Positions 1-64,000 of a DNA stretch of 64,000 nt are shown one piece after another. The translations under genes were made by a program, and so were the position numbers. Position 1 is the first letter of the stretch. The number at the start of each line of letters is the position of its first letter. The notes under the pieces are model-generated. The model was given only the letters and a program-made list of their open reading frames with translations. It ran no database searches and had not been told where the DNA came from. Source of the DNA: a bacterium (lineage in GTDB: Bacteria > Desulfobacterota_D > UBA1144); assembly GCA_018654605.1 (NCBI GenBank), contig JABILG010000019.1:1-64000 (forward strand), written 5' to 3'.

Positions 1-924
1 TGGTGTTGCATATCCTCTATAGCTTGCAGGTCTTTCGTATGTTTCTGACCATGCTACTTCAGCTGGAGGGATAACTAAATCAAATGTAAATGAAATTAAA
101 CCTTTAATTTCGTTTACTTTTAATTCTGCGCCCATGTTATCAAATGGTGTAGCTTGTTGGAACCAGTCAATGGCATCGCCAGAAGCTGTTCTAGTAAGCT
201 CGTTTTTGATTTGGAATCTGTGTCCTTCTACATTGAATGCAGGTGGAAGTTTAGATGGAAGATATGTTAACTGCCATTCTGAACTTGCAACATCAGGACG
301 TGTGATAACTTTCATGTTGAATTTACCCCAGTCTGTTTTTCCATAAAAATATGGTGGTTTAACTGGTGCATCATCATATTTACCTTGTTGTGCGCACATT
401 AGGTAACCATTTCTTGTCATTGAAAAACCGAAGAAATCGTCTCCTTTCTCGCCGCCATGTTCTGTACAACGGATGTAAGACATTTTTTTAGGGAAACCTA
501 AAACACGTCCTGCGTCAACCGCGGAATCAGAAGTAAGATACATATATGGATAGTAACCAGCTTTCCATGTATTACCTTTAGCGTCTGTATGAGTAGCAGA
601 GATAGTTACTCCGAACTCTAAATATGGACCTAACATTGTGTTGTTGTGTTGTACGTACCAGTACTCAACAAGTTCTGCGTCGTCGCCATCCCATACTGTA
701 AGGGGTGGGTTTGGACATAGTCTTTGTCTTGTTTCTGCGTCAACATCAAGCACAAAAGCGGACCATCTTGAATCTGAATAAGTTAAAGGAAGAACATCAA
801 TATCCCATAGAGGATCGGAAGGGTTTCCGATAATCCATGACTTGATGTCTCTTTCAACTGGTGGTGCTGGAATCTCGTCTGTGAGAGTCCAATACTTTGT
901 GTCTACATTAAGATGACTTGGCAT
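1..924 (-). CDS. acetoacetate decarboxylase (ADC) superfamily-like protein, partial (runs off left edge)
   Basis: Minus-strand reading from ATG at 924 (MPSHLNVDTKYWTLTDEIPAPP...), SD GGAGG 8 nt upstream; contains SAVDAGRVLGFPKKMSYI resembling the ADC-family 'GR..GFPKK' motif. Missing from ORF track because it has no stop in the window. Confidence 0.75.
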   Translation of the reverse strand, partial: MPSHLNVDTKYWTLTDEIPAPPVERDIKSWIIGNPSDPLWDIDVLPLTYSDSRWSAFVLDVDAETRQRLCPNPPLTVWDGDDAELVEYWYVQHNNTMLGPYLEFGVTISATHTDAKGNTWKAGYYPYMYLTSDSAVDAGRVLGFPKKMSYIRCTEHGGEKGDDFFGFSMTRNGYLMCAQQGKYDDAPVKPPYFYGKTDWGKFNMKVITRPDVASSEWQLTYLPSKLPPAFNVEGHRFQIKNELTRTASGDAIDWFQQATPFDNMGAELKVNEIKGLISFTFDLVIPPAEVAWSETYERPASYRGYATP

Positions 925-1036
925 AATGTGAGACCTCCTTTATTGAATTTGCGCGTGTAGGGTAGTTTTGTTTGGTGTAAAACCTTTATTGTTAAACTAA
1001 GCTTTCACACCCCGTTCTATTAATTAACTCAAATAC

Positions 1037-1054
1037 TGAGTGAATAGTCAATCA
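1037..1054. promoter_or_regulatory. imperfect 18-bp palindrome (TGAGTGAATAGTCAATCA), possible TetR-type operator overlapping a minus-strand -35 for the ADC-like gene
   Basis: Matches its own reverse complement at 14/18 positions; minus strand contains TTGACT within it. Confidence 0.3.
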
Positions 1055-1115
1055 TTAATTTTAGAAATTATTTTTGTCCAGATTGAGAGCGTTTTAGAAG
1101 GTTTAAATTTTGACA

Positions 1116-1886
1116 TTATAAGTTTAAAAAAGACTCTAGAAGTTCCGCTACGTGCACAGCTCTGTCCTGAATCTTCAAGTTAGCCCTTGAATCAAAAGGA
1201 GTATCTAGCAAATCAATTATGGCTAAGTCAGAACCTGTCTTTAAAGCAACATCAGGAAGGCTGTTTGCGGGTGAAACTTGAAGAGAAGACCCAACAACGA
1301 TCATTAAAGATGTTTCCTTGCATTTATCTACAGAAGAGGTCCAAGGCCTTGTAGGTAAGCCTTCGCCGAAAAAAACTGCGGTTGGCTTAATTAAGCCGTT
1401 ACAAGGCTGCCCTTCGAAATCTTTACAAATCGGCGGATTTTCACCTTCTTTAACTCTTTTAATAATTTCATCCATCGTAAAAACTTGACCGCACTCTAAA
1501 CAACTGGCCTGTCTTATTGACCCATGAAGCTCGTGCACATTTGTATTACCAGCAGTTAAATGAAGACCATCAACGTTTTGAGTTATAACGCCCTCAATTA
1601 ATCCTACTTTTTCCATTTTAGCCAATATCATATGTGCGGCATTAGGTTTAGCGCTTGCTCTAATTGGATACATCTCTAAGGCATAGTCATAATACTGAGT
1701 TGGGTCCTGCAGGAAACCTGGAATCGAAACTATAGACGAGTCGTACTTCTCCCAGGCTCCCGAACCAGGTGAACGATAATCGGGTATACCAGACTCGGTG
1801 CTAATACCGGCGCCAGTGAAAACTATCGAATTCTTGTGTTTTAGGATTAAATCAGAAAGTTCTTTTATTTGATATTCTAAGCTCAT
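1116..1886 (-). CDS. cobB: Sir2-family NAD-dependent protein deacylase
   Basis: GAGISTESGIPDYRSPGSG, ITQNVDGLH, HELHGS, zinc-ribbon CLECG; typical sirtuin motifs. Confidence 0.93.
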   Translation of the reverse strand: MSLEYQIKELSDLILKHKNSIVFTGAGISTESGIPDYRSPGSGAWEKYDSSIVSIPGFLQDPTQYYDYALEMYPIRASAKPNAAHMILAKMEKVGLIEGVITQNVDGLHLTAGNTNVHELHGSIRQASCLECGQVFTMDEIIKRVKEGENPPICKDFEGQPCNGLIKPTAVFFGEGLPTRPWTSSVDKCKETSLMIVVGSSLQVSPANSLPDVALKTGSDLAIIDLLDTPFDSRANLKIQDRAVHVAELLESFLNL

Positions 1887-1895
1887 AAGAAAAAT

Positions 1896-1917
1896 AGGAA
1901 GGGCTAGCGCCCTTCCT
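1896..1917 (-). terminator. intrinsic terminator hairpin downstream of nitroreductase gene
   Basis: Perfect 9-bp stem AGGAAGGGC-TAGC-GCCCTTCCT; on the minus strand followed by ATTTTTC. Confidence 0.8.
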
Positions 1918-1933
1918 AAAAATTGATTAAGAA

Positions 1934-2749
1934 TTAACCATTTTCGTCAGTTCTTGTTGGTAAACCCATTTGCTCAGATGCAGCGTTAATATCTGCAAGT
2001 CTTTCAGGAGTAAGAGCTGACTCTTTACCCATCATACCAAGAGCTTCAAGCTCTGCATTAACTGCAGGATCTTCATCCGCAGGATTACCAAATTTATCTT
2101 TATAAATTATTGAGCCATAAGGTTTTCTTGGTCTATAACCCATTGATTCAACTGTCTCGCCAGGATAACCTAGAGCCATTGCCCATACAAACTGTGCAGA
2201 ATCAGTAAAACCTAGAGTTTCACCAATTGCAACACCATTACCCGCATAACAACAACTACCAAGCCCTAAAGCTGTAGCCATTAGTTGCGCTGATGCCATA
2301 GCCATGCCAGTTTCGCAAGCAAGCAAATAGTTAACTATTGGCTCAGGGAAACTTGTAAGCCTTGGAAGCGTTGAATTTTCAATATTGTCCAAACTCCACC
2401 CGTGACTTGGGTTAACTCCACCTACTTTAAAAAGCATTGGAAGCATCTCTGGAAGTCCGTCGTACCAAGCTGATCTATCTAAAGCAAAAACAAGACTAAC
2501 TGGGGCCATTTTCGCCATAGGGATATTAAATGCTGAAACAATCTTTGTAAAAGCATCTTTTGTGTCCTGTGAAGTAACCTGGGTTACAGTGACACCGTTA
2601 GCATTACCCATATGTGAAGCTGTTCTAGCTGCTTGACAAATTGCTTGAACTTTTTCAACTTCAACAGGTCTTTCTGGATCGTAGAATCTGCATGAACGTC
2701 TTTCCCCAAGAACTTTCACAAAGTCTACTGATTGATAATTTAAAGGCAT
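1934..2749 (-). CDS. nitroreductase family protein
   Basis: N-terminal RRSCRFYDPERPV motif, ALGLGSCCYAGNG, GYPGE near C-terminus. Confidence 0.85.
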   Translation of the reverse strand: MPLNYQSVDFVKVLGERRSCRFYDPERPVEVEKVQAICQAARTASHMGNANGVTVTQVTSQDTKDAFTKIVSAFNIPMAKMAPVSLVFALDRSAWYDGLPEMLPMLFKVGGVNPSHGWSLDNIENSTLPRLTSFPEPIVNYLLACETGMAMASAQLMATALGLGSCCYAGNGVAIGETLGFTDSAQFVWAMALGYPGETVESMGYRPRKPYGSIIYKDKFGNPADEDPAVNAELEALGMMGKESALTPERLADINAASEQMGLPTRTDENG

Positions 2750-2850
2750 AAAATTATTCCTCCTTGTTATAATTTTACTATTACTTAATTAAAAGTGAAC
2801 TATCTAATAGTACAGAATTTCAGTTTTTTTTGCAATAACTTTAATAAAAA

Positions 2851-3261
2851 CTACTTAACAGGTCTAAACTTATAGGAATAAATATCAGATCCATCCTTAG
2901 CTTTTCTGACAACTCCTACTATAGTTTCAACTTCCATCCCTAATTCTAGGTCGTTTTCTAGGTCATCCGCTTCAACTTGCGCCATAACTCTTACTTTTTG
3001 GTCAGGAAAATCAATTAGACCGAGACCAAAAGGAACAGTGAAATCGGGCAGGCTTCTTCTAACTATTGTAAAAGAATGCAGAACTCCATTTCTAGGTAAC
3101 TGTGTGTGCTCAACATCGTCTAAAAAACTAACTGGATCTGCCAAATAAGGTGGAAAAGTCCAGTTTCCAGAGGATTTTGATTTACCAGCAATTAACCGTG
3201 GTTCAGGGTCTTCGGTAAAAAATTCAGCATGTAAAACTCTTCTTTCGTTGTTATCACTCAT
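2851..3261 (-). CDS. DUF35/OB-fold (ChsH2-type) protein lacking the zinc-ribbon cysteines
   Basis: Directly downstream of a thiolase; LIAGKSKSSGNWTFPPYLADP in the zinc-ribbon position, then OB-fold sequence (LHSFTIVRR...PFGLGLIDFPDQ). Confidence 0.75.
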   Translation of the reverse strand: MSDNNERRVLHAEFFTEDPEPRLIAGKSKSSGNWTFPPYLADPVSFLDDVEHTQLPRNGVLHSFTIVRRSLPDFTVPFGLGLIDFPDQKVRVMAQVEADDLENDLELGMEVETIVGVVRKAKDGSDIYSYKFRPVK

Positions 3262-3285
3262 TGTAAAACTCCTGTTTAATTAGTG

Positions 3286-4452
3286 TTATTTGCCTAAAAT
3301 ACTTACGACACATGTTATGCCGTCCATTGCAGGTTGCGCCCCGCCCATAGTCTCAATTAATCCAATCTTAGCATCAGGCACCTGATATCCAGTTGCTTCA
3401 CCTCTAAGTTGATTAACTATCTCGACGGTTTGAAGTAAACCCGTTGCTCCCACTGGATGTCCTCTTGAAAGAAGTCCTCCACTTGCGTTGATTGCAATAT
3501 CTCCATCATAATTTGATGTTTCTTCTTCAATCAACCTTGCACCTTCACCCTTTTTAGCAAAACCAAGTGCTTCTGCAACTATAAGCTCTGCTATTGCAAA
3601 AGCGTCATGAATTTCAACTGCATCCATATCTTTGGGTCCTAAGCCTGCTTGCTCATACGCCATTTCTGATGTTCTTTTAACATTTTCTGATGGGTCACAG
3701 GTTAAACCGGTAGCAGAGGCATATCCTCCAGACTGGGCAACACAACCCAAGACCTTAATTGGCATTCTTGAAGTATCTCTTTTAATTTTTTTCAACGTTT
3801 CCCCATCAACTAAAACAGCTGCAGCAGAAGCATCTCCTACTGGACAACACATGCTTCTAGTTAAAGGGTCAGCAATAAGCGGATCATTTAAAACTTGCTC
3901 GACTGTAGTTTCCTTTCTAAATTGAGCTATTGGATTTTTAGCAGCATGTTTTCTACTTTTAACAACTACTTTTGCTAATGTTTCGGGGGAAACACCATAC
4001 TCGTCTAAATATTTTTTCGCCCTCATAGCATAAAGACCTGGCATACTCATTCCAAGCGCTACCTCAATATCATCCTCCTCTAACGGAAGAGGTCCTCCGG
4101 ACATTATTTTACTTAAATTTTCTACTCCCCAAGCTAAGGCCACATCATGCTGGCCATATGCAATAGTTCGCCATGCTTCCCAGAAAGAAAGCGTTCCGCT
4201 TCCACAGGCACCTTCGACATTAATAACTGGTTGACCAACAAGGCCTATATCTTTTAAAGTTCGCTGACCTACTCCCATACCCTGATAAACATGACCACAA
4301 AAACCTATTTCTATATCTCTTGCATGAATACCTGAATCTTTAATCGCGGCCCATGTTGCTTCGCGGCCCAGCATGTGAGCAGCTTGTGTGGGAAATTTTC
4401 CACATGATGTTTGACCAACGCCTATAATATATACATCTCTTAAATTTGCCAT
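3286..4452 (-). CDS. thiolase-like protein (SCP2/lipid-transfer type acetyl-CoA acetyltransferase)
   Basis: VEGACGSGTLSFWEAW, EIHDAFAIAELI, NASGGLLSRGHPVGATGLLQ motifs. Confidence 0.9.
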   Translation of the reverse strand: MANLRDVYIIGVGQTSCGKFPTQAAHMLGREATWAAIKDSGIHARDIEIGFCGHVYQGMGVGQRTLKDIGLVGQPVINVEGACGSGTLSFWEAWRTIAYGQHDVALAWGVENLSKIMSGGPLPLEEDDIEVALGMSMPGLYAMRAKKYLDEYGVSPETLAKVVVKSRKHAAKNPIAQFRKETTVEQVLNDPLIADPLTRSMCCPVGDASAAAVLVDGETLKKIKRDTSRMPIKVLGCVAQSGGYASATGLTCDPSENVKRTSEMAYEQAGLGPKDMDAVEIHDAFAIAELIVAEALGFAKKGEGARLIEEETSNYDGDIAINASGGLLSRGHPVGATGLLQTVEIVNQLRGEATGYQVPDAKIGLIETMGGAQPAMDGITCVVSILGK

Positions 4453-4536
4453 AAATTAACACCTCATCTTTGTCTTAATTAAAAAAATCTAACAATAGAA
4501 ACAAAATTGTAAATTGAAATAACAAAAAAGGCAATA

Positions 4537-5376
4537 TTAAGCCCAGTCGAGCATCTCAAAAACCTCAGCCTTTATTATTGGAAATAATTTTTTTGTTCTT
4601 GTAGGTTGGGTAGTATTATTTAAGTTTACAACCTCTATAATGCCTCGTGCTGAGTTTGTTACAAACATTGCTTCGGGAAAAATTATTGATCCTGGCTCAA
4701 ATTCACCTTCTATAATCCTTATTTTATTTTTTTTACACGCTTCTAAAACTAATCCCCGCGTGATTCCCTTTAGGGCTCCTGTTTCAATAGAAGGAGTAAA
4801 GACGTTTGTCCCCTTAATCCAAAAAAAGTTTGCAGAAGTTGTTTCAACAACCATATTTTTTTCATTAATTATTAGTGCATCGTCAAAATCATTTTGTTGA
4901 GCTATTTTTTTTTCCTTAGAGGAAAGGAGATAATTTGTTATTTTATGAGAATTAAAAATGTCAAATGAGCTTCTATATAATTTTCCAATTCCAAGAGAAA
5001 TTGATTCTTTTGCTTTATAGTCTTCTTCTTTGATTGATACGCACAATATTGTGCTTTCAGAACTATCTGCATATGATGTTCCACCTGAACTAAAGATGGC
5101 CACTTTAACTATTAGGTCTTTTATGATGTTGTTAAAATGATCTGATTTGTGGTCCTGGACAATCTTATCAACAACTGTCTCAACATAAAGGTCTCCGGGA
5201 AACTTAATGCCTAAAAAATCACAAGTTTTCTTTAATCTTTCAAGATGCCTTGAAAGATAGGTGGGCAATTTTTGCTTGTATCTAAAAGTTTCAAAGGCAC
5301 CTTCGCCGAACATTAAAGTTCTGTTAAAATCCTGTGGACTTTTAACTTTTTTATCAAAATATAAAAACTCTTTCAT
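4537..5376 (-). CDS. pabC: aminotransferase class IV (aminodeoxychorismate lyase / BCAT-like)
   Basis: MFGEGAFETFRYKQ, NEKNMVVETTSANFFWIKG, GITRGLVLEA; overlaps pabB-like ORF. Confidence 0.75.
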   Translation of the reverse strand: MKEFLYFDKKVKSPQDFNRTLMFGEGAFETFRYKQKLPTYLSRHLERLKKTCDFLGIKFPGDLYVETVVDKIVQDHKSDHFNNIIKDLIVKVAIFSSGGTSYADSSESTILCVSIKEEDYKAKESISLGIGKLYRSSFDIFNSHKITNYLLSSKEKKIAQQNDFDDALIINEKNMVVETTSANFFWIKGTNVFTPSIETGALKGITRGLVLEACKKNKIRIIEGEFEPGSIIFPEAMFVTNSARGIIEVVNLNNTTQPTRTKKLFPIIKAEVFEMLDWA

Positions 5377-6548
5377 TTTATCGACTCTTTCAATGCTCTA
5401 GACTTTAAAATAGTTTCTGCATTCTCTTTCGATGCCTTCGAGTCCCAAACTATCCCGGCACCAGTAAAAAATCTTGAAGTGGTATTTTCTATTATAGCAA
5501 CCCTTATCCCCACAGAAAAGCAAAAATCTCCTGAAGGCTCAAAAAAACCCACCGCTCCACAGTAAGGGCCCCGATTGTGCTTTTCAATTTCGTTAATTAT
5601 TTGTTTTGCTCTGGACTTCGGAGTACCTGTTACTGAACCTGGGGGCATTAAAAGTTCAAATATTTTTTCATTGGTAATATTCTTTTTTAGAGACCCTATA
5701 ATCTCTGATTCAAGCTGAACAAGAGTAGAATATGATTTTTTCTTAAAAAGTTTTTTTGTTTTCACGGTCCCTGTTTTACATATTTGAGACAAATCATTTC
5801 TCATTAAATCAACAATCATTAAATTTTCTGAAATTTCTTTTAAATTTTTGTTCAAATTTTTATCTTCAACTGAATCAAGAGGTGCTGTACCCTTAATTGG
5901 CTTAGTACTTATCTTTTGACCTTTTTTCTGAATAAAGAGCTCCATAGAGCCACTAATTAAAGAGTGGTCGTGAAAATTAAAGAAGGCTCCATATTCTACT
6001 GGCTGTGTTTTGTAATAATTCAAAAAAAGACTATACGGGTTTTCAACTTTCCCCAAAGTAAACTCTCTGCTTAAATTAATTTGATAAATATCGCCTTCTT
6101 TTATATATCGCCTTGCTTTTCTAACCCCTGAAATGAACGATAAGTCTGATGTAATTTTTTTAAGTTTTACTTTATCTTTAATTATAGTTGAGGGTGTGAG
6201 GGGAACCGTGGATTTGTTTTTATATATATTGAAAATCGCTTTATATTTAGGTCCTCTTAAGTTGTTTTGATTATATTCATAAGATAAATACCCGCATGCA
6301 TAAAAACCTTTTTTTAACTCTTTGTCTATTATTTTTAACAAGCCCAGTTTGGACTTTTTCTTTACACCGTCTTTAACAACAAAGGCTTGTCCGGCTTTGT
6401 CTTCAAAAACAACTAATTCTGGGTTAGAAAAAAAGAGGTTTTTACTTTTTGTACCCTTGGGGCTCCAGCTTGCATTTCTAGACTTGAGGTGAGTCGTCAT
6501 TTTCCTTTGATTGTTCTTTGTCTCCAGCATCTTCGGCAAGTTTTTCAA
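5373..6548 (-). CDS. pabB: aminodeoxychorismate synthase component I / anthranilate synthase I family
   Basis: EGDIYQINLSREF, ISTKPIKGTAP, MIVDLMRNDLSQIC, MPPGSVTGTPKSRA, GPYCGAVGFFEPSGDFCFSVGIR. Start uncertain: internal ATG at 6500 reduces the overlap with the upstream CDS. Confidence 0.88.
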   Translation of the reverse strand: MKNLPKMLETKNNQRKMTTHLKSRNASWSPKGTKSKNLFFSNPELVVFEDKAGQAFVVKDGVKKKSKLGLLKIIDKELKKGFYACGYLSYEYNQNNLRGPKYKAIFNIYKNKSTVPLTPSTIIKDKVKLKKITSDLSFISGVRKARRYIKEGDIYQINLSREFTLGKVENPYSLFLNYYKTQPVEYGAFFNFHDHSLISGSMELFIQKKGQKISTKPIKGTAPLDSVEDKNLNKNLKEISENLMIVDLMRNDLSQICKTGTVKTKKLFKKKSYSTLVQLESEIIGSLKKNITNEKIFELLMPPGSVTGTPKSRAKQIINEIEKHNRGPYCGAVGFFEPSGDFCFSVGIRVAIIENTTSRFFTGAGIVWDSKASKENAETILKSRALKESIK

Positions 6549-8547
6549 AATTAGAGTTCTTAACGGGCAAGTCGAGAGAATCTTCTAGCAACTCCGCAAT
6601 GTCTTTAATTTTAACGTTTTCATTGCCAACATATTTTGCAGCATCTTCAAACATTACATTACAAAATGGGCATGCAGCAGCAACAGTTTCAACACCACTT
6701 GCCTCTATCTCTTCAAACCTATTCCAGTTAACTCTTGGGGCTTCTTCTTCCATCCATATTTTTCCGCCGCCTGCGCCACAGCAAAAGCTTGTTTCTCTAG
6801 ATCTCTCTAACTCTTTCAACTCTAGACCAGGTATGGCCGATAGAATTTCTCTAGGTTCGTCAAAAACCCTGTTATGTCTTCCTAGGTAACACGGATCATG
6901 ATAAGTAATTTCCTCATCTAAACTTTTAACCGGGCTCAGCTTGCCTTCTTTAACAAGGCTAGCTAGAAATTCACTATGCGTTACCACTTCAACTTCTGAA
7001 CCAAAATCTGGATACTCGTTTTTAATTGAATTAAAACAATGTGGACAATTTGCTATAATTTTTTTTACACTAAAGCGGTTCATTGTCTCAATGTTTGCCA
7101 TGGCAAGCTCTTGAAACAAGGCCTCTTCGCCTAAACGCCTAGCCGGATCACCGGTACAAGTTTCATTCGGCCCCATAACGGCAAACTTGACTCCTGCTTC
7201 CTTTAAGAGCCTTGAAATTGTAGCAGCCACTTCTTGACCTCTGGGGTCAAATGCTCCAAAACACCCTGTCCAAAAAACAACTTCATAGTCTTCAGCGGTA
7301 TTTCCACCCCCATTACCAAGTACAGGCACCTTTTCTTCCTTTGTCCACGGTGCTCGATCTTTCGAATCAAAGCCCCAAGGATTTCCATGACTTCCGAGCT
7401 TCTGAAGCGTTCTAACTGCGGTTCCCTTCATTTTACCTTCCATAGTAAGGAATCTTCTCATTTCTACAATTTTTCCCATTTGATCGATGAAGAGTGGGCA
7501 AACCTCAACACACGCGCTACACGTAGTACAAGCATAAAGTTCTTCTTCGGTAACCCATCCTTCGCTGGGTAAATATTCTGTTTTCATTTCTTCTTTGTCA
7601 TTATTTTCAGTTACAAAGTGCCTTAATTTAATAACTATATCTCTTGGTGATAGTGGCTTTTCGGTTCCCCATGCAGGGCAATTATCAGTACACCTGCCAC
7701 ACTCAGTACATGTGTATGCATCTAAAACATCTTTCCAGCTAAAATCTTCAAATTTACCAGTTCCAAAATGCTCGAAATCGTCAGGAATATTTTCAAAATC
7801 AATTTTTGACATTTTACCTCTAGGTTCTAGGTTTTGAAAAAAAATATTAGGGATAACTGTAAGAACGTGGCTATGTTTTGAATATGGCAAATAATTTAAA
7901 AAAGCAAAAAGCAAACAAACATGAATCCAATAAAAAAATTCAGTAGAAAAAGCTGCGGTCGCTACGTTAACGTTACTTAAAAAAAATGTTGCCCACATTG
8001 ACGAAACGGGCAACCATGAAGCTGGCTCAGTTCCGAGTGCAATTTTAGAGGCACGAAAACCAAAGTCGGTAATCATTAAACCAAAAATCATTCCTAGAAT
8101 GACGACAGCATCAATACTGTTAACCTCTCTTCTTTTACCACTTGGAATAACTGTTCTATTTAATACACCCATAATTAGTGCAACAATAACAAGAGATTGT
8201 ACTATGTCTAGGATTAGCAAAAACATTTCTTGTGCTTCTCCACCAAGAAAACCAAAAGCTTCAAAGCCAGGAACGAAACCAAGAATCACCAACTCTGTTG
8301 ACCCTATGGTAATAATCATAAATCCCCAAAAAAGCATAAAGTGTTCTATGCCGGCCCAGGTATAATTTTTTAATATTCTTTTCTGTCCAAAAACGTAAAT
8401 TATCAGTCCCTTCACCCGTTCAAAAATTTGATCAGTTCGAAAGGAGGGCCTTTTAGCTTGAAACATTATCTTCAAGAATCCAAATACATTTCTTAGAAAA
8501 AATGCGATTGCAAACAACACTATTAAGCTCAGAACAACAGGTTTCAT
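6478..8547 (-). CDS. membrane Fe-S oxidoreductase: N-terminal nitrate reductase gamma-like membrane domain fused to 4Fe-4S and heterodisulfide-reductase (CCG) domains
   Basis: N-terminal TM helices; CTECGRCTDNCPA and CTTCSACVEVCPL ferredoxin motifs; two CCG-type motifs (CPHCFNS...HDPCYLGRHN; SFCCGAGGG). Confidence 0.9.
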   Translation of the reverse strand: MKPVVLSLIVLFAIAFFLRNVFGFLKIMFQAKRPSFRTDQIFERVKGLIIYVFGQKRILKNYTWAGIEHFMLFWGFMIITIGSTELVILGFVPGFEAFGFLGGEAQEMFLLILDIVQSLVIVALIMGVLNRTVIPSGKRREVNSIDAVVILGMIFGLMITDFGFRASKIALGTEPASWLPVSSMWATFFLSNVNVATAAFSTEFFYWIHVCLLFAFLNYLPYSKHSHVLTVIPNIFFQNLEPRGKMSKIDFENIPDDFEHFGTGKFEDFSWKDVLDAYTCTECGRCTDNCPAWGTEKPLSPRDIVIKLRHFVTENNDKEEMKTEYLPSEGWVTEEELYACTTCSACVEVCPLFIDQMGKIVEMRRFLTMEGKMKGTAVRTLQKLGSHGNPWGFDSKDRAPWTKEEKVPVLGNGGGNTAEDYEVVFWTGCFGAFDPRGQEVAATISRLLKEAGVKFAVMGPNETCTGDPARRLGEEALFQELAMANIETMNRFSVKKIIANCPHCFNSIKNEYPDFGSEVEVVTHSEFLASLVKEGKLSPVKSLDEEITYHDPCYLGRHNRVFDEPREILSAIPGLELKELERSRETSFCCGAGGGKIWMEEEAPRVNWNRFEEIEASGVETVAAACPFCNVMFEDAAKYVGNENVKIKDIAELLEDSLDLPVKNSNFEKLAEDAGDKEQSKENDDSPQV

Positions 8548-8609
8548 ATAAACTCCAAGGGGATGATTAATAATATTAAGTTGTCAGTGTTAAAAATCAA
8601 GGTTTAGAT

Positions 8610-9455
8610 TTAAGATTTTAAATGTTTTTCTGTTTTTTTCTTTGAATTTAATTCTAATAATCTTTCCAACTTGTCCAAATAAACTTTAAACTCTTTAATT
8701 CCGCTAATTAAATTTTTTCTATTAGACAAGAATATTTCTGACCAAAGGGTCTCGGAACTTTTGGAAATTCTACTATAATCTTTATAGCTGGTTCCACCAT
8801 ATTTGAGTATTTCTCGAGTAGTAAATTTATTGTTTACTATGTTCCTTAAGCCAAAGGCTAAAACATGTGGAAGATGACTTAAGTGTCCAAATATTTTGTC
8901 GTGTTTGCGTGGCGAGATAAGATAAACTGAACATCCAAGGGATTTCCATATGTTTTTTATCAAACTTATGGACCCTTTTTTTGCATTGGTTCCTGAAATA
9001 AAAACTGGCTTCTTCTTAAAAAGTCCTGGAACAAGGTTCTTAAATCCTGTTTTTTCTGTTCCTGCAATTGGATGTGCGCCGACAAACTCAAATGTTTTCG
9101 GAAATATTTTGACCGCTGACTTAAAAATTTCCTCTTTAACACTACCAACGTCTGTAATTATAATTTTATTTTTAAAGTCAATTTGAGCGAGCTCTGAAAA
9201 TACTAGTGGCATGCTACGAATACCAACTGAAACAAAAACTATATTGCTTTCTTTAATAGTTTCACTTTTTCCAAGGGTTGATACTTCAGAAAAAAATCCT
9301 GACTTAAGAGCCTGTTTTATGACTGTGGTGCTATTGTCTATTCCTGTAATCCTGACCTTCTTTCCGTGAACATTCTTAAGAGAAGAAGCAAGGGATCCGC
9401 CAATATGGCCAAGGCCTATAATGGTTATGTTTGTTTTCTTTTTCATTTTATACAA
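8610..9455 (-). CDS. tyrA: prephenate dehydrogenase
   Basis: IIGLGHIGGSLA, ITDVGSVKEEI, FVGAHPIAGTEKTGF. Confidence 0.9.
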   Translation of the reverse strand: MYKMKKKTNITIIGLGHIGGSLASSLKNVHGKKVRITGIDNSTTVIKQALKSGFFSEVSTLGKSETIKESNIVFVSVGIRSMPLVFSELAQIDFKNKIIITDVGSVKEEIFKSAVKIFPKTFEFVGAHPIAGTEKTGFKNLVPGLFKKKPVFISGTNAKKGSISLIKNIWKSLGCSVYLISPRKHDKIFGHLSHLPHVLAFGLRNIVNNKFTTREILKYGGTSYKDYSRISKSSETLWSEIFLSNRKNLISGIKEFKVYLDKLERLLELNSKKKTEKHLKS

Positions 9456-10530
9456 CTTCTTTTAACGCACCAACAAGCTTAGCGTTCTCGCTCTCAAGCC
9501 CCACTGTTATTCTTAAATGATTAAGCAGCCCATAGTTTTCAAGTGGCCTTGTAATTATCCCCCGTTTTAATAGTTCTTCGTATACTATCCTTGCCTCTGA
9601 TTTAAATTCTATCAAAACAAAGTTGGCATAAGAAGGGTGGGCTTTAATGTTCATTTTTGCAAACTCTGATTTTAAGTAGCTCATTCCTTTTTTATTCAAC
9701 TCTATAGATTTTTCAACATGTTTTTCGTCCTCAAGGGCCGCAATCGCTGCCACTTGAGCCAATTGGTTAACATTAAAAGGCTCTCTTGGTTTGTTTAACA
9801 ACGAAATAAGGGTAGCATTTGCCATTCCATAGCCCACTCGCAGGCCTGCCAAACCATACGCTTTTGAAAAGGTTTTTAGTATTATTAAATTTTCGTGCTT
9901 GTCTATAAACTTAGAAACATTTAAATTTTCCCCTGACATATACTCTGCGTATGCTTCATCAATTACGATGATGACGTTATCGGGGACTTTGTTCAAAAAA
10001 TCCTCCATTTCTTTTTTTGTTGAACGGCTACCTGTGGGATTGTTTGGATTCGCTATAAAAACAACCTTTGTTTCTTGATTAACGTGTCTTAGAACATCAT
10101 CAAGATCAAGGGCTAAGTTTTCCATTGGAATTCGAACTATCTTGGCTTCGCTTAGCTGTGCCACTATCGGGTAAACAATAAAACAAAACTCGCCCATAAT
10201 TGCTTCGTCCCCTTTTTCCAAAAACGTATGGGCAACCAACTCAAGTACTTCGTTTGATCCATTGCCGAGAACAATTTGGTTCGGAAGAATTTCTTCTTTA
10301 AATGAAATCTTTTTTTTTAAAGCATGACAGTCGCCATCTGGATAAATGTGAACTGATGATGTCGCTTCTTTGATTTTGTCTAAAACAAGCGGCGAGGGGC
10401 CCAAAGGATTTTCGTTTGATGCAAGCTTAATGGGGTCGTTAAAACCAAGCTCTCGCTGAAGCTCTTCTATTGGCTTTCCTGGTGTATAAGTTGGCAGAGA
10501 GTTTATCCTGGCACTACCTTTTACTTTCAA
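9448..10530 (-). CDS. hisC: histidinol-phosphate aminotransferase
   Basis: KLASNENPLGPSP, NPNNPTGS, IDEAYAEY, KTFSKAYGLAGLRVGYG. Confidence 0.93.
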   Translation of the reverse strand: MKVKGSARINSLPTYTPGKPIEELQRELGFNDPIKLASNENPLGPSPLVLDKIKEATSSVHIYPDGDCHALKKKISFKEEILPNQIVLGNGSNEVLELVAHTFLEKGDEAIMGEFCFIVYPIVAQLSEAKIVRIPMENLALDLDDVLRHVNQETKVVFIANPNNPTGSRSTKKEMEDFLNKVPDNVIIVIDEAYAEYMSGENLNVSKFIDKHENLIILKTFSKAYGLAGLRVGYGMANATLISLLNKPREPFNVNQLAQVAAIAALEDEKHVEKSIELNKKGMSYLKSEFAKMNIKAHPSYANFVLIEFKSEARIVYEELLKRGIITRPLENYGLLNHLRITVGLESENAKLVGALKEVV

Positions 10531-11597
10531 GCAAAAACTCCCAGGACTTTTAAAAATGGCGTTACTCCCCTAAGGGTTTTAAGACATTTTTCTGCTTCCT
10601 TTAAATTTTTTTCTACTAGGAAATCAATAAAAAACAAATAATCCCAATCATTTTTTTTAGACGGCCGGGATTGAATTTTTGTTAAATTAATATTATAGGC
10701 CCTAAAAGGTTTCAGGCACTCGTGTAAGCTCCCTGGTTTGTGGTCCAAAGAAAAGGCAACTGAGACTTTGCTGTTCTTTAACACTACGGGCTCTATTATT
10801 TTTTTTTCCACCAAAGCAAACATTGTTCTATTGGATGGATTGTCCTGAATGTTTTTGTCTATAATATTTAAAGAATAAAGAAGCGAGCAAGGGCGCGGGG
10901 CTATTGCTGCCACCTTCTTTTTACCACTCACAATCTGAGCAGCCCTAGCTGTGCTCTGTGTTTCTATTAAATCGGCATTTGGTAAAGTTTTCTTAAGGTA
11001 TTTTTTACATTGTGCCAAAGCTTGTGGGTGAGAATAAACCTTGGATATGTTCTTAATGTCTTTTTCTTGTGACATTAAATAGTGAGAAATTTTCAGTTGT
11101 ATTTGGGATACTATTGAAACATTTTTCTCTATTAAGCCGTCGAGTGTTTCAACAACTGGCCCCTCTATTGTGTTTTCAAGAGGAACGATTCCGTATTGGG
11201 ATTCTTCGTTTTCTACAGCGGCAAGCACGTCCAATATTGTTGGTTGAGAATAAAACGATGCGCTGCTTCCGAACTGTTTTTTTGCAACCTCATCTGTGTT
11301 ACTTCCCTCTGGGCCCAAAAAAGACACCTGAATAGGGGCTTGGACCTCCCTGCATGCTGACAATATTTCTCCATAAACCTGCTCTATTGCAGGGGGGGAA
11401 AGAGTTCCAGATTTTTTCCCGGCAAGCTTGCTTAAAACTTCTTTTTCTCTTTTTGGATCATACACACTGTCTACTTTTAAGTTGGTTGTTTTTTTTGTTT
11501 GTTCTGCTCTTTGGTTTAAAAGCGATAATATTTTTTCGTCTATTTTGTCTATTTTGTCTCTAATTTTTTTTAGTTGCTGTTTTTTTTCTTTCTTCAT
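10527..11597 (-). CDS. pheA: bifunctional chorismate mutase / prephenate dehydratase
   Basis: N-terminal chorismate mutase helix (RDKIDKIDEKILSLLNQRA), PDT domain (FLGPEGSNTDEVA, VPLENTIEGPV, ACT HKPGSLHECL). Confidence 0.93.
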   Translation of the reverse strand: MKKEKKQQLKKIRDKIDKIDEKILSLLNQRAEQTKKTTNLKVDSVYDPKREKEVLSKLAGKKSGTLSPPAIEQVYGEILSACREVQAPIQVSFLGPEGSNTDEVAKKQFGSSASFYSQPTILDVLAAVENEESQYGIVPLENTIEGPVVETLDGLIEKNVSIVSQIQLKISHYLMSQEKDIKNISKVYSHPQALAQCKKYLKKTLPNADLIETQSTARAAQIVSGKKKVAAIAPRPCSLLYSLNIIDKNIQDNPSNRTMFALVEKKIIEPVVLKNSKVSVAFSLDHKPGSLHECLKPFRAYNINLTKIQSRPSKKNDWDYLFFIDFLVEKNLKEAEKCLKTLRGVTPFLKVLGVFA

Positions 11598-11598
11598 T

Positions 11599-12696
11599 TC
11601 AAACCCTCATTGGCATTACAACTGACAGCTGTCTATAGCGATCTTCTTCGGACGCAAAGATACAAGCTGGGCTTACTTCGTCACCAACAGAGAAGCATAT
11701 TTCCTTATTGTCGTATGTACCAAGGGCATCTATTAAATATTTAACATTAAAACCAACATCTAGCGGTTCTGTGAGTTTTTCTATTTGAATTTCCTCCGTT
11801 GATTCGCCCTCTTCGGAGATTGCCCTAATTTCCATTTTGTTTTCACCAATATATATCTTAACTCCCTTACTTTTCTCTTGCAAAACCACCGAAGCTCTTT
11901 GTAGGGCGTCTGTTATCTCGTTTTTGTCTATTTTTATTGTGTTGTTAAAATTAGAAGGTAAAACTTGTTTATAGTCTGGAAACTTAACGTCAACCAACCT
12001 GGCTAAAAGGGAGGTTTGTCCGTCGTCACAAATGAAAAAGTTTTTTCCTACTCCAATGTTTACAACCTCGCTGTCTTTAATAAACTTTCTTATTTCAATA
12101 GAAGCTCTTTTGGGAAGAGTAAAAGACTCAACTATATTATTCTCTATGTCTTCTTCGGCCAAACTCATCCTGTGTCCGTCTGTTGAAACAAGTCTAATTT
12201 TTCCGTTTTGTGTCATATCAAAAAAAATTCCTGTTAAGTTTTTTCTTAAATCGTCGCTCCCGATACAATACGCTGTTTTTTTTATTAAACTATCTAGTTT
12301 TTCACTTTTAATTGCCCTATAAACAAAATCGTCTGGTTTGGGAATTTGGGGGAAATCGTCCGGGTTTTGTGTTTTAATTTTTGTTTTTCCTTTTCCGTAA
12401 TCGATCTGTGCTTGCCCCTCGTTAATAGTGCTAATTTGTATTTCTCCCTCTGGTGTTTTTTCAACAACCTCTAAAAGTTTTTTCGCTGGCAAACAAACCC
12501 GTCCTTCTTCTGAAATGTTTGCCGGAAAAGAAGTATAAACAGAAGACTCTAGGTCGGTCGACGAAAGAAAAGCTTTTCCCTCTTTGGCCTCTAAAAGTAT
12601 GTGGGACAAAATTAACATACTTGGTCTTGTGTCAACAACTCCTTGAACATAAGACAAGTATTTATAAAAAAGTTTTTTATCAACAGACAGTTTCAT
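11599..12696 (-). CDS. dnaN: DNA polymerase III beta clamp
   Basis: Full-length beta clamp with C-terminal RQLSVVMPMRV; adjacent to dnaA. Confidence 0.96.
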   Translation of the reverse strand: MKLSVDKKLFYKYLSYVQGVVDTRPSMLILSHILLEAKEGKAFLSSTDLESSVYTSFPANISEEGRVCLPAKKLLEVVEKTPEGEIQISTINEGQAQIDYGKGKTKIKTQNPDDFPQIPKPDDFVYRAIKSEKLDSLIKKTAYCIGSDDLRKNLTGIFFDMTQNGKIRLVSTDGHRMSLAEEDIENNIVESFTLPKRASIEIRKFIKDSEVVNIGVGKNFFICDDGQTSLLARLVDVKFPDYKQVLPSNFNNTIKIDKNEITDALQRASVVLQEKSKGVKIYIGENKMEIRAISEEGESTEEIQIEKLTEPLDVGFNVKYLIDALGTYDNKEICFSVGDEVSPACIFASEEDRYRQLSVVMPMRV

Positions 12697-12706
12697 TACT
12701 TCTCCT

Positions 12707-12758
12707 ATTATAATATATTATATTATATATAAAGTAGTAGTAGTAGGTGTGTGGAGAT
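12707..12758. other. candidate origin unwinding element: AT-rich tract + TAGTAGTAGTAG (DnaA-trio-like) + degenerate DnaA box
   Basis: ATTATAATATATTATATTATATATAAAG, then TAG x4 (12735-12746), then TGTGGAGAT (12750-12758; 7/9 match to TGTGGATAA), located between dnaA and dnaN. Confidence 0.5.
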
Positions 12759-12855
12759 GTTAATAAACCAAAAAAAACCTTTATTAAAAAAGATAAACAA
12801 CTAACAACAATTAACACTAGTTCATAAAAAAAAAAGAAGAGAGGACTTTTCAACA

Positions 12856-14271
12856 TTAGTCTTCGAGTTTTCCACCAGAGATTTTTCTCAGTTTTGTTTG
12901 CAAAACTCTAATTGGGTTTTCTTGAGAGGGGTTTTTGGCCAACAAGTCTTCAACTGTAGCAACAGAATGAAGAACAGTTGAGTGATCTCGCCCCCCAAAA
13001 CCACGGCCTATCTGAAGAAGGGACTCGTCGGTGTAAATTCTACACAAATATATTGCAATTTGTCTTGGTCTTACAACACCCTTTGTTCTTTTTTTAGAAC
13101 AAAGATCCTGAACACTTATGCCAAAAAAACCAGCAACCTCTTTTTGTATTAAGTCGATATTTATTAAATCAACACTTTTTGTTGATAAAAGCCTAGAGGA
13201 AACATCGTTCACAAGGGCTTGATCAAGCGGAACGTTTAACATTGATGCTTGTCCTACAACATTGTTAAAAAAACCTTCAAGCTCTCGAATAGAGCCTCCA
13301 GATTTTTCTGCTACCACAAACAAAACCTCCTCGTCTATTGTTATACCCACATCTTTAGCTTTTGTTTGCAAAATAGCAACCCTGTGTTCAACGTCAGGTG
13401 GTAAAACCTCAACAGAAAAACCCCACTCAAACCTGCTTACAAGGCGCTCTTGTATGCCCTTTAGTTGATGCGGAGGCCTGTCGCTTGTTAAAATTATTTG
13501 TTTATTGGCGTCATATAGTGCGTTAAAAGTATAAAAAAACTCTTGTTGGGTTCCCTCTTTTCCGGCTATAAACTGTATGTCGTCTATTAAAAGAACATCA
13601 CAGTCAAACCTAAAAGAGTCTCGAAGCTCTTTTGTTTTTCCAGACCTTATAGAGCTAATTACCTTGTTTGTGAAGTGCTCAGCAGAAATAGAACAAATTT
13701 TATAATCTTTGTTATCATCATAAATTGTGTTTCCTACAGCGTTTAGAAGATGAGTTTTACCTAGACCGGTCCTACCATAAACAAAAAGAGGGTTGTAAGA
13801 TTTGCCTGGCTTTTCAGCAACCCTTTCTGCGGCAATGGCAGCGAGGGTGTTTGAGGCACCTTTTACAAAAGTGTTAAAGTTTTGTCTGCCATTTAAGGTT
13901 CCTTCGTGAACACGAGTAAGGCCTCTACTTTTAGATACTTTCTTTTTCGGTTTTAGGTTTCTAGACTTGTATGCGTCTTGTGAGTTTACAACCACCTTTC
14001 TAAGGCCAAGCTCTTCCTCTGACTCTTCCCAGAAAACCTTTTCTAAAATGTGCATATAGTGGTTGTTGATCCACTCTGAAGTCATAATGTCGGAGACAAT
14101 AAATGTGGCCTGTTTGTCGTTCACCTCTATTAGCTTAATGGTTGTAAAAAATTGTTTTATTCCGGGGTAGTTTTGAGATATGTTGTCCAAAACCATTGCA
14201 CCCAAAACGTTTTTGTCTACCAGGTCAGAGTCAACATGTTCGTTTATATTTTCAGTGCTTTTATCTACCAA
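12856..14271 (-). CDS. dnaA: chromosomal replication initiator protein DnaA
   Basis: NPLFVYGRTGLGKTHLLNA Walker A, LLIDDIQFIAGK Walker B, C-terminal GGRDHSTVLHSV box-binding motif. Confidence 0.98.
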   Translation of the reverse strand: MVDKSTENINEHVDSDLVDKNVLGAMVLDNISQNYPGIKQFFTTIKLIEVNDKQATFIVSDIMTSEWINNHYMHILEKVFWEESEEELGLRKVVVNSQDAYKSRNLKPKKKVSKSRGLTRVHEGTLNGRQNFNTFVKGASNTLAAIAAERVAEKPGKSYNPLFVYGRTGLGKTHLLNAVGNTIYDDNKDYKICSISAEHFTNKVISSIRSGKTKELRDSFRFDCDVLLIDDIQFIAGKEGTQQEFFYTFNALYDANKQIILTSDRPPHQLKGIQERLVSRFEWGFSVEVLPPDVEHRVAILQTKAKDVGITIDEEVLFVVAEKSGGSIRELEGFFNNVVGQASMLNVPLDQALVNDVSSRLLSTKSVDLINIDLIQKEVAGFFGISVQDLCSKKRTKGVVRPRQIAIYLCRIYTDESLLQIGRGFGGRDHSTVLHSVATVEDLLAKNPSQENPIRVLQTKLRKISGGKLED

Positions 14272-14315
14272 TTCGGACTCCCTACGATTTGTTCAATTTG
14301 CCGCTTATCTTCAAC

Positions 14316-14346
14316 TTATCCACAAAATGTGGATAAATGTGGATAA
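14316..14346. promoter_or_regulatory. oriC DnaA-box cluster
   Basis: Three perfect DnaA boxes: TTATCCACA 14316-14324 (+), TGTGGATAA 14328-14336 and 14338-14346 (reverse orientation), upstream of dnaA. Confidence 0.88.
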
Positions 14347-14473
14347 AAATGTTAACAATTTAGGTAGCTTATAAACACTAGAAAAGAATTAACACCTTCT
14401 AATATTAACAAATAATTTGTTGGGCGTCTATTAAAAAAGTAATATTAATTTTTTTTTCAATAGTTGTGGAAGC

Positions 14474-15109
14474 TTAAATTTTTATTTTTTTTGTTAGCGC
14501 AGATATAATAGTTTCAATTTCTTTATTAAGGGTTCTAAAGCTAGTTTTGTTAACAACTACCTTGGCACTGATTTCCATTATTGTTTCTATAATTTTTAAA
14601 TTATTTTCCTTTATTGTTGAACCCGTTTCCGTTATATCAACAATTGCGTCCGCAAGTCCTGTAAGTGGAGCAAGTTCCACTGACCCATTTAAAAAAACAA
14701 TTTCTGGCGTTATGCTTTGTTTTAAAAAAAAGGCTCGAGTTATTTTGGGATATTTGGTACCAATTTTTATACTCATTCCAGACTTTAATTTAAGCTTCTT
14801 GTTTTTAGAGCAAGCCAAAACCATTTTACATTTTCCGATAGGCAAACTAATAGGTTCGTAAATATCACATTCGGCTTCTGATATGCAGTCCGATCCAACA
14901 ATTCCACAGTCAGCTGCACCTAGCTCAACATATTTTGGGACATCTGAAGGCTTACATGCTAAAATTTGAAGATTTTTAACATTAAAGACTAGTTCGCGAG
15001 AATTTTTCTCCCCGATATTGTTTGGGTACCCAGCTTTTGCAAGGTAAGCACAAACCTCATTAAGAATCCTGCCCTTTGAAATCGCTATCTTTACTCTTTT
15101 GTTCTGCAA
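14474..15109 (-). CDS. hisG: ATP phosphoribosyltransferase, short form
   Basis: KIAISKGRI, ELGAADCGIVGSDC, ADAIVDITETGSTIKENNL; 211 aa, lacks C-terminal regulatory domain. Confidence 0.93.
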   Translation of the reverse strand: MQNKRVKIAISKGRILNEVCAYLAKAGYPNNIGEKNSRELVFNVKNLQILACKPSDVPKYVELGAADCGIVGSDCISEAECDIYEPISLPIGKCKMVLACSKNKKLKLKSGMSIKIGTKYPKITRAFFLKQSITPEIVFLNGSVELAPLTGLADAIVDITETGSTIKENNLKIIETIMEISAKVVVNKTSFRTLNKEIETIISALTKKIKI

Positions 15110-16347
15110 ATCTTTGCTCCAATTGCTCGTAGTTTATTATCTATTCCTTCGTATCCTCTATCAAGATGATATATTCTAAAAATTTCACTTTGTCCAGCTG
15201 CGGACAGTGCTCCTAGCACAAGTCCTGCACTAGCCCGCAAATCACTTGCTTGCATTTTGGCTCCAGCTATGCTTTTTATTCCTTGTATTTTTGCCAAATT
15301 TCCCTGGAGTTCAATTTGTGCTCCTAGTTTTCTGAGCTCTGCTACGTGTATAAACCTATTGGGAAAAACATTTTCCTTAATTCTAGAAGCACCTTTTCCT
15401 AGTATCAAAACTGCCATTAGCTGTGCTTGAAGATCGGTGGGGAAATGTGGATAGGGATTGGTTTCAACCCTAAGAGGCTTAATCTTGGATGGCGCTGTAA
15501 TTTTTATAGAAGTCGTTGTTTGTTTAATTTTGGCACCAAGCTGTTTAATTGTCATTATAACATCTTTTAATGCTGAAATATCAATGTTTGATATAGTTAA
15601 TTCGTTTTTTGGCAGGCATGCTAGATACATAAATGTTCCAGCCTCTATTCTGTCGGGAATAATCTTATAAGACTTGGTTTGTTTTTTTAATTTAGACACA
15701 GGGGTAATTATAATTTTCTCCTTGATGCGCTTTATACAAGCCCCTAATGAATTTAGGAATTTGATTAAATCATCAACTTCAGGTTCAAGCGAACAGTTTA
15801 ACAAGGTCGTCCTTTTATCACCCATTATAGATGCTAAAATTAAATTTTCTGTACCTGTTACACTTTTTATTTTAAAGCTAAAGCTTCCTCCTATTGCGCT
15901 AGCTGCATAAGACTGAAGATACCCTGAGTTTATAGTTGTTTTGTAGCCGATTGACTCAAAACCTTCTAGGTGTTGGTCGACGGGCCTATCCCCAATTGCA
16001 CAACCCCCAGGAAAAGAAATTTTTGCTTTATTAAATCTAGTTAAAAGGGCACCCCATATTAAAACAGAAGCCCGCATGGTCTTAACAAGATCGTAGGGCG
16101 CTTCATCTTTGTTTAATTTTATTGAAGTAATTTCAACTTTATTGTTTTTAAAAGTATATTCTGAACCCAGAATTTTTAACAATTCCAGCATTGTTCTAAC
16201 GTCTTGAATGTCAGGCACATTTGTAAATCTATATTTCCCAGGAAAGAGAGCGGTAGAGGCAAGAATAGGAAGTGCAGAATTCTTTGAACCAGAAATACTT
16301 ACCTTGCCTTTAAGGGGAACCCCACCATTAATTACTATTTTTTCCAT
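15091..16347 (-). CDS. murA: UDP-N-acetylglucosamine 1-carboxyvinyltransferase
   Basis: INGGVPLKGKVSISGSKNSALPI, PGGCAIGDRPVDQHL, FPTDLQAQLMA, DLRASAGLVLGAL. Confidence 0.95.
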   Translation of the reverse strand: MEKIVINGGVPLKGKVSISGSKNSALPILASTALFPGKYRFTNVPDIQDVRTMLELLKILGSEYTFKNNKVEITSIKLNKDEAPYDLVKTMRASVLIWGALLTRFNKAKISFPGGCAIGDRPVDQHLEGFESIGYKTTINSGYLQSYAASAIGGSFSFKIKSVTGTENLILASIMGDKRTTLLNCSLEPEVDDLIKFLNSLGACIKRIKEKIIITPVSKLKKQTKSYKIIPDRIEAGTFMYLACLPKNELTISNIDISALKDVIMTIKQLGAKIKQTTTSIKITAPSKIKPLRVETNPYPHFPTDLQAQLMAVLILGKGASRIKENVFPNRFIHVAELRKLGAQIELQGNLAKIQGIKSIAGAKMQASDLRASAGLVLGALSAAGQSEIFRIYHLDRGYEGIDNKLRAIGAKICRTKE

Positions 16348-17192
16348 TTTCCTACAACAACCCTTTTTATTTGATTTAAATCATTATAAATTAGCAGGTC
16401 GCAGTATCCAATATCCAATAAAATTTTTTTTACTTTTTGTGACTGATTCAAACCAACTTCAAAAAAAAGGAGCCCATTTGGTTTTAAAAAAGCTCTAGCA
16501 CCCTGCGCAATTTTTTTAAAGTGCAAAAGGCCTTTGTCTTTGCTAACCAGAGCAAGCTTTGGTTCGAAGTCTTTAACGTCTTTTTCTATTAAGGGGTACT
16601 CAGCTTCATTGATGTATGGCGGGTTAGAACAAATAATATCAAACTTTATATTTGGTATGTTAGAAAAAAATTTTGATAATATTGTTGTACATCTTTTTTT
16701 TAGGTTAAAAATCTTAATATTTTTTTCAGAACACAAAAAAGCTTTTTTGCTTACGTCTGACAAGATTACTTTTTTAAAGCAGTCGTTTTCTAAAGCCAAC
16801 GTAATACCAATGCAGCCACTCCCTGAACACATATCTAGGCATGAAACATTATCTTCTCCCCTTAAGGTCTTTAAGACCTTTTCCACAAGTATTTCCGTTT
16901 CTTGTCTTGGTATTAGAACCCCTTTTGAAACATAAAAGGGTCTGGAGTAAAAGTGACCTACTTTTGTTATATATTGTAAAGGCAACCTATTAGTACGTTT
17001 TTTAACTTTTTTTATAAAAGCAATGTTGTTTGTTTTGCTTATGCTCTTATCTCTCATTAAAAAAAACTCCTCAGGTGTTTTTTTTAAGAGATTTTCAAGT
17101 ATTTCCCTGGCTTCATTTTTATAATTTTTTATATTTGCTTTTTTCAGTGCCAATTCACCAAATTTTAAAGCTGCCTGTATTGAAAGTCCCAT
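16335..17192 (-). CDS. prmC: peptide chain release factor N5-glutamine methyltransferase
   Basis: LIPRQETEILVE, DMCSGSGCIGITLA, CSNPPYI motif. Confidence 0.93.
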   Translation of the reverse strand: MGLSIQAALKFGELALKKANIKNYKNEAREILENLLKKTPEEFFLMRDKSISKTNNIAFIKKVKKRTNRLPLQYITKVGHFYSRPFYVSKGVLIPRQETEILVEKVLKTLRGEDNVSCLDMCSGSGCIGITLALENDCFKKVILSDVSKKAFLCSEKNIKIFNLKKRCTTILSKFFSNIPNIKFDIICSNPPYINEAEYPLIEKDVKDFEPKLALVSKDKGLLHFKKIAQGARAFLKPNGLLFFEVGLNQSQKVKKILLDIGYCDLLIYNDLNQIKRVVVGKWKK

Positions 17193-17227
17193 TTGTTTGA
17201 TTATATATTATAATAATCTTAAATATT

Positions 17228-17908
17228 ATGAGCACACAGCTTAACTATCAAAATTTTATAAAAGAACTAAGCGACAATCTAAAGAGCATTAATCAAAAAG
17301 TCCTTCTTGTTGCAGTGTCTAAAACAAAGCCCCTGAGAGATATTCTTGGTCTTTATTCGCTTGGCCAAAGAGATTTTGGTGAAAACTATGCACAAGAATT
17401 GCGTGATAAAATTAAGGCGACCACCAAACATCAAGACGATATAAGCTGGCACTATATCGGACAAATTCAACAAAATAAAATAAAATATTTCGCTGGAAAA
17501 GCTACCTTGGTTCACACGGTGGACAGCCTTAAGACGGCCTCTATGATAAATGAATTTTGTTTAAAAAAAAATCTCTTTCAGGACATTCTTTTACAAATTA
17601 ATGTTTCAGAAGATCTTAACAAAGGCGGAGCAAGGTTTGAGGAGGCACAAGAGCTATATTCCAAGATTGTAAAACTAGAAAGGCTAAATATAAAAGGACT
17701 AATGACAATAACTGAATATTCAAAAGATCCAGAACATAGCAGGACCGACTATCGAAAAATGAAGAACTTGTCTCTAGATATTGAGAAGAGATATGGGTGT
17801 AAGCTCGAACTGTCAATGGGTATGAGCAACGATTATAGGGTAGCTTTAGAAGAAGGTTCGACTATAATTAGAGTGGGAACAAAGATTTTTGGAGAACGTA
17901 CTAAATGA
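17228..17908 (+). CDS. YggS/PLPBP family PLP-homeostasis protein
   Basis: VAVSKTKP, FGENYAQELRDK, WHYIGQIQQNK, LSMGMSNDYRVALEEGSTIIRVGTKIFG. Confidence 0.92.
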   Translation: MSTQLNYQNFIKELSDNLKSINQKVLLVAVSKTKPLRDILGLYSLGQRDFGENYAQELRDKIKATTKHQDDISWHYIGQIQQNKIKYFAGKATLVHTVDSLKTASMINEFCLKKNLFQDILLQINVSEDLNKGGARFEEAQELYSKIVKLERLNIKGLMTITEYSKDPEHSRTDYRKMKNLSLDIEKRYGCKLELSMGMSNDYRVALEEGSTIIRVGTKIFGERTK

Positions 17909-18720
17909 ACGTTGGAATCATAGGAACAGGTAACATGGCATTATCTTTAATTAAAGGTTTTCAAGTCGATGGCAGCCACAAGATTGTTTGTTCTGACGTA
18001 GATATAAAAAAACTTAAATCACTCAAGGGTCTTAAAAATGTTAAAACAACAACTCAAAACATTAGAGTTGTAGAGAGTTCGGAAATTATTTTTCTTTGTG
18101 TTAAACCCGATACGGTTTCAGGGGTACTAAGAGAAATAAAAAAGGAATTAAATTTTAGCAAAATTCTTGTTTCAATAGCCGCCGGTGTAAAAACATCTTT
18201 TATACAAAAACTGATTGGACCAAAGAAAAAAGTTATAAGAACAATGCCCAATTTGCCATGCCTTGTATTGAAGGGCGTCATTGGTTTTAGGGCCAATAGA
18301 TACTGTACTCTTAAGGATCGTAAAGTTTTTTTAAGATTAATAGAGACAACTGGAAAAGCATTTGAATTAAAAGCAGAAAAAGATTTTGATTATCTTACAG
18401 CTATAGGCGGCTCTGGGCCAGCTTTTTTAGCAGAATATATTGCCGCTCAACTTGTATATGCCAAATCCAAAAGTTTAAACGAAGCGATGGCAAGAGACAT
18501 AGTTTTTAAAACTATCCTTGGTGCAGTGACATATTTAGACGCCACCAAGGTGTCCCCGCAGGAATTTGTCAAGCTAGTTTCTTCTCCAGGCGGTACTACA
18601 GAAGCTGGTATTAAGTTGTTGAAAAATAAAAAATTTACCAATATTATTGTTCAATGCTTAGATTCTGCATCTAAGAAATCGGTAAAAATTAGTGACAAGT
18701 TAGTTATGAAAAAAAATTGA
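17905..18720 (+). CDS. proC: pyrroline-5-carboxylate reductase
   Basis: GIIGTGNMALSLIKG, CVKPDTV, RTMPNLPCLV, ATKVSPQEFVKLVSSPGGTTEAGI. Confidence 0.92.
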   Translation: MNVGIIGTGNMALSLIKGFQVDGSHKIVCSDVDIKKLKSLKGLKNVKTTTQNIRVVESSEIIFLCVKPDTVSGVLREIKKELNFSKILVSIAAGVKTSFIQKLIGPKKKVIRTMPNLPCLVLKGVIGFRANRYCTLKDRKVFLRLIETTGKAFELKAEKDFDYLTAIGGSGPAFLAEYIAAQLVYAKSKSLNEAMARDIVFKTILGAVTYLDATKVSPQEFVKLVSSPGGTTEAGIKLLKNKKFTNIIVQCLDSASKKSVKISDKLVMKKN

Positions 18721-18721
18721 T

Positions 18722-19012
18722 ATGATTATTGCAAATTTAATTTTAGCTATTGCCAACATCTTAAACTTAATTCTTTCTCTATTTGTATGGCTAATAATTA
18801 TTCGTGCTTTAATTTCTTGGTTTAATCCTGATCCTTATAATGCTTTGTTTCAGCTTCTATATAGAATAACGGAGCCGGTTCTATCAATAGTAAGAAATGC
18901 TATGCCAAATCTTGCCGGAGTAGACATTTCACCTATTGTTGTTTTGCTAGCAGTGGAATTTTTAAAAAGTTTTTTAATCAAATCCCTGGTTGAACTTGCC
19001 TATACCTTTTAA
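18722..19012 (+). CDS. YggT family membrane protein
   Basis: Small two-TM protein with RALISWFNPDPYN; downstream of proC/yggS as commonly found. Confidence 0.85.
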   Translation: MIIANLILAIANILNLILSLFVWLIIIRALISWFNPDPYNALFQLLYRITEPVLSIVRNAMPNLAGVDISPIVVLLAVEFLKSFLIKSLVELAYTF

Positions 19013-19014
19013 GT

Positions 19015-19275
19015 TTGAAGATTTTAGTCTCAGTTAAACCCAGGTCAAAAAAATCAGAGGTTTTAAGTTTTGAATCAGGTGTTTTGTTTGTAAAAGTGGG
19101 CGCAATACCACACAAGGGTGCATCAAACATTGAATTAATCAAGACGCTTTCGGAATTCATTGGAATACCAAAGTCAAAAATAGCTATTGTTGGCGGTTTT
19201 AAATCCAAGGTTAAAACACTAGAGCTGGACTGCTCTTCCAACAAACTTAACTTAGCTTTAAAAAAACTGTTATAA
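19015..19275 (+). CDS. DUF167 / YggU family protein (TTG start)
   Basis: VSVKPRSKKSEV...PHKGASNIELIKTLSEFIGIPKSKIAIVGGFKSKVKTL matches YggU pattern and gene context. Confidence 0.82.
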   Translation: MKILVSVKPRSKKSEVLSFESGVLFVKVGAIPHKGASNIELIKTLSEFIGIPKSKIAIVGGFKSKVKTLELDCSSNKLNLALKKLL

Positions 19276-19310
19276 TATTTCAAATCAGATTTTGATTAAA
19301 GGAGAATTAA

Positions 19311-19964
19311 ATGAAAATCAGTTTATTAGGTGGAACAGGGTCTTTTGCTGAAGGTCTTGTAATAAGATGGGCTAAAGCAGGCCATGAAGTTTTAATAGGT
19401 TCAAGAACCCAAGAAAAAGCAGATGCTGCTGCAGCAGAGATAAACGAGAAAGCAAAAGAACAAGGTGTTGATAAAATCATTCTCGGTATGGAGAATGGAG
19501 AGGCTGCAAAAGCAAGCGAGGTGGTAGTTGTCTGTTTGCCTCCTGAATACACAAAAGCAACCCTAGAAGGCATTTCCAGCTCTTTCACAAATCAAATTGT
19601 GATTTCGCCGGTTGTTCCTATGAAGTTTGGAAAAGTTGTGTCTTATGATCCTCCAGAGTCTGGATCTGCGGCTATTGATATTCAAAACGTGTTACCGGAT
19701 TCGGCAAAGGTCGTAAGCGCGTATCATAACATTCCCGCAAAAGGCTTGGCTAATTTTGAAAAACCATTAGACTATGACGTTGTTATTTGTGGTGACGATG
19801 ATGAAGCCAAGGCAATAGTTTCCAAGTTAACAGAAGAAATGCCAAGTCTCAAAGCAATAGATGCAGGGCCACTTGAGATTTCTTCAATGATTGAGGCTAT
19901 TACTCCATTGATAATTAATATGAACAAGAAGTATAAGCATGAATTTTCAATTAAATTTATCTAA
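19311..19964 (+). CDS. npdG: NADPH-dependent F420 reductase-like protein (NpdG family)
   Basis: ISLLGGTGSFAEGLVIRWAKAGHEVLIGSRTQEKA, PGLVxAxHN-like AYHNIPAKGLANFEKPLDYDVVICGDD, DAGPLEISSMIEAITPLIINMNKKY. Confidence 0.82.
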   Translation: MKISLLGGTGSFAEGLVIRWAKAGHEVLIGSRTQEKADAAAAEINEKAKEQGVDKIILGMENGEAAKASEVVVVCLPPEYTKATLEGISSSFTNQIVISPVVPMKFGKVVSYDPPESGSAAIDIQNVLPDSAKVVSAYHNIPAKGLANFEKPLDYDVVICGDDDEAKAIVSKLTEEMPSLKAIDAGPLEISSMIEAITPLIINMNKKYKHEFSIKFI

Positions 19965-20029
19965 TTGACTTGAATGTTTAATAAACATGATTACTTTATA
20001 AGTAAGTTAAAGTTTAAGGGGAGTTTAAA

Positions 20030-20335
20030 ATGGGTAAATCTAAGAAAAAAACTGTAAGGCCTTTAGGTGCTTTTGTTTTAGTTGAAAGGAATGAAGCTGA
20101 AACTACAACACAGGGCGGCATTATCATTCCTGATGGTTCTCAGGAAAAGCCACTAGAAGCCACGGTTGTTGCCGTTGGTTCTGGAAGAGCTGATCAGAAA
20201 GGAAACATCACTCCGCTGACAGTTAAAAAAGGCGATAAAGTTCTTTTTAGTAAGTTTGGTGGAGCAGAGGTAAATATTGAAAATCAGGACCTCATGGTTC
20301 TTGAAGAAAGAGATATTTTAGCAGTCATTAGCTAA
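20030..20335 (+). CDS. groES: co-chaperonin GroES
   Basis: VRPLGAFVLVERNEAETTTQGGIIIPD, GDKVLFSKFGGAEV, EERDILAVI. Confidence 0.94.
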   Translation: MGKSKKKTVRPLGAFVLVERNEAETTTQGGIIIPDGSQEKPLEATVVAVGSGRADQKGNITPLTVKKGDKVLFSKFGGAEVNIENQDLMVLEERDILAVIS

Positions 20336-20957
20336 TAGCCTTATATTTGTTATTGTCTGGGTGACTTATACGAAAATGTTCAAGATCATTTAGACAGTCT
20401 ATATCAAGTCCAATATTTTTATTTTCTAAAATTTTATATTGGGCTTCTTTATCTTCAAACTCCTTAATATGTTTTTCTAAACTGTTTTCTCCAAAAAATG
20501 ATTGAATTATATCAGGCGGGGTTCTAAGCATGGCGTTGGTGCCACTACCGCTTTTTGAAGGTACGACTATGCAGGAGTTGGATTGTTCAGCTTCTTTAAA
20601 GATAGCATCAATATCTTTGAAACTTAAAAGTGGTAAATCACCAGGAATTCTTAAGACGCTGGTTGCACCTTTTTCTATTAGAATTTTTGAAGCACAATCA
20701 ACAGAAGCACTTTCACTAAGTTGCTTGTCTTCCTCAATTATTTTGACCCCAAACCTATTTGCAATATTTATGGCTTTTTTGTCGTTTGTTATAATAAAGT
20801 TTGCTTCTGACATTTCTGACTTTGAAACCTCTTCTAAAACATGGGTCAGCATTCTTTCTACAATTTTTTCAGTTTCTCGAGCAGACAAGTCTTTCCTCAT
20901 CCTCGTTTTAGCTAATTTAAAATTTTTAAAAGGCACAATAATAAATTTCATAAACAA
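20328..20957 (-). CDS. cofC: 2-phospho-L-lactate (or phosphoenolpyruvate) guanylyltransferase, F420 biosynthesis
   Basis: IIVPFKNFKLAKTRM, RIPGDLPLLSFKDID, VVPSKSGSGTNAMLRTPPD. Confidence 0.85.
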   Translation of the reverse strand: MFMKFIIVPFKNFKLAKTRMRKDLSARETEKIVERMLTHVLEEVSKSEMSEANFIITNDKKAINIANRFGVKIIEEDKQLSESASVDCASKILIEKGATSVLRIPGDLPLLSFKDIDAIFKEAEQSNSCIVVPSKSGSGTNAMLRTPPDIIQSFFGENSLEKHIKEFEDKEAQYKILENKNIGLDIDCLNDLEHFRISHPDNNKYKAIS

Positions 20958-20999
20958 TTTCCACTAACAAGATAGGAAGAATTATTATAAACTAATTTA

Positions 21000-21758
21000 A
21001 TGGATATATTTTCTTGGAATGTGAATGGAATTAGAGCTGTAAGAAAGAAAGGGTTTTTGGATTTTATTTCTAATTATTCTCCAGACATATTGTGTCTTCA
21101 AGAAACGAAAGCACATGCTGAGCAGCTAGGGGATGATTTGCTTAATATTCCTGGTTATTCATCTTTTTTTGATTCACCTAAATATAAAAAGGGATACTCA
21201 GGTGTTGCTATTTACTCCAGACAGGAGCCGATTAACATTACAACAACCCTTGACGCTGAACAAGATTTGGACGATGAAGGTAGAACGCTCATAGCCGAAT
21301 ATGATAAATTTATTTTGCTTAATTTTTATTTTCCCAATGGTCAAATGAATGACACTAGACTTGATTACAAGCTCAGGTTTCACGAAGCAGCTTATGAGAA
21401 GTTTCTAAGGCTAAAAAGAAAGAAGAAAAATATTATTATATGTGGTGATTACAATATTGCACATAATGAGATAGACTTAAAACACCCCAAGCCTAATGAA
21501 AACACTTCTGGTTTTCTTCGAATAGAAAGAGACTGGTTAGACAAATTTCAAAAAAAAGGATTTGTCGATACTTTTAGATATTTTTATCCTGATGTGATTA
21601 AATATTCTTGGTGGACATATATGAGAAATGCTAGGCAGAATAATGCTGGATGGAGAATTGACTATTTCTGGGTTTCACAAATTGATAAGATTAAGGATGC
21701 TAAAATTCACAATGAAGTATTTGGCTCTGACCATTGCCCCGTCTCTGTATCACTTTAG
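21000..21758 (+). CDS. xthA: exodeoxyribonuclease III
   Basis: SWNVNGIRAVRKKGF, LCLQETKA, GDYNIAHNEIDL, WRIDYFWVS, GSDHCPVSVSL. Confidence 0.95.
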   Translation: MDIFSWNVNGIRAVRKKGFLDFISNYSPDILCLQETKAHAEQLGDDLLNIPGYSSFFDSPKYKKGYSGVAIYSRQEPINITTTLDAEQDLDDEGRTLIAEYDKFILLNFYFPNGQMNDTRLDYKLRFHEAAYEKFLRLKRKKKNIIICGDYNIAHNEIDLKHPKPNENTSGFLRIERDWLDKFQKKGFVDTFRYFYPDVIKYSWWTYMRNARQNNAGWRIDYFWVSQIDKIKDAKIHNEVFGSDHCPVSVSL

Positions 21759-21760
21759 AT

Positions 21761-23119
21761 TTATTGTGGAGATTCATCAGTGTACTCATCAGCAAGATTT
21801 TCAAAACTAGGAACTCCTTGGGTATCTAAAAAGGCCAAAGAAACTGTTCCAGTAGGACCGTTACGTTGTTTGCCAATAATAACCTCAGCCAAACCGTCCC
21901 TTTCGTCAGCCATCCTTTTATAGGCATCGGCTCGATGAAGAAAAATTACCATATCGGCGTCTTGTTCTAGCGCGCCACTTTCTCTTAAGTCCGAAAGCTG
22001 TGGTTTTTTATCTGTTCTAGCTTCTGTTTGTCTGCTAAGCTGTGAAATTGCAATAATAGGAATTTGTAACTCTTTTGCAAGAGCCTTAAGTGATAATGAA
22101 ATTTCAGCAATTTCTCTTTCACGATTATCTGTTCTAGAAGAGCCCCGCATTAATTGAAGATAATCAACAATTAAAATATCTATACCTTTGTCACTTTTTA
22201 GACGCCTTGTTCTAGATCTTAGGTCAAGAGAAGTAAGAGCCGGCGTGTCATCTATAAAGATATTAGCTCTTTGGAGAGTTTCCGCCGCCGCTACAGTCTT
22301 TTGAAATTCAGAATCTGATAGAAAACCTGTTCTAATTTTACCAAAGTTGAGCTTAGATTTTGCAGAAAGCATTCTCATCATTAGTTGTTCTTTGGCCATT
22401 TCCAGAGAGAAAAAGCCTACTTTAAGTCCATGAATCAAAGCCGCATGCATAACAATGTTTAGACTAAAAGAAGTTTTGCCCATACCGGGCCTTGCGGCGA
22501 TTATAATTAGATCAGAATTTTGAAAACCCGCAGTCATTTTGTCAAGCTTTTTAAACCCACTGGCAATTCCAGTTATGGCCATTTTTCTGGTCGTTAAGTT
22601 TTCAATTATTTTTATAGTTTCAGCTGCTAGTTCCGCAGTAGAAACAAAACCAGATCTCTTTTTGTTTTGACTTATTTCAAACAACTTCTTTTCAGCCTGA
22701 TCAACAAACTCATCAACTTCAACTTGGTCTGTCTGTCCTTCGTCTATGATTTCAGATGCTGTTCTAATCATGCTCCTTAGTATTGACTTCTCTCTCACAG
22801 ATTTTGCATAGAAAACTACATTTGAGGAGCTGGGAACAATTTCAATTAATTGGCTAAGATAAGAGCTGCCCCCCACTTCTTTTAATAAGGATTTTTTTGA
22901 TTTTAACTTATCATACAAAGTTAATATATCAATTGGCTTACTTTCTTTGTCTAAATCAACCATGGCAGAAAAAATTTTTTTATGATTTTCGTCATAAAAG
23001 TCATTTTCAGCAATTTCTTCAAGCGCTAAATTCATAGCTTCTTGATCTATTAAAATAGAACCTAGAACTGCTTGCTCCGCTTCATTGTTTTGCGGTAATT
23101 TTTTAACATTCATTGCCAT
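21761..23119 (-). CDS. dnaB: replicative DNA helicase
   Basis: NNEAEQAVLGSILID, AARPGMGKTSFSLN, DYLQLMRG, SQLSRQTEARTDKKPQLSDLRESGALEQDADMV. Confidence 0.97.
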   Translation of the reverse strand: MAMNVKKLPQNNEAEQAVLGSILIDQEAMNLALEEIAENDFYDENHKKIFSAMVDLDKESKPIDILTLYDKLKSKKSLLKEVGGSSYLSQLIEIVPSSSNVVFYAKSVREKSILRSMIRTASEIIDEGQTDQVEVDEFVDQAEKKLFEISQNKKRSGFVSTAELAAETIKIIENLTTRKMAITGIASGFKKLDKMTAGFQNSDLIIIAARPGMGKTSFSLNIVMHAALIHGLKVGFFSLEMAKEQLMMRMLSAKSKLNFGKIRTGFLSDSEFQKTVAAAETLQRANIFIDDTPALTSLDLRSRTRRLKSDKGIDILIVDYLQLMRGSSRTDNREREIAEISLSLKALAKELQIPIIAISQLSRQTEARTDKKPQLSDLRESGALEQDADMVIFLHRADAYKRMADERDGLAEVIIGKQRNGPTGTVSLAFLDTQGVPSFENLADEYTDESPQ

Positions 23120-23148
23120 GAGGATATTATAACAACAGTTCTATCAAG

Positions 23149-23880
23149 TTAGAAATCTTGATGATTCATTCCAAGGTATTTTTTTAAATGTTTTACAGCA
23201 ATATATAAGATAGGTGTATCAAGAATAGCAATTATGAATTTAAAAATATATGCGTATGATATAAGCAAGAATAGGGCCTCTAGCTCGGTTTTTGCTTCAG
23301 GAAGTGGTATTGATTTTGATAAATAATGAGTAATAGAAATAACGCAAATAGTGTCTATAAGCGAGCTAATCATAGTGGATCCGTTGTTTCTAAGCCACAA
23401 GTGTTTACCATTTGTGAGCCTTTTTAAAAAATGAAATATTTTAACGTCAGAATATTGTGCTAAAAAATATGCAATCATTGAGGCTGTTATGGTGCTCAAA
23501 GACAAAGATCTAATAATCATAAACGCATTGTCTGCATCCACGCTGTTGTTTGTTGTAAAAGCAGGTATCAGGCCTCCTAACCAAAGTATTATTGCCAGCC
23601 AAATATTTACAACTAGCCCTGCCCATACTAGCTCAGAAGCTCTTTCTTCTCCATAAATTTCGGATATTATGTCTGTACACAGAAACGTTATAGGATATGG
23701 TAGAACACCAACAGCTAAGATTACAGGGATTTGAAAACCTAAAAGATTAAAGCTTAAATCAAGGAATCTTGATGTTCCAAGAAGATTAAGCATTGTCATT
23801 GAAGATATGAAAATTGCTGAAAGTAAAAGGAGGACAGCTCTTTTTCTATTAGCATATTTATTTTCCATGTTTTTGTTCAT
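23149..23880 (-). CDS. queuosine precursor transporter (YhhQ/DUF165 family)
   Basis: Multi-TM; PYPITFLCTDIISEIYGEERASELVWAGL, STMISSLIDTICVI. Confidence 0.85.
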   Translation of the reverse strand: MNKNMENKYANRKRAVLLLLSAIFISSMTMLNLLGTSRFLDLSFNLLGFQIPVILAVGVLPYPITFLCTDIISEIYGEERASELVWAGLVVNIWLAIILWLGGLIPAFTTNNSVDADNAFMIIRSLSLSTITASMIAYFLAQYSDVKIFHFLKRLTNGKHLWLRNNGSTMISSLIDTICVISITHYLSKSIPLPEAKTELEALFLLISYAYIFKFIIAILDTPILYIAVKHLKKYLGMNHQDF

Positions 23881-23940
23881 AATCTTTTAATCTAGCTTTC
23901 CTTGAAAGTCTCTTTGGACATGATAAACTGAGAATCCATC

Positions 23941-24012
23941 GGCCGTGTAGCTCAGGGGTAGAGCGACGCTCTCATAAGGCGTATGTCGGAAGTTCGAATC
24001 TTCCCACGGCCA
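23941..24012 (+). tRNA. tRNA with CAT anticodon (elongator Met or Ile2; CCA not encoded)
   Basis: Cloverleaf by eye: GGCCGTG/CACGGCC acceptor, GCTC-GAGC D-stem, ACGCT-CTCATAA-GGCGT anticodon arm, GGAAG-TTCGAAT-CTTCC T-arm, discriminator A. Confidence 0.93.
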
Positions 24013-24948
24013 TTACCCAATGCCCACCATCCTATCAATTGCAGTTTTAGCCTTCATTGCTATTTTAGCTGGTACTTTTACTTCCGGTTGCTCAGATTTT
24101 AATGTTTCAAGAACTTTTTCTACCGTAATCATCTTCATATACTCACAAGTTGCCGTTCTGTTTATTGGTATAAAGTTTTTTTCAGGAGATGTTCGCTGTA
24201 GCTTGTGAATAACTCCAGTTTCTGTGGCTACTATAATATTTTCGGCACTTGAACTTTTCGCTTTGTTAATCATTGCCTCTGTTGATAAAAAGTGAATATC
24301 TTTGTCATTATTTTTTTCTGAGTAATACATAGCTTCTGAACCACAGGCGCACTCAGGATGAATTAAAACTTCAGTCTCAACATACTCATCCCTTAGGTTT
24401 TTTATTTCCTCATAGGTCATGGCAGCATGAACATGACATTCGCCCGGCCAAATATTGATTTTTCTTTTGGTTTTTTTCTGAACATATGCACCTAAAAACA
24501 TGTCAGGTAAAAAAAGTATTTTTTTATCTTTATCAATTGATTCAATAATTTTTACAGCATTTGAAGACGTAAAACAATAGTCGCTTTCGGCTTTTATTTC
24601 TGCAGTTGTATTAACATAAGAGACAACCACAGCATCGGGATTCTTTTTTTTCCAATCCTTTAGTTGTTGTAAGCTTATAGAGTCAGCCAGAGAACATCCT
24701 GCTTCTAAATCAGGCAATAAAATTTTTTTATTAGGGCAGAGTATTGATGCTGTTTCAGCCATAAAATGAACCCCGCAAAAAATTATCATTTCTGCGTCAA
24801 CTTCTACGGCCTTTTTTGCAAGACCGAGGGAGTCTCCAATAAAGTCAGCTATATCTTGGACTTCAGGTATTTGATAGTTGTGCGCAAGAATGACAGCATT
24901 TTTCTTTTTTTTAAGGTCAGATATTTGCTTTAAAACATTTAAATCCAT
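24013..24948 (-). CDS. nadA: quinolinate synthase
   Basis: VILAHNYQIPEVQDIADFIGDSL, FCGVHFMAETA, HPECACGSEA, ATCEYMKMITVEKVLETL. Confidence 0.96.
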   Translation of the reverse strand: MDLNVLKQISDLKKKKNAVILAHNYQIPEVQDIADFIGDSLGLAKKAVEVDAEMIIFCGVHFMAETASILCPNKKILLPDLEAGCSLADSISLQQLKDWKKKNPDAVVVSYVNTTAEIKAESDYCFTSSNAVKIIESIDKDKKILFLPDMFLGAYVQKKTKRKINIWPGECHVHAAMTYEEIKNLRDEYVETEVLIHPECACGSEAMYYSEKNNDKDIHFLSTEAMINKAKSSSAENIIVATETGVIHKLQRTSPEKNFIPINRTATCEYMKMITVEKVLETLKSEQPEVKVPAKIAMKAKTAIDRMVGIG

Positions 24949-24951
24949 GAT

Positions 24952-25794
24952 TTATTTTAACACATTCATAGAGATATCTATGGATGGCGATGAGTGTGTA
25001 ATTGTCCCTACTGAAATATAATCAACATCAAAAGATGAAATTTTTTTTATCTTAGGTATATCAATTCCACCCGATATTTCTATTTCTACATCAGGATATT
25101 TTCTTATTTTATTAATCGCTTTTTTTATGTTGGGCACGGTAAAGTTGTCCAACATCACCCTTTTAATTTTAAACTTTAATGCACTATCAAGCTGAGAAAG
25201 AGATTTAACCTCTATTTCAACGGGAGCGAGTCGTTTCTTTTTGAACAGCTTAGTAAGGGTTGGCTCCACCCCCCTAAGGCTTTTTATGTGATTATCTTTA
25301 ATTAATATGAGCTTAGATAGGTCCATTCTATGGTTCTCACCACCCCCAATCTTAACGCAGTATTTTTCTATCAACCTCCACCCAGGCGTGGTTTTTCTTG
25401 TATCTAGAATATTAATCTTTTTGTTTTTTATTGGTTTGCAGAAGTTATAAGTTGTTGTGGCTATGCCCGATGTTTTTTGTAAAAAATTTAAAAGAATCCT
25501 CTCAATTGTAAGAATTTTGTTTCCTGGGCCATTAATTATAGCAACTCTAGTATTTTTTTTAACATAAGACCCTTCTTTGAGTTTCCAGACAATTTTTATT
25601 TTGTTGTTAAATTTTTTAACTAAATAATTAACTATTTTTGTACCACACAAGATTCCGCTTTCTTTAAATAAGAGCTCACAAGTTAAATTTGAATCTTCAA
25701 TTAAAGTTTTTGTGGTTATATCGGAAGATACTTTATCTTCTTTTAAAGAAGAATTGAGAATTGTGCTAACACTTTTTTTTAAAGCACTGTTCAT
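24952..25794 (-). CDS. nadC: nicotinate-nucleotide pyrophosphorylase (carboxylating)
   Basis: SSDITTKTLI, LDTRKTTPGWRLIEKYCVKIGGGENHRMDLS, IEISGGID. Confidence 0.95.
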   Translation of the reverse strand: MNSALKKSVSTILNSSLKEDKVSSDITTKTLIEDSNLTCELLFKESGILCGTKIVNYLVKKFNNKIKIVWKLKEGSYVKKNTRVAIINGPGNKILTIERILLNFLQKTSGIATTTYNFCKPIKNKKINILDTRKTTPGWRLIEKYCVKIGGGENHRMDLSKLILIKDNHIKSLRGVEPTLTKLFKKKRLAPVEIEVKSLSQLDSALKFKIKRVMLDNFTVPNIKKAINKIRKYPDVEIEISGGIDIPKIKKISSFDVDYISVGTITHSSPSIDISMNVLK

Positions 25795-25800
25795 ATAAGT

Positions 25801-26814
25801 CTATTTAACTTCCCAAGTATCTCCAGAGGAAATAAGCCTGCTTAAATCAGGTTTAAATTTTGTTTTTGCCGATTCAATTTGTTCGTGGATACGGTCATCA
25901 AAAGTTGGCTGGTTAATTCTTTTTATGATTCCCATCGGAACAGGAAATTCAGGAAATTTCATATCAGCAACCATTCTTATTAGTGTTAAATCAGTTTCAT
26001 CGTATATTACTACATTGTCCGGGACATTCTCGGGGTCAAACTCAACAATATCGAACTTACCATACCCCATAACAAGACCTTTGTTAGCTTTTTCACCGAA
26101 TATTAGAGGCTTTCCGTGCTCAACTTTAATATTGTTATCATCTCTTATGTTTCTCTCAGTAAATCCATCAAAAGCCCCATTGTTGTATATGTAACAATTT
26201 TGATATATATGAACAAAGGACGTTCCCTTGTGATTATAAGCTTCGACTAAAACTGCCACAAGTTCTTTTACATAGGTTGCAGAAATTTGTGCAACAAAAG
26301 AAGCACCGCACTCTACTGCTAAAGACGCTGGGTCCGCAGGTTCTTCAATTGTTCCATATGGAGCTGTTTTATTAATTTTACCTTTTTCACTGGTAGGAGA
26401 ATATTGACCTTTTGTTAGACCATATATTCGGTTGTCAAACAAAAGGATATTCATGTCCGTATTTCTTCTTAGTGCATGCATTAGATGGTTACCACCAATA
26501 GAAATTCCATCACCATCTCCAGTAACGATCCAAACAGCTAGTTCTGGATTAGAAATTTTTAGCCCGGTTGCAATAGGAAGTGGTCTTCCATGTATTGTGT
26601 GAAATCCATATGTTCCCATATAATATGGGAACCTAGAAGAGCAACCAATACCAGAAACTACTGCATGTTCATTTTTTGGTCTACCTATTTGAGCCATAGC
26701 TGTTTGAACAGCCTTTAAAATTGCATAGTCTTCGCAACCAGGACACCACCTAGGTTCTGCTGCTGATTTGAAATCATTAGCTTTGTATTTGACAGACTCT
26801 GTAGTAGTACTCAT
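25801..26814 (-). CDS. korB: 2-oxoacid:ferredoxin oxidoreductase, beta subunit
   Basis: WCPGCEDYAIL, GIGCSSRFPYYM, TGDGDGISIGGNHL TPP motif, LFDNRIYGLTKGQYSPTS. Confidence 0.94.
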   Translation of the reverse strand: MSTTTESVKYKANDFKSAAEPRWCPGCEDYAILKAVQTAMAQIGRPKNEHAVVSGIGCSSRFPYYMGTYGFHTIHGRPLPIATGLKISNPELAVWIVTGDGDGISIGGNHLMHALRRNTDMNILLFDNRIYGLTKGQYSPTSEKGKINKTAPYGTIEEPADPASLAVECGASFVAQISATYVKELVAVLVEAYNHKGTSFVHIYQNCYIYNNGAFDGFTERNIRDDNNIKVEHGKPLIFGEKANKGLVMGYGKFDIVEFDPENVPDNVVIYDETDLTLIRMVADMKFPEFPVPMGIIKRINQPTFDDRIHEQIESAKTKFKPDLSRLISSGDTWEVK

Positions 26815-26834
26815 ATAAACTCCTTAAATGTTAA

Positions 26835-28694
26835 TTAATGTTCTTTTAGTAAGTTTAACTCATTGTTGATAAATTCCACCATTTCAACGACAGAGATTGG
26901 TTGACCTGTTACTCTTCCTAGGAAAGAAGTATCAATCATAAATTTAGATCTAATTATCATGTTTAATTGCCCTAAGTTTAATTCCACAACAGCAACTTTT
27001 TTGAAGCTTTTCAAAACTTTCTCTAAGTTTTTAGGAAAAGGATTTATATATCTTAAATTAACAATTGCAACTTTTTTTCCGCTTTTTGCAATTATTTCAG
27101 CAGACGCCCTCATGCTTCCTATCGCGCTACCCCATCCTAAAAGAACAAGGTCCGCATCCTTATCTCCAAGAATTTCAACGTCTGGAATGTCATTTTGCAC
27201 TCTTTGTACTTTTTCTGCTCTTAATCTAGTCATTAAGTCATGGTTGTCTGGGTCTTGTGAAATTGCCCCAGTTTCATTAATTTTTTCTAGACCACCAATT
27301 GTGTGCTCTAAGCCTTTAGTGCCAATTCTAACCCAATCCCTAGCCAATGTTTCCTTGTTTCTTTTGTAAGGAAGATAGTCTTTTGGATTAGTTCTAAAAG
27401 GCGCTTTCATTTCAGGTATTGTGCTTAAATCAGGAAGCTTCCATGGCTCAGAAGCATTTACTAAAAAGCCTTCAGATAAAACTATAACAGGCGTCATATA
27501 TTTTGTTGCAAGTCTTACCGCTTCAATTGAAATCCAAAAACAGTCAGACGCTGACTCAGGTGCGAGTACAATTAAGTGAGAATCTGAAGGTCGACCAAAG
27601 AGAGCCATAGCCAAATCGCCTTGTTCGGTCTTAGTAGGCATCCCTGTTGATATTCCTGATCTCATGAAGTTAAAAATTATTAAAGGCAGCTCTGTCATTA
27701 CCGCTAGGTTAATTGCTTCAATTTTAAGTGCTAGTCCAGGACCCGAGCTCCCAGTTATTCCGAGTGATCCACCATAAGCAGCACCCAGGGCCATAGTTAC
27801 AGCAGCTATTTCATCCTCAGTCTGTATTGCGGCAACATCAAATTGCTTTAATGCTGCAAGAGTATGAAGAATTTCACTTGCTGGCGTGATGGGATATCCT
27901 GCATAAACAATTGGAAGTTCTATTCTTTCTGCCGCAGCCAACAGACCGTAAGATGTCGCTAGTGCTCCATTAATATTTCGATAAGTTCCTGGCTCAAGCT
28001 TAGCTGGAGGTATTTTGTACATTATAGGAAAAATCTCCATTGTATCACACAGATTGTATCCCGCATGAAGAACTTTCGTATTAGCCTCCAAAATTAAGGG
28101 TTTTTTGCCAAACTTTTTTGTTAAAAAACTTTCTATTGGTTCTAAAGGTCTTTGAAATAGCCACGAAACAACTCCTAAAGCTAAAAAGTTTTTGCATCTT
28201 AGCTTGTCTGCATGGCCCATATCTTCCATATCCTCCAAAGCTTTTAAAGTAAGCGTTGTTATAGGAATCTTGTGAACTCTATAGTCCTGAAGAGAGGTGT
28301 CATCTGGACCAAGAGGGTCAGATTCAAAACCTGCTTTTTTTAGGTTTTTTGGAACAAACTCGTCTTCGTTAACAACAATTATCCCACCTTTATTAACAGT
28401 GCTCATGTTTACTTTTAATGCAGCGGGGTTGAAGCAAATAAGAACGTCAGGGGTATCGCCCGGTGTATAAATATCTTTAGCAGCAAATTGTATTTGATAA
28501 GAAGAGACCCCATATGTTGTTCCAAGTGGCGCACGAATTTCGGATGGAAAATCGGGAAATGTAGAAAAATCATTACCGGCTATAGCAGTCGTATTACCAA
28601 ATTGATCACCTGTAATTTGAATTCCATCCCCAGAGTCACCAGCAAATTTTACGGTAACCATTTCTAGTTCTTCTAATTGTTTTTGAACAGCCAT
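26835..28694 (-). CDS. korA: 2-oxoacid:ferredoxin oxidoreductase, fused gamma-alpha subunit
   Basis: N-terminal GAMMA domain (FAGDSGDGIQITGDQ), alpha domain (YPITPASEILH, SSGPGLALKIEAINLAVMTELPLI). Confidence 0.94.
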   Translation of the reverse strand: MAVQKQLEELEMVTVKFAGDSGDGIQITGDQFGNTTAIAGNDFSTFPDFPSEIRAPLGTTYGVSSYQIQFAAKDIYTPGDTPDVLICFNPAALKVNMSTVNKGGIIVVNEDEFVPKNLKKAGFESDPLGPDDTSLQDYRVHKIPITTLTLKALEDMEDMGHADKLRCKNFLALGVVSWLFQRPLEPIESFLTKKFGKKPLILEANTKVLHAGYNLCDTMEIFPIMYKIPPAKLEPGTYRNINGALATSYGLLAAAERIELPIVYAGYPITPASEILHTLAALKQFDVAAIQTEDEIAAVTMALGAAYGGSLGITGSSGPGLALKIEAINLAVMTELPLIIFNFMRSGISTGMPTKTEQGDLAMALFGRPSDSHLIVLAPESASDCFWISIEAVRLATKYMTPVIVLSEGFLVNASEPWKLPDLSTIPEMKAPFRTNPKDYLPYKRNKETLARDWVRIGTKGLEHTIGGLEKINETGAISQDPDNHDLMTRLRAEKVQRVQNDIPDVEILGDKDADLVLLGWGSAIGSMRASAEIIAKSGKKVAIVNLRYINPFPKNLEKVLKSFKKVAVVELNLGQLNMIIRSKFMIDTSFLGRVTGQPISVVEMVEFINNELNLLKEH

Positions 28695-28741
28695 TAAACT
28701 TCACCTTTTAGTTAAAATATAATTAATTTAATAGAGTACCC

Positions 28742-28755
28742 TCAGTAAATACTGA
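28742..28755. promoter_or_regulatory. perfect palindrome TCAGTA-AA-TACTGA upstream of korA (possible operator)
   Basis: 6+2+6 inverted repeat in the only sizeable intergenic gap between nadB and korA. Confidence 0.35.
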
Positions 28756-28819
28756 ATTTCAACGCACCGCAAAAAATTATAGCATTTTTTTTATTTAATA
28801 CAATGTGAATCAATATAAA

Positions 28820-30427
28820 TTATTGTTTTGAGTACGAAAAGCGCAAAGTTCCATTGTTTAACTTCCAATTTATATGTTTGAGCCACTTTGATGATTCGTT
28901 AGAAAAATCTTCCCTTATATGAGCGCCTCTTGATTCTTCTCTTAATAGGGCAGACTTTGTAATTAGGTAAGTTAAACTTTTTAGATTCATAAGCCTCTTG
29001 TCTATAAGGTCAAATTCATCTAAATTTGTTCTTTTAATAGATGAGATTTCATTTAGTGCAAGTAGTAAATCTTTTTTATTTCTTAAAATTCCAACATAGT
29101 TATTTATAGTTTGTGAAAGTAGTATTCTATAGTTTAAGTATGATTCTACTTTCTTGTCTGATGATATTAGAGAGCATTTTTTAGCCTTTTCTATTAAATT
29201 CTTAGGAATTTTCACTTCTTTTTTAGATAATTTTACAGCTGAGTCGACCGCTCTTCTTGCAAAAACTAAACATTCTAAAAGTGAGTTGCTAGCTAGCCTG
29301 TTGGCTCCATGCGCTCCAACACAAGCAACTTCTCCACAAGCATAAAGATTTTTGATGTTAGTCTGTGAGGAGGTATTTGTTTTGATGCCACCAATCATAT
29401 AGTGTGCAGCCGGGGATACTGGAATATCATCTTTAGTAATATCCAAACCTTCCCTCAAACAAAGTTCAAAAGTATTTTTAAATCTATTTTTAATTAGACT
29501 AGGTTTTAAGTGTTTTAGTGATAAGAAAACATTTTTCTCACCATTTGTTCTCATCTCATTAAATATGGCTCTTGCTACTATATCTCTGGGCGCAAGCTCT
29601 AATTGTTTTGAATAGTTTTCCATAAACCTGGTCCTTGAGTGATTAACAAGCTGGCCACCTTCTCCTCTTATTGCTTCTGATATAAGGAAATTTTGAGCAC
29701 CTTCTTTAGAAAAGACTGTCGGATGAAATTGTATAAACTCCATATCTTTCACTACCGCACCTGCATTAAGCCCAAGCGCTATTCCATCACCTGATGTACT
29801 GGATGGATTGGAAGATTGAGAATATAGACCACATCCACCACCTGTAGCGAGAATTGTAGCCTTTGAATGGATACTAACTTTATTTTTTTCTTTATCTGAA
29901 AAAACTAAACAGCCAAAACACGTCTTGAAGTCAGAGAACAAGTCTATTACAAAAGAATTTTCATAAATTGTGATTTTATTATTTCTTTCAACTTCTTTAC
30001 ATAAAAAATCTACCACAGCTTTTCCCGTTTCATTTCCTAATGCATGAAGAATTCTTCTTCTGCTATGGCCACCTTCAATTCCAAAATCAAAACCTGATTC
30101 TGCTCGATCAAAATTCATTCCCTGATCAATTAACTCTTGAACACGCTCTGTTCCTTCTGTGACCATAGTGTTTACAGCTTCTTGATTATTAAGTCCACAA
30201 CCTACAGAGAGAGTATCTTTTTTGTGAATTTCAATTGAATCGTCTTCATTTATTGCTGCTGCAATCCCTCCTTGCGCCCAATAAGAATTGCTTTCTTGAA
30301 TTGAGGACTTTGTTATTAAAGTTACTTTGCCAAACCTGGATGCATAAATTGCCGAATAAAGCCCCGATAATCCTGAGCCGATTATCAAAAAGTCAGTTTT
30401 TATTTCTAATATATCTTTTTTGTTCAT
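28820..30427 (-). CDS. nadB: L-aspartate oxidase
   Basis: FLIIGSGLSGLYSAIYASRFG, NSYWAQGGIAAAI, EGGHSRRRILHA, GEVACVGAHGANRLASNSLLE, RGAHIREDF. Confidence 0.95.
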   Translation of the reverse strand: MNKKDILEIKTDFLIIGSGLSGLYSAIYASRFGKVTLITKSSIQESNSYWAQGGIAAAINEDDSIEIHKKDTLSVGCGLNNQEAVNTMVTEGTERVQELIDQGMNFDRAESGFDFGIEGGHSRRRILHALGNETGKAVVDFLCKEVERNNKITIYENSFVIDLFSDFKTCFGCLVFSDKEKNKVSIHSKATILATGGGCGLYSQSSNPSSTSGDGIALGLNAGAVVKDMEFIQFHPTVFSKEGAQNFLISEAIRGEGGQLVNHSRTRFMENYSKQLELAPRDIVARAIFNEMRTNGEKNVFLSLKHLKPSLIKNRFKNTFELCLREGLDITKDDIPVSPAAHYMIGGIKTNTSSQTNIKNLYACGEVACVGAHGANRLASNSLLECLVFARRAVDSAVKLSKKEVKIPKNLIEKAKKCSLISSDKKVESYLNYRILLSQTINNYVGILRNKKDLLLALNEISSIKRTNLDEFDLIDKRLMNLKSLTYLITKSALLREESRGAHIREDFSNESSKWLKHINWKLNNGTLRFSYSKQ

Positions 30428-32964
30428 ATTAATATATTTTTTAGCCTCTTCTTTAAAAGTTCGATACCTTTCTCTTCTAGGAGCTTTCCCCCACTTGTTT
30501 TTTTCACATAAAAAGAGTCGTCAACAGAACCTCTCCTAGTTGAAATTTTAACCAAACCCAACGATAGTCCTAAATCTTTCAAATTTTTGGAGATTTCATA
30601 GAGTAGCCCGGGTTTGTCGGCTGATGAAAGCTCTATTATTGTATAGTTTTTAGACGAGTTGTTATCAACTTTTATTTTTGTTTCGATTTTAGCACCACTT
30701 AGTATTGATGAAATATTCTTTCCAATCTTGTTTTCCTCGATGATAATTTCTTTTTTCTCTAAATCATTTTGAATCGAACTCCAAATAGCCCTATCGCTAA
30801 AAGTTGATTTGCCAAACCTATTAACCTCGAATGTATAGAGCGCAAGATTCTTCTTAAGCACAGTTGTTCTTCCAGAATAAATATTGATGCTAGCAGAAGA
30901 AAGTCTTCCACAGATTTCTGCAAATCCTACTTTCTGTTTTTTTGACCATATTGTTACTTGGTCAACATTATTTTTTTGGCTATATTTTACTTTAAGAGAA
31001 ATATCTTTAGTTTGGTTCATTAGAATTTCTATCTGGTATTTTAATTCCTCTTCATTGTAAGTATTAAAATAAGTTGAAAAATAATTTCCAGCAATTTGCT
31101 TGAACCTTACTTGATCTATACTTTTAAATACTTGGTCTTTTTTAGTATTTTTTACTAAAAGGGTCTTGTGCTTAGATTTGGAATTAACAAATAAACTATT
31201 TGCTTTTTTAAAAAGGAGAGAAAGCAAGTTTCCTTTCCAATTTGACCAAACATCTGGCGCAACACTTCTTAAATCGCAAAAAGTAAGTATAAATAAATAC
31301 TGAAGATTTTCTTTCGATTCGACTCTATTTTTAAACTCTTCTATTAATTGCTTGTCATCCAGGTCCCTCTTCTGTGAGTAGCTAGACATTATCAAGTGTT
31401 CTTTAACTAAGAATTCAACTGTTTGAGCCAACTCGTCTTCACAAAGCAAGTTTTGACAAATATCTTTTGTAATTTTGCTCCCTCTTTCCGCATGATTGTT
31501 ACCGTAGCCTTTACCTATGTCATGTAAAAGACAAGCTAAATAAAAAGCTTCTTTCTTTTTTAATTTAGAAGCAATACCTGATTCAAATGGAAAATCTTTT
31601 TTATATTCACCATTTATAAGTTTTTCATATTCATTAATTAGCAATATAGAGTGAACATCAACTGTATAAATATGAGATGGGTCAGTGAGTGGCAAATTTT
31701 TAATAACTTCAAATTCGTGAAACAAAAAAGATAAAATATTATTTTTGTTAAGACTAGAAAGAATTTTGAAGATATTTTTCCCTTTTTTTAGTATCTCAAT
31801 AAAGTGTCTATTTATTATTTTTATTTCACCAGTCGAGAATCGAAATGATTCTATTTTTTTTATCTCTTTAAGTAAGTCGTCACAAATTTCACAATCATGA
31901 ATTACAGAGTATTCAAATACCTTTAAAATATTTCGTGGGTTATGAAATAACCTTTTAGGGTTTATAGCTTTAAGTACTCCTCTGTGGATAATAAAAAAAT
32001 CATCTAGGTTTTGAATTCTTTTTGAAGTAAATATTTTTTTACTTATAGTTTTCTGAATTATCTTATCAGTTAACTCGCTAACTTTATTTATAGTCCCGTA
32101 TACTTCCTTCATAAAAAGAGTTTCTTTTCTTAAAAAGTCTTCATCTTCTATGTTAAAAAAATCTGCGGCTTTAATTTGAGAATCAAAATCAATGATATCT
32201 ATATCGTGTTTTTTGTTTATATGTAAGTGGTTCCTTATTGTTAAAAGGAAGTTCAGAGATTCATTTATAATTTTTATTTCATTTTTATTTAAAAAACCAG
32301 CACCTAAAAATTTATTGATTTCAATTTGAGAATGAAATGCTTTAAGAATCCAGAATATTGAGTGTATATCTCTAAGGCACCCTTCTCCTTCTTTTATGTT
32401 CGGCTCAGTTAAGTAAGTTGCTGAGCCATACTTTATATGCCTTTTTTTTCTCTCGATAACTTTTTCGTTTATAAAGTTTTGTGAAATATTTGGCAAAAGC
32501 TTCTTGTTTATATCATTTTGTAGTTTTGTTTGTATAAGTGAATCTCCAGCAATAGCTCTTAAGTCTAACAGCGAGCTTAAAACTGTTGAGTTCCGTGAGC
32601 TTGCAAGCTCAAGACAATCATCAATTGTTCTTAAAGAATTTCCTACTTCTAGTCCTGTGTCCCAAAGTTTATAAAGTATTTTTTCTGCTATATCCTCTGC
32701 TTCACTTTTTTTTGTTCTTTCATATAGAATCAATATGTCTATATCTGATTGGATACAAAGCTCTCTCCGACCATATCCTCCAAGAGCCAAAAGGGCTATA
32801 CCTTTATTTTTATAACTTAGGCTTACTTCAGAAGAAATAAGTTTATCTATTTGATTTGAGTATTTGTTAGCAATTTGAATTCCAGAATTTTTCTTTAACA
32901 AATGAAATCTTTTTATTTCTCTATAAATATTTTGAAATTTCTCGGCAAAAGTGGAACTTGTCAT
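30424..32964 (-). CDS. glnD: [protein-PII] uridylyltransferase / uridylyl-removing enzyme
   Basis: GGYGRRELCIQSDIDILIL nucleotidyltransferase motif, LLHDIGKGYGNNHAERG HD motif, C-terminal ACT repeats. Confidence 0.93.
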   Translation of the reverse strand: MTSSTFAEKFQNIYREIKRFHLLKKNSGIQIANKYSNQIDKLISSEVSLSYKNKGIALLALGGYGRRELCIQSDIDILILYERTKKSEAEDIAEKILYKLWDTGLEVGNSLRTIDDCLELASSRNSTVLSSLLDLRAIAGDSLIQTKLQNDINKKLLPNISQNFINEKVIERKKRHIKYGSATYLTEPNIKEGEGCLRDIHSIFWILKAFHSQIEINKFLGAGFLNKNEIKIINESLNFLLTIRNHLHINKKHDIDIIDFDSQIKAADFFNIEDEDFLRKETLFMKEVYGTINKVSELTDKIIQKTISKKIFTSKRIQNLDDFFIIHRGVLKAINPKRLFHNPRNILKVFEYSVIHDCEICDDLLKEIKKIESFRFSTGEIKIINRHFIEILKKGKNIFKILSSLNKNNILSFLFHEFEVIKNLPLTDPSHIYTVDVHSILLINEYEKLINGEYKKDFPFESGIASKLKKKEAFYLACLLHDIGKGYGNNHAERGSKITKDICQNLLCEDELAQTVEFLVKEHLIMSSYSQKRDLDDKQLIEEFKNRVESKENLQYLFILTFCDLRSVAPDVWSNWKGNLLSLLFKKANSLFVNSKSKHKTLLVKNTKKDQVFKSIDQVRFKQIAGNYFSTYFNTYNEEELKYQIEILMNQTKDISLKVKYSQKNNVDQVTIWSKKQKVGFAEICGRLSSASINIYSGRTTVLKKNLALYTFEVNRFGKSTFSDRAIWSSIQNDLEKKEIIIEENKIGKNISSILSGAKIETKIKVDNNSSKNYTIIELSSADKPGLLYEISKNLKDLGLSLGLVKISTRRGSVDDSFYVKKTSGGKLLEEKGIELLKKRLKNILI

Positions 32965-33521
32965 TTTTTAAAGTTAACAAAAACCTCACCTTCATGGCTT
33001 TCTTTGTTTTGGTGGCGAGCTAAAACGAATAGCAAATCAGAAAGTCTATTAATATAAATTAAACCATTTGGATTTACCCATTCTGTTTCGCTCAATAAGA
33101 CAACATGTCTTTCGGCCCTTCTGCATATAGTTCTTGCAAGATGCAGATAGCTTCCAACCAAAGACCCAGAAGGTAAAATGAATTCTTTAAGGGGACCGAC
33201 CTTTTTGTTGTAATGATTAATTGTTTTTTCTAATTTATTTATTTTAACTTTTCCTATCCTGGGAACTTTTGTAGATTTAGTTGAAGCCAAGTCTGCACCA
33301 ACTATAAATAAATCGTTTTGAACCATATTAATAATTTCTTTGATTTCTTGTAACATATCTTCCGAGCGAGCAACTCCTAAAACAGAGTTTAGTTCATCTA
33401 CTTCACCGTAAGATTCAACCCTAATTGAGCTCTTTGAAACAACTTCGCCGCCAACTAGGATTGTTTTTCCTTTGTCGCCAAATTTTGTATAAACTTTGGA
33501 TATACGCATTTTTTTAACCAT
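32961..33521 (-). CDS. cob(I)alamin adenosyltransferase (PduO type)
   Basis: KVYTKFGDKGKTILVGGE, ESYGEVDELNSVLG, ARTICRRAERHVVLL, NRLSDLLFVLAR. Confidence 0.93.
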   Translation of the reverse strand: MVKKMRISKVYTKFGDKGKTILVGGEVVSKSSIRVESYGEVDELNSVLGVARSEDMLQEIKEIINMVQNDLFIVGADLASTKSTKVPRIGKVKINKLEKTINHYNKKVGPLKEFILPSGSLVGSYLHLARTICRRAERHVVLLSETEWVNPNGLIYINRLSDLLFVLARHQNKESHEGEVFVNFKK

Positions 33522-33583
33522 ATCTTATTTTAACCCATAGCTAACATGTAAACAATTTTAAGTAAATTTGTTATTCTTATCTT

Positions 33584-34636
33584 GTGCTACAGGATTTATT
33601 TAACAAGAGTAGGAAAGTCCCTTTCTCGGATTTTGTAACCTATGCTTTGTATAGCGAGAATGGTTACTACAGAAAAGGTTCTCATGTTGAAAAGAACGGA
33701 GATTTTTTAACTTCTCCTTTAGTGTCGAGAGCGTATGGGGAAACATTAGCTAGTTTTTTTCTTACAAAAGTTATTCACAATAGGTCCGATAAAATTTCTT
33801 TAGTAGAACTAGGCCCTAACGATGGAAGGCTAATGTCCTCTGTAGTTGATTACATAAAAAAGTCTGCACCAAATATATATCAAAAATTAGAAATTATATT
33901 GGTAGAACAAAATATCAATATTCACAAAAATATTGCCAACCTCCTGAGCAACCATAAAGAAAAACTGAGTATATGTGCAACAATTACAGATATAGAAAAA
34001 AAAAACAATGAAACCTTCTTGTTTTGCAATGAATTTTTTGATGCTTTAACTTTTGAACGATGTGTTTTGAAAGAAAATATTCTATATATTGTAAATATTG
34101 AAAAAGAAAAGAAGAATATTTCTGAGGTTTTAATTAAAGCAGGAGATTCCCTAATTAGAAAAATAGAGGAGTATGATTTGCAAATAGAAGAAAACTTTTA
34201 TTTTGAATTCCCTATTCTAGAATATGAAAAGTACTTTTATGAGCTTAGTAAAAAGTTTTCAAGCCTTCATGTTCTAGTCAATGACTATGGTGAGAAGTCT
34301 GATTTTTTTCATTCGTCGCCTGACCCCCATGGAACCTGTAGATGTTTTTATAAACATAAAGTCTCAAGAGATTTTTATAACAATATATTCGACCAAGATA
34401 TAACTTATGATGTTAACTTTGAACTTTTAAGTCTTGTTGCAAAAAAATATGGATTTAAAGAAACAGGATTTTATTCACAATCAGATTTTTTGCTTTCAAA
34501 TAATATTTTAGATTTTATTCCTAGCCAGATGATAGAAGACAGTAACCAATCTTTAAGAGATTTTAAAAAATTGGTTTCCCCAAATGCGTTTGGTGAAAAA
34601 TTTAAGTTTATTATTTTTAAACTCAATGAAAAGTAA
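33584..34636 (+). CDS. SAM-dependent methyltransferase, NDUFAF7/MidA-like (DUF185), GTG start
   Basis: VPFSDFVTYALYSENGYYRKG, DFLTSPLVSRAYGETLA, ELGPNDGRLM, FCNEFFDAL. Confidence 0.85.
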   Translation: MLQDLFNKSRKVPFSDFVTYALYSENGYYRKGSHVEKNGDFLTSPLVSRAYGETLASFFLTKVIHNRSDKISLVELGPNDGRLMSSVVDYIKKSAPNIYQKLEIILVEQNINIHKNIANLLSNHKEKLSICATITDIEKKNNETFLFCNEFFDALTFERCVLKENILYIVNIEKEKKNISEVLIKAGDSLIRKIEEYDLQIEENFYFEFPILEYEKYFYELSKKFSSLHVLVNDYGEKSDFFHSSPDPHGTCRCFYKHKVSRDFYNNIFDQDITYDVNFELLSLVAKKYGFKETGFYSQSDFLLSNNILDFIPSQMIEDSNQSLRDFKKLVSPNAFGEKFKFIIFKLNEK

Positions 34637-34676
34637 TTTGAAGTAACTTTTTTTTTACGTTAAAGTTAAGCCTATT

Positions 34677-35840
34677 ATGAAAATAGATTGGTCAGATAGA
34701 ATTAAAAATCTTCCTCCCTATTTGTTTGCCGAAATTGATGCTAAAAAGGATGCTTTACTAAACAAGGGAATAGATGTGATAGATTTGGGGGTTGGTGATC
34801 CTGATATACCAACACCGAAAAGAATTATTGATGCACTCCATCGTTCTTCCTTGAATCCTGAGAACCATAGATACCCCTCATATGCAGGGATGATGTCTTT
34901 TAGAGATGAGGTCGCAACTTGGTACAAAAGACGTTTTAATGTTGAGCTTAAGGGAAATAAAAATGTAATTGCTTTAATAGGATCCAAAGAGGGTGTTGCA
35001 CATGCTCCTTTAGCTTTTATTAACCCTGGAGACATAGCGCTTGTTCCTGATCCAGGATATCCTGTTTATAGTGTAGCCACAGAATTTGCAGGTGGGACAC
35101 CTTATGTAGTACCCCTACTAGAGTCCAATGGTTTTATGCCTGACTTAGATATAATTCCAGAAGATATTCTCAAAAAAACAAAGATAATGTTTCTTAATTA
35201 TCCAAACAACCCGACTTCTGCTTTTGCAACAGACGAGTTTTTTAAGAAAGCTATTGATTTTGCTTTTAAAAATAATATTTTAATCTGTCATGATGCAGCT
35301 TATACAGAAGTTTATTTTCAGGAAAAGCCTAAAAGTTTTCTTGAGTATGATGGAGCTGTTGATGTTGGCATTGAGTTTCATAGTCTCTCCAAGACCTTCA
35401 GTATGACTGGATGGAGATTGGGGCATGTCGCTGGGAACGAAAGCGCTGTGGCTGCAATTGGTAAGATTAAAACAAATATTGATTCAGGAGCTTTTCAAGC
35501 AGTTCAAGAAGCCGGCATTGAAGCTCTAAGAAACTATGAAGATGAGCTTCAAGATAGAATAGATATTTACAAAAAGAGGTCAGAACTTTTATCTTCTGGT
35601 CTTGAATCAATTGGAATTGAAGTCTATAAGCCCAAGGGAACCTTTTATGTTTGGTTTAAAAATCCAAATGGTATTTTATCAAAAGATTTTGCAAATACTC
35701 TTTTGGAGGATGCTGGAATAGTTATGACACCAGGTACAGGTTTTGGCGAGCATGGGGAAGGATATACAAGAGCATCTGTAACTTTAGATGATAAAAGACT
35801 TGAAGAAGCAGTTAAAAGAATTAAAAAAATAACTATTTAA
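34677..35840 (+). CDS. dapL: LL-diaminopimelate aminotransferase (aminotransferase class I/II)
   Basis: [74 protein letters not shown]. Confidence 0.85.
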
Positions 35841-38268
35841 TTATTATATTAATAAGCCTTTTTTTAACATAGATTTTTTTTACTATTATTTTGCCATCTA
35901 AAAACTTTGTGAAATCTTTGGACTTACAAATTCTCAAGGATATCTCTTCATCACTTTCCTCTTCAAACAACAGAGGTGTTGAACCTCGGGTTTTTCCATT
36001 AATTTGTACAGCAATAATAACCTTATCTTTTTCAATTATTGATTGATTATACTTTGGCCAAATTAAGTTAATATCATTTTTATTAAATTTTCCTAACCCC
36101 CAAAGTTCATTTACTACATGTGGAATGAATGGATTAGCCAATTGTAAAAACTGATAAATAAAAAAACCAAAAAGCCTATTATTATTTTCTTTAAACTTAT
36201 AAGCAAAATTTAAAAGCTCCATTAGTGCAGCAATGCAGGTATTAAATTGAAGGTTTTCAATGTCCTTAGTTATTTTTTCTGTTGTTTTGTGAATTTTAAT
36301 TAAAAAGGCCTTTTCCTCAGTGGAAATTGTGTTGATATCTTCATCAAAAGAAGAATTTATTGATTCTATGTTCTCATATATTATTTTCCACATTCTTTTT
36401 AAGAATCTACTAGCACCTTCAATACCTTTATCGTTCCACTCCAAGTCTTTCTCGACCGGAGCTGAAAACAGAATAAAGATTCTGACTGAATCTGCCCCAT
36501 ATTTTTTTATTATCTCTTCAGGATCTACTGTATTGCCTAAAGACTTAGACATTTTTGCACCATCTTTAAGTACCATTCCTTGGGTGACAAGTTTTTTAAA
36601 AGGCTCTGTAATATGGCTTTTTCCAAGTCTGTTTAAGGCATGTGTGAAGAACCTTGAATATAATAGATGCAGTATCGCATGCTCAACGCCACCTATATAA
36701 AGATCTACAGGCATCCATTTTTTATATTGTTCATCAAACATCTTCTCTGATTGAGGGGAGCAAAATCTGGCAAAATACCAAGAAGATTCAAAGAATGTAT
36801 CAAAAGTATCCGTCTCTCTCATTCCGACTTCCCCCCCACCTTTTGCCTTTACATGCTTCCAGGTTGGATGTGAGTCTAAAGGGTTTCCGTTTTTGGTAAA
36901 ATCTATTTCTTTTGGGAGCTCTACAGGTAGTTCATTATCTTTAACCGGTATCGTATCGCCATCTTTTGAATAGTATATTGGAATTGGTGTTCCCCAGTAT
37001 CTTTGTCGCGATACCCCCCAGTCTCTTAACTTGTATTTTACAGACGGCTCTGCAAGATTTTTATCTTTAAGTTTTTCTATAACCTTCAATTTCGCACTCT
37101 CTATGTGTAAACCATTTAAAAAATCAGAATTAATCATTACACCATCCCCGGTATAGGCTTCTTTTAATTCTTCATCGGAGTCAGGGTAGCTTCCAACCAC
37201 CTGAGTAATAGTTAAATTATATTTCTTAGCAAAATCAAAATCTCTTTGATCATGTGCCGGACAGCCAAATATTGCTCCGGTCCCATAGTTTATTAGAACA
37301 AAGTTGGCAATATAAACAGGTATTCGCTTTTTTGTAAACGGATGTTCAATTACAATGCCAGTATTGATTCCTATCTTCTCTGCTTTTTCTAAATCTACAT
37401 TCGTTGTTCCAGCTTGTTTACAAATTTTGATGAAATCAGAGATTTCTTTATTGTTTTTCGCAAGCTCAACGCTAATAACATGGTCTGCAGATAATCCTAT
37501 GAAAGAAGCACCATATATTGTATCAGGCCTAGTAGTAAAAACTTCTACTAGTTCATTTGAGCCAATAATTTTAAATTTAATGGTAGCCCCAATAGACTTA
37601 CCTATCCAGTTTTCTTGCATAGATAAGACTTTTTTTGGCCACAAACTTAAATCTTCTAACCCTTTTAAAAGATCTTCTGCAAAGTCAGTTATCTTCAAGA
37701 ACCATTGTGACAATTTTTTTTGTTCAACAATTGCTCCTGACCTCCATCCTTTACCATCTATAACTTGTTCATTTGCCAAAACTGTTTGATCAACGGGATC
37801 CCAGTTTACAAAAGACTCCTTTTTATATGCTAATCCAGCATCGTAGAGTTCTAAGAAAAATTTTTGTTCGTGAACAAAGTATTCTTTATCACAGGTCTTT
37901 ATTTCCCTGGTCCAGTCATAAGAGAGACCCATTTGTTTTAGCTGCACTTTCATAGCCTCAATATTTTCGTATGTCCACTCTTTAGGATGTATGTTGTTTT
38001 TTATAGCTGCATTTTCTGCTGGCATTCCGAAAGCATCCCAACCCATAGGATGTAAAACATTGAATCCTTGTGATCTTTTAAATCTTGCTGAAACATCTCC
38101 GATTGCATAATTTCTTACATGACCCATGTGGATTTTTCCTGATGGATAGGGAAACATCTCTAAAATGTAATATTTTGGTTTTTTGCTATTTTCGTCAGGG
38201 CAAAAAATAGAGCTATCCTCCCAGTTTTTTTGCCATTTCTTCTCGATATCTAAAAAATTATATTCCAT
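35833..38268 (-). CDS. leuS: leucyl-tRNA synthetase
   Basis: [19 protein letters not shown] (HIGH), [14 protein letters not shown] (KMSKS). ORF track starts at 38328; start at internal ATG 38268 ([16 protein letters not shown]) proposed to avoid overlap with the divergent gene. Confidence 0.95.
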
Positions 38269-38316
38269 ATCTTTTTTTGCCAAAAATAATTTATAGTTTA
38301 GTTTTATATATACACC

Positions 38317-38898
38317 ATGATTCTTCAAGATAAAAATTTAGATAAAGGTAAGATTGAAAGACAAACCAGAATACTGAAATCCCTAGGACTTAAAGGATTG
38401 TTGGTTACAAGTCAACAAAAGGCCACTCTTTTAAAATTAATCAACAATATGAACCAGAAGAGTTTAGGAGTATCGGTAAAGGTGCTTTTTGTTGGCGATA
38501 AGCTCACGTCTAAAGACTCAGAAGAAGGGGCCTTGTTTGGGAACATAATTAAAAAAGGAATGAATATTTCAGACCAGCAGTTGGATACTTTAGATACATC
38601 AAGTGTTGCTTTTACTAACAATAAATTTGATGGGGTTAAAATTCTTAACAATTTGATCAGGGAAAAGGTAAAGCTTTGTAGTCCGTCGATTATAGTTTGC
38701 TTTGGTGAAAGAATTTCACAATTTGCTCTTGACTCAAATGATTCTATTCTTAGTTTAAGAAATAATTTTTTTAATTTGTTTAACTCAAAATTAATTTGCA
38801 CATTAGCTCTAAATTCAATTCTTGATAATCAGTCTAAGAAGAGATTGGTTTGGGAAGATATAAAGAAAGTGAACAAAGAGGTTTTAGATGAAAAATAA
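38317..38898 (+). CDS. degenerate uracil-DNA glycosylase (family 4/5)-like protein, catalytic and Fe-S residues not conserved
   Basis: [23 protein letters not shown] aligns by eye to UDG-4 GEAPGxx[22 protein letters not shown] matches P..iv.LG..A; C-terminal [12 protein letters not shown] motif and Fe-S Cys missing. Confidence 0.45.
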
Positions 38899-40972
38899 AC
38901 TAGTTAATGAAAATAGTCCGTATTTGCTTCAGCATTCATCGAATCCAGTCAACTGGTTCCCTTGGGGTGAGGAAGCCTTTAGAGTTGCCAAAGATAAAGA
39001 TTTGCCAGTTTTTTTGTCTATTGGATATTCAACTTGCCATTGGTGTCATGTGATGGAAAAGGAGTCCTTTGAGGACGAAGAGGTTGCATTAATTTTAAAT
39101 AAAAACTTTATTTCAATTAAAGTAGATCGGGAACAAAGACCTGATTTAGATAGTATTTATATGTCTGTATGCCAGATGATGACAAAGCGAGGTGGGTGGC
39201 CTCTTACGGTAATCCTTACACCTGACAAAATCCCTTTTTTTGCGGGGACTTATTTTCCTAAGAATTCAACTAAGGGCTCAGTTGGACTATGCGAGTTTCT
39301 TCCTAAAGTTAGAGAGGTTTGGGATGAGAAAAGAGAAGATGTATTGAAGTCTTGCGATTCTATCTACACTTCTTTGAAGGAAGTTTCTAACCCAAATGTT
39401 CCAGACAGTTACGTTCAAAAAGAGGACTTAAAAGAAATATTTGAAAGCATAAAAGATTTTTATGATGAAAAATATGGCGGCTTTGGTGAAGCACCAAAAT
39501 TTCCAAGTCCTCAAAATATGATTTTTTTATCAAAATTTTATAAATCATTTAATGAAAAAGATGCAATGAGAATGGTTGAGCAAACATTAACCAGTATGCG
39601 TTTAGGAGGAATTTTTGACCACGTTGGTTTCGGTTTTCATAGGTATTCTACTGATATTAAATGGCTTGTTCCTCATTTCGAGAAGATGCTTTATGACCAA
39701 GGCATGATTCTCGAGTCTCTTGCGGAAGCCTATAGCCTTTCTTTCAAGGATTTGTTTAGGGAAACTTCAGAAGAAATTTATCTCTATGTTAATGAAGTTT
39801 TAAAGTCTAAAGATGGGGGTTTTTTTTCAGCGGAGGATGCTGACAGCGAAGGACAAGAGGGGGCTTTTTATACTTGGGAACTGGAAGAAATTAGAGGCAT
39901 TTTGACAAAAGATGAGTCTGCTTTTTTTGAACATTTGTACGGTATTGAACAAGAGGGAAATTTTAATGAGGAGGTATCTAGTGCAAGAAATGGAAAAAAT
40001 ATAATCTACTTGAAAGATGAGCTTGAAACTTTCTCCTCGATTTTTTCAATTGATCACAAGTCAATTAAAGAAGAATCAGATAGAATTAAGCAAAAATTAA
40101 AAATTGCAAGAAATAAAAGAATTAGACCCAGCCTGGATGATAAAATACTAACAGACTGGAACAGCTTGATGATTTCAGCTCTATCAAAATCATCAATTGT
40201 TTTTAGACAGGAGAAGTATTTATCTTTAGCTATCAATAGCTTTGAATTCATAATCAATAATATGGTAAAAAAAGACTCTACTCTTTTCCATTGCATTAGA
40301 GACAACAATGCTTCCATTGAGGGTATGATTGATGATTATGCTTTTTTAACTAAAGCATGCGTTGATTTATATGAAGCAACTTTGGACCCCACTATCCTAG
40401 AGACTGGGCTAAAAATTTGTGAAAAAATGATAGAACTCTTTTGGGATAACAATAAGGGTTTGTTCTACGCAACCCCTGAAAGCTCCCTAGATGTAATCGT
40501 TAGACAAAAGAATCTTTTAGATGGCGCTATACCCTCAGGAAACTCAGTAGCCTTGTTCGGACTTATCAAGATTGGAGGATATTGTAACAACCTTCTAATA
40601 TCAGAAAAGGCTAATAAGCTATCCCTTCAATTAGGTGAAATGGCTAAAAAGTTTCCAATTAATCTGTCTCAATTTCTTGCAAATCATCTAACTTTGTTAA
40701 GTGATAGTGTCCAGATTGTTATTGTTAACCCTTGTAAAGAGCTAGATTTCAGCAACGAGATAATAAATTATTTAAGAGACTTTAACCATAATAATAAACT
40801 AATTTATTATATATCCACTTTAGATGATTTAGACAAATATAAAAAGATTTTAAGAAATCATGATAATTTTTTGCCGGATATTTCTGATAAATTTGGGATA
40901 TATATATGTAAGGACTATTGCTGCAATCTACCGGTTCGGACTTTGTCCGAAGTAAAAAGAATATTGGATTAG
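38888..40972 (+). CDS. thioredoxin domain-containing protein (DUF255/YyaL, SSP411-like)
   Basis: [29 protein letters not shown], [49 protein letters not shown]. Confidence 0.93.
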
Positions 40973-40973
40973 T

Positions 40974-42860
40974 TTAAATCTTAGCTTCGTTTACGGACTG
41001 ATCTTTTTTGATATATACCATAAGGATGTTGATAGCCGCAGGAGTTATTCCTGAGATTCTAGAGGCTTGACCAATTGTTTCGGGCTGTATTTTGTTCAAC
41101 TTATGTTTTAGCTCATTTGATAAACCTGGTATTACATTAATATTCAGGCTTGATGGAATTTTAATCCCCTGGTGTTTTGTCACTTGCTCTATTCCAGCAT
41201 TTTGTCTCGCTATATACCCTTCATATTTGATTTCATTCTCTATAAGAGATTGAACTATCTTGTCTTCGATTTTATCTAATCCTGCATTCAGCTCAATCAA
41301 GTCATCATAAAAAACTTCTGGTCTTCTAAGTATTTCTTTAAAGGAAGTTGGTTTTTTTAACGAAGGAGTTCCCAACTTAGAAAGAAAAGCGTTATTTTTT
41401 TCATTAGGCACAATCTTGGAGTTATTTAGCTCTTCCATTATCTCATTAAATGAATCTCTCTTTTTATTAAACAAATCAAACCTACTTTGTTTTATTAATC
41501 CAACTCCATAACCTATCGGAGTTAATCTAAAGTCAGCGTTGTCATCTCTTAGTAAAAGTCTATGCTCAGCTCTGGAGGTAAACATTCTATAAGGTTCATC
41601 AACACCAAGTGTTACTAAGTCGTCTATTAAAATTCCTATATAAGACTCTGATCTTTTGAGAATCAGGGGGTTTGCACCTTGAACTTTTAGTGAGCTATTG
41701 ATTCCCGCTATAAGTCCTTGAGCGGCAGCTTCTTCATAACCAGTCGTTCCGTTTATTTGTCCAGCCATATACAAATTTTTAATTGTTTTAGATTCCAATG
41801 AGGACTTTAAATCTCGAGGGTCACAATAGTCATATTCTACAGCGTAGCCTGGTCTCATTATGTCCGCATTCTCGAGGCCTTTTATGCTGTTTATAATCTT
41901 TATTTGCACATCTATAGGGAGACTTGTGGATATTCCATTAGGATATATTTCCTTAGTATTTAGACCCTCAGGTTCTAAAAAAACTTGATGTCTATCCCTG
42001 TCAGCAAATTTAACAATTTTGTCCTCGATAGAAGGACAATATCTTGGTCCTATACCCTCAATTTGCCCTGAATACATCGGTGACCTGTGAATATTGTCTT
42101 TTATTATCTTGTGTGTCTCAGCGTTAGTGTATGTTATGTGACATGGAAGTTGAGCGTTTCTCACATGTGAATTTTCAAAAGAAAAAAGTAAGGGGTCTTT
42201 GTCCCCAGGCTGCTCGATAGTTTTTGACCAATTAATTGTTTTACCGTCTAATCTTGGGGGTGTCCCAGTTTTAAGTCTTCCTAAGTTTAAACCAAGTTCT
42301 TTAAATGAATCGGAAATTTCTGTTGTCGGTGCTTCTCCGGCACGGCCAGCACTTGTTTTTTCGGCCCCAACATGAATTAATCCATTTGGGAAAGTACCCG
42401 GAGTAACAACTAAACACTTGCAGTGATATATTTCTCCATAAGAAGTTTGCACCCCAATAATTTGACCATTTTTTTCTAATAAAGAATGTATAAGTCTTTG
42501 CTTAACAAACAAATTTGCCTGGTTTTCTATAGCCTGCTTCATGTGAATCTTATATAGATTCCTATCTGCTTGAATTCTTGTTGATTGAACAGCAGGACCC
42601 TTTTTAGTATTTAGCCTTCTGTATTGTATTGATGAAAAGTCGGCAGCTTTGCCCATTTCACCACCTAAAGCATCTATCTCTCTTACTAGATGACCTTTTC
42701 CAACTCCTCCTATTGATGGGTTGCACGACATAATACCTATTGTATCGAGGTTAGCTGTTAGAAGAAGTGTTCTAGTTTTAAGCCTAGCCGAAGACAATGC
42801 AGCTTCACAGCCAGCATGACCCCCTCCGATAACAATTACATCAAATTCATTTAAACTCAT
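40974..42860 (-). CDS. mnmG: tRNA uridine 5-carboxymethylaminomethyl modification enzyme MnmG
   Basis: [65 protein letters not shown]. Confidence 0.96.
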
Positions 42861-42936
42861 GATTTCTAAATCTTATATTAAAATAGTAAAAATAAAAGAA
42901 TTTTAAAATTATTAAAAATACTAGATAATAATATTT

Positions 42937-43611
42937 ATGATAAAAAAAATAGTTGGCATAACTTGCGATGTAAAAGGTAAGTTTTATGAATCTGAAATCG
43001 CATATTCTGAAAAAGTAATTAAATCCGGTGGAGTTCCATTTTATCTTCCGATGGTAAATGATAAAAGAAATATTTTAAAAGTTATATCCTGCATTGATTC
43101 TTTGATTGTGACTGGTAGTAGAGATATAGACCCAGCTTTTTATGGGCAAAAGAAATCCAAACTTATAAATTCTTTGGACAAGAGAAGAACGTTGAGTGAG
43201 ATTTTATATATTAACTATGCAATAAAGTTAAAAAAGAGGATTTTGGGTATCTGTGGAGGAATGCAGTTGATTAATGTCGTCTTAGGTGGAAGTTTACATC
43301 AGGATATAAAACTTTGTGTTCCAGGGGCTAATAGCCACTCTAATGGCACGAGGCATAAAATTTCTATAAAATCAGATTCAATACTTTATGAGATTTTTAG
43401 AAACAAATCGGCAATTGTAAATAGTTATCATCATCAATCAATTGATACTCTAGGGAAATCATTAATTGTTGTGGCACAATCAAAAGATAAAACTATAGAG
43501 GCGTTTGAAAGTAAAAGTAAGAGAATCCTAGGATTACAGTGGCATCCTGAGCTTTCAAATAAAGAGTTTGAACTAAATTTTTTTAAATGGTTAATAATGG
43601 AAAACAAATAA
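42937..43611 (+). CDS. gamma-glutamyl-gamma-aminobutyrate hydrolase family (PuuD-like class I glutamine amidotransferase)
   Basis: LIVTGSRDIDPAFYG, ILGICGGMQLINVVLGGSLHQD, VNSYHHQSID, LGLQWHPE. Confidence 0.9.
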   Translation: MIKKIVGITCDVKGKFYESEIAYSEKVIKSGGVPFYLPMVNDKRNILKVISCIDSLIVTGSRDIDPAFYGQKKSKLINSLDKRRTLSEILYINYAIKLKKRILGICGGMQLINVVLGGSLHQDIKLCVPGANSHSNGTRHKISIKSDSILYEIFRNKSAIVNSYHHQSIDTLGKSLIVVAQSKDKTIEAFESKSKRILGLQWHPELSNKEFELNFFKWLIMENK

Positions 43612-43636
43612 GGATTCTTTTGGTTAGGCTATAGAA

Positions 43637-46393
43637 GTGAAGAATATAACCATTAAAGGCATTAGGCAGAATAATTTAAAAAATATCGATGTAGAAATTC
43701 CACGTGGTTCAATAACAGTACTTACGGGCGTTAGTGGATCTGGAAAATCAACTTTAGCCTTTGATACAATTTTTGCAGAAGGTCAAAGAAAATATTTAGA
43801 ATCACTCTCAAATTATGCTAGACAGTTTATAGATAAATTTGAAAAACCTGACTTAGATTTTATATCTGGATTGTCGCCAACAATCTCAGTAGATCAAAAG
43901 ACATTTATGAGGAACCCTAGGTCTACCGTAGCCACCATAACAGAGATATATGATTTTTTAAGATTGCTATATGCAAGAGTTGGTGAAGTTAAATGTTATA
44001 AATGTGGATCCTTAATAGATGCAACTTCTTTAGATTCTATTGTTTCTATTGTAAATCGTGATTTCGCAGCCAAAGATATAGAAATTTACTTTCCTATAGC
44101 CTTAGGCAAGAAGGGAGAGTTCAAAAAAGAGATTTCTGATGCCGCGAAACTATTTTCCAAGATTCGAATAGATGGTGAATTGTTCTCATTTTCAGAAAAG
44201 GTTGATTTAGAAAAACAGAAAAAACATACAGTAGAAGTTTATGTTGATAGTATAAAAGTAAACAAAAAGAATTCATTGAGAATTTCTGAATCAATCAAGA
44301 CGGCACTCCAGTATGGTGAAGGGTTAGTTGTTGTGGAATCAGAGAAAAAAAGAAAAATCTTTAATAGAAATATGAGTTGTTCTAATTGTAGCGCTACTTT
44401 TCCTGAGATATCCCCAAGATTTTTTTCTTATAATAGTCCCTACGGTCAGTGTTTGGAATGTGAAGGCTTGGGGTACTTTGAAATGTTTGACTTGGAATTA
44501 ATAGTTCCTGACACTTCAAAGTCAATCAAGGATGGAGCTTTAGCGCCATTTAAAGATTCAGCTTTTTATAAAAAAATTATAAATAGTTTTCTGAACCAAA
44601 ATAGTATTGATTTAAACACTCCGTTTAGTGAACTCAGCGAGAATGCTCAATCATTAATTTTTTATGGTGACAATAAAACTTTCGAAGGGATAGTTCAAAT
44701 TTTAGAAAAATGGTTTAGTTCATCACGTGCGGAAGAAATTAGAACAAACCTGTTAAAGTACAGAAAAATTGAAAAGTGCATAAATTGTAATGGCTGTAGA
44801 TTGAGAGAAGAGGCCCTTAGTGTTTTTATAAATAAAAAAAATATTTCACAAATATGCGACTTAACTATACTAGATTGTCAGAAATTCTTTAAAAAAATTA
44901 AATTTAATGGAACAGCGAAACTAATTTGGGCAAAAATTAAAAATGAAATTATTTCCCGATTGGACTTCCTTCTTAGCGTAAGCCTGGGTTATTTAACGCT
45001 CGATAGAACTGCTCCAACTCTTTCGGGAGGTGAAGCTCAAAGAATAAGGCTTGCTTCACAATTAGGAGCCAATCTTACTGGTATAACATACGTGTTAGAT
45101 GAGCCTACAATCGGATTGCATCCTAGAGATAATAAGATGTTGTTAAATTCTTTAAAATTATTAAAGGAAAGAGGGAATACTTTAGTGGTTGTTGAGCATG
45201 ACGAGGAAACTATAAGAAGCGCTGATTATATAATCGATATAGGGCCTGGCGCTGGACTGAATGGAGGCCTAGTTGTTGCCAATGGGTCCCCCATGTCTAT
45301 TGCTAAGAACAAAGCTTCGTTAACTGGACAATACCTTTCAAAAAAGAAGAAAGTTAAAATCGTTGAAAGCAAATCAAAAATAAAAAATTATCTATCAATA
45401 AAAGGGGCAGTTCTAAATAATCTAAAATCAATCGATGTAGATATTCCCATTGGAAAAATTACTTGTGTCACTGGGGTTTCGGGTTCTGGTAAAAGTACGC
45501 TGGTTGTCCAAACAATCTATGAAGCAATTTCGTCTTCAATCAATTCTAAGAATAAGGTCACACCTGATTTTCTTACTAGCATCAGTGGCGAGGAAAATTT
45601 TGATAAGATTATCAATATTAATCAGTCTCCTATAGGTAGAACATCAAGGTCTAATCCTGCAACTTATACTGGAATCTTTGGAACAATTAGAGAGGTTTTT
45701 GCCTCACTGCCAGATTCTAAGATTAAAGGATTTTCAGCAGGAAGATTTAGTTTTAATGTAAAGGAAGGAAGTTGTTCAGAGTGTTCGGGTGCTGGAAGCA
45801 TAAAAATCGAAATGAGTTTTTTGCCTGATGTTAATGTTTTGTGCGATTCATGTGAAGGGAAAAGGTTTGATTTGGAAACGCTAAGTGTGTTTTATAGAGG
45901 AAAAAATATTGCAGATGTTTTAAATATGACTTTTTCAGAAGCGAATGATTTTTTTGCCGGATTTCCTATTTTACAAAATAAAATTAATATAATTAATTCT
46001 GTAGGCCTTGGGTATCTCAAACTAGGACAAGACGCAACAACTCTCTCGGGAGGTGAAGCTCAAAGAATTAAGATTTCAAAGGAGTTGATTAAAAAGAATA
46101 CTTGTAAGACTTTTTATATTTTAGATGAACCAACTATAGGTCTACACTATGAGGATATTGACAAGCTTCTTGGGGTTGTATACCAGCTTAGGGATTCTGG
46201 AAGTACTATAGTAATCATCGAGCATAATATGGAAGTGATTAATGGCTCTGATTATATAATTGACCTTGGACCGGATGGTGGTTCAGCCGGAGGGCATTTA
46301 TCTTTTCAGGGTTTAAAAAAAGACTTTCCTTTTGTAAAGAAGTCAGAAACTGCAAAATTTTTAAGGGAGCATATTAGTCACTTAAAAAGGTGA
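43637..46393 (+). CDS. uvrA: excinuclease ABC subunit A (GTG start)
   Basis: GVSGSGKSTLAFDTIFAEGQRKYLESLSNYARQF, two ABC signatures (LSGGEAQRIRLASQLG; LSGGEAQRIKISKEL), zinc-finger Cys motifs. Confidence 0.97.
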   Translation: MKNITIKGIRQNNLKNIDVEIPRGSITVLTGVSGSGKSTLAFDTIFAEGQRKYLESLSNYARQFIDKFEKPDLDFISGLSPTISVDQKTFMRNPRSTVATITEIYDFLRLLYARVGEVKCYKCGSLIDATSLDSIVSIVNRDFAAKDIEIYFPIALGKKGEFKKEISDAAKLFSKIRIDGELFSFSEKVDLEKQKKHTVEVYVDSIKVNKKNSLRISESIKTALQYGEGLVVVESEKKRKIFNRNMSCSNCSATFPEISPRFFSYNSPYGQCLECEGLGYFEMFDLELIVPDTSKSIKDGALAPFKDSAFYKKIINSFLNQNSIDLNTPFSELSENAQSLIFYGDNKTFEGIVQILEKWFSSSRAEEIRTNLLKYRKIEKCINCNGCRLREEALSVFINKKNISQICDLTILDCQKFFKKIKFNGTAKLIWAKIKNEIISRLDFLLSVSLGYLTLDRTAPTLSGGEAQRIRLASQLGANLTGITYVLDEPTIGLHPRDNKMLLNSLKLLKERGNTLVVVEHDEETIRSADYIIDIGPGAGLNGGLVVANGSPMSIAKNKASLTGQYLSKKKKVKIVESKSKIKNYLSIKGAVLNNLKSIDVDIPIGKITCVTGVSGSGKSTLVVQTIYEAISSSINSKNKVTPDFLTSISGEENFDKIININQSPIGRTSRSNPATYTGIFGTIREVFASLPDSKIKGFSAGRFSFNVKEGSCSECSGAGSIKIEMSFLPDVNVLCDSCEGKRFDLETLSVFYRGKNIADVLNMTFSEANDFFAGFPILQNKINIINSVGLGYLKLGQDATTLSGGEAQRIKISKELIKKNTCKTFYILDEPTIGLHYEDIDKLLGVVYQLRDSGSTIVIIEHNMEVINGSDYIIDLGPDGGSAGGHLSFQGLKKDFPFVKKSETAKFLREHISHLKR

Positions 46394-46630
46394 AGTGAAT
46401 TTTGCTATTACAAAAGAAAAAACTATTAAGACAACTAGTACCTTTAACATCACATATGCGTGCGCGTGGTCAGCACCTTTTTCAGCGTTAGGCACTCTTT
46501 CAGGATAAGTCAGAACGACATGTCCCTCTTCTGCTTCTTTTGGAGCTGCTTCAGCAGCAATTTCTTCTTCCGAGCCTAAACTATCTTTAGCTTCAACCTC
46601 ATTGGTTGCTTCTTCTTTAATTTCACCCAT
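46382..46630 (-). CDS. small Glu/Ala-rich protein with C-terminal transmembrane helix, unknown function
   Basis: 82 aa; acidic N-terminal half, C-terminal VMLKVLVVLIVFSFVIAKF hydrophobic segment; ORF positioned between uvrA end and a divergent promoter. Confidence 0.55.
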   Translation of the reverse strand: MGEIKEEATNEVEAKDSLGSEEEIAAEAAPKEAEEGHVVLTYPERVPNAEKGADHAHAYVMLKVLVVLIVFSFVIAKFTSPF

Positions 46631-46671
46631 ACAAAATAATAACCTACTGAGTTGCTTATTTAAATATTATA

Positions 46672-46701
46672 TTGATTTTTATTTTATTTCAGTGCTATAA
46701 T
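46672..46701 (+). promoter_or_regulatory. sigma70-type promoter with extended -10, for the riboswitch/rhodanese transcript
   Basis: TTGATT (46672-46677), 18-bp spacer, TGC-TATAAT (46693-46701); predicted +1 about 46707, at the base of the riboswitch P1 stem. Confidence 0.75.
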
Positions 46702-46705
46702 CTAT

Positions 46706-46757
46706 ATGTCGTCATTTAACTCTAATTGCAGCGACATTAAATAATTGCTAAATAGGG
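46706..46757 (+). ncRNA. SAM-II/SAM-V-type S-adenosylmethionine riboswitch
   Basis: AUGUCG-UCAUUUAACUCUAAUUGCAG-CGACAU-UAAAUAAUUGCUAAAUAGGG; 6-bp P1; conserved AUUUAA, UUGCA and GCUAAAnAGGG; loop CUCU (46720-46723) complementary to AGGG (46754-46757), giving the expected H-type pseudoknot. Confidence 0.85.
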
Positions 46758-46816
46758 TGAAGACGTTGATCGATGTCTTTCCTCTTTGAGTTACAAAAAA
46801 TTTTTTGGAGTTTGTT

Positions 46817-46906
46817 ATGGTTAAAACATTATTTGTATTGCTTGTTAGTGAAGTAGATACATGTTGTTGTAACTTTTCAAACTTATGTTGTTGTAACTAC
46901 AAGTAG
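46817..46906 (+). CDS. polycysteine leader peptide (29 aa, MVKTLFVLLVSEVDTCCCNFSNLCCCNYK)
   Basis: ATG at 46817 with GGAG SD at 46807-46810; two in-frame TGT-TGT-TGT-AAC blocks; stop TAG 46904-46906; upstream of a sulfur-transfer gene. Below ORF-track length cutoff. Confidence 0.8.
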   Translation: MVKTLFVLLVSEVDTCCCNFSNLCCCNYK

Positions 46907-46940
46907 TACTAGTTAGTTATAAATTTAAAATTTAATTTTT

Positions 46941-46962
46941 CTGGTTTTATTAATAAGGCCAG
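46941..46962 (+). promoter_or_regulatory. hairpin immediately 5' of the rhodanese Shine-Dalgarno
   Basis: CUGGUUUUAUUAAUAAGGCCAG folds as about 9 bp (incl. two G-U) with UUAA loop; ends 2 nt before GGAGG (46965-46969). Confidence 0.45.
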
Positions 46963-46975
46963 ATGGAGGAATAAA

Positions 46976-47818
46976 ATGGCAGAATATAAGAATCCAGAAT
47001 TGTTAGTTTCAACTGACTGGGTCCTGGAAAATAAAGATAAACCAGGAATTAAGGTACTTGAATCTAACGAAGATATTCTTTTGTATGACATAGGTCATAT
47101 TGAAGGAGCAATAAAAATAGACTGGGAGACAGAGCTTCAAGATAATCTTATAAGAGACTATATAGACAAAGATAATTTTGAAAAACTTCTTTCCTCAAAG
47201 GGAATTTCACCTGAAGATACAGTTGTTTTCTATGGAGACAAAAGTAACTGGTGGGCATGTTACGCCTTTTGGACATTTAAAATCTATGGTCATGAGAAAT
47301 GTATTATAATGAATGGTGGAAGACAAAAGTGGATTGAGGAGAAAAAGCCACTGTCTAAAGACATACCTTCTCTAGAGAATACAAATTATAAAGTTACTAA
47401 TGTTAATCTTGGCATTAGAGCATTTAGGGATGAGGTCAAAGAACATAGCGCTGCTTTAGGAGCTTTAATTGACGTTCGATCACCTAAAGAATTCAGCGGT
47501 GAAATGCTTCACATGGAAGCATATCCTCAAGAAGGAGCACTTAGAGGTGGACATATTCCTAATGCTCAAAGCGTTCCTTGGGCGACTGCAGCAAATGAAG
47601 ATGGCACATTTAAATCGGCTGACGAGTTAGTTGAGATATATCAGAATGGAGCCGGACTAAAACCAGAAGATGATGTTATTGCTTATTGCAGAATAGGCGA
47701 GAGATCTTCACATACTTGGTTCGTTCTTACTTATCTGCTGGGTTACAATAGTGTTAAAAACTATGATGGCTCCTGGACCGAATGGGGCAATCTTGTCCAA
47801 GCGCCTATTGAGAAGTAG
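46976..47818 (+). CDS. thiosulfate/3-mercaptopyruvate sulfurtransferase (two-domain rhodanese, CysA2/SseA-like)
   Basis: [36 protein letters not shown], active-site [32 protein letters not shown]. Confidence 0.93.
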
Positions 47819-47829
47819 AGAGGTTTAGT

Positions 47830-48258
47830 TTGACGAAAGATAAACAAGAACTAATGGACTTTATTTTAGATCATTATGAGAACCCGAGAAACTCGGGTTC
47901 TCTTAGCGATGAAGATAAGAATAAGCATCGATGTGATATTAAACAAAATGGTGGGAATCCAGGTTGTGGCGATATAGTCACTATTTGCCTTCAGTTCGAA
48001 GATAATGTGATTACAGATTTTAAATTTGAAGGTGAAGGTTGCATTGTTAGTCAGGCAGGAACATCTATTATTTCTGAAGTTGTAATAGGGAAATCCAAAG
48101 ATGAGATTCTAGCTATGGGACCAGAGATTATTACTGATATTATTGGTGAGGAGCTAGCACTTTCTAGGCCAAAATGCTCTACTTTAGGAATCTCCACCGT
48201 TAAACTAGCCATAAGAGAGCTTGAAAAAGAAGAGACTAAGAAGCAAGCTGTAAGCTAA
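47830..48258 (+). CDS. IscU/SufU-family Fe-S cluster assembly scaffold (TTG start)
   Basis: ILDHYENPRNSGSL, GNPGCGDIV, GEGCIVSQAGTSI, RPKCSTLGISTVKLAI; three ligand Cys conserved. Confidence 0.92.
   Translation: MTKDKQELMDFILDHYENPRNSGSLSDEDKNKHRCDIKQNGGNPGCGDIVTICLQFEDNVITDFKFEGEGCIVSQAGTSIISEVVIGKSKDEILAMGPEIITDIIGEELALSRPKCSTLGISTVKLAIRELEKEETKKQAVS
47878..47902 (+). other. perfect 11-bp hairpin inside the start of the IscU/SufU CDS
   Basis: GAGAACCCGAG-AAA-CTCGGGTTCTC. Confidence 0.85.
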
Positions 48259-48322
48259 TTACTTTTTTGTAATTCATATATTTAATTTATAATAAACGTA
48301 GTTGTAAAAGCGAGGTAAAACT

Positions 48323-49672
48323 ATGACAAAAAAAAATGGTAAAGCAAATGGAAAAGTTAATTATGAGGCTGCTTTAAAGTACCCTTTATTTGAAGCTATC
48401 TTTAATAGAAGGTCAAGAAGATTTGGGCTAGGAATGGAACTTCCTTCTGATAGCTCTTTAGGCTATAAATCAAAAATAGATCCTGTTCCATTAACTGAAT
48501 TTCAAGAAGCAATGTTAGTTTGGGCAGGGACTGGGTTAACTGGTTTATGTCTAGCAGATTTACCGCCAGAAAATGGGATTGATTTGTTATGCCAGTGGAC
48601 AAGCAGAACTTGGCCATCAGCATGTAACAATCATGGAACAGAACTATTTTTCACTAATGATTCTGGTCTTTATTATGTTGACGTTAAACACATGTTGCCA
48701 AAAGATAAAGAGTTAGACGTCTTTTTTAGAATGAATGTAAATGATAAAATTGACAGATTGCTAGAGTTATACAAAGAAGGATTGGTCAAGCTCGAAGATG
48801 GTAGGGCAAACTTACCTGATAAAATGCCAGGACTTTTTGATTTTAATCAATGGAATACTAACAAGCCAGGAACGACAACTTTTATTCCTGTTACAGACAT
48901 AACAGAAGAGTATTTAAACTTGCTGACATTATATTGTAGCAGTTCTTATGCTTTTAATATTTGGGACGAGAAAAATAACTGTTCTTGTGGACAGGATGAA
49001 TGGATTGCTTCAGGTCGAATTAAAGAGGATGTTAAAATGTCACTTTATGACCTTGAGGTTAGGATTCTTACAGGTCTAAATGTAGAGCAGGCATTTATAT
49101 GCCAAAACATGTCTTTAGCGCTTCAAGCACTAGGCCTTGGAGGTTGGACTTTTACGGGTCTGATTCCGAGATTCACTTTGGGATCTAATCCTGAATTATT
49201 CAAAGGTCTTGGCTTTAGATTTGAACAGCCCAAATCGGGCCCTACAAGACCGGTTGGTAAAGATGGTATCTTTGAGGGGTATTGTCCACCTTATTATAAA
49301 ACAATGTCTGATGCATTTGACAAAATGGATGAGCATAAATGGGGAGCTTGGGATAGTTCAAAACCCTTTCCTTATAAAGAGCCAGATAAGCATCTAGTCA
49401 AAGCTCCAAGACCAACTGATACTACGAATGAAATTGTAAAATCTGTTGCCGAATACATTCATAATACTTATGGATCATTCCCTGCTTTTGTAGACCCAAT
49501 GTATATGAGGCTGGTATTTCAGGCGCATAATTTAGATTTAGATTTTTATGACGAATATTATCCACCAGGATCTTATACTGACCAACATATAAATACTTTT
49601 AAATATTTTCATCCGGATAAAGAGAATCCATATAAGCAGAAACCTGAGAAAAAGCAACCTTGGGACAAATAA
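48323..49672 (+). CDS. large nitroreductase-like protein of unknown function (449 aa)
   Basis: N-terminal FNRRSRRFGLGMEL (RRSxR-type), ALQALGLGGWTFTGL (flavin-domain-like); C-terminal extension unrecognised. Confidence 0.55.
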   Translation: MTKKNGKANGKVNYEAALKYPLFEAIFNRRSRRFGLGMELPSDSSLGYKSKIDPVPLTEFQEAMLVWAGTGLTGLCLADLPPENGIDLLCQWTSRTWPSACNNHGTELFFTNDSGLYYVDVKHMLPKDKELDVFFRMNVNDKIDRLLELYKEGLVKLEDGRANLPDKMPGLFDFNQWNTNKPGTTTFIPVTDITEEYLNLLTLYCSSSYAFNIWDEKNNCSCGQDEWIASGRIKEDVKMSLYDLEVRILTGLNVEQAFICQNMSLALQALGLGGWTFTGLIPRFTLGSNPELFKGLGFRFEQPKSGPTRPVGKDGIFEGYCPPYYKTMSDAFDKMDEHKWGAWDSSKPFPYKEPDKHLVKAPRPTDTTNEIVKSVAEYIHNTYGSFPAFVDPMYMRLVFQAHNLDLDFYDEYYPPGSYTDQHINTFKYFHPDKENPYKQKPEKKQPWDK

Positions 49673-49675
49673 GAA

Positions 49676-51370
49676 TTATTTTTTAAGGGAATCCCAAACA
49701 TCTTGAGTGATTCCCTCTTCTCTAAGCTTAACCTTTTGGACTCGATTAGTAGGAGTTTTAGGTAAAGAATCTCTAAACCTTACAAATCTTGGAATCATAA
49801 ACTTTGGCATTATAGGTTTTAAAAAATCTATTAGGTTAACGGGATCAAGCTCCGCCCCTTCTTTTAAAACGATAACTATCATTAATTCATCTTCAGAGTG
49901 ACGGCCTTGTTCGTCTAGTTTTACGGCTATCGCTGCAGACTCTTCAATGCTGGGATGTGATGATATAAGATTCTCCACTTCAAAAGAACTAATATTTTCA
50001 CCTCTTCGTCTTATGTAGTCTTTGACTCTATCCATAAAGAAGATGTAGCCATCTTTGTCCATCCTACATAAGTCTCCAGTGTGAAACCACAGGTTTCGAA
50101 AGTCTGAAACAGTTTTTTCGGGCATTTTATAATAATAATGTAGGCAAATATTTGGAATTCTAGGTCTGAGAACAAGTTCGCCAGGAGTATCTCTTTCAAG
50201 TTCTTCATCAGTATCCGGATCAACAATCTTTATTTCATAGCCTGGTGATTCTTTTCCACAAGATCCAACCCTGAAAGGTTCGTTAGGTCTTGTAAATGTG
50301 CACTGACCTACTTCCGTTAGGCCATATCCTTCAGTAAAAAGAATATTAAATCTTTCCATAAATTCTTCAATAATGTCATGAGGTGCAGGGCTACCTAGGA
50401 CTAATTCGACATTATGATCTTTCTCTTCTGGAACCTTGGGCGCATTCCACATAAAATAGGACATTACTCCAACAAGATTAAATTTTGTAACCTTAAAATC
50501 TTTCATCCATTTCCAAAATTTGCTAGCAGAATATTTCTCTTCAACCACAATTTTACAGCCGCTAATCATAGCGGGATATACCCCCATTACCATTGCATTA
50601 GAATGAAAAAGAGGCAAACAGGTGAAAACTGTATCACTTTCTACAAGATCCATAATGGACGAGTAGTTTTGCGCAGATGAATAATCTGCTGCACATGGCC
50701 TAACAACACCTTTAGACTTCCCTGTTGTACCAGAGGTGTACATTAGCCTAGCATGATCCATATGGGTTATTTTAACTTTCGGTTCTTTTTCTGAACCATT
50801 AGATACAAACTCATTCCAGGATATGCATCTAGTTTTATTGTAACCACACGCGTTAAAGTTGTCGTCACCACTTCTAGTCCAAACAATTACTTCTTTAATA
50901 TTTGGAATTCTATCTTGTATGTTGGCTAAGCGCTCAAGGTACTCTTCTGCAATTATTATGATTTTAGAGTCCGAGCTTTCAATTATATATTGGAGGAAGT
51001 CCATTACATATGCGGTATTGATTGGAACCATAACGGATCCATTTTTTAAAATGCCAAACCAAGCTAAACATATCTCCAGCGAATTAGGCATGTAAACAGA
51101 TACTTTATCTGTTTTATTTATTCCTAACTTATCTAAAGAGTTTGCAATTTTATTAGCCTGAATATTAACTTCAGAAAAAGTGAGGGGTTTGTTATAGCTA
51201 AACTGTAAGAAATCTTTGTTTGGGTTTGAATTAGCTTGATCAATGAGAACTCTTGGAAGAGTCCAGTTTTTTTGGTTACTTTTTGTATTCCAATCATAAT
51301 CAAATTTATTTTTCCACCTATAGGTAGTAGGGTAGTTTAAATCTTTGATCGGAAATTTCTTTTTAGGCAT
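49676..51370 (-). CDS. AMP-dependent acyl-CoA synthetase/ligase
   Basis: LMYTSGTTGKSKGVV, EGYGLTEVGQ, WFHTGDLCRMDKDGYIFFMDRVKDYIRRRGENISSFEVE. Confidence 0.93.
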   Translation of the reverse strand: MPKKKFPIKDLNYPTTYRWKNKFDYDWNTKSNQKNWTLPRVLIDQANSNPNKDFLQFSYNKPLTFSEVNIQANKIANSLDKLGINKTDKVSVYMPNSLEICLAWFGILKNGSVMVPINTAYVMDFLQYIIESSDSKIIIIAEEYLERLANIQDRIPNIKEVIVWTRSGDDNFNACGYNKTRCISWNEFVSNGSEKEPKVKITHMDHARLMYTSGTTGKSKGVVRPCAADYSSAQNYSSIMDLVESDTVFTCLPLFHSNAMVMGVYPAMISGCKIVVEEKYSASKFWKWMKDFKVTKFNLVGVMSYFMWNAPKVPEEKDHNVELVLGSPAPHDIIEEFMERFNILFTEGYGLTEVGQCTFTRPNEPFRVGSCGKESPGYEIKIVDPDTDEELERDTPGELVLRPRIPNICLHYYYKMPEKTVSDFRNLWFHTGDLCRMDKDGYIFFMDRVKDYIRRRGENISSFEVENLISSHPSIEESAAIAVKLDEQGRHSEDELMIVIVLKEGAELDPVNLIDFLKPIMPKFMIPRFVRFRDSLPKTPTNRVQKVKLREEGITQDVWDSLKK

Positions 51371-52512
51371 TAAACAATAGCCTCTCTCGTTGGCACAGCA
51401 ACAATCATTTCCATAGTTAAGACTCTTATTTTATTGTCTACAATATTGGATACACCTTTAAAGCCAGCCTTTTCATAGGCTTTAAACCCAGCTTCTGTTA
51501 CAATTTTATCCCCGCAAAGTTGGATTGTTAAGATTCCAAAATCTTCTCTGTTTTTAATTACATCTTTATTTATGACCTTAAAAGAACCTGTAATTTTTTC
51601 ATCGTCATCATTTGTTGAACTGAACATTGATTGAATTATATCACTTGGATAGGTTGGAGCATCGTGTGAGCCAGAATTCATGCCCAAAAAGTATGCATAT
51701 GGAATATGTGAGCTAACCTCTCCTTCAACTGTAGATTTAATAGCGCCGCCATATCCTATAAAATTTGACTTTGGAGTGTGATGAACGCTCGCATCATTGA
51801 GAGTGGAAATTTGAAGCCAACTAAAATCCACTAGGTTTATAGATTTCGCAAAATCTCCCTCATAAATTTCATCTATTTCAAAATCTTCAAAAGACTTAAC
51901 CTTTTTTTGATTAAACTTACTAGGTAAGTTGTGAAACTTTAGTGGCATCATAGACTCTGTTAGGTTAATTCTCTCGGGTTGATCTTGTATGCTTGATTGT
52001 TTATCAAGAGTTGTCCCCCTTGTTGCTCTAACTAAGACTTGTCTTATGTACTCAAGGACAACTTTATTGTCTTGATTTGTAATTGTTGTTCTGACTTGAA
52101 CCGAACCATTTGAAGCGCCATCTTTTTTAACTTCGATTCCCAATACTTCTGAAGTTGCAAATAAAATATCACCCTCATATGCAGGTACACCATATCTCAA
52201 ATTTTTATATGAAAGATTCGCAATAGCATTAAATGATATATCATGAACACTTAACCCAAAGCCAACATTAAATAGATATCCTTGGCTGATTATAGAAGGG
52301 GATTCAATTCCAAAATTTTGTTTTTTAATCTCAATATTAGGATCTATGTATCCCAATGAGCCAGCCAGCTTTGAGTCCATTCCAAGTGCATAATTTTTAT
52401 TAAATTTTTTTATGTACTCTTTGTTTCTAAATGGGGTAACCTGGATTGCTCCATGATATAGTTTTTCTCCGGGTATAAATTCTTCGATATGTTTTGATGA
52501 AACTAAATCCAT
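51370..52512 (-). CDS. MaoC-like two-domain acyl-CoA dehydratase
   Basis: MaoC-like blocks (FIPGEKLYHGA..., YEGDILFATSEVLGIEVKKDGASNGSVQVRTTITNQDNKVVLEYIRQVLV); adjacent to acyl-CoA ligase. Confidence 0.7.
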   Translation of the reverse strand: MDLVSSKHIEEFIPGEKLYHGAIQVTPFRNKEYIKKFNKNYALGMDSKLAGSLGYIDPNIEIKKQNFGIESPSIISQGYLFNVGFGLSVHDISFNAIANLSYKNLRYGVPAYEGDILFATSEVLGIEVKKDGASNGSVQVRTTITNQDNKVVLEYIRQVLVRATRGTTLDKQSSIQDQPERINLTESMMPLKFHNLPSKFNQKKVKSFEDFEIDEIYEGDFAKSINLVDFSWLQISTLNDASVHHTPKSNFIGYGGAIKSTVEGEVSSHIPYAYFLGMNSGSHDAPTYPSDIIQSMFSSTNDDDEKITGSFKVINKDVIKNREDFGILTIQLCGDKIVTEAGFKAYEKAGFKGVSNIVDNKIRVLTMEMIVAVPTREAIV

Positions 52513-52561
52513 TTAAAACCTCCAAAATAATTAGTTAAGGTTACAATTATTAAGATTTTTA

Positions 52562-53290
52562 TCAACGCTCTTTATAAGTAAGATAGGAAACTAATATTCC
52601 TATCTCATAAAATAATACCAAGGGTACAAGCATAAAAAGCATTGAAAATACATCAGTTGTTGGAGTTAAGACTGCTGATATTATAGTTGAAATGAGTATG
52701 GAGTATTTTCTTTTTGAGGCTAAAAATCTACTTGAAGTTATACCAAATTTCGAGAGAATGTAGATTATTAAAGGGTATTCAAAGATTATTCCAAAACTAA
52801 GGATTATTGAAGACAAGAATCCTAGAGTATCGCTTACATTAGGGAGAGCTGTTATAGAGTTAGATGAATATTCATTAATTAGAATATTGAAAGTTACAGG
52901 TGCTACAAATCTATAACAACAGAATGCCCCTATGAAGAAAAGTAATGTTCCAACGACTATTACAAGGGCCGATGATTTTTTTTCGTTTTCATATAGCCCT
53001 GGTTTAATAAATGTCCATATCTCATAAATAATTAAAGGAAAGGTTAATATAAAACTTGTTAAAAAAGATATTCTTACATTTGATGATAATCCTTCAGCGG
53101 GTCTAGTGAATATGATTTTTGAGTTTGCTGGCAATGAGTCTGTGATTGGTATTAAAGCAAGCTCCATTAAGAGGTCTCTATAGTAAAATGCTGGTACAAA
53201 CAATATGACCATGATTAAAACTATTTTTATCAAGCTCGCACGTAAAATTCCAAAATGTTCTAAGAATGTCATTTTCTCTTGTGACCCCAT
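52562..53290 (-). CDS. tatC: Sec-independent protein translocase TatC
   Basis: Six-TM pattern, FLEHFGILRASL, EIWTFIKPGLYENEKK, FGIIFEYPLIIYIL. Confidence 0.92.
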   Translation of the reverse strand: MGSQEKMTFLEHFGILRASLIKIVLIMVILFVPAFYYRDLLMELALIPITDSLPANSKIIFTRPAEGLSSNVRISFLTSFILTFPLIIYEIWTFIKPGLYENEKKSSALVIVVGTLLFFIGAFCCYRFVAPVTFNILINEYSSNSITALPNVSDTLGFLSSIILSFGIIFEYPLIIYILSKFGITSSRFLASKRKYSILISTIISAVLTPTTDVFSMLFMLVPLVLFYEIGILVSYLTYKER

Positions 53291-53338
53291 TGTTAAATTT
53301 TATACCCAGCTATTTCCTTTTACAATTAATCCTTTTGA

Positions 53339-53367
53339 TTGACATTGTTTGAATGCTAAAATATATT
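53339..53367 (+). promoter_or_regulatory. sigma70-type promoter for serA-hisZ-purA
   Basis: TTGACA (53339-53344), 17 bp, TATATT (53362-53367); SD CGGAGG before TTG start at 53395. Confidence 0.7.
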
Positions 53368-53394
53368 TTTCTTTTGTAACTTCGGAGGAATATA

Positions 53395-54996
53395 TTGAAG
53401 ATATTAATAACTGACGGCTTGTCAAAAGAAGGACTTTCATTATTTGAGAGTCATAAAAATATAGATTTAGATGTTCGAAAGAAGATTGACAGAGAAGAGC
53501 TAAAAAAAATAATTAATAATTATGAGGCTGTAATAATAAGAAGTGCCACAACTATAGACGCTGAAATTATTAATCTTCTTGGACAAGACTTTAAGTTAAT
53601 CGGAAGAGCGGGAATTGGGGTTGATAATGTTGATATAAAGGCAGCTTCCAAGAAAGGTATCATTGTAATGAATACCCCGTCTGCAAATGCGATAACAACT
53701 GCTGAACACACTATTGCATTGTTATTCTCATTGGCAAGAAAAACACCTCAAGCCCATAGTTCAATGAAATCCTTAAAATGGGAACGTTCTAAGTTTCAAG
53801 GTACAGAGTTGTTTGGAAAGACTTTAGGATTAGTTGGTATGGGAAATATTGGAAGATTAGTTGCCGAAAGAGCAATAGGCCTGAAAATGAAAGTCATTGC
53901 TCATGATCCTTATATATTAAAAGGTACAAACTTAAATATGCCAGTTGAATTGGTTGATATGGACGAGGTATTTAAGATGTCTGATGTTATATCAGTTCAT
54001 ACACCATTAACTTCAACTACAAAGAACCTTATTTCAAAAGGATCAATCCAGATGATGAAAGATGGTGTCTTTATTATTAATTGTGCGAGAGGTGGGATTG
54101 TAAATGAAGATGATATTTCAGAGGCAATTTCATCAGGCAAGGTAGGTGGTTTAGCCTTAGATGTCTTTAATCCTGAGCCACCAGATTTTAAGTCTCCTAT
54201 CTTTGAATTAGACAACAATGTTGTACTTACTCCACACTTAGGTGCTTCAACTCAAGAGGCCCAAATGAAAGTAGGTATTGCAATGGCCGAACAGGTTGTC
54301 GAATTTGTAAATGATGGAGTTGTTTCAAATGCAGTAAACATGCCATCAATGAGCAATGAGGTCCTTAACGAGATTAGTCCATATTTAAATTTATGTGAAA
54401 AACTTGGAAACTTTATGGGTCAAACATGCAAATCAGGAGTTAAAGAGATAATTGTAGAGTATAGCGGTAATGTTGCGGAGACTAATGTTGCCCCTCTTAC
54501 TATCACTGCCTTGAAAGGTTATTTGTCGCCTATAATGAGTGCACCAGTTACTTATGTAAATGCTCCATTGATAGCTGAAGAGAGAGGTATAAAGATAACA
54601 GAAGCCAAAGTTTCCACGGAAGAGGAGTTTTCAAGTCTCGTATCCGTTATAATTAGAACAGATACTGAAAAACTATCAATTTCAGGATCGTTGTTTGGGA
54701 TGAAAGAAGCTAGGTTTACAAAATTAAATAAACACTCTATAGATTTAATTCCTGAGGGGAATATATTAATGATACAAAATTATGATAAACCAGGAGTTGT
54801 TGGCCTACTTGGAGCTGCACTTGGTGAAAAGAATATTAATATAGGCAGACTGTATTTAAGTAGGCAAGAAAATTCAGAGAAAGAAGATTATGCTTTAGCT
54901 TTCATCTCAGTAGATTCTCCTGTTTCAGAAGAAACTCTTGAGGATATCGCTAATTTATCTGAAGTTAAAAGCATAGATCAGGTAATTTTTGGATAA
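53395..54996 (+). CDS. serA: D-3-phosphoglycerate dehydrogenase (TTG start)
   Basis: GRAGIGVDNVDIKAASKKGIIVMNTP, GLVGMGNIGRLVAERA, NCARGGIVNEDDI, C-terminal ASB and ACT domains. Confidence 0.95.
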   Translation: MKILITDGLSKEGLSLFESHKNIDLDVRKKIDREELKKIINNYEAVIIRSATTIDAEIINLLGQDFKLIGRAGIGVDNVDIKAASKKGIIVMNTPSANAITTAEHTIALLFSLARKTPQAHSSMKSLKWERSKFQGTELFGKTLGLVGMGNIGRLVAERAIGLKMKVIAHDPYILKGTNLNMPVELVDMDEVFKMSDVISVHTPLTSTTKNLISKGSIQMMKDGVFIINCARGGIVNEDDISEAISSGKVGGLALDVFNPEPPDFKSPIFELDNNVVLTPHLGASTQEAQMKVGIAMAEQVVEFVNDGVVSNAVNMPSMSNEVLNEISPYLNLCEKLGNFMGQTCKSGVKEIIVEYSGNVAETNVAPLTITALKGYLSPIMSAPVTYVNAPLIAEERGIKITEAKVSTEEEFSSLVSVIIRTDTEKLSISGSLFGMKEARFTKLNKHSIDLIPEGNILMIQNYDKPGVVGLLGAALGEKNINIGRLYLSRQENSEKEDYALAFISVDSPVSEETLEDIANLSEVKSIDQVIFG

Positions 54997-56207
54997 TGAA
55001 CACCTTTTCATTACCTATAGGGATTAAAGAATATACGACCAAAGATGTAAGAAAGATTGACTTTATTTCGTCAGTTATCTTAGAGGAATCTGAATTGTGG
55101 GGATTTAAGAAAATTATAACTCCAATCTTTGAAAATATTAATTCTTTAAATGTTGGCTTAAAAGAGGAAACGATTAATAAGACAATTAAATTCATCGATC
55201 CTTTAAATGGAGACGTCTTAGGCCTTAGGTCCGATATCACTCCACAGATAGCAAGATATGTTTCAAATAACTATAAAACTGAAAAGATGCCACTTAGGCT
55301 AACTTACAATGAAAGAGTAGTTAGAAATAATTACAAAGAAACCGGAACAAAAAGAGAGGTCTTCCAAGTGGGTTGTGAGCTTATTGGGTCAAACTCATTA
55401 GAATCAGACTTAGAAATAATTTGTTTAGGAGTTTCAATTTTAAAGAAGTTAGGCTTTGTTAATCAAGTTGTAACATTAAATTCTTCATTATTATTAAACT
55501 TTATTTTTGAAAACTTGGAGCCTATCAAAGAAGATATCAAGTTGCTTTTTCATAAAAAAGATTACCAATCGATTGCAAATTTTAGTTCAGATAAAAGGTT
55601 AAATAGTAAGCAAAAGAATTTTATAAAAAAATATTTAAAACCATTAATTCAAAATAAAGCTATATCTTCAAAAGATTTACCATTAAAAGTTAAAGAAAGT
55701 ATCACAAGGATAAATTTAATAGAAAAAACAGTTTGTGCTACTTATCCATCGGTAGACTTAAGAGTAGATTTTCTTGATGTTAAAAATTTTGACTATTATT
55801 CAGGTATGACTTTTGATATTGCGGTTCCTGAAATATCTCAGATTGTTTTGTCTGGTGGTCGTTATGATGAACTTATAGGGAAGTATGGGAATGCCTTTCC
55901 TGCCGTTGGCCTGGCAGTTAATATTTTGCCATTAATTAAAACAGTAAATGCTGATCAGCTAGGCACGCCAATTGTAGTGATAGACTCAACTCACATTGAT
56001 ACTTTTTCATTATCAATTGATATAAAAGATTTTTTTACTTCACAGGGATTCATTGGAGTTTTGTCTAACAAGAGGAACACTTATAAAGATAAGTTTGATT
56101 TAAAGATTATGATTTCAAAAAATAGAAGCTTAACCTTGTACGATAGCAAGAATAAGAAAATTACTTCTTTTAAAAGTTTTTCCGATTTGCAAAAAGAGGA
56201 TTTTTAA
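54996..56207 (+). CDS. hisZ: ATP phosphoribosyltransferase regulatory subunit
   Basis: HisRS-like: LRSDITPQIARYV, RLTYNERVVR, FQVGCELIG, YYSGMTFDIAVPE; lacks anticodon-binding domain; matches short HisG. Confidence 0.9.
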   Translation: MNTFSLPIGIKEYTTKDVRKIDFISSVILEESELWGFKKIITPIFENINSLNVGLKEETINKTIKFIDPLNGDVLGLRSDITPQIARYVSNNYKTEKMPLRLTYNERVVRNNYKETGTKREVFQVGCELIGSNSLESDLEIICLGVSILKKLGFVNQVVTLNSSLLLNFIFENLEPIKEDIKLLFHKKDYQSIANFSSDKRLNSKQKNFIKKYLKPLIQNKAISSKDLPLKVKESITRINLIEKTVCATYPSVDLRVDFLDVKNFDYYSGMTFDIAVPEISQIVLSGGRYDELIGKYGNAFPAVGLAVNILPLIKTVNADQLGTPIVVIDSTHIDTFSLSIDIKDFFTSQGFIGVLSNKRNTYKDKFDLKIMISKNRSLTLYDSKNKKITSFKSFSDLQKEDF

Positions 56208-56208
56208 T

Positions 56209-57489
56209 TTGACTAAGAAAATAAAAAACTCAGTTTTTGTTGGCGCTCAATGGGGTGATGAAGGTAAGGGTAGAATAGTAGATCTGGTTTCCGAGAACTA
56301 TGATATCATCGCTCGTTTCCAGGGTGGAAGCAATGCTGGCCATACAATTATTATTAAAAATAAAAAAATTGTTTTACACCATATTCCTTCAGGGGTATTA
56401 AGGAAAGGAAAGGTTTCTGTAATCGGTAATGGCACTGTTGTTGACCTAGCTTCGCTTGTTAAGGAAATAAAGGGACTGAGGAAAAGTGGCTTTAATGTTT
56501 CAGGTAAAAACTTAAAACTAAGTTCTTTGGCTCATGTCGTTGCGCCATATCATAAGATAATCGACCAAGAAAGAGAATTAATGAAGGGTAATAAAGCAAT
56601 AGGAACAACAGGTAGGGGAATTGGACCGGCTTATGAGGACAAAGTCACAAGGAATGGTCTCAGGGTCATTGACCTAGAAGACAAGAAGCTTTTAAATGAA
56701 AAAATTAATAATATATTAAAAGAAAAAAATAAGATTATATCTAAGATATTTAAGAAAAAAGGATTCAGCAAGAAGCTGATCGTAGAAGAGTTATATAAAA
56801 ATTATCAATATCTTAAAGAGTTTGTTTCGGACACAGGAAAATTTCTCAATGAAAGTATAGCAAGAGATAAAAGAGTCTTATTTGAAGGTGCCCAAGGAGT
56901 GATGCTAGATATAGATTTTGGCACCTATCCTTTTGTAACCTCTTCTTCAACTATTTCTTCTAATGCCTCAGCTGGTTCAGGTGTCTCATTCACAAAGCTT
57001 GGAGATGTAACTGGTATATCTAAAGCTTATACAACTAGGGTTGGACATGGTCCATTTCCAACCGAAATGTTTGACGACCAAGGCTTAACTCTTCGTGAGT
57101 TTGGCACAGAGTATGGTGCAACAACTGGAAGACCTAGAAGGTGCGGATGGTTGGATCTTGTAGCTCTAGAATATGCTGTTACAGTTTCTGGTATAACTTC
57201 ATTGGTTCTTACGAAAGTTGATATATTATCGATTTTTAAGAAGATTAAAGTTTGTACTGGATATAAATTAGAAAACAAGAAACTATCATCGTACCCATTA
57301 AGCACAGTGGATTTGGCTAAGGTAACACCCATTTATAAAGAATTTCCTTCTTGGTCTATGGATGAATTATCTACAAATAAAGTTCCCAGAAGTCTAAAAT
57401 CCTTGATTAAATTTATCGAATCTTCCTTAAAGGTTAAGGTTACAATGCTATCTATAGGTCCAGAACGGGATGAAATTATTTATTTGTAA
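56209..57489 (+). CDS. purA: adenylosuccinate synthetase (TTG start)
   Basis: GAQWGDEGKGRIVDLVSE, GGSNAGHTI, GTTGRGIGPAYEDKVTRNGLRV, GATTGRPRRCGWLDLVAL. Confidence 0.97.
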   Translation: MTKKIKNSVFVGAQWGDEGKGRIVDLVSENYDIIARFQGGSNAGHTIIIKNKKIVLHHIPSGVLRKGKVSVIGNGTVVDLASLVKEIKGLRKSGFNVSGKNLKLSSLAHVVAPYHKIIDQERELMKGNKAIGTTGRGIGPAYEDKVTRNGLRVIDLEDKKLLNEKINNILKEKNKIISKIFKKKGFSKKLIVEELYKNYQYLKEFVSDTGKFLNESIARDKRVLFEGAQGVMLDIDFGTYPFVTSSSTISSNASAGSGVSFTKLGDVTGISKAYTTRVGHGPFPTEMFDDQGLTLREFGTEYGATTGRPRRCGWLDLVALEYAVTVSGITSLVLTKVDILSIFKKIKVCTGYKLENKKLSSYPLSTVDLAKVTPIYKEFPSWSMDELSTNKVPRSLKSLIKFIESSLKVKVTMLSIGPERDEIIYL

Positions 57490-58436
57490 GCCTCTATAAT
57501 TTTCTTTACTAATCTATGACGTACCACATCATTCTCATCAAAAGAGCAAAACTCTATTTCATCAACATCTTTCAAAATTGATTGAGCCTCTATCAGCCCC
57601 GACTTAGAACTTTTATCCAGGTCAACTTGTGTTATATCTCCTGTAATTACGCACTTAGAATTAAATCCAATACGAGTAAGAAACATTTTCATTTGAGATG
57701 AAGTAGTATTTTGAGCCTCGTCTAAGATTATAAATGCATCATTTAAAGTTCTTCCCCTCATAAACGCAATAGGTGCTATCTCAATAGTTTGCTTGTCAAT
57801 CAACCGTGAAACTGTATCAAAGTCTAGCATGTCGTTAAGGGCATCAAATAATGGTTTAAGATAAGGGTCAACTTTTTCATTTAAATCTCCAGGTAAAAAC
57901 CCAAGTTTCTCTCCTGCTTCAACTGCAGGTCTTGTAAGTACTATCTTTTTTACTTTCTTCATATTTAAGGATGCAACTGCAGTCGCAACTGCTAAATAGG
58001 TTTTACCCGTACCGGCTGGTCCTATTCCAAAGACAATATCGCTTTTCTTTATTGAATCTATATATAGTTTCTGATTAATACTTTTTGGTGCTATAGTTTT
58101 ACGATCCGTTGTAACACAAACAGTATCGAGGAAAATATCCTCAATAGTATGAGCTCTTTGGCTAAGTATCTTTAAGCCTGACTTGAAATCATTTTCGGAA
58201 GGAAAGTAGCCTTTCGAAATTATTTTATAAAAATTCTCAACTAAATCTTTTCCTAAGTTAACTTCTTTCGAAGGACCGATTAGAATTAATTCGTTTCCTT
58301 TAGAATGTATCTTAATGTTGAGTAGCTTTTCAATCGTAATAATATTAGATTGATTTGTACCATTTAAAATTTTAAACCAACTTAAATTATCGAAAATTAG
58401 CTTATCTTCAGTTATGGAATCTAACACAGGGCTCAT
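57480..58436 (-). CDS. PhoH family ATPase
   Basis: FGIGPAGTGKTYLAVATAV, LTRPAVEAGEKLGFLPGDLNEKVDPYLKPL, AFMRGRTLNDAFIILDEAQN. Confidence 0.95.
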   Translation of the reverse strand: MSPVLDSITEDKLIFDNLSWFKILNGTNQSNIITIEKLLNIKIHSKGNELILIGPSKEVNLGKDLVENFYKIISKGYFPSENDFKSGLKILSQRAHTIEDIFLDTVCVTTDRKTIAPKSINQKLYIDSIKKSDIVFGIGPAGTGKTYLAVATAVASLNMKKVKKIVLTRPAVEAGEKLGFLPGDLNEKVDPYLKPLFDALNDMLDFDTVSRLIDKQTIEIAPIAFMRGRTLNDAFIILDEAQNTTSSQMKMFLTRIGFNSKCVITGDITQVDLDKSSKSGLIEAQSILKDVDEIEFCSFDENDVVRHRLVKKIIEAYK

Positions 58437-59413
58437 AAGAATTTATAGAATAAATAGTAAACATAAAATAATAAAAATCCAACAATAGAATGAACATGTA
58501 TTGTTTTTTCTTTTTTACTTTTAAGATAATAAATAATGAAAAGTCCAAAAATAGCTATTTCTAAAGATACTAATAAAATCGAAGGAGGAAAACCTAACGT
58601 AATCGGTTTTGTGTTGAATATTAAGGCTATAATTCCAAAGATACATATGTTTGCTAAATTGCTACCTAAAACGTTACCAATAACAACATCATGTTTTCTA
58701 TATTTGAATATAGCCAGCAATGAAGTGAATATTTCCGGAGAAGATGAGGCCAAAGCAAAGTATATCGAGCCTATAAACGAAGAAGCAACCCCCAGATCAA
58801 TCTGTAGCTTTAATCCAGTCTTAACAAGAAATTCCGAACCAACTGCCAAGAGAGATACTCCTAGAACCACACGAATAATGGTTTTCTTTGTTGAAAAAAC
58901 TTTTGTTTCTTGTTTTAAGTAATTATTGGCTACTTTGTTAGATCTAAGGACGTATAAAATTATTGCAATAATCATTAATACAGAAAGTAATTTTTTAATT
59001 AATAAAGAGTCAAAAAGATTTAATCCATAAATGGAAAAGATTATGGTTGAAAAGATACTAATTGGTATAAAATTCTTAAATGAAAAAAAATTAAAAGAAA
59101 ATTTCTGATTAAATTTTATAAATATTGAAAGACCTAAAACTAAGCATATATTCGCAAAATTGCTTCCTAAAATTGTTCCATAAGCAATGGTAGATCCGCT
59201 AGAGAGGCTAATAGCTTTGGATAATACAAATAATTCTGGCAGGGATGTTGCCCATGCTATAAGAGTTATGCTGACAATCATCTCGGATATTTTTAATCTA
59301 GCAGCAGTAGACAAGGCTCCTGAAATTAAAAAATCTGCTCCGAAATAAAGCATCCCAATTGATGTAATTGTATATAAAAGAAGAAAGATATACTGATTCG
59401 AAATTAAATCCAT
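58433..59413 (-). CDS. calcium/sodium (CaCA-type) antiporter
   Basis: Repeated GTILGSNFANICLVLGLS and GNVLGSNLANICIFGI alpha-repeats; SLPELFVLSKA; SSPEIFTSLLA. Confidence 0.9.
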   Translation of the reverse strand: MDLISNQYIFLLLYTITSIGMLYFGADFLISGALSTAARLKISEMIVSITLIAWATSLPELFVLSKAISLSSGSTIAYGTILGSNFANICLVLGLSIFIKFNQKFSFNFFSFKNFIPISIFSTIIFSIYGLNLFDSLLIKKLLSVLMIIAIILYVLRSNKVANNYLKQETKVFSTKKTIIRVVLGVSLLAVGSEFLVKTGLKLQIDLGVASSFIGSIYFALASSSPEIFTSLLAIFKYRKHDVVIGNVLGSNLANICIFGIIALIFNTKPITLGFPPSILLVSLEIAIFGLFIIYYLKSKKEKTIHVHSIVGFLLFYVYYLFYKFL

Positions 59414-60333
59414 TAAGCTGTTAGGAGGTCTATGGCTTCAATGTATTTTTCCGAAGTTAGAGAGGCAATGTCCCTTGGAAGCTCAGGTGCTGGTGGATTT
59501 TTGTCCCAGCCTACAGAGGTTAAGTAGTCCCTAACAAACTGTTTGTCATAGCTTTGTTGTCCTCGACCTTCACCATATAAATCTTTGGGCCAGAATCGAG
59601 AGGAGTCTGGTGTTAATACCTCATCAATTAAGATAAGTTGGTCATCTATAAGGCCAAATTCAAATTTTGTATCTGCAATAATAATACCTTTCTCTTTAGC
59701 GTAATCATGAGCAGTAGAATATATCTTTATAGAAAAATCTCTTACTTTCTCTGCAAGATCTTGGCCGATTATTCCAACACATGATTCAAAATTAATGTTT
59801 TCATCATGCTCCCCTTGCTCTGCTTTTGTAGAAGGAGTGAAAATTGGAGTATCAAGTTTTTCTGATTCTACCAATCCATCTTTAAGCTTAATCCCGCAAA
59901 TAGTTCCTTCCTTCTTGTATTCGGACCACCCAGAGCCAGTAATATAACCTCGAACAATGCATTCTACAGCTAAAGGCTTAGCTTTCTTTACTATCATAGA
60001 CCTGCCTTTAAGTATTTCCTCGTGTTCTTTGAGTGTAGGATATTGCTCAACAACATTATCACTTATGAAATGGTTTTGAATTATATTTTCTGTTAGAGAA
60101 AACCAGAATTTAGATAGTTTTGTAAGAACTTCGCCTTTACCTAAAATTCCTGTTGGAAGAATCGAGTCGTAAGCAGAGATTCTATCACTTGATACAATTA
60201 ACAGTGAGTCACCCATATCATATAAATCTCTAACTTTTCCACGATTGATTAGGTTTTGATTTTTTAGGTTAGTTTGAAGTACAATATTTTTATTTTCTAT
60301 ATCCATTAAGTAATTATAAATTAATGAGAGCAA
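59413..60333 (-). CDS. purC: phosphoribosylaminoimidazole-succinocarboxamide synthase
   Basis: RGKVRDLYDMGDSLLIVSSDRISAYD, VECIVRGYITGSGW, FTPSTKAEQGEHDENI, DEVLTPDSSRFWP. Confidence 0.95.
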   Translation of the reverse strand: MLSLIYNYLMDIENKNIVLQTNLKNQNLINRGKVRDLYDMGDSLLIVSSDRISAYDSILPTGILGKGEVLTKLSKFWFSLTENIIQNHFISDNVVEQYPTLKEHEEILKGRSMIVKKAKPLAVECIVRGYITGSGWSEYKKEGTICGIKLKDGLVESEKLDTPIFTPSTKAEQGEHDENINFESCVGIIGQDLAEKVRDFSIKIYSTAHDYAKEKGIIIADTKFEFGLIDDQLILIDEVLTPDSSRFWPKDLYGEGRGQQSYDKQFVRDYLTSVGWDKNPPAPELPRDIASLTSEKYIEAIDLLTA

Positions 60334-60390
60334 AGAACAAAATTTGATTTATATTTTTGTCCTCTATACAATATTTCATTTAGGAAGTAT

Positions 60391-60462
60391 GAGCGCGTAG
60401 CTCAGGGGGAGAGCGCTTGCTTGACATGCAAGAGGTCGGTGGTTCAAATCCACTCGTGCTCA
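60391..60462 (+). tRNA. tRNA-Val (GAC anticodon; CCA not encoded)
   Basis: Cloverleaf: GAGCGCG/CGTGCTC acceptor, CTTGC-TTGACAT-GCAAG anticodon arm, GGTGG-TTCAAAT-CCACT T-arm. Confidence 0.93.
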
Positions 60463-60475
60463 TTGAATATTAATT

Positions 60476-62380
60476 ATGAAGATATATATAAAAGAAGAAC
60501 AGTTTGAAGTTGAGTTTGGAAAATCAATAGGGGAAGTCTTTTGTGCTCTTAAATATGATAGCTCACTAATAGGTGCAACAATTAATGGGGAACTGACCGA
60601 TTTATTTCATGTTGTCCAAGAGAACGATAAACTAACACCGGTATTTAAAGATACGGAGTTGGGGTTAGGTCTCATAAGGCATACTGCTGCTCATGTTTTA
60701 GCCGAAGCTGTTCAAGCAGTTTATCCTGAAACAAAGGTGACAATTGGACCGGTTATAGAGAATGGATTTTATTATGACTTTTATTCGGAAAAAAACTTTA
60801 CAGAGGAAGACCTCCTGCTTTTTGAAAAAAAGATGCAAGAAATAATCAATCAAAAACTGCCCATGTTAAAAAAAGTTGTTTCTAAAGAGTCAGCCTTAAA
60901 AGAGTTCAATAAAATGGGCGAGTCATTCAAGGAAGAGTTAATTGAAGGCTTCCCACCTGGCGAGGAAATCTCTTTATATTATCAAGATAAATGGTTTGAC
61001 CTATGCAGAGGCCCGCATGCTCCAAATACTTCTTATATAAAGTCTTTCAAGCTTTTAAGTGTTGCAGGTTCTTATTGGAAAGGGGATGAAAATCGTGAAT
61101 CTCTTCAAAGAATTTATGGAACAGCCTTTTTTTCTAGGAAGGATTTAAAAAAATACCTAGCTTTATTAGATGAGGCTAAGAAGCGAGACCACAGAAAGTT
61201 AGGTAAAGAGTTGAATCTTTTTTCCATTACAGATGAGATAGGCCCAGGACTAATTCTTTGGCATCCTAATGGGGCCACTATTAGAAGAATTATAGAAGAC
61301 TTTTGGAGAGACGAGCATATAGAGTCTGGATATAGTTTAATTTTTACACCACATATCGCAAAAGCAGACCTATGGGAGACCTCAGGTCATTCTGAATTTT
61401 ATAGTGAAAATATGTTTTCACAAATGGACATAGATACTAGCAAGTATCAAACAAAGCCAATGAATTGCCCATTTCACATAATGGTTTATAAGAGTGAACT
61501 AAGAAGCTATAAAGATTTGCCAGTTAAGTTTGCTGAAATCGGAACAGTTTACAGATATGAAAGATCTGGCGTTTTACACGGTCTCTTTAGGGCAAGAGGG
61601 TTTACTCAAGACGACGCACATATTTTTTGTACTTTAGATCAGATTGAGGAAGAAGTTGAAAAAGTTATAAATTTAACAACAAAATTTCTGAATGCTTTTG
61701 GCTTTAAAGATTATGAGATATTTGTGTCAACAAAACCTTCTAAATATGTGGGCTCCGATGATGAATGGGACGAGGCAACTAATGCTTTGAAAAATTCATT
61801 AGGAAACAAATCCCTTAATTTCACCGTTGATGACGGGGGTGGCGCCTTTTATGGGCCAAAGATAGATCTTAAAATAAAAGATGTTTTAGGACGTTCTTGG
61901 CAATGTTCAACAGTTCAAGTTGACTTTAATTTACCAAAAAGATTTGACCTTAATTATATTTCACGTAATAATGATAGACTTCAGCCAGTAATGATACATA
62001 GGGCAATCTTTGGATCATTTGAACGTTTCTTTGGAATATTGATTGAACACTACGCTGGTGCATTTCCTTTTTGGCTAGCACCTGTTCAAGTTAAGATTCT
62101 TACCGTTTCAGATGAACAATTTGATTACTCTGATTTCCTCAACGAAACATTTAGGAAATTAAAAATAAGGGTTGAAGTTGATAAAAGGAATGAAAAGTTA
62201 GGTTTGAAAATTAGAGAAGCATCAATCAATAAAATTCCTTATATATTGACAATAGGACAATCCGAGGTCGAGAACGAAACCGTTAGTGTTAGAAAGTATG
62301 GGGGAGAGCAATTAGGAGAATTAAAAATATCTGAATTCGAATATATTATGAAAAATGAGCAAATGGAGGGTCTTCTATAA
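60476..62380 (+). CDS. thrS: threonyl-tRNA synthetase
   Basis: TGS domain, RHTAAHVLAEAVQ, MNCPFHIMVYKSELRSYKDLP, RARGFTQDDAHIFC, MIHRAIFGSFERFFGILIEH. Confidence 0.96.
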   Translation: MKIYIKEEQFEVEFGKSIGEVFCALKYDSSLIGATINGELTDLFHVVQENDKLTPVFKDTELGLGLIRHTAAHVLAEAVQAVYPETKVTIGPVIENGFYYDFYSEKNFTEEDLLLFEKKMQEIINQKLPMLKKVVSKESALKEFNKMGESFKEELIEGFPPGEEISLYYQDKWFDLCRGPHAPNTSYIKSFKLLSVAGSYWKGDENRESLQRIYGTAFFSRKDLKKYLALLDEAKKRDHRKLGKELNLFSITDEIGPGLILWHPNGATIRRIIEDFWRDEHIESGYSLIFTPHIAKADLWETSGHSEFYSENMFSQMDIDTSKYQTKPMNCPFHIMVYKSELRSYKDLPVKFAEIGTVYRYERSGVLHGLFRARGFTQDDAHIFCTLDQIEEEVEKVINLTTKFLNAFGFKDYEIFVSTKPSKYVGSDDEWDEATNALKNSLGNKSLNFTVDDGGGAFYGPKIDLKIKDVLGRSWQCSTVQVDFNLPKRFDLNYISRNNDRLQPVMIHRAIFGSFERFFGILIEHYAGAFPFWLAPVQVKILTVSDEQFDYSDFLNETFRKLKIRVEVDKRNEKLGLKIREASINKIPYILTIGQSEVENETVSVRKYGGEQLGELKISEFEYIMKNEQMEGLL

Positions 62381-62958
62381 AAAGAAAAAAATATAGTCCA
62401 CGAAAACCTTTGCAAAGAATTAATAATTCTATTAGGGCAAAAGAAGTCAGACTTATAGGTTTAGATGGAGCTCAAGTAGGAATTGTTCCTATAGATGAGG
62501 CATTAGCGACTGCCAAGGCAAGTTCAACTGATTTAGTTGAGATTTCCCCTGATGCATCACCTCCAGTTTGCAAGATTATGGATTATGGAAAGTTCTTGTA
62601 TGATCAGAAAAAACAACAAAGTGGTCAGAAGAAGCCAAAGGCGCAAGTTTTAAAGGAAATAAAATTTAGACCTAACATTGGAGAAAATGATTTTAATGTT
62701 AAAATAAATAGGCTAAAAGGATTTTTGGCCGATGGAAACAAGGTTAAGATAAGGTTGTGGTTTAAGGGAAGGGAGATTGTTCATAAGAGAATAGGAGAAG
62801 AATTAGTAGCAAAAATAATTGAAACGGTTTCAGAGTCTGGTGAACTAGATAATGAACCAAAGTTTGAAGGAAAAAATCTAACTTTAATGGTTTTACCAAA
62901 AAAGTTAATAAAGGCGGTTAAAAAAGAAAATGTCAGTACAAAAAATGAAGTCCAATAG
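62377..62958 (+). CDS. infC: translation initiation factor IF-3, proposed AUA start codon at 62377 (ORF track starts at TTG 62410)
   Basis: In-frame extension (M)KRKKYSPRKPLQRINNSIRAKEVRLIG matches IF-3 N-termini; SD GGAGG at 62365-62369 is 7 nt upstream of ATA; no SD before TTG 62410. Confidence 0.88.
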   Translation: MKRKKYSPRKPLQRINNSIRAKEVRLIGLDGAQVGIVPIDEALATAKASSTDLVEISPDASPPVCKIMDYGKFLYDQKKQQSGQKKPKAQVLKEIKFRPNIGENDFNVKINRLKGFLADGNKVKIRLWFKGREIVHKRIGEELVAKIIETVSESGELDNEPKFEGKNLTLMVLPKKLIKAVKKENVSTKNEVQ

Positions 62959-63130
62959 AAGCGCAGCTAAAAGGTTTAAGCTAAAGCCTAATGGAAAGCT
63001 CAAAAGAATTAAGGGTAGCAAGCATCATTGCAATGTTCATAAGGCGCAATCAAGGATTAGAAGATTAAAAGAAGATGGAACCGTAGAAGGAAGAAAAGCA
63101 AGAGATTTAAGAAAAGTAATCTTTGCTTAG
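62930..63130 (+). CDS. rpmI: 50S ribosomal protein L35
   Basis: KMKSNRSAAKRFKLKPNGKLKRIKGSKHHCN; overlaps the infC 3' end. Confidence 0.93.
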   Translation: MSVQKMKSNRSAAKRFKLKPNGKLKRIKGSKHHCNVHKAQSRIRRLKEDGTVEGRKARDLRKVIFA

Positions 63131-63146
63131 AATTTAGGGGATTTAG

Positions 63147-63488
63147 ATGAGAGTAAAAACAAGCGTAGCAAGTAAAAAAAGAAAAAAAAGACTTTTAAAG
63201 CAAACTAAAGGGTTTTGGGGTCAAAGAAAAAACGTATTCAAGAGAGCTAAGGAAACTTTATTAAGGTCTATGGCCTTTTCGTATCGTGATAGAAGAGTTA
63301 AAAAGAGAACTAATAGAGCATTGTGGATAATTAGGATTAATGCTGCTTTGAGAGAAGAGGGAGTAACTTATAGTAAGTTTATTCACTCACTTAAAACTAG
63401 AAATATCGAGCTCGATAGGAAAGTACTTTCTGAGTTAGCTATGAATAATCCTGAGCAGTTTAAGAAGCTTATTGCAGAAGTTGTATAG
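63147..63488 (+). CDS. rplT: 50S ribosomal protein L20
   Basis: KKRKKRLLKQTKGFWGQRKNVFKRAKETLLRSMAFSYRDRRVKKR...LWIIRINAA. Confidence 0.96.
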   Translation: MRVKTSVASKKRKKRLLKQTKGFWGQRKNVFKRAKETLLRSMAFSYRDRRVKKRTNRALWIIRINAALREEGVTYSKFIHSLKTRNIELDRKVLSELAMNNPEQFKKLIAEVV

Positions 63489-63620
63489 AATTTAGCCTAA
63501 ATATCCTTGATTTATATTAAATCTCCTTAATTTTGTTAAATAAACTAGCCCACGATTCTCAGATTATATTTTAGATTTTTAAATCCTAAAAGTATCAATA
63601 AAATTAGGTAGAATAATGGA

Positions 63621-64000
63621 ATGAAAGAAACTCCTCTTTTTGAAATTCATAGGAAAATGAATGCCAAATTTGTCGATTTTAATGGATGGAATATGCCAGT
63701 TTGGTTTAAAGACCTAAGACAAGAGCATCTACATGTAAGAAATAGCATAGGTATTTTTGATGTTAGCCACATGGGAGAAATAGAACTGGAGGGGGCTGAT
63801 GCTGAGGAGTTTGTTAATTATACTTTTACAAATACAATCTCAGATCTAAAAAATGGACAAGCTCGTTACGGATTTTTCTGTAATAATGAAGGCGGGGTTA
63901 TAGATGATGTAATAATATACAAATTAAATAATGACAGATTTTTTATATGCGTAAATGCCGGTAATATTGAGAATGTTTTCAACTGGCTTAGCTCTAACTC
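63621..64000 (+). CDS. gcvT: glycine cleavage system T protein (aminomethyltransferase), partial (runs off right edge)
   Basis: MKETPLFEIHRKMNAKFVDFNGWNMPVWFKDLRQEHLHVRNSIGIFDVSHMGEIELEGADAEEFVN...; absent from ORF track because it has no stop in the window. Confidence 0.92.
   Translation, partial: MKETPLFEIHRKMNAKFVDFNGWNMPVWFKDLRQEHLHVRNSIGIFDVSHMGEIELEGADAEEFVNYTFTNTISDLKNGQARYGFFCNNEGGVIDDVIIYKLNNDRFFICVNAGNIENVFNWLSSN

Follow-up and report, generated by a model that had tools for sequence, protein, structure and literature searches.

Organization of the locus and identity of the aptamer

The window analyzed here, a 64-kb stretch of bacterial DNA (64,000 nucleotides), carries a composite leader and a rhodanese operon on the + strand, with the following features.

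46672..46701, +: sigma-70-like promoter, TTGATT-18 nt-TATAAT with TG before the -10 box, recognized from sequence
46706..46757, +: SAM-II aptamer, assigned by RF00521 match, pair counts and homologues
46706-46712/46731-46737, +: aptamer P1, AUGUCGU/GCGACAU
46720-46723/46754-46757, +: aptamer pseudoknot P2, loop CUCU with 3' AGGG
46754..46785, +: platform hairpin H1, AGGG(U)GAAGACG ... UGUCUUU(C)CUCU, with compensatory changes in 5 pairs
46759-46765/46774-46780, +: H1 core
46754-46757/46782-46785, +: H1 extension, AGGG with CUCU, which excludes P2
46782..46810, +: alternative anti-SD helix, CUCU (46782-46785) with the uORF SD GGAG (46807-46810)
46817..46906, +: polycysteine uORF MVKTLFVLLVSEVDTCCCNFSNLCCCNYK*, 29 codons, SD-led, read from sequence and conserved in 15 leaders
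46862-46870 and 46886-46894, +: Cys codon runs of the uORF (two CCC)
46891..46922, +: possible hairpin in which the final Cys/Asn/Tyr codons of the uORF (46891-46899) pair with UAGUUAUAA (46914-46922), 3' of the stop codon, from the RNAalifold consensus of 9 leaders
46941..46962, +: hairpin H2 (CUGGUUUU/AAGGCCAG), immediately before the SD of the rhodanese gene, the stem kept with both-side changes between leaders
46965-46969, +: rhodanese SD, GGAGG
46976..47818, +: two-domain rhodanese of the thiosulfate sulfurtransferase type, CRIGERS loop (PF00581, 3.6e-31; PDB 1uar, M. tuberculosis SseA)
47830..48258, +: NifU_N/SufU-like protein, TTG start (PF01592, 7.8e-23; TIGR01994 below cut-off)
48323..49672, +: conserved-looking 449-aa protein without a known family, probably encoded last in the rhodanese operon

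The 449-aa protein had no Pfam or NCBIfam match, and the 65-nt gap before it suggests that it probably belongs to the operon. The sequence-only reading had pointed to a sulfur operon atypical for SAM-II, and the rhodanese and NifU/SufU domain matches bear this out. It had named the rhodanese as the first full-length gene downstream; the first reading frame 3' of the aptamer is the SD-led polycysteine uORF.

The promoter-like site ends 4 nt upstream of P1, and a TATAAT-like -10 box lies at a similar short distance from P1 in nearly all of the 30 leader copies described below, both in agreement with the +1 proposed earlier at the 5' base of P1. The leader contains no intrinsic terminator, and output through such a terminator was rejected for this reason. 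Divergent from the promoter, an acidic 82-aa protein whose C-terminus is hydrophobic is encoded at 46382-46630 on the - strand, and similar ORFs occur in L084 and L085.

The element had originally been called SAM-II/SAM-V-type, with an Rfam search named as a check. In a cmscan of positions 46600-47000, RF00521 (SAM_alpha, that is SAM-II) matched 46698-46772 (+) over its full length with 35.8 bits (E 1.3e-6), 0.2 bits under the gathering cut-off of 36 bits. Against the whole assembly the match reached an E value of 8e-7, and a second copy was found in the genome. The SAM-II part of the assignment is upheld, whereas SAM-V, which gave no match up to E 10 in the same region, was rejected, as was the long-loop SAM-II (RF01726), with 24.2 bits against a cut-off of 44. 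A scan of the whole window at gathering thresholds returned two tRNAs and no SAM-II match, because the score falls just short. RF00521 matched none of the 14 control genomes (0/14), and the core motif was absent from viral contigs. The 17-nt aptamer core occurs once in the window, and allowing 3 mismatches added a single chance-like match.

The letters, P1 and the CUCU/AGGG pairing quoted in the earlier reading are all present. Among 26 aligned leaders, AUUUAA, UUGCA and GCUAA are invariant (26/26) and agree with the RF00521 consensus. P1 is paired in 89.9% of alignment cells, with closing pairs that change on both sides, and P2 in 95.8%, with one-sided changes only. P1 together with the post-aptamer hairpin gave a covariation score of 0.306 versus 0.203 for shuffles (0/500), and of 0.06-0.11 when the helices were slid along the same leaders. 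The covariation in homologous leaders that had been sought is thus found for P1. These results indicate that the element is almost certainly a SAM-II aptamer, which would be expected to bind SAM. A score below the Rfam cut-off and a diverged loop without GGCC-type pairing would also suit an aptamer that merely resembles SAM-II and has changed its ligand, for example to SAH; but the core is retained in every aligned leader and the gene set is one of sulfur and methionine metabolism, which makes a changed ligand very improbable.

Expression platform and polycysteine uORF

The platforms were compared in the same alignment of 26 leaders, in which three mutually exclusive helices (P2, H1 and the CUCU-SD helix) share two elements, the platform CUCU being complementary to the aptamer AGRG as well as to the SD. 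With its AGRG extension, H1 is paired in 96.9% of cells, compared with 58-70% when slid, and the 5 pairs changed on both sides were matched in 0/500 shuffles. The CUCU-SD helix is paired in 25/26 leaders; because it is invariant, its evidence is conservation only and not covariation. In the G008 rhodanese leader, the SD GAGG can pair with CCUC in a shifted match. In addition, the aptamer loop contains UAACUC, the complement of GAGUUA at 46788-46793.

The pseudoknot AGGG and the gene SD are different sequences, and control must therefore run through the downstream CUCU/SD platform. The best reading of these sequences is that the riboswitch would control access to the first SD, which belongs either to a thrC-like gene or to the uORF. 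In folds constrained to contain the aptamer, most leaders had CUCU paired with the SD, and the SD was largely closed with and without the constraint. Since the unconstrained folds also close the SD, the predicted OFF polarity follows chiefly from SAM-II being known as an OFF switch. Folds with simulated ribosome stalls opened the rhodanese SD inconsistently, which speaks against the proposed control, and were discarded as evidence for SD release.

The uORF sits between the aptamer and the rhodanese gene. No other short ORF led by an SD contains a CCC run in the window, and order-1 random windows (n = 100) held 0.04 such ORFs on average. Two genera (g1 and g5) have comparable polycysteine uORFs 3' of the aptamer, in 15 leaders altogether: 6 upstream of rhodanese, 6 upstream of sulfite reductase and 3 upstream of SBP56 genes. 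They are present in 15/15 functional aptamer copies on the sulfur-supply operons of these genera. The peptides end, for example, in SNSCCCNN*, APCCCCCN* and SSSCCCN*. The uORF SD is held at a fixed spacing, and the homologues differ by in-frame length changes, by amino-acid changes outside the Cys runs, by interchange of UGU and UGC, and in the positions of the CCC runs. In four orthologues, 37/47 Cys positions were kept versus 57/127 other positions. The double-CCC DNA pattern was found in only 3/14 genomes because one run varies. All of the uORF leaders are related, so their conservation represents few independent events. The Cys runs are located near the uORF stop, which is the arrangement of leader-peptide sensors (PMC1262725; PMC8632094). 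Taken together, the uORF very probably senses cysteine, and we are highly confident that it acts as a translated sensor, with ribosomes presumably stalling at its Cys codons.

The hairpin at 46891-46922 was set aside as a covarying element, as G008 folds in another register. The platform GUUACAA (46790-46796) is complementary to the Cys-tract UUGUAAC (46891-46897). The sequence GUUACAAA is typical of uORF leaders, and thrC-like leaders read GUUACAU or GUUACGU.

Given the complementarity between the platform and the Cys tract, part of the uORF conservation could be structural, as would be expected if SAM-II were the sole regulator and the uORF were an RNA element or a neutral passenger that senses no cysteine. 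However, the constant SD spacing argues for a translated peptide, as do lengths that vary in frame, UGU/UGC exchanges, substitutions outside the Cys runs and differently placed CCC runs, and the uORF is associated with sulfur-supply genes and absent from the thrC-like leader. We therefore regard regulation by SAM-II alone as improbable and retain the uORF as a putative cysteine sensor.

Hairpins similar to H2 occur upstream of the rhodanese SD in uORF-less relatives (g3 and g4). H2 thus predates the uORF, and was rejected as a dedicated attenuator hairpin for this reason.

Distribution, host and regulated gene sets

The RF00521 search gave matches in 11 genomes of the family to which the window belongs, and a weak stray match in G028. 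A leader-specific model built from 24 RF00521-matched leaders, which matches its own sources by construction, found 30 copies in 14/14 genomes of the family examined, the informative extra finds being those in G005, G009 and G010, each upstream of a thrC-like gene. The model matched 0/44 other class members. Genera g1 and g5 carry 3-4 copies per genome, apart from their 77% complete member G004, which has 2, and the other genomes carry one each. Outside g1 and g5, the aptamer occurs only on the thrC-like gene.

The window's assembly is 1.02 Mb, and in the rhodanese tree the Candidatus Dadabacteria contig RBC041 falls within the clade of the window's class (support 0.998). Together with the fit to streamlined marine Dadabacteria (PMC8115339), this led us to take the host as a pelagic marine member of the candidate phylum Dadabacteria. 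The host is thus not one of the alphaproteobacteria that the first reading named, beside some marine bacteria, as carriers of this riboswitch family, and the element forms a small family-wide regulon that places SAM-II in an uncultivated ocean phylum.

The aptamer and uORF together head three types of operons: rhodanese-NifU/SufU, SBP56/methanethiol oxidase, and the full sulfate assimilation operon SiR-cysD-cysN-cysP-cysH downstream of the sulfite reductase leader. The SBP56 match to the methanethiol oxidase model is weak, at 116 bits against a cut-off of 650. In the fourth operon type, the aptamer is present and the uORF absent; a SAM-II-headed thrC paralogue (L192:6367-7890) is followed there by a ThiS/MoaD-like protein that ends in IAGGAS, and the operon adjoins a divergent MBL hydrolase-metH pair. 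The genome has a second thrC, and PF01053 (MetB/C/Y fold) gave only partial weak matches across the family, so the thrC-like enzyme may make homocysteine. In Wolinella, homocysteine is formed by a thiocarboxylate route with a sulfur carrier. This route is cited in PMC5764234, and by analogy the SAM-regulated enzyme may likewise work with a sulfur carrier. A CysM-JAMM pair was also observed at G000:C2:3000-4300.

On the sulfur-supply operons, no copy was seen with one element but not the other. Relatives without the aptamer on sulfur-supply genes also lack the uORF, and G004 and G008 have neither on SBP56. In the window's own genome, a decayed composite leader precedes SBP56 (L191; G000:C13:35665-35748), which has kept the 5' half of the aptamer and lost GCUAA of the 3' half, and its uORF, MLIISQVCSCFRLLNCFCGFNNIH, has no CC run left, indicating that both parts decayed together. 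This pattern suggests a SAM sensor alone on the methionine branch, and SAM and cysteine sensors together on the shared supply.

Proposed two-input control and related leaders

The aptamer, platform hairpin, uORF and gene sets are supported by sequence and by comparison among leaders, and from these we infer AND logic. On balance, a composite two-input leader with AND-type control by SAM and cysteine is the probable reading. Transcription would start at the aptamer. With SAM bound, the loop CUCU would engage AGRG in the pseudoknot; the platform CUCU could then pair with the first SD (GGAG) and reduce initiation. In the absence of SAM, AGRG and the next seven bases would pair with GUCUUU-CUCU to form H1, and the SD would be released. 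In the thrC-like operon, where the first SD is that of the enzyme gene, this would give a plain SAM OFF switch. In the rhodanese, sulfate assimilation and SBP56 operons, the first SD would be that of the polycysteine uORF; when Cys-tRNA(Cys) is scarce, a ribosome slowed on the CCC codons would change the RNA (or Rho access) between the uORF and the gene so that the gene is expressed, and ample cysteine would leave it unexpressed. From the two steps, output would approximate low SAM AND low cysteine, which would fit operons supplying sulfur to both amino acids. More specifically, the riboswitch would gate translation of the sensory leader peptide, so that the shared sulfur-supply operons would carry a naturally occurring AND gate made of RNA and the methionine-branch operon the riboswitch alone; we offer this version tentatively, judging its chances a little short of even.

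Two other arrangements of the same sensors were weighed. Output might run through Rho: termination would follow when SAM represses translation of the leader, and the Rho site would be shielded by a ribosome that stalls close to the uORF stop. The lack of an intrinsic terminator, the AU-rich untranslated stretch between uORF and gene, and folding simulations of ribosome stalls, in which the rhodanese SD was not consistently opened, are consistent with this, and Rho has been proposed for the mycobacterial cys leader peptides (PMC1262725). However, the conserved anti-SD/SD pair is of the kind used in translational control, and we consider Rho output unlikely. Similarly, the sensors might be additive and not hierarchical, for example if the gene SD initiates independently of the uORF, and the gene does possess a strong SD (GGAGG), located next to a hairpin older than the uORF. 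But the platform of the aptamer extends no further than the uORF SD, and genomes outside g1 and g5 have the aptamer only on the thrC-like gene, so additive control also seems doubtful. The composite two-input leader remains our preferred reading.

The Dadabacteria leader resembles alphaproteobacterial SAM-II (RF00521) in P1, H-type pseudoknot, core sequence and a methionine-branch target, as well as in the promoter just upstream of P1 (PMC1273637). In alphaproteobacteria, SAM-II targets are metY, metA, metX and hom (PMC4239095), whereas in Dadabacteria they are thrC-like/ThiS-like, sulfate assimilation, rhodanese and SBP56 genes, and the AGRG is not an SD but competes for the downstream anti-SD. 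In the Sinorhizobium meliloti metA leader, SAM-II is also set apart from the true start codon; there the riboswitch SD lies 74 nt before the start and works as a standby site, and the leader has a terminator (PMC9373788). In contrast, the Dadabacteria leader has no terminator, its SD is a separate one, and a polycysteine uORF intervenes.

In mycobacteria, cys operons carry short polycysteine ORFs, which were reportedly treated by Canestrari et al. in 2020. These ORFs are leaderless, whereas the Dadabacteria uORF has an SD and a riboswitch upstream. Common to both are a short ORF and Cys runs near the stop, ahead of cysteine or sulfur genes (PMC1262725).

Both kinds of sensors are known, and their combination is a variant and no new class. 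It suggests that two known sensors can make a compact RNA logic device, with one input for the branch gene and two for the shared trunk genes, in which a single leader appears to sense SAM as well as cysteine, the two end products of sulfur metabolism. For a compact genome (about 1 Mb, little spare DNA), this would mean that RNA suffices to control sulfur supply by its end products. Two regulatory elements per leader are also found in the Pelagibacter tandem SAM-II/SAM-V, where SAM is sensed twice (PMC5069961), and in the mgtA leader, which combines the uORF mgtL with an Mg-dependent RNA fold and reads Mg2+ (PMC11552253); in contrast, the Dadabacteria leader is proposed to read two different end products.
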